Shown here: one piece after another, positions 1 to 10,616 of the stretch
Layout of the letters: every line of letters starts with the position of its first letter
Numbering within the stretch: position 1 is the stretch's first letter
Assembly: GCA_023249255.1 (NCBI GenBank)
Contig: JAHFCY010000107.1
Span: forward strand, 1-10,616
DNA from: Candidatus Lindowiibacteriota bacterium
GTDB lineage: Bacteria; Lindowbacteria; 2-12-FULL-62-27
Direction of reading: 5' to 3'
DNA: 10,616 bases
Translations under genes and position numbers: made by a program
The notes under the pieces: generated by a model
Database searches by the model: none
The model's input: the letters and a program-made list of their open reading frames with translations, nothing else
Told to the model about the DNA's origin: nothing

Positions 1-186
1 ATGCGGCAGATGCAGGCGGCGAAGCCCCGGCCGAACATTCCAAACTACGGCGTCCTCGAGACGATCTGCAACGCCGAGATGGAGCTGGCGCTGAAGGGCA
101 TCAAGACGGTTCCGCAGGCGCTCCAGTCAATGGGCGAGCTCATTGACCGAAAACTTCTCGTGCAGTTGAACGTTCCCTCCTCCTGA
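1..186 (+). CDS. ABC sugar-type solute-binding protein, C-terminal end (partial)
   Basis: Only the last ~61 residues are in the window; the gene very likely begins upstream, and the Met at base 1 is probably internal because no signal peptide follows it. The visible part has the look of the C-terminal helices of family 1 extracellular solute-binding proteins (MalE-like): a Lys-Pro-Arg-Pro-x-Ile-Pro-x-Tyr stretch (residues 8-16), then an amphipathic helix with 'ALKGIKTVPQAL' and a final helix ending 'IDRKLL'. In such proteins this segment follows the hinge and closes the C-lobe. The role would be periplasmic capture of a sugar, plausibly maltodextrin given the CBM48 genes and amylase in the window, but the substrate cannot be read from this fragment. 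It ends in TGA, 77 bp before the next gene on the same strand. Confidence 0.6.
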   Translation: MRQMQAAKPRPNIPNYGVLETICNAEMELALKGIKTVPQALQSMGELIDRKLLVQLNVPSS

Positions 187-263
187 TTCCCCGGACGCTC
201 ACCGGGCGATGGAGGGTTGGAACTTCCAGACAGCCGCAGAAAGACGCAGACGAACCGGGAAAG

Positions 264-1730
264 ATGAGCCACACACAGACGCGCACAGACATGCACAGAC
301 ACAGACAGGATGCGCCGGGTGGTGGTGTATCTCGCAGTTGGATAATCTTGATGTTGCCTGCGTGCCCGCCTCCGGTGTTTTGGCGGGTCGCCGCACTGGC
401 AATTGCGGCTTGCCTGTTGCCCGTCCGTCTTTCATACGCCAGGCCGATCCGGTTTGAGGGATTTTACGAATTCCGGACGGACATCAATCTGGAGAATGCG
501 TCCTTCGCGCCGAACGTCGAGGCGGACGGCACTTCAAATCGAGGCGCGAAAAATTATTTTCAGGGACGAATCTACGCCGATCCCGCGCCGGGCGTGAACA
601 TGTATTCCAAATTCGAGCTTGATTCCAAAAGCGACGACAAATATCGCTACGCCGAAGGCCATATGTTTTTGAAGAAATCGGTTAACAAAAAAACTCTCGA
701 ATGGATTCTATTCGACAGCCAGGAGCGGTTTAACATGGGAGATCCGTTGCTGGATGTCACGGGCAGTCAGGGGGATATTCGAGGCATGCGAATGAACGGG
801 TATGCATGGGGTGGATGGCTGCATCTTTATCAAGGCCGCTTCAAGAATGAGAATGCGGATGCGTTCGGTTTTCGGATCGGGAAGAATTTCTTTGCAAAAA
901 ACAGGTTGATGCTGGGCGCGACCGCGGTCCGGAAGGTCTGGCCGACCGGATACGACGACGTCGTCGGGACGGACGTGACCGTTCGATTCAGTGAAGCGGA
1001 ACTCGCGATTGCCGGCGCCACGTCCTACACATCGAATTACGCGCCGGGCGGCCGCAATATTTTTCAATCGGAACTTCGAAATATCCGAATATCCAACCGC
1101 CGACTCGGTAGTCTGCGCATGACGTCCACGTTTCGGGACTACTTCCCCGGATATCGGAACTATCTGGGGAAGGACCCGGAGAAACGGGAATCCGGAATGT
1201 ATAACGAACTGATTTACGAGGTTCCGCTCAAGGCGCTCCGGCTGACGTATCGTGATGACCGCAAGCGAGAGCGGCGGTCGTATATCCTCATCAATCCCGA
1301 GCGCCGGACGAACTGGTGGTATTTTGGGGGATACGCGGAATTTCAAAAAGGATACAGGGCCACGCTGTCTCACGAGGGTTACAACGACCCTTGGAACAAC
1401 AACATCGACCGTCCCGCGTGGTTTGCCCAGATCGAATCGTACTCCCGGTACAATACGCTGAAGTGCTATTTCAGACGCAACGACGATGGAAACCGGTATC
1501 AGAACGATGAATTCAGCGTCGAGAACAGCCACACGTTTTCGACAAACCTCTTTCTCATGATCAGGACGATTCACCGGTACACCTACGAATCCGATTTGAG
1601 TCAAAACAGCGTCTTCACACAAATCCGATACCGGGTCCGTGACAACGGAAACGTCCTGCTCGAATTCGGCAACAACGGTTCGACGACAACCGACCGGATA
1701 CTCAAAACGATTTTGCAACTCTGGTGGTGA
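264..1730 (+). CDS. Outer-membrane beta-barrel protein, family not recognised
   Basis: This is a 488-aa exported protein. A hydrophobic segment (about residues 43-60) ends in an Ala-type cleavage site (LSYA before RPIRF). The rest is alternating polar/hydrophobic strands rich in Tyr, Trp, Arg and Asn, with short turns, ending in 'ILQLWW'; a C-terminal aromatic is typical of barrels inserted by the BAM complex. I do not recognise the family and see no CBM or plug domain. The start is uncertain: the ATG at 264 sits in a CACAGAC repeat and lacks a good ribosome site, and the in-frame ATG at 351 would give a more normal 30-residue signal peptide. Its last codons (TGG TGG TGA) act as a Shine-Dalgarno-like sequence for the next gene, so the two are probably translated together. 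A role as sugar channel or surface scaffold is inferred from neighbours only. Confidence 0.7.
   Translation: MSHTQTRTDMHRHRQDAPGGGVSRSWIILMLPACPPPVFWRVAALAIAACLLPVRLSYARPIRFEGFYEFRTDINLENASFAPNVEADGTSNRGAKNYFQGRIYADPAPGVNMYSKFELDSKSDDKYRYAEGHMFLKKSVNKKTLEWILFDSQERFNMGDPLLDVTGSQGDIRGMRMNGYAWGGWLHLYQGRFKNENADAFGFRIGKNFFAKNRLMLGATAVRKVWPTGYDDVVGTDVTVRFSEAELAIAGATSYTSNYAPGGRNIFQSELRNIRISNRRLGSLRMTSTFRDYFPGYRNYLGKDPEKRESGMYNELIYEVPLKALRLTYRDDRKRERRSYILINPERRTNWWYFGGYAEFQKGYRATLSHEGYNDPWNNNIDRPAWFAQIESYSRYNTLKCYFRRNDDGNRYQNDEFSVENSHTFSTNLFLMIRTIHRYTYESDLSQNSVFTQIRYRVRDNGNVLLEFGNNGSTTTDRILKTILQLWW
271..309 (+). repeat. CACAGAC tandem repeat, 10-bp period
   Basis: Three successive 10-mers ending in CACAGAC (271-280, 281-290, 291-300) are followed by a fourth partial unit (ACAGACAGG). 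A looser relative (GCAGAAAGACGCAGACG) lies just upstream at about 236-252. If the ATG at 264 is used, the repeat encodes the His/Thr/Arg-rich n-region of the signal peptide; if the ATG at 351 is used, it is leader sequence. A related string occurs at 5448-5474. Confidence 0.65.
1723..1730 (+). promoter_or_regulatory. Ribosome binding site formed by the Trp-Trp-stop codons of the upstream gene
   Basis: GGTGGTGA differs by one base from GGAGGTGA, a strong anti-16S match, and lies 5 nt before the ATG at 1736. It is made of the end of the upstream reading frame (TGG TGG TGA). This decides the choice of ATG 1736 over the GTG codons at 1724 and 1727 and implies translational coupling. Confidence 0.5.
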
Positions 1731-1735
1731 AATTC

Positions 1736-3985
1736 ATGACAGGCAACAGGCAAGTGGCATTTGCCACACCGGCAACAGGCAACAGCAGGATCAATACGTA
1801 TATTGATGTTGTCGTATCTACTGACCGGAAACAAGTCTCCCTGTCCGCTACATCTCCCGTGTTCTTTTTCGTCTGTCTTTGTTTACTGTTGCCTGTTGCC
1901 TGTTGCCTGTTGCCTTCCGATAAAGCGTACGCGGGTCCATTACCCCCCGAGTTGACCGATGGCGGGGTGATGTTTCAGTTTGAGGATGACGTGGCGGAGA
2001 AAGTAAATGTCGCCGGGGAATTCAACGGATGGAACCAGAGTTCTTTGCCGCTGTCGCGCGAGGGCGGCAAGTTCGTTCTGGTCGTGCCGATCAACGAGGG
2101 GAAATACAAATATAAATATGTGATCGACGGCGTATGGATGACGGGCGACGATCTGACGCTCAACATCATCCGACGGGACGGCAGGCTCTACATCTATCCG
2201 CGTCAGCCCTATCTGCGGTTTCCGTTCAGTTCGAAAGTGGATTTCGACGGGTATTATTTATTTTTGTCAAAATTCACGGACGACGTCGACGGCGCAGGCG
2301 GAAAAATGAGGATATCAGCCCCCCGAAACGACATCGACCTGAATTTCGACATCCATCCGACCGACATTCTGCACGCGTGGGCACAACTCAACGTGAACAC
2401 CGTGAACAACGACGACAAGGTGAATTTGGACGAGGCGTATTTGGAACTGACGATGGGCAAGTTCACCTTACGTCCGTTCGAAACGCACTGGAACATCGAG
2501 TTCGACGATCCGTTCCGCGCGCTGGACGCGTACGTCCAGAATTTCGACGATGAAATCTATCTGACGGACGACGAGCGGCCTTTCTATCACGAATACGGCC
2601 GCTACGCGCGCGGATTCAGCGGTGACGTGAAGGCGGGCAAGTGGCTCGGCCAATTTTTCTTTTCGAACAAGGTCCGGCTGGATCAAAGCGCGCTCGACGA
2701 GGATTTGATGGGATTTCGGGTGAAACACAGCGGGCGTTGGATCACGTGGGGCCTCACCTACACGCAGTGGCAGATTCCGAACGGGATCAAGGCGGACGAA
2801 AACAACGATGGTCAGACGACCGAGAAAACGTTGCTGAATCTGGACGGCAGGACCATTGAGTATCCGGAGGGCTCCGGCTCGTTTTATCAGGCGGAATTTA
2901 TCCGGCAGGTGAGGCCGGGCGGGCAGAACCGGAAAATTCAGACCGGCGTCGACGCCGCTGTGACGTTTGGATCGTGGAAACTGTTCACGGAACTTTTGTC
3001 GACGCAGAGTGACGCCGCCGCGCTGGCCTATTCGCTTGGCGCGGAAAAGGCTTTCGGGTTTGCTTACGGCCATTCAATTTCCGGTTCGGCAGCGGCGATT
3101 GAAAACACGTATGGCGAACAGTCCGACGGATTGTCGCTGTTGCTGGGCCTGATTTATCGCGGCCGGACGTGGGCGAATGAATTCAACTTTCGATTCTACA
3201 ATTATCGAGCAAAAACGTTTGGATTTTCCAACTTGCTTGGAGTGCAGGTTCCCACGGCCACGCAATGGGATACAGGCCTGACCAACGTCACGCCCGAGTG
3301 GTTTGAACTCATTCATCGACTGGAACTCAACCGCACGCCCAATTCCCGATGGGGGATCGGGATAGAAAGCCGCTACGTGAGCCGGTCCGAACTGGCCAAG
3401 GGGAACGTCTTTTACAAGGAGCGGATTGCTCCGTACCGGTACCTGTTCGCCGAACTGCCGTGGGCCAAGACCACGCTGTCCGAGCGGATGGAGTTTTCTT
3501 GGAAGTTGACACAGCATCTGACCTATCAGTCGAAACTTGATTATATGAAGGTGGACACAACCAAAAAATTCGGTATTTTCACGGAACACCATGCGACCCG
3601 GTCAGCCATGCCTCAATTAAGCTGGAGATTCGCGGAACGCTGGCAGGCCGACGCCGGCCTGCGGTATGTTTATTACAAACTGTCATTTGCCGACACGACG
3701 TCAACCCCTCTCGGAACCGGCAGTTTCAGTCAAGCCAAGCCGTACGGGGGCATCCGATACGAGTGGTCGAAACTGTTTCACATCCGATTGTGGTACGGGC
3801 TGGATCCTTACGTTGATGAGGACAAGAAATTAGGCGCGGCCTGGAGGATCCAGGATTTATTCGAACCATCAGCCGAGGGGTTCACGGACGGATTCGGTGC
3901 AACAGTCTACGACATTTTGAATTTCGCCGAGAAACGCTTCGATCGGGAATCCGTCTTCGGCTTGCAAGCCGAGTTGAGGTTTTGA
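1736..3985 (+). CDS. CBM48/AMPK-beta-type glycogen-binding domain fused to an outer-membrane beta-barrel
   Basis: About 749 aa in three parts. First is a very long signal peptide (residues 1-66): a ~40-residue polar n-region built partly on GGCAACAG repeats, then a hydrophobic core containing 'LLPVACCLLP' and the site 'KAYA'. Second is a CBM48/E-set domain (about residues 70-145) with the family pattern V-x-V-A-G-x-F-N-x-W, a Gly-Lys-Tyr-x-Tyr-Lys-Tyr strand and 'DGVW'; the two Trp and the Lys correspond to glucan-contacting residues in AMPK-beta glycogen-binding domains. The remaining ~600 residues are a long series of amphipathic strands ending in 'FGLQAELRF', a typical barrel-closing strand. 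The domain order predicts a barrel presenting a starch- or glycogen-binding module; which side it faces is not known. It follows the preceding barrel gene by 5 nt and overlaps the next gene by one base (TGATG). GTG codons at 1724/1727 are alternative starts. Confidence 0.82.
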   Translation: MTGNRQVAFATPATGNSRINTYIDVVVSTDRKQVSLSATSPVFFFVCLCLLLPVACCLLPSDKAYAGPLPPELTDGGVMFQFEDDVAEKVNVAGEFNGWNQSSLPLSREGGKFVLVVPINEGKYKYKYVIDGVWMTGDDLTLNIIRRDGRLYIYPRQPYLRFPFSSKVDFDGYYLFLSKFTDDVDGAGGKMRISAPRNDIDLNFDIHPTDILHAWAQLNVNTVNNDDKVNLDEAYLELTMGKFTLRPFETHWNIEFDDPFRALDAYVQNFDDEIYLTDDERPFYHEYGRYARGFSGDVKAGKWLGQFFFSNKVRLDQSALDEDLMGFRVKHSGRWITWGLTYTQWQIPNGIKADENNDGQTTEKTLLNLDGRTIEYPEGSGSFYQAEFIRQVRPGGQNRKIQTGVDAAVTFGSWKLFTELLSTQSDAAALAYSLGAEKAFGFAYGHSISGSAAAIENTYGEQSDGLSLLLGLIYRGRTWANEFNFRFYNYRAKTFGFSNLLGVQVPTATQWDTGLTNVTPEWFELIHRLELNRTPNSRWGIGIESRYVSRSELAKGNVFYKERIAPYRYLFAELPWAKTTLSERMEFSWKLTQHLTYQSKLDYMKVDTTKKFGIFTEHHATRSAMPQLSWRFAERWQADAGLRYVYYKLSFADTTSTPLGTGSFSQAKPYGGIRYEWSKLFHIRLWYGLDPYVDEDKKLGAAWRIQDLFEPSAEGFTDGFGATVYDILNFAEKRFDRESVFGLQAELRF
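1740..1785 (+). repeat. GGCAACAG repeat cluster, left arm of an inverted repeat
   Basis: CAGGCAACAGGCAA (1740-1753) and GGCAACAGGCAACAG (1771-1785) flank a small hairpin, GTGGCA-TT-TGCCAC (1754-1767). The second copy is the exact 15-bp reverse complement of bases 1886-1900. All of this lies inside the coding sequence for the signal-peptide n-region of the CBM48 barrel protein. Confidence 0.75.
1886..1914 (+). repeat. Heptanucleotide (CTGTTGC) x4, simple sequence repeat in a coding region
   Basis: Four perfect tandem copies of CTGTTGC occupy 1886-1913, with the next C also matching. They encode the Leu-Leu-Pro-Val-Ala-Cys-Cys core of the signal peptide. Because 7 is not a multiple of 3, gain or loss of one copy would shift the frame of the ~690 codons downstream. 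The array is also the right arm of the inverted repeat with 1771-1785. Confidence 0.8.
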
Positions 3986-4986
3986 TGTTGGATGTAGTGA
4001 AGGGTAACGAGAAACGAGTAACGAGCCGTGGGTCACTGCCGAATTTACCCGTTACCCCTGCCTGCCGGCAGGCATGGCGTTACCCGTTACTCGTTACGTT
4101 TGTTCTCTGGGCAACCATCGCCGTCGCGTCGGGCGAGAAATCATCCGGCGCGGATTTTTTGCGGATCGATCCCGGAGCGCATGCGGCGTCGATGGGCGGG
4201 TCATTTTCGGCGCTGGCGGAGGACGTGCAGGCGCTGTATTACAATCCGGCGGGTCTGGCGCTGGTCGGCCACACGCAGTTCACGGCCAGTCACATGGAAT
4301 GGTTGGCGGGGATGCAGTCAGAATACGCGGCGATGGCGTTTCCGGCCGGGTCGATGGGCTGGGGCGTCAGCATGTCTTATCTTCACTCAGAGGAAACAGA
4401 ACGCGACGCGTTGGGCCGCGCCGGTGCAACGTTCGGGGTGGGTGACGGGGCGCTGACGGGTGGATTGGGCGTGCGGTTGACCGAACATCATCATGTCGGA
4501 ATGTCAGTGAAATTCCTCCAGCGCCATTTGTATCATCGAAGCGCGAATGGATTCGCTGCGGATCTTGGGTATCAGTACCGCATCCAGGACGGGACCGGAG
4601 CGTTTTGGAAATTCGCGTTCACGCTGAAAAACGCCGGACCGGGAATCGGATTTGCGATCAAGGAAAAAATGCCGACGGAACTTGAGGGCTCGGCCGCGTG
4701 GCAGCCGATGGTGTGGTATCGCCGGCCGCTCACGCTGACGGTCGCGCTGAATCAAGGATCTGCGCAGGACGGCATCGGTGGCCGAATCGGGATCGAGGGG
4801 ACGATCTTGAGCCGGTTTCATCTGCGCGCCGGATATTTCGGTTCGCGGCAACGCTCTGAAAAACTCCGCGTTGGTTTTGGCGTCGATTTGTTTGATCTCG
4901 GCCGGATCGATTTCGCGGCGATCCGCATTGACCGATTCAATTCGAGTCTGCTCATGTCGCTGACATTGCAGACGGCCGGAAAATAA
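3985..4986 (+). CDS. PorV/PorQ (UPF0164)-family outer-membrane protein
   Basis: This is a 333-aa protein. After a signal peptide ending near residue 49 (core 'LLVTFVLWATIAVASG'), residues 55-92 carry the family signature: 'GADFLRIDPGAHAASMGG', then Ala-Leu-Ala-Glu-Asp, then 'ALYYNPAGLA'. This matches the PorV/PorQ/UPF0164 pattern of an N-terminal Gly-Met-Gly turn followed by a Trp/Tyr-Asn-Pro-Ala-Gly-Leu motif. The rest is Gly-rich amphipathic strands. FadL-like barrels of this family are known as shuttle or attachment partners in type IX secretion, but also occur in lineages without it. The start is ATG 3985, overlapping the previous stop as TGATG, with GAGG 5 nt upstream; a TTG at 3982 is less likely. 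The first ~36 residues are encoded by GTAACGA repeats and a palindrome and look like an insertion in the n-region. Its position between two CBM48 genes suggests a role in assembling or anchoring a glucan-binding complex (inference). Confidence 0.78.
   Translation: MLDVVKGNEKRVTSRGSLPNLPVTPACRQAWRYPLLVTFVLWATIAVASGEKSSGADFLRIDPGAHAASMGGSFSALAEDVQALYYNPAGLALVGHTQFTASHMEWLAGMQSEYAAMAFPAGSMGWGVSMSYLHSEETERDALGRAGATFGVGDGALTGGLGVRLTEHHHVGMSVKFLQRHLYHRSANGFAADLGYQYRIQDGTGAFWKFAFTLKNAGPGIGFAIKEKMPTELEGSAAWQPMVWYRRPLTLTVALNQGSAQDGIGGRIGIEGTILSRFHLRAGYFGSRQRSEKLRVGFGVDLFDLGRIDFAAIRIDRFNSSLLMSLTLQTAGK
4002..4096 (+). repeat. GTAACGA-type inverted repeat with a perfect 16-bp palindrome in its loop
   Basis: The left arm (4002-4025) holds GGGTAACG and AACGAGTAACG. 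The right arm (4078-4096) holds CGTTACCC and CGTTACTCGTT, their exact reverse complements (8 and 11 bp). A further copy of TTACCCGTTACCCC is at 4045-4058. Between the arms lies TGCCTGCCGGCAGGCA (4059-4074), a perfect palindrome. The whole structure is translated in frame as part of the PorV-like signal peptide. An RNA hairpin starting 17 nt after the start codon could affect initiation. Confidence 0.75.
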
Positions 4987-4990
4987 ATGG

Positions 4991-5000
4991 AAAGGTGGAG
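4991..5000 (+). promoter_or_regulatory. Strong Shine-Dalgarno without a canonical start codon in the right frame
   Basis: AAAGGTGGAG is a near-consensus ribosome site. Five nt downstream, in frame with the CBM48 lipoprotein, is ATC (5006), not ATG, GTG or TTG. A TTG at 5001 and an ATG at 4987 exist but are in other frames. This site is the main argument that translation begins well upstream of the first canonical in-frame codon at 5051. Confidence 0.5.
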
Positions 5001-5050
5001 TTGTCATCCAACCCAAACCGCCCGACTCTGTATTTAAGATTGCTGTTGCC

Positions 5051-5443
5051 TTGTCCGCCATGCTGCTGGCCGGCTGTGCCGTCCTGAAAGACCGTCTGCC
5101 GCCTCCGGAGGCGACCGACCACGGCATTTTCTTCCGCTACGAGGACGCGGCTGCGTGGCGCGTCGAGGTCGCGGGACAGTTCAACGATTGGAAAACATTC
5201 CCGGACGAGAGATCGGTCCAGATGAGCAAGGACGAAAAGGGTGTCTGGACGGTGGTTGTGCCCTACAAGGAATTCAGCAAGAACGCGCAGGTCTACGTCG
5301 AACCCGGCCGTCGGTATCTCTACAAAATCGTCATCAACGGCACGTCCTGGATCGAGGATCCGAACAATACCCTGAAAGGCGTTGAAGGCGGCCAGACGAA
5401 TTCGATGATCATCGTGCCGGAGCAGAAGACGGCCGGGAAATAG
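5051..5443 (+). CDS. Small lipoprotein consisting of a CBM48-like glycogen-binding domain
   Basis: The coordinates use the first canonical in-frame start (TTG 5051, 130 aa); the real start is probably upstream. A lipobox Leu-Ala-Gly-Cys places the lipidated Cys at residue 9 of this version, too short an n-region for Lsp processing. The upstream frame reads 'PKPPDSVFKIAVALSAML', a textbook lipoprotein signal with Lys before the core, and would begin at ATC 5006. The mature part is one E-set/CBM48 module: 'VEVAGQFNDW', then Gly-Val-Trp-Thr-Val-Val-Val, a 'GRRYLYKIVING' strand and 'SWIEDPNN'. The two Trp and the Lys match the glucan-contacting positions of AMPK-beta-like domains, and the layout parallels the domain in the upstream barrel. 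No catalytic domain is present. Likely role: membrane-anchored capture of starch, glycogen or maltodextrin. It converges on the alpha-amylase gene 46 bp away. Confidence 0.75.
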   Translation: MSAMLLAGCAVLKDRLPPPEATDHGIFFRYEDAAAWRVEVAGQFNDWKTFPDERSVQMSKDEKGVWTVVVPYKEFSKNAQVYVEPGRRYLYKIVINGTSWIEDPNNTLKGVEGGQTNSMIIVPEQKTAGK

Positions 5444-5447
5444 GGGA

Positions 5448-5474
5448 GACGGGCGGACTGACGGACAGACACAG
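5448..5474. repeat. GACGGAC/CAGACACAG short repeat between convergent genes
   Basis: The 46-bp gap between the lipoprotein stop and the amylase stop contains GACGGGCGGACTGACGGAC followed by AGACACAG, a degenerate relative of the CACAGAC repeat at 271-309. I see no strong stem followed by a T run that would act as a terminator for either gene. Confidence 0.4.
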
Positions 5475-5489
5475 AAATTCCGTGGAAGA

Positions 5490-7277
5490 TCAGCGGTAAT
5501 ACAGACTGCAAACAATTCGGCCAAAATTACAACGAAGCAAATAGGTGTCGCGAAACGAGCGCAGGCGCGCGAGACGGTCGGGTCGCATGCCGATTTGTTG
5601 AAAGAGACAGGCCGAGGGGAATGACAAGGTTTTCACGTCGTCACAGGATCCGATCCGCGGGGTATCCGCAGGCGCGTAAATTTTCACGCCAAGCGCCGGG
5701 ATGCTGACGCTGATTTGATTGCTGTCGTGGACGCCGGTCCCGGTCAGGACCGTGTCGGTCACGTCGAACAGGTTGTAGAGGACCTTGCCGGACGGATAGG
5801 ACGTCGAGATGCCTGTATCGCCCGTTCCGGTGGTTTTGGTCGAGGTCGCGGTGTTGAGGACGATCAGTATTTCCGCGTCTGTGTCTTTTCGGCTGTATGC
5901 ATAGAGGCCGCCTGCGCCGGCCGTTGACCATCGCTCGATTTGCGTGCCGCGCCGAAGCGCCGACCATTGTTTCCGAAGACTTGCCTCCTGCTGGATATAA
6001 CAGTACAGCGAATGCGACGTATTGAAGTTGTCTCCGTCGGACGGGCCAAAATCCCACTGTCCGTCCCACATGTCCTCGCGATTGTACGGGTCACTGCCGC
6101 CATCGAATCCTTGTTCGGTTCCGTAGTAGAGGATGGGCACGCCCGCTTGGGTCAACAGAAATGTCGCGGCAAGTTTCAGGTTGGGGTGGTAGGCGGCGGC
6201 GTTGCCGGCCGGAAGAAAACGGGCCATGTCGTGATTGTCAAGGAACGTCACCAGCCGGTCGCGGCTTGACGTGTCATAGAGCGTCAGATTTTTGTACGTC
6301 GCGCCGATTTCGCTTGTGGCCGCGCCTTCTTTAAAGACCCGTTTGATCGTGTTTTGCATCGGAAAATAGAGCATCGAATCGAAAATGAACGTATCCTTGT
6401 CCGACATCGTTCCCGTGTACGCGCCGACTTTGGTGTCGCTGTAATCGAAATCCTCGCCGAACATGAAAAATTTGGTTTTTCCGAGGTTGGCCGCGTATTG
6501 CCGGACGGCCGGGCAGAAATATTGCCAGAATCCCAGTTCCACGTGTTTCACCGTGTCGATGCGAAATCCGTCGACGTCGCCTTCCCTGATCCAGTACGAA
6601 TACACCTGAAACAGGGCAGTGCGGACGGTCGTGGATTCGGTTTTCAAATCGTCGAGGCCAAAAAGTTCGCCGTAGGCGAGTTGGGTGTCGCTCGTGTAAT
6701 CGTCGATGCCGCCGTGCGCGTGATAAAAATTCAGGTTGGCGAACGTGTCGGGCTGATGCTGAACGCTCGCGCTGTGATATTGGAGCGTATAGGTCGCCGG
6801 ATACTTGAACGTGTAGCTTCCGGACGTCGTGCCGATGAGGTCGCCCGTGTGGTTGGTGACGATGTCGAGGATCAACACCATCCCGCGGGAGTGGAGATCG
6901 GCCGCGAGGTCTTTGAGGTCCTGCAGAGTGCCGAGTTTCGGATCGATCGACATGAAATCAGAAGCGGCGTAGCCGTGATAAGCGTTGTAGTTTTTCACCA
7001 CCGGCGTGATCCAGATGCCCGTCGCGCCGAGAGACTGGATGTAATCGAGTTTCGCACGGATACCCTTGAGATCGCCACCGTGGATGCCGGATCCGTTGGC
7101 CGGATCGTACGTTCCGTTTGCGCTGTTGTTCGCCGCATCACCGTCGTAAAACCGGTCGGTGACGACGAAATAAATGAACTGATCCCTCCAGTCCTGCGGC
7201 GAGGCTTGAACGGCCGCCGCCGGCCGGGCCGACATCAAGATGGCAATCGAACAAACAGCCCACGCCTCCCGGATCAT
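5490..7277 (-). CDS. Secreted alpha-amylase (glycoside hydrolase family 13)
   Basis: This 595-aa protein hydrolyses internal alpha-1,4 bonds of starch-type glucans. A Sec signal peptide (residues 1-22, ending Ala-Ala-Ala) has no lipobox. The GH13 barrel begins with 'DQFIYFVVTDRF' (32-43) and has all four conserved regions: I, DIVTNH (138-143); II, GFRIDTVKH (237-245) with nucleophile Asp241; III, Glu275 as acid/base in Gly-Glu-Asp; IV, FLDNHD (345-350) with Asp350. A B-domain loop spans about 144-205, and a beta-rich domain C about 450-537. The last ~50 residues (545-595) are an extra Cys-containing tail with 'LRSFRDTYLL' and 'GRIVCSLYYR', resembling the short C-terminal motif usually introduced by CFIATAAYG, here with a degenerate head and cut off after Tyr-Tyr-Arg. 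The start (ATG 7277) has only a weak ribosome site (GGTAG). It converges on the CBM48 lipoprotein and probably supplies the sugars handled by the plus-strand genes. Confidence 0.92.
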   Translation of the reverse strand: MIREAWAVCSIAILMSARPAAAVQASPQDWRDQFIYFVVTDRFYDGDAANNSANGTYDPANGSGIHGGDLKGIRAKLDYIQSLGATGIWITPVVKNYNAYHGYAASDFMSIDPKLGTLQDLKDLAADLHSRGMVLILDIVTNHTGDLIGTTSGSYTFKYPATYTLQYHSASVQHQPDTFANLNFYHAHGGIDDYTSDTQLAYGELFGLDDLKTESTTVRTALFQVYSYWIREGDVDGFRIDTVKHVELGFWQYFCPAVRQYAANLGKTKFFMFGEDFDYSDTKVGAYTGTMSDKDTFIFDSMLYFPMQNTIKRVFKEGAATSEIGATYKNLTLYDTSSRDRLVTFLDNHDMARFLPAGNAAAYHPNLKLAATFLLTQAGVPILYYGTEQGFDGGSDPYNREDMWDGQWDFGPSDGDNFNTSHSLYCYIQQEASLRKQWSALRRGTQIERWSTAGAGGLYAYSRKDTDAEILIVLNTATSTKTTGTGDTGISTSYPSGKVLYNLFDVTDTVLTGTGVHDSNQISVSIPALGVKIYAPADTPRIGSCDDVKTLSFPSACLFQQIGMRPDRLARLRSFRDTYLLRCNFGRIVCSLYYR

Positions 7278-7297
7278 CGAACTACCGTAGCACGGTC

Positions 7298-7346
7298 GCT
7301 GTGCTTTGTAATGCAGTCAGAATGCCCAGTAGCGGGAAAGCACAGC
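7298..7346. promoter_or_regulatory. Ten-bp inverted repeat upstream of the amylase gene
   Basis: GCTGTGCTTT (7298-7307) and AAAGCACAGC (7337-7346) are exact reverse complements 29 bp apart, starting 20 bp before the amylase start codon. A second pair, CCCAGTA (7325-7331) and TACTGGG (7386-7392), interlocks with it. This may be an operator or a leader hairpin controlling the amylase. I cannot recognise a -35/-10 pair with confidence. Confidence 0.4.
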
Positions 7347-7392
7347 AGCCGCCCCTTAAGAGGCCGCGACGCGGATGCGCAATCTTACTGGG

Positions 7393-7412
7393 AAAACGGG
7401 GAAGTCCTCCCG
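7393..7412 (-). terminator. Possible weak intrinsic terminator after the metal permease gene
   Basis: Read on the minus strand, CGGGAGGACTTCCCCG followed by TTTT starts 2 nt after the permease stop codon. The stem is short (four GC pairs, then a bulge and two weaker pairs), so termination would be partial at best. It would separate the metal-uptake operon from the amylase. Confidence 0.3.
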
Positions 7413-7413
7413 G

Positions 7414-8241
7414 TCACTTCGTTCTCAACAACCGTCCTCCCCACTGTTTGATCAGCATGGAGAAAAGCAGTGCGGCACCCATGAGCGTGATGATCATCGG
7501 GCCGCTTGGCCGGTCATAGGAAAGCCACAGTCCGACAATGCCGATGAACGTGCTCAGGGCCCATCCGAAAATGAGTCGCACGCAAAACCGTTCGAAAAAG
7601 AGGGAGGACACGAGCGAGGGCACGATCAAAAAGGTGAACACGAGTAAAACGCCGGCGATCTGGACCGCCGACGTGACCACGATGCCGAAGGTCGCGTAGA
7701 AGAGAAAGTCCCACCCGCGAATCCGTATGCCGGTGCGTTCGGCCTCGTCGGGCTCGAATGTGATTTTAAAGAACGGTTTCCGGAAAAGATAATGGATGGC
7801 GCCGACCGCCGCATAAATCCCCGCCGCTTTCGCAACTTCCCTTCCGGTGACCCACACGATGCTTCCCTCGAGCAGTTCCTTGATGTGCTCGGCGCCCTGC
7901 GGGGATTTGTCGACGACCAGGATGGCTGCGGCGGCCGAGACAACGTAGATCACGCCGATAAACGCCTCTTGGGGCTGGTTGCTTTTTTTGAATCTCGACA
8001 GCGCAAACAGCGCTGCGCCGACGATGGCGAAGGCCAAGGAATAGTTGTATGCCTCGGGGCTGTGCGGGTCGCGCCCGGCTAAAAACGCAAATGCAAATCC
8101 GAGTGCCGAAATCTGGGCGAGCGCCAGATCGACAAAAATGACCTTACGTTCCAGAACGTGAATGCCAAGATATGCGAGGATGCCGGCCAGGACCAGACAT
8201 GCCGCCCCGGGCAGAAGCATGTAGTGATAGTGCGCGATCAT
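7414..8241 (-). CDS. znuB: Metal ABC transporter permease, ABC-3 (ZnuB/TroC) family
   Basis: This 275-aa integral membrane protein is the channel subunit of a Zn/Mn/Fe-type ABC importer. I count about eight hydrophobic segments from 'MLLPGAACLVLAGILAYLGI' onward, matching the family length (260-300 aa). Residues 31-48, 'ERKVIFVDLALAQISALG', correspond to the conserved ABC-3 segment that in classical ZnuB reads like G-D-A-L-A-H; here the His is Gln, a variant I recall from a subgroup of ABC-3 permeases. 'GVLLVFTFLIVPSL' is the other family hallmark. ATG 8241 was chosen because it lies 7 nt after the preceding stop and precedes a clean first membrane segment; a GTG at 8283 would add 14 polar residues overlapping the upstream gene. 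It pairs with the binding-protein gene just upstream. The matching ATPase gene does not follow; an amylase does. The metal cannot be decided from sequence. Confidence 0.88.
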   Translation of the reverse strand: MIAHYHYMLLPGAACLVLAGILAYLGIHVLERKVIFVDLALAQISALGFAFAFLAGRDPHSPEAYNYSLAFAIVGAALFALSRFKKSNQPQEAFIGVIYVVSAAAAILVVDKSPQGAEHIKELLEGSIVWVTGREVAKAAGIYAAVGAIHYLFRKPFFKITFEPDEAERTGIRIRGWDFLFYATFGIVVTSAVQIAGVLLVFTFLIVPSLVSSLFFERFCVRLIFGWALSTFIGIVGLWLSYDRPSGPMIITLMGAALLFSMLIKQWGGRLLRTK

Positions 8242-8248
8242 CGTGCAA

Positions 8249-9412
8249 TCACTTCGGAGCGGGTGTTGCCGGCGCTGTGTCACTGCCGGCCCGCGCCAGT
8301 TCTTTGAGGATCACGTCAAACATGGAAAAATAATTCGTGGCCGCGAGGACGCCGGTAACATCGAGCGGAAGCACGACGACGCGTGCTCCGGTCAGGGCAG
8401 CGATCTGATCGGGAATCCGCCGGGGTTCAAACGGCGCCATGATGAGAATCCGGACATGAGTCTCTTTGATCTGCCCCAGAAGTTTGTCGCGATGTTCCGC
8501 CGAAGGGGGGATTCCCGGCTTTTCCTCGACGGTGTTGATCACGTCCATGTCAAACGCCTGCGCCAGATAACTCCAGGCCTTGTGGTACGTCACCACTTTC
8601 GTCCCGCGTAAAATACGGGCCTGACCCATCCAGCCGCCGAGCTTTGCGTCGACTTTTTCGGATTGGAGAAAATCAAAAAGAATTCCCCGTCGAAGTTTCT
8701 CGGCGAGCTGTTCGCCCCCATACGTCTTGACCAGATCATCTCCGAAAAGTTTCACGTAGAGATTCGCCCTGAATCCGGCCAGATTGGAGTCGTATTCAGC
8801 CGAGTGCGCCGGATCGACGCGCTGAAGTCCACGCGCAATATTCCCGGCAAACAGGATTCCGTTCAGCGGATTCATCCACTGGTGCGGATTTCCAAACGGA
8901 TGGATGTCTCCCTCGGCCCGTGTCAACCGGTCCGGCACTTCAAGGCGCTGAACCCCGTCCGATGCATACACGTGGCCGGGCCGTCCCGGCTGGACCTTGT
9001 CGTTTCCCGCGCCTTCCAGAACGCGCTCGGTCCAGAGTTCGAGATCCATTCCGACTTCGATAAACAGATCCGCGTCGGATACCGCTGCCATCAAACTTGG
9101 CCGCGGAATCACGTAATGGGGGTCTTCAGTCCCCTTGGCCAGAGACTGGACCGTGACGTAATTCCCCCCGACGGACCGCGCGATATCAGCCAGTACCGGC
9201 AGAGTCGTCACCACGCGGATTTCAGCTGAAACCGGATTCGCCATCGATCCGAACAGAATCAGAAGAGCAATTAATCTGTTCTCGGTCGAGTTTGGGAAAA
9301 TTTTAAGGAAACCAGGAAGCCACGAACATATCCGGGTTTTTGATTCCTCCTGCATTCCTGGATTCCTTATGAAATGTTCAACGACATGCCTGAATGGATG
9401 CACGTTTTTCAT
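8249..9412 (-). CDS. znuA: Metal ABC transporter substrate-binding protein, ZnuA/TroA family
   Basis: A 387-aa exported protein that binds a divalent metal for the partner permease. The mature part starts near 'EIRVVTTLPVLADIARSVGG', the standard N-terminus of cluster A-I binding proteins. Expected ligands, numbered from ATG 9412: His99 (Asp-Pro-His-Tyr), His177 (Asn-Pro-His-Gln-Trp-Met-Asn-Pro), His277 (Thr-Tyr-His-Lys-Ala-Trp) and Asp351 (Pro-Leu-Asp-Val). Three His plus Asp favours zinc over manganese, but the His/Asp-rich loop of many ZnuA proteins is missing, so specificity is open. The start at ATG 9412 is supported by GAGGTG 6 nt upstream; GTG 9421 is less likely. The core 'LIALLILFGS' begins only at residue 47, after an n-region partly encoded by an AAGGAATCCAGGAA inverted repeat. 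It lies 10 nt after the porin stop and 7 nt before the permease start, so one operon is likely. Confidence 0.88.
   Translation of the reverse strand: MKNVHPFRHVVEHFIRNPGMQEESKTRICSWLPGFLKIFPNSTENRLIALLILFGSMANPVSAEIRVVTTLPVLADIARSVGGNYVTVQSLAKGTEDPHYVIPRPSLMAAVSDADLFIEVGMDLELWTERVLEGAGNDKVQPGRPGHVYASDGVQRLEVPDRLTRAEGDIHPFGNPHQWMNPLNGILFAGNIARGLQRVDPAHSAEYDSNLAGFRANLYVKLFGDDLVKTYGGEQLAEKLRRGILFDFLQSEKVDAKLGGWMGQARILRGTKVVTYHKAWSYLAQAFDMDVINTVEEKPGIPPSAEHRDKLLGQIKETHVRILIMAPFEPRRIPDQIAALTGARVVVLPLDVTGVLAATNYFSMFDVILKELARAGSDTAPATPAPK
9305..9368. repeat. AAGGAATCCAGGAA-type inverted repeat within the znuA signal-peptide region
   Basis: AAGGAAACCAGGAA (9305-9318) and TTCCTGGATTCCTT (9355-9368) are reverse complements with one mismatch in 14, separated by 36 bp that contain another ATTCCTCC copy. 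The element is translated in frame within the long n-region of the metal-binding protein, between its ATG and the hydrophobic core. Confidence 0.7.
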
Positions 9413-9418
9413 GATCGT

Positions 9419-9424
9419 CACCTC
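9419..9424 (-). promoter_or_regulatory. Ribosome binding site of the metal-binding protein gene, overlapping the porin stop
   Basis: On the minus strand GAGGTG lies 6 nt before ATG 9412 and shares bases with the porin TGA stop codon. It fixes the start and points to coupled translation of porin and binding protein. Confidence 0.5.
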
Positions 9425-10616
9425 ACTTATTGACCCAGTAGGGTTCCGCCGGATGGGAACCGAAAACGAACGTCATCTGCGCGTAAACCGTGGACAGATC
9501 CTGACCCGGTGTCGAATCGATGCGCGGCCCGGCCGTGTTCTGGTATTCATATCCAAGCCGGAACCGGAGAAATTCCGTCGTGTAAAAGGAGACATATCCC
9601 CCGATTTTTCGATCGACCCGGTACTTGTCGGCCAGGTTCTGCGCTACATCGTAGCGACCGCCGACGTACCATTGCTGCGCGGGTTGAAGTTGAACCAGCC
9701 CGTATGCGCCCCATGCGTTTCGTTTCCGGACTTGGACGGCGTCGTCTTCCCGGTTCATGTAAAAAAATTCTCCTTGAATGAGCGTCGACCACAGATTTTT
9801 CGGTTGGAGCGCCCGCCACTTGTACATGAAATCGCCGCCCCATAGATGCGTCGTCTGCTTTCCGATCGCGTCATTATGTCCCACCATCATGCTTGTTCCA
9901 ATTTCGATGAATTCCTGGTCGGAAAGATCTGAAAAATATTTGCCGCGAACGAGATATCCCATACCCCGGTCGGCCGTGTCGCTGAACAGGACTGGATTTT
10001 CGGCGTTAAAAACTTCCATGGTCAAATTAACGCTCTGTCCCGGCTGCTGCAGCGGCATCAGGTAGTTGAATGACAGCCCCTCGGATGTGATTCCATCCTC
10101 TCCGAAAAACCTGACGATCGGCAGTGGCAACGTGGTCTGGGGTTGATCATGCGCGTGGACCTGGTTCAAAGAACCAAACCCCGTTCTGAATTTTCCGGCT
10201 TTCAAGCTGGTTCTTCGCGGCATCTTCGTCAGGATGGCGTAGACTTCCTCAAGGCCAATCTTCGCGTCCGAGTTCGGCGCGTCCTGGGAAACCGACGTGA
10301 TAGCCACGGCTTTGGCGTACGGATCGACGTCACCACGAATATCCAGTTCCAGCTCCCGCATGTTCATGCGATTTGAAATTTCCCTGTTCTCGTCATTGGT
10401 CACAACCCGGTTGTCCAGCCGGCCGGCGAAATCGCCGATGACCGTCATCCGCGGATTGTATTCATTGCCGCGTTTCGTCGGCGGTCTGGCGACCTGCTCC
10501 TCGAGTTCTGACAGCCGGCGTTTCAGGCCGTCGATTTCCTCGTTGACGGATTCGTCCGCCGCAAATCCCGCCGAACATAGAAACAGAATGAAAAACAATG
10601 ACATGACATTCCTCAT
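9423..10616 (-). CDS. Coiled-coil porin-type outer-membrane protein linked to metal uptake
   Basis: A 397-aa protein. Signal peptide 1-19 ('SLFFILFLCSAGFA' core) is followed by a short coiled coil (about 21-44, heptads of Leu/Ile with Glu/Lys/Arg), a common periplasmic anchor or trimerisation element in porins. From about residue 55 amphipathic strands run to near the C-terminus. The segment 'QVHAHDQPQTTLPLPIVRFF' with following Gly-Glu-Asp-Gly (152-175) resembles a motif I recall from outer-membrane proteins encoded beside zinc-type ABC transporters; His154 and His156 could touch metal (inference). The start ATG coincides with the window edge; the signal peptide directly after it suggests the gene is complete or nearly so, with Met5 as an alternative. 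As first gene of the metal unit it probably lets the metal, or a complex of it, cross the outer membrane. Promoter and any Zur-type operator would lie outside the window. Confidence 0.78.
   Translation of the reverse strand: MRNVMSLFFILFLCSAGFAADESVNEEIDGLKRRLSELEEQVARPPTKRGNEYNPRMTVIGDFAGRLDNRVVTNDENREISNRMNMRELELDIRGDVDPYAKAVAITSVSQDAPNSDAKIGLEEVYAILTKMPRRTSLKAGKFRTGFGSLNQVHAHDQPQTTLPLPIVRFFGEDGITSEGLSFNYLMPLQQPGQSVNLTMEVFNAENPVLFSDTADRGMGYLVRGKYFSDLSDQEFIEIGTSMMVGHNDAIGKQTTHLWGGDFMYKWRALQPKNLWSTLIQGEFFYMNREDDAVQVRKRNAWGAYGLVQLQPAQQWYVGGRYDVAQNLADKYRVDRKIGGYVSFYTTEFLRFRLGYEYQNTAGPRIDSTPGQDLSTVYAQMTFVFGSHPAEPYWVNK

Follow-up and report, generated by a model that had tools for sequence, protein, structure and literature searches.

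The question raised by this locus is by what means fragments of starch or glycogen might cross the outer membrane of a bacterium of the Lindowbacteria; to our knowledge, their passage through that membrane is largely unknown for Gram-negatives outside Bacteroidota and Proteobacteria. The window, that is, the whole stretch of 10,616 nucleotides analysed here, is contig 35 (C35) of a 3.35-Mb, 366-contig metagenome assembly (G000), which is about 89% complete, so that gene absences from it are provisional. We consider it probable that the window represents the outer-membrane half of an operon that imports alpha-glucan, be it starch, glycogen or maltodextrin. This reading is based on the identity of the domains, on a gene order and glycogen-contact residues that are conserved, and on outer-membrane-type C-termini. 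Throughout, comparison is made with the nearest relative having the cassette genes, the sister genome Candidatus Lindowbacteria RIFCSPLOWO2_12_FULL_62_27 (MFPR01000021.1; G001).

The gene run and its CBM48 modules

All gene coordinates in the window held on re-reading, and the features are as follows:

1 to 186, plus strand: 3' end of the gene for an SBP_bac_1-type (MalE-like) sugar-binding lipoprotein, translation MRQMQAAKPRPNIPNYGVLETICNAEMELALKG..., its C-terminus matching the sister genome's binding protein
264 to 1730, plus strand: barrel1, putative outer-membrane beta-barrel ending in ...LQLWW, from a family that Pfam does not model
1724 to 3985, plus strand: CBM48-barrel, with signal peptide, CBM48 and a putative outer-membrane barrel of about 590 residues ending in ...AELRF (AMPK1_CBM, 5.1e-12; CBM_48, 1.5e-7)
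1970 to 2158, plus strand: CBM48 module of the CBM48-barrel (Pfam match, residues 83-145), with W103, K131 and W138
3982 to 4986, plus strand: PorV/PorQ-family (UPF0164, FadL-like) outer-membrane protein (NCBIfam PorV_fam, 5.2e-38)
5051 to 5443, plus strand: CBM48 lipoprotein, with lipobox LAGC, an 'RLPPP' linker and one CBM48 (CBM_48, 2.4e-8)
5120 to 5362, plus strand: CBM48 module of the lipoprotein (Pfam, residues 24-104)
5490 to 7277, minus strand: secreted GH13 alpha-amylase, convergent (Pfam Alpha-amylase, 6.3e-62)

The start of the lipoprotein at 5051 leaves too little room for a complete signal peptide, and translation would begin somewhere upstream of it. The sugar-type solute-binding protein that had been proposed upstream of the run is real, the window holding only its last 61 codons. 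Of the proposal that an amylase flanks the run, the part concerning the window stands, whereas the neighbourhood is not kept within Lindowbacteria: the sister genome has a 71%-identical orthologue, on a contig other than that of the cassette. The metal-type ABC genes at 7414-9421 (ZnuA and ZnuB) were set aside as belonging to a separate operon, porin-ZnuA-ZnuB.

The first-pass annotation had described two CBM48-like modules, one fused to a barrel and one on a lipoprotein, and both proved to be genuine members of the CBM48/AMPK1_CBM group when searched with Pfam profiles against the curated cut-offs (26.8 bits for AMPK1_CBM and 22.4 bits for CBM_48). The barrel module exceeded both, with 46.3 and 32.1 bits, respectively; the lipoprotein module exceeded that of CBM_48 (34.6 bits) and fell below that of AMPK1_CBM. 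The closest solved relatives of the barrel module are the glycogen-binding domains of AMPK-beta, and W103, K131 and W138 of the window barrel align with W100, K126 and W133 of AMPK-beta1, in an alignment with an AMPK sequence entered by hand; the three residues can likewise be seen when the module is aligned with PDB chains. Mutation of these three residues in AMPK-beta1 has shown that they are needed for glycogen binding (PMC2642990, PMC4032982). Of the 13 barrel modules, 12 retain their equivalents, the exception (given as L045 and also as G001) having F at the W133 position, and so do all lipoproteins and the three CBM48 modules inserted in MalG permeases that are described below. The lipoprotein of the window retains all four AMPK-beta1 contacts (W100, K126, W133 and N150), and an alignment of 12 sequences of its family has an invariant lipobox C, invariant R, P and P in the 'RLPPP'-like linker, and invariant W, K, W and N.

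The barrels of Lindowbacteria and Elusimicrobia, that of the window included, and the MalG insertions of Lindowbacteria, in which W, K and W are present, do not keep the N150 equivalent that is found in all lipoproteins. The loss of this contact from the window barrel counts against the import reading. Together with the 20 CBM48-like matches spread over proteins of varied type in the window's genome, its loss from the Lindowbacteria barrel would suit an explanation in which the modules serve as structural E-set domains, or for no more than sensing glucan or adhering to it, with barrels that are porins of the ordinary sort and genes that lie together through co-regulation. The retention of the W, K and W contacts over diverged phyla argues against this explanation, which we regard as quite improbable also in view of the gene order considered next.

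Recurrence of the gene order and the nature of the barrels

A scan of genome contigs with the single protein found no relatives, which were found when a two-sequence alignment served as the query. With the CBM48-barrel as the only query, a scan of named genomes and a survey of 386 genomes recovered full-length relatives at 26 loci in at least seven named phyla, under the titles Krumholzibacteriia, Zixibacteriota, Eisenbacteria, Gemmatimonadota, Elusimicrobia, Latescibacterota/'Fibrobacter' (loci from two near-identical MAGs), unclassified bacterium and Lindowbacteria. Barrel1 adjoins the CBM48-barrel in 25 of the 26, the remaining locus ending at a contig end, and a CBM48 lipoprotein follows in 24, while of the other two one has a two-CBM48 protein next and one (L169) an unrelated protein of 552 residues. 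PorV is present in 21 loci; of the five without it, four are cut off upstream by the end of the contig. Most often PorV comes first, followed by barrel1, CBM48-barrel and lipoprotein, PorV standing after the CBM48-barrel in Lindowbacteria. The tight run of a CBM48-barrel, a second barrel, a PorV-family gene and a CBM48 lipoprotein noticed on first reading recurs far beyond the phylum, the cassette order being seen again at the 26 loci and at a further one, L176. No match to the cassette was found in the third of the three Lindowbacteria genomes compared, which is 81% complete.

Since the neighbouring genes are independent of the query, a chance neighbourhood is ruled out. The same scan yielded 68 control loci with CBM48 and no such barrel: barrel1 was found at 13 of 13 cassette loci against none of the 68 controls, and PorV at 12 of 13 against none, where the HMMs had been built from the first loci, so that the 13 are partly training loci, with L157-L169 outside training. 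A lipoprotein-like gene occurs in three of the 68 controls. One cassette locus holds a CBM48-bearing histidine kinase, which would also suit a role in sensing alone, but the module is conserved in its fusion and in its place beside these barrels and this lipoprotein, which speaks against that role as the whole explanation.

The sister genome's counterparts are 44% identical for barrel1, 56% for the CBM48-barrel, which has full-length relatives in many families, and 57% for PorV. No Pfam family matched barrel1, and no Pfam model matched the barrel part of the CBM48-barrel. A C-terminal beta-signal is present in 40 of 43 barrel1 entries and 26 of 29 CBM48-barrel entries, compared with 0-1 in soluble controls, and both barrels of the window end in an aromatic residue; signal peptides were judged by eye. 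Because the count of amphipathic strands separated barrels from MalE poorly (3.81 versus 3.54 per 100 residues), the C-terminal signal alone was used for the barrel call. AlphaFold2 on two-sequence alignments gave pLDDT values of 27 and 28 for the two barrels. Their C-terminal signals and signal peptides, along with a sequence rich in strands, make barrel1 and the CBM48-barrel candidate channels.

The third membrane protein was correctly assigned at first reading, with 131.4 bits in NCBIfam PorV_fam against a cut-off of 90. As this family is related to the type IX secretion system (T9SS), the cassette might instead serve secretion or display, with PorV and barrel1 exporting or anchoring amylases and CBM proteins and CBM48 holding enzymes or cells on the glucan. 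SprA is above its cut-off in 8 of the 11 genomes examined, all eight of them outside Lindowbacteria, in some loci the genes that precede PorV have a CHU_C-like sorting domain at their end, and the NCBIfam T9SS plug model also matches CBM48-like modules. Nevertheless, in Lindowbacteria the SprA-like matches are weak (TIGR04189, 47 bits in the window's genome and 70 in the sister genome, cut-off 200; the SprA_N profile matched no control, and SprA was scored with the longer model). Moreover, the PorV of the window falls below the equivalog cut-offs of both T9SS PorV (44.7 bits against 250) and PorQ, and it is one of many paralogues, with PorV-family matches numerous in all genomes searched, 8 in the window's genome and 8-22 per genome in most. 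The consistent partner of the cassette is a MalFG-type importer, an import function, and hydrolases are constant as well. Secretion or display is therefore an unlikely account of the cassette, while a T9SS-linked role for PorV is possible in phyla other than Lindowbacteria.

The importer genes and a CBM48 inserted in MalG

On contig 21 of the sister genome the genes are, from 5' to 3', one for a surface protein with CBM20/CBM48, another of the PorV family, one for a protein with six CBM48 modules, MalK and a pair of GGDEF genes; then come MalF, MalG with CBM48, an SBP_bac_1 lipoprotein, barrel1, the CBM48-barrel, PorV and the CBM48 lipoprotein. Pfam identifies SBP_bac_1 (2.7e-34) in the binding protein directly 5' of barrel1, and ABC_tran with OB_MalK elsewhere in the cluster. 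In the window's own genome, contig C70 holds MalF, MalG-CBM48 and the binding protein, with BPD_transp_1 matched twice, and stops where the window starts; their ends overlap in 67 of 75 bases. We infer the linkage of the two contigs from synteny, the non-identical overlap probably marking a strain-variant break, and the partial binding-protein gene of the window is the same junction of binding protein and barrel1 as in the sister genome. Together, C70 and the sister cluster supply the domains of a MalEFGK-type importer (permease, binding protein and MalK-type ATPase), the binding protein being MalE-like at the family level only, with closest solved relatives that bind several sugars.

Among the 26 loci, MalF/MalG lie in the examined flank of nine, and L176 has the order MalF, MalG, SBP, barrel1, CBM48-barrel and lipoprotein; the MalFG-type ABC importer belongs to the system as a dedicated part. 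At least 15 loci have GH13 or GH57 amylases alongside, in most cases ones that carry CBM48 or CBM20; the enzymes beside the cassette are GH13 with CBM48 or GH57 with CBM48/CBM20. Polysaccharide export systems also use barrels and a lipoprotein, and for that reason we considered that the cassette might export or assemble an alpha-glucan, capsule- or glycogen-like, with no import. The ABC components, however, are of importer type and come with a binding protein, the neighbours are GH13 and GH57 hydrolases, and the neighbouring genes scanned gave no match to a glycosyltransferase or an export ABC, all of which renders such a role highly improbable.

Three genomes have a MalG into which a CBM48 is inserted: those of the window and its sister, whose proteins are 69% identical, and G271. 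In the sister genome's MalG, the module sits between the first and second membrane segments and would, by analogy with MalG of E. coli, occupy a periplasmic loop; the other MalG matches listed in the survey all begin after the insertion. No paper on MalG with CBM48 was found in the open-access literature, and we know of no earlier case of a glycogen-binding module within a MalG permease.

Proposed route and comparison with known systems

For the import reading, we propose the following route, in which the direction, the substrate, the hand-over, the side of the membrane and what each barrel does are predicted from sequence. Secreted amylases and pullulanases would cut the glucan outside the cell, and maltodextrins would cross the outer membrane via barrel1 and/or the CBM48-barrel. 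The CBM48 modules of the barrel's N-terminus and of the lipoprotein would bind long maltodextrins and hold them near the membrane, from where they may pass to the MalE-like lipoprotein and on to MalF-MalG-MalK, with MalG of the Lindowbacteria lineage adding a further CBM48 station in its periplasmic loop. PorV would probably be a FadL-like companion barrel. As outer-membrane barrels normally keep both termini inside, the N-terminal module of the CBM48-barrel is probably periplasmic; of the surface or periplasmic glucan capture suggested in the first-pass annotation, the latter is thus the more likely for this module. The earlier interpretation of these genes as a joint envelope system for glucan gains support from the profile matches and the conserved gene order, two points on which it could have been refuted and was not.

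We judge the chances slightly better than even that these genes define a previously undescribed trans-envelope system for alpha-glucan uptake, made up of PorV, barrel1, the CBM48-barrel and the CBM48 lipoprotein together with MalEFGK and amylases, spread across many mostly uncultured phyla and lacking SusCD and LamB, in which maltodextrins are handed on through the periplasm by AMPK-type modules on a barrel, a lipoprotein, a MalG permease and, in one case, a sensor kinase. No earlier description of the cassette was found in the open-access literature, subscription journals and preprints being outside the scope of the search. Kept over at least seven named phyla, the cassette would serve as a genetic marker by which uncultured bacteria that use alpha-glucans could be recognised, and two barrel families without Pfam models gain a testable function.

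The functional kind, an outer-membrane glycan uptake locus coupled to ABC import, is already known, whereas the parts and architecture of the cassette match none of the known alpha-glucan systems tested or named. That the system does without SusC or LamB holds for the two cassette-bearing Lindowbacteria: the TonB plug (PF07715) had no match in either, with control genomes matched, and LamB (PF02264) had none in the three Lindowbacteria genomes, with the E. coli control matched. SusD was not found in a Pfam scan of the window genes and cassette neighbours. TonB receptors are present in the 17 other carrier genomes, only one of which (G366) has one in the examined flank of the cassette.

Much as the cassette would, the Sus system of Bacteroides (SusCDEFG) unites an outer-membrane channel, CBM-bearing surface lipoproteins and a GH13 amylase in one starch locus, and the CBM48 lipoprotein may be regarded as a functional analogue of SusE/SusF; unlike Sus, the Lindowbacteria system has no SusC-type plug, fuses a CBM48 to a barrel and has an ABC importer at the inner membrane. 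The enterobacterial maltose regulon (LamB, MalE, MalFGK2 and MalS) likewise combines an outer-membrane channel, a MalE-like protein, MalF-MalG-MalK and a secreted or periplasmic amylase, but the cassette replaces LamB with barrels of unmodelled families, carries CBM48 on barrel, lipoprotein and MalG, and includes a PorV-family member. MalA of Caulobacter, an outer-membrane barrel for TonB-dependent maltodextrin uptake, is a TonB receptor, whereas no plug domain was matched in either barrel of the cassette. Finally, the glycogen-binding domain of AMPK-beta has carbohydrate contacts in common with the cassette module, but there it is part of a kinase regulatory subunit, while in the cassette CBM48 sits on proteins of the bacterial envelope.

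CBM48 in MalG and in other proteins of the genome

The MalG permease carries a CBM48 glycogen-binding module between its membrane segments 1 and 2 in only three of the 386 genomes surveyed:

L033 877-2247, C70 (own genome): MalG with CBM48
L029 6814-8190, G001 (related Lindowbacteria genome): MalG with CBM48
L175 7846-9162, genome G271: MalG with CBM48

AMPK1_CBM matches total 20 in the own genome, where a three-CBM48 protein is encoded between two pullulanase-like genes:

L031 1486-7948, C87 (own genome): two pullulanase-like genes (PUD, CBM48, GH13)

The C-terminus of the window's GH13 amylase (...LRSFRDTYLLRCNFGRIVCSLYYR, 5490-5620) resembles a CFI-box-like C-terminal tail, and no such tail was present among its best 25 NCBIfam matches.

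Contig junction, lipoprotein start and metal operon

The 3' end of C70 (L033) overlaps window positions 1-75 over 75 bases with 8 mismatches, which suggests a strain-variant break in the MAG. Within 4987-5060, the CBM48 lipoprotein has no in-frame ATG or GTG that gives a proper signal peptide, the ATG at 4987 being out of frame; either a rare start codon or an assembly indel would account for this anomaly. The window also contains the following operon:

7414-10616, minus strand: porin-like outer-membrane protein and ZnuA-ZnuB metal ABC operon

The porin-like protein, encoded by the first gene, had no Pfam match, and no ATPase gene for the operon lies inside the window.

GGDEF-type genes and a CBM48 histidine kinase near the cassette

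The GGDEF-type and histidine kinase genes lie at these positions:

L029 9124-12823, G001: two GGDEF-type genes, flanked by malK and malF in the alpha-glucan cluster
L069 15084-17846, Elusimicrobia: histidine kinase adjoining the cassette, its sensor part bearing two CBM48 modules

The Elusimicrobia kinase is likely a glucan sensor.
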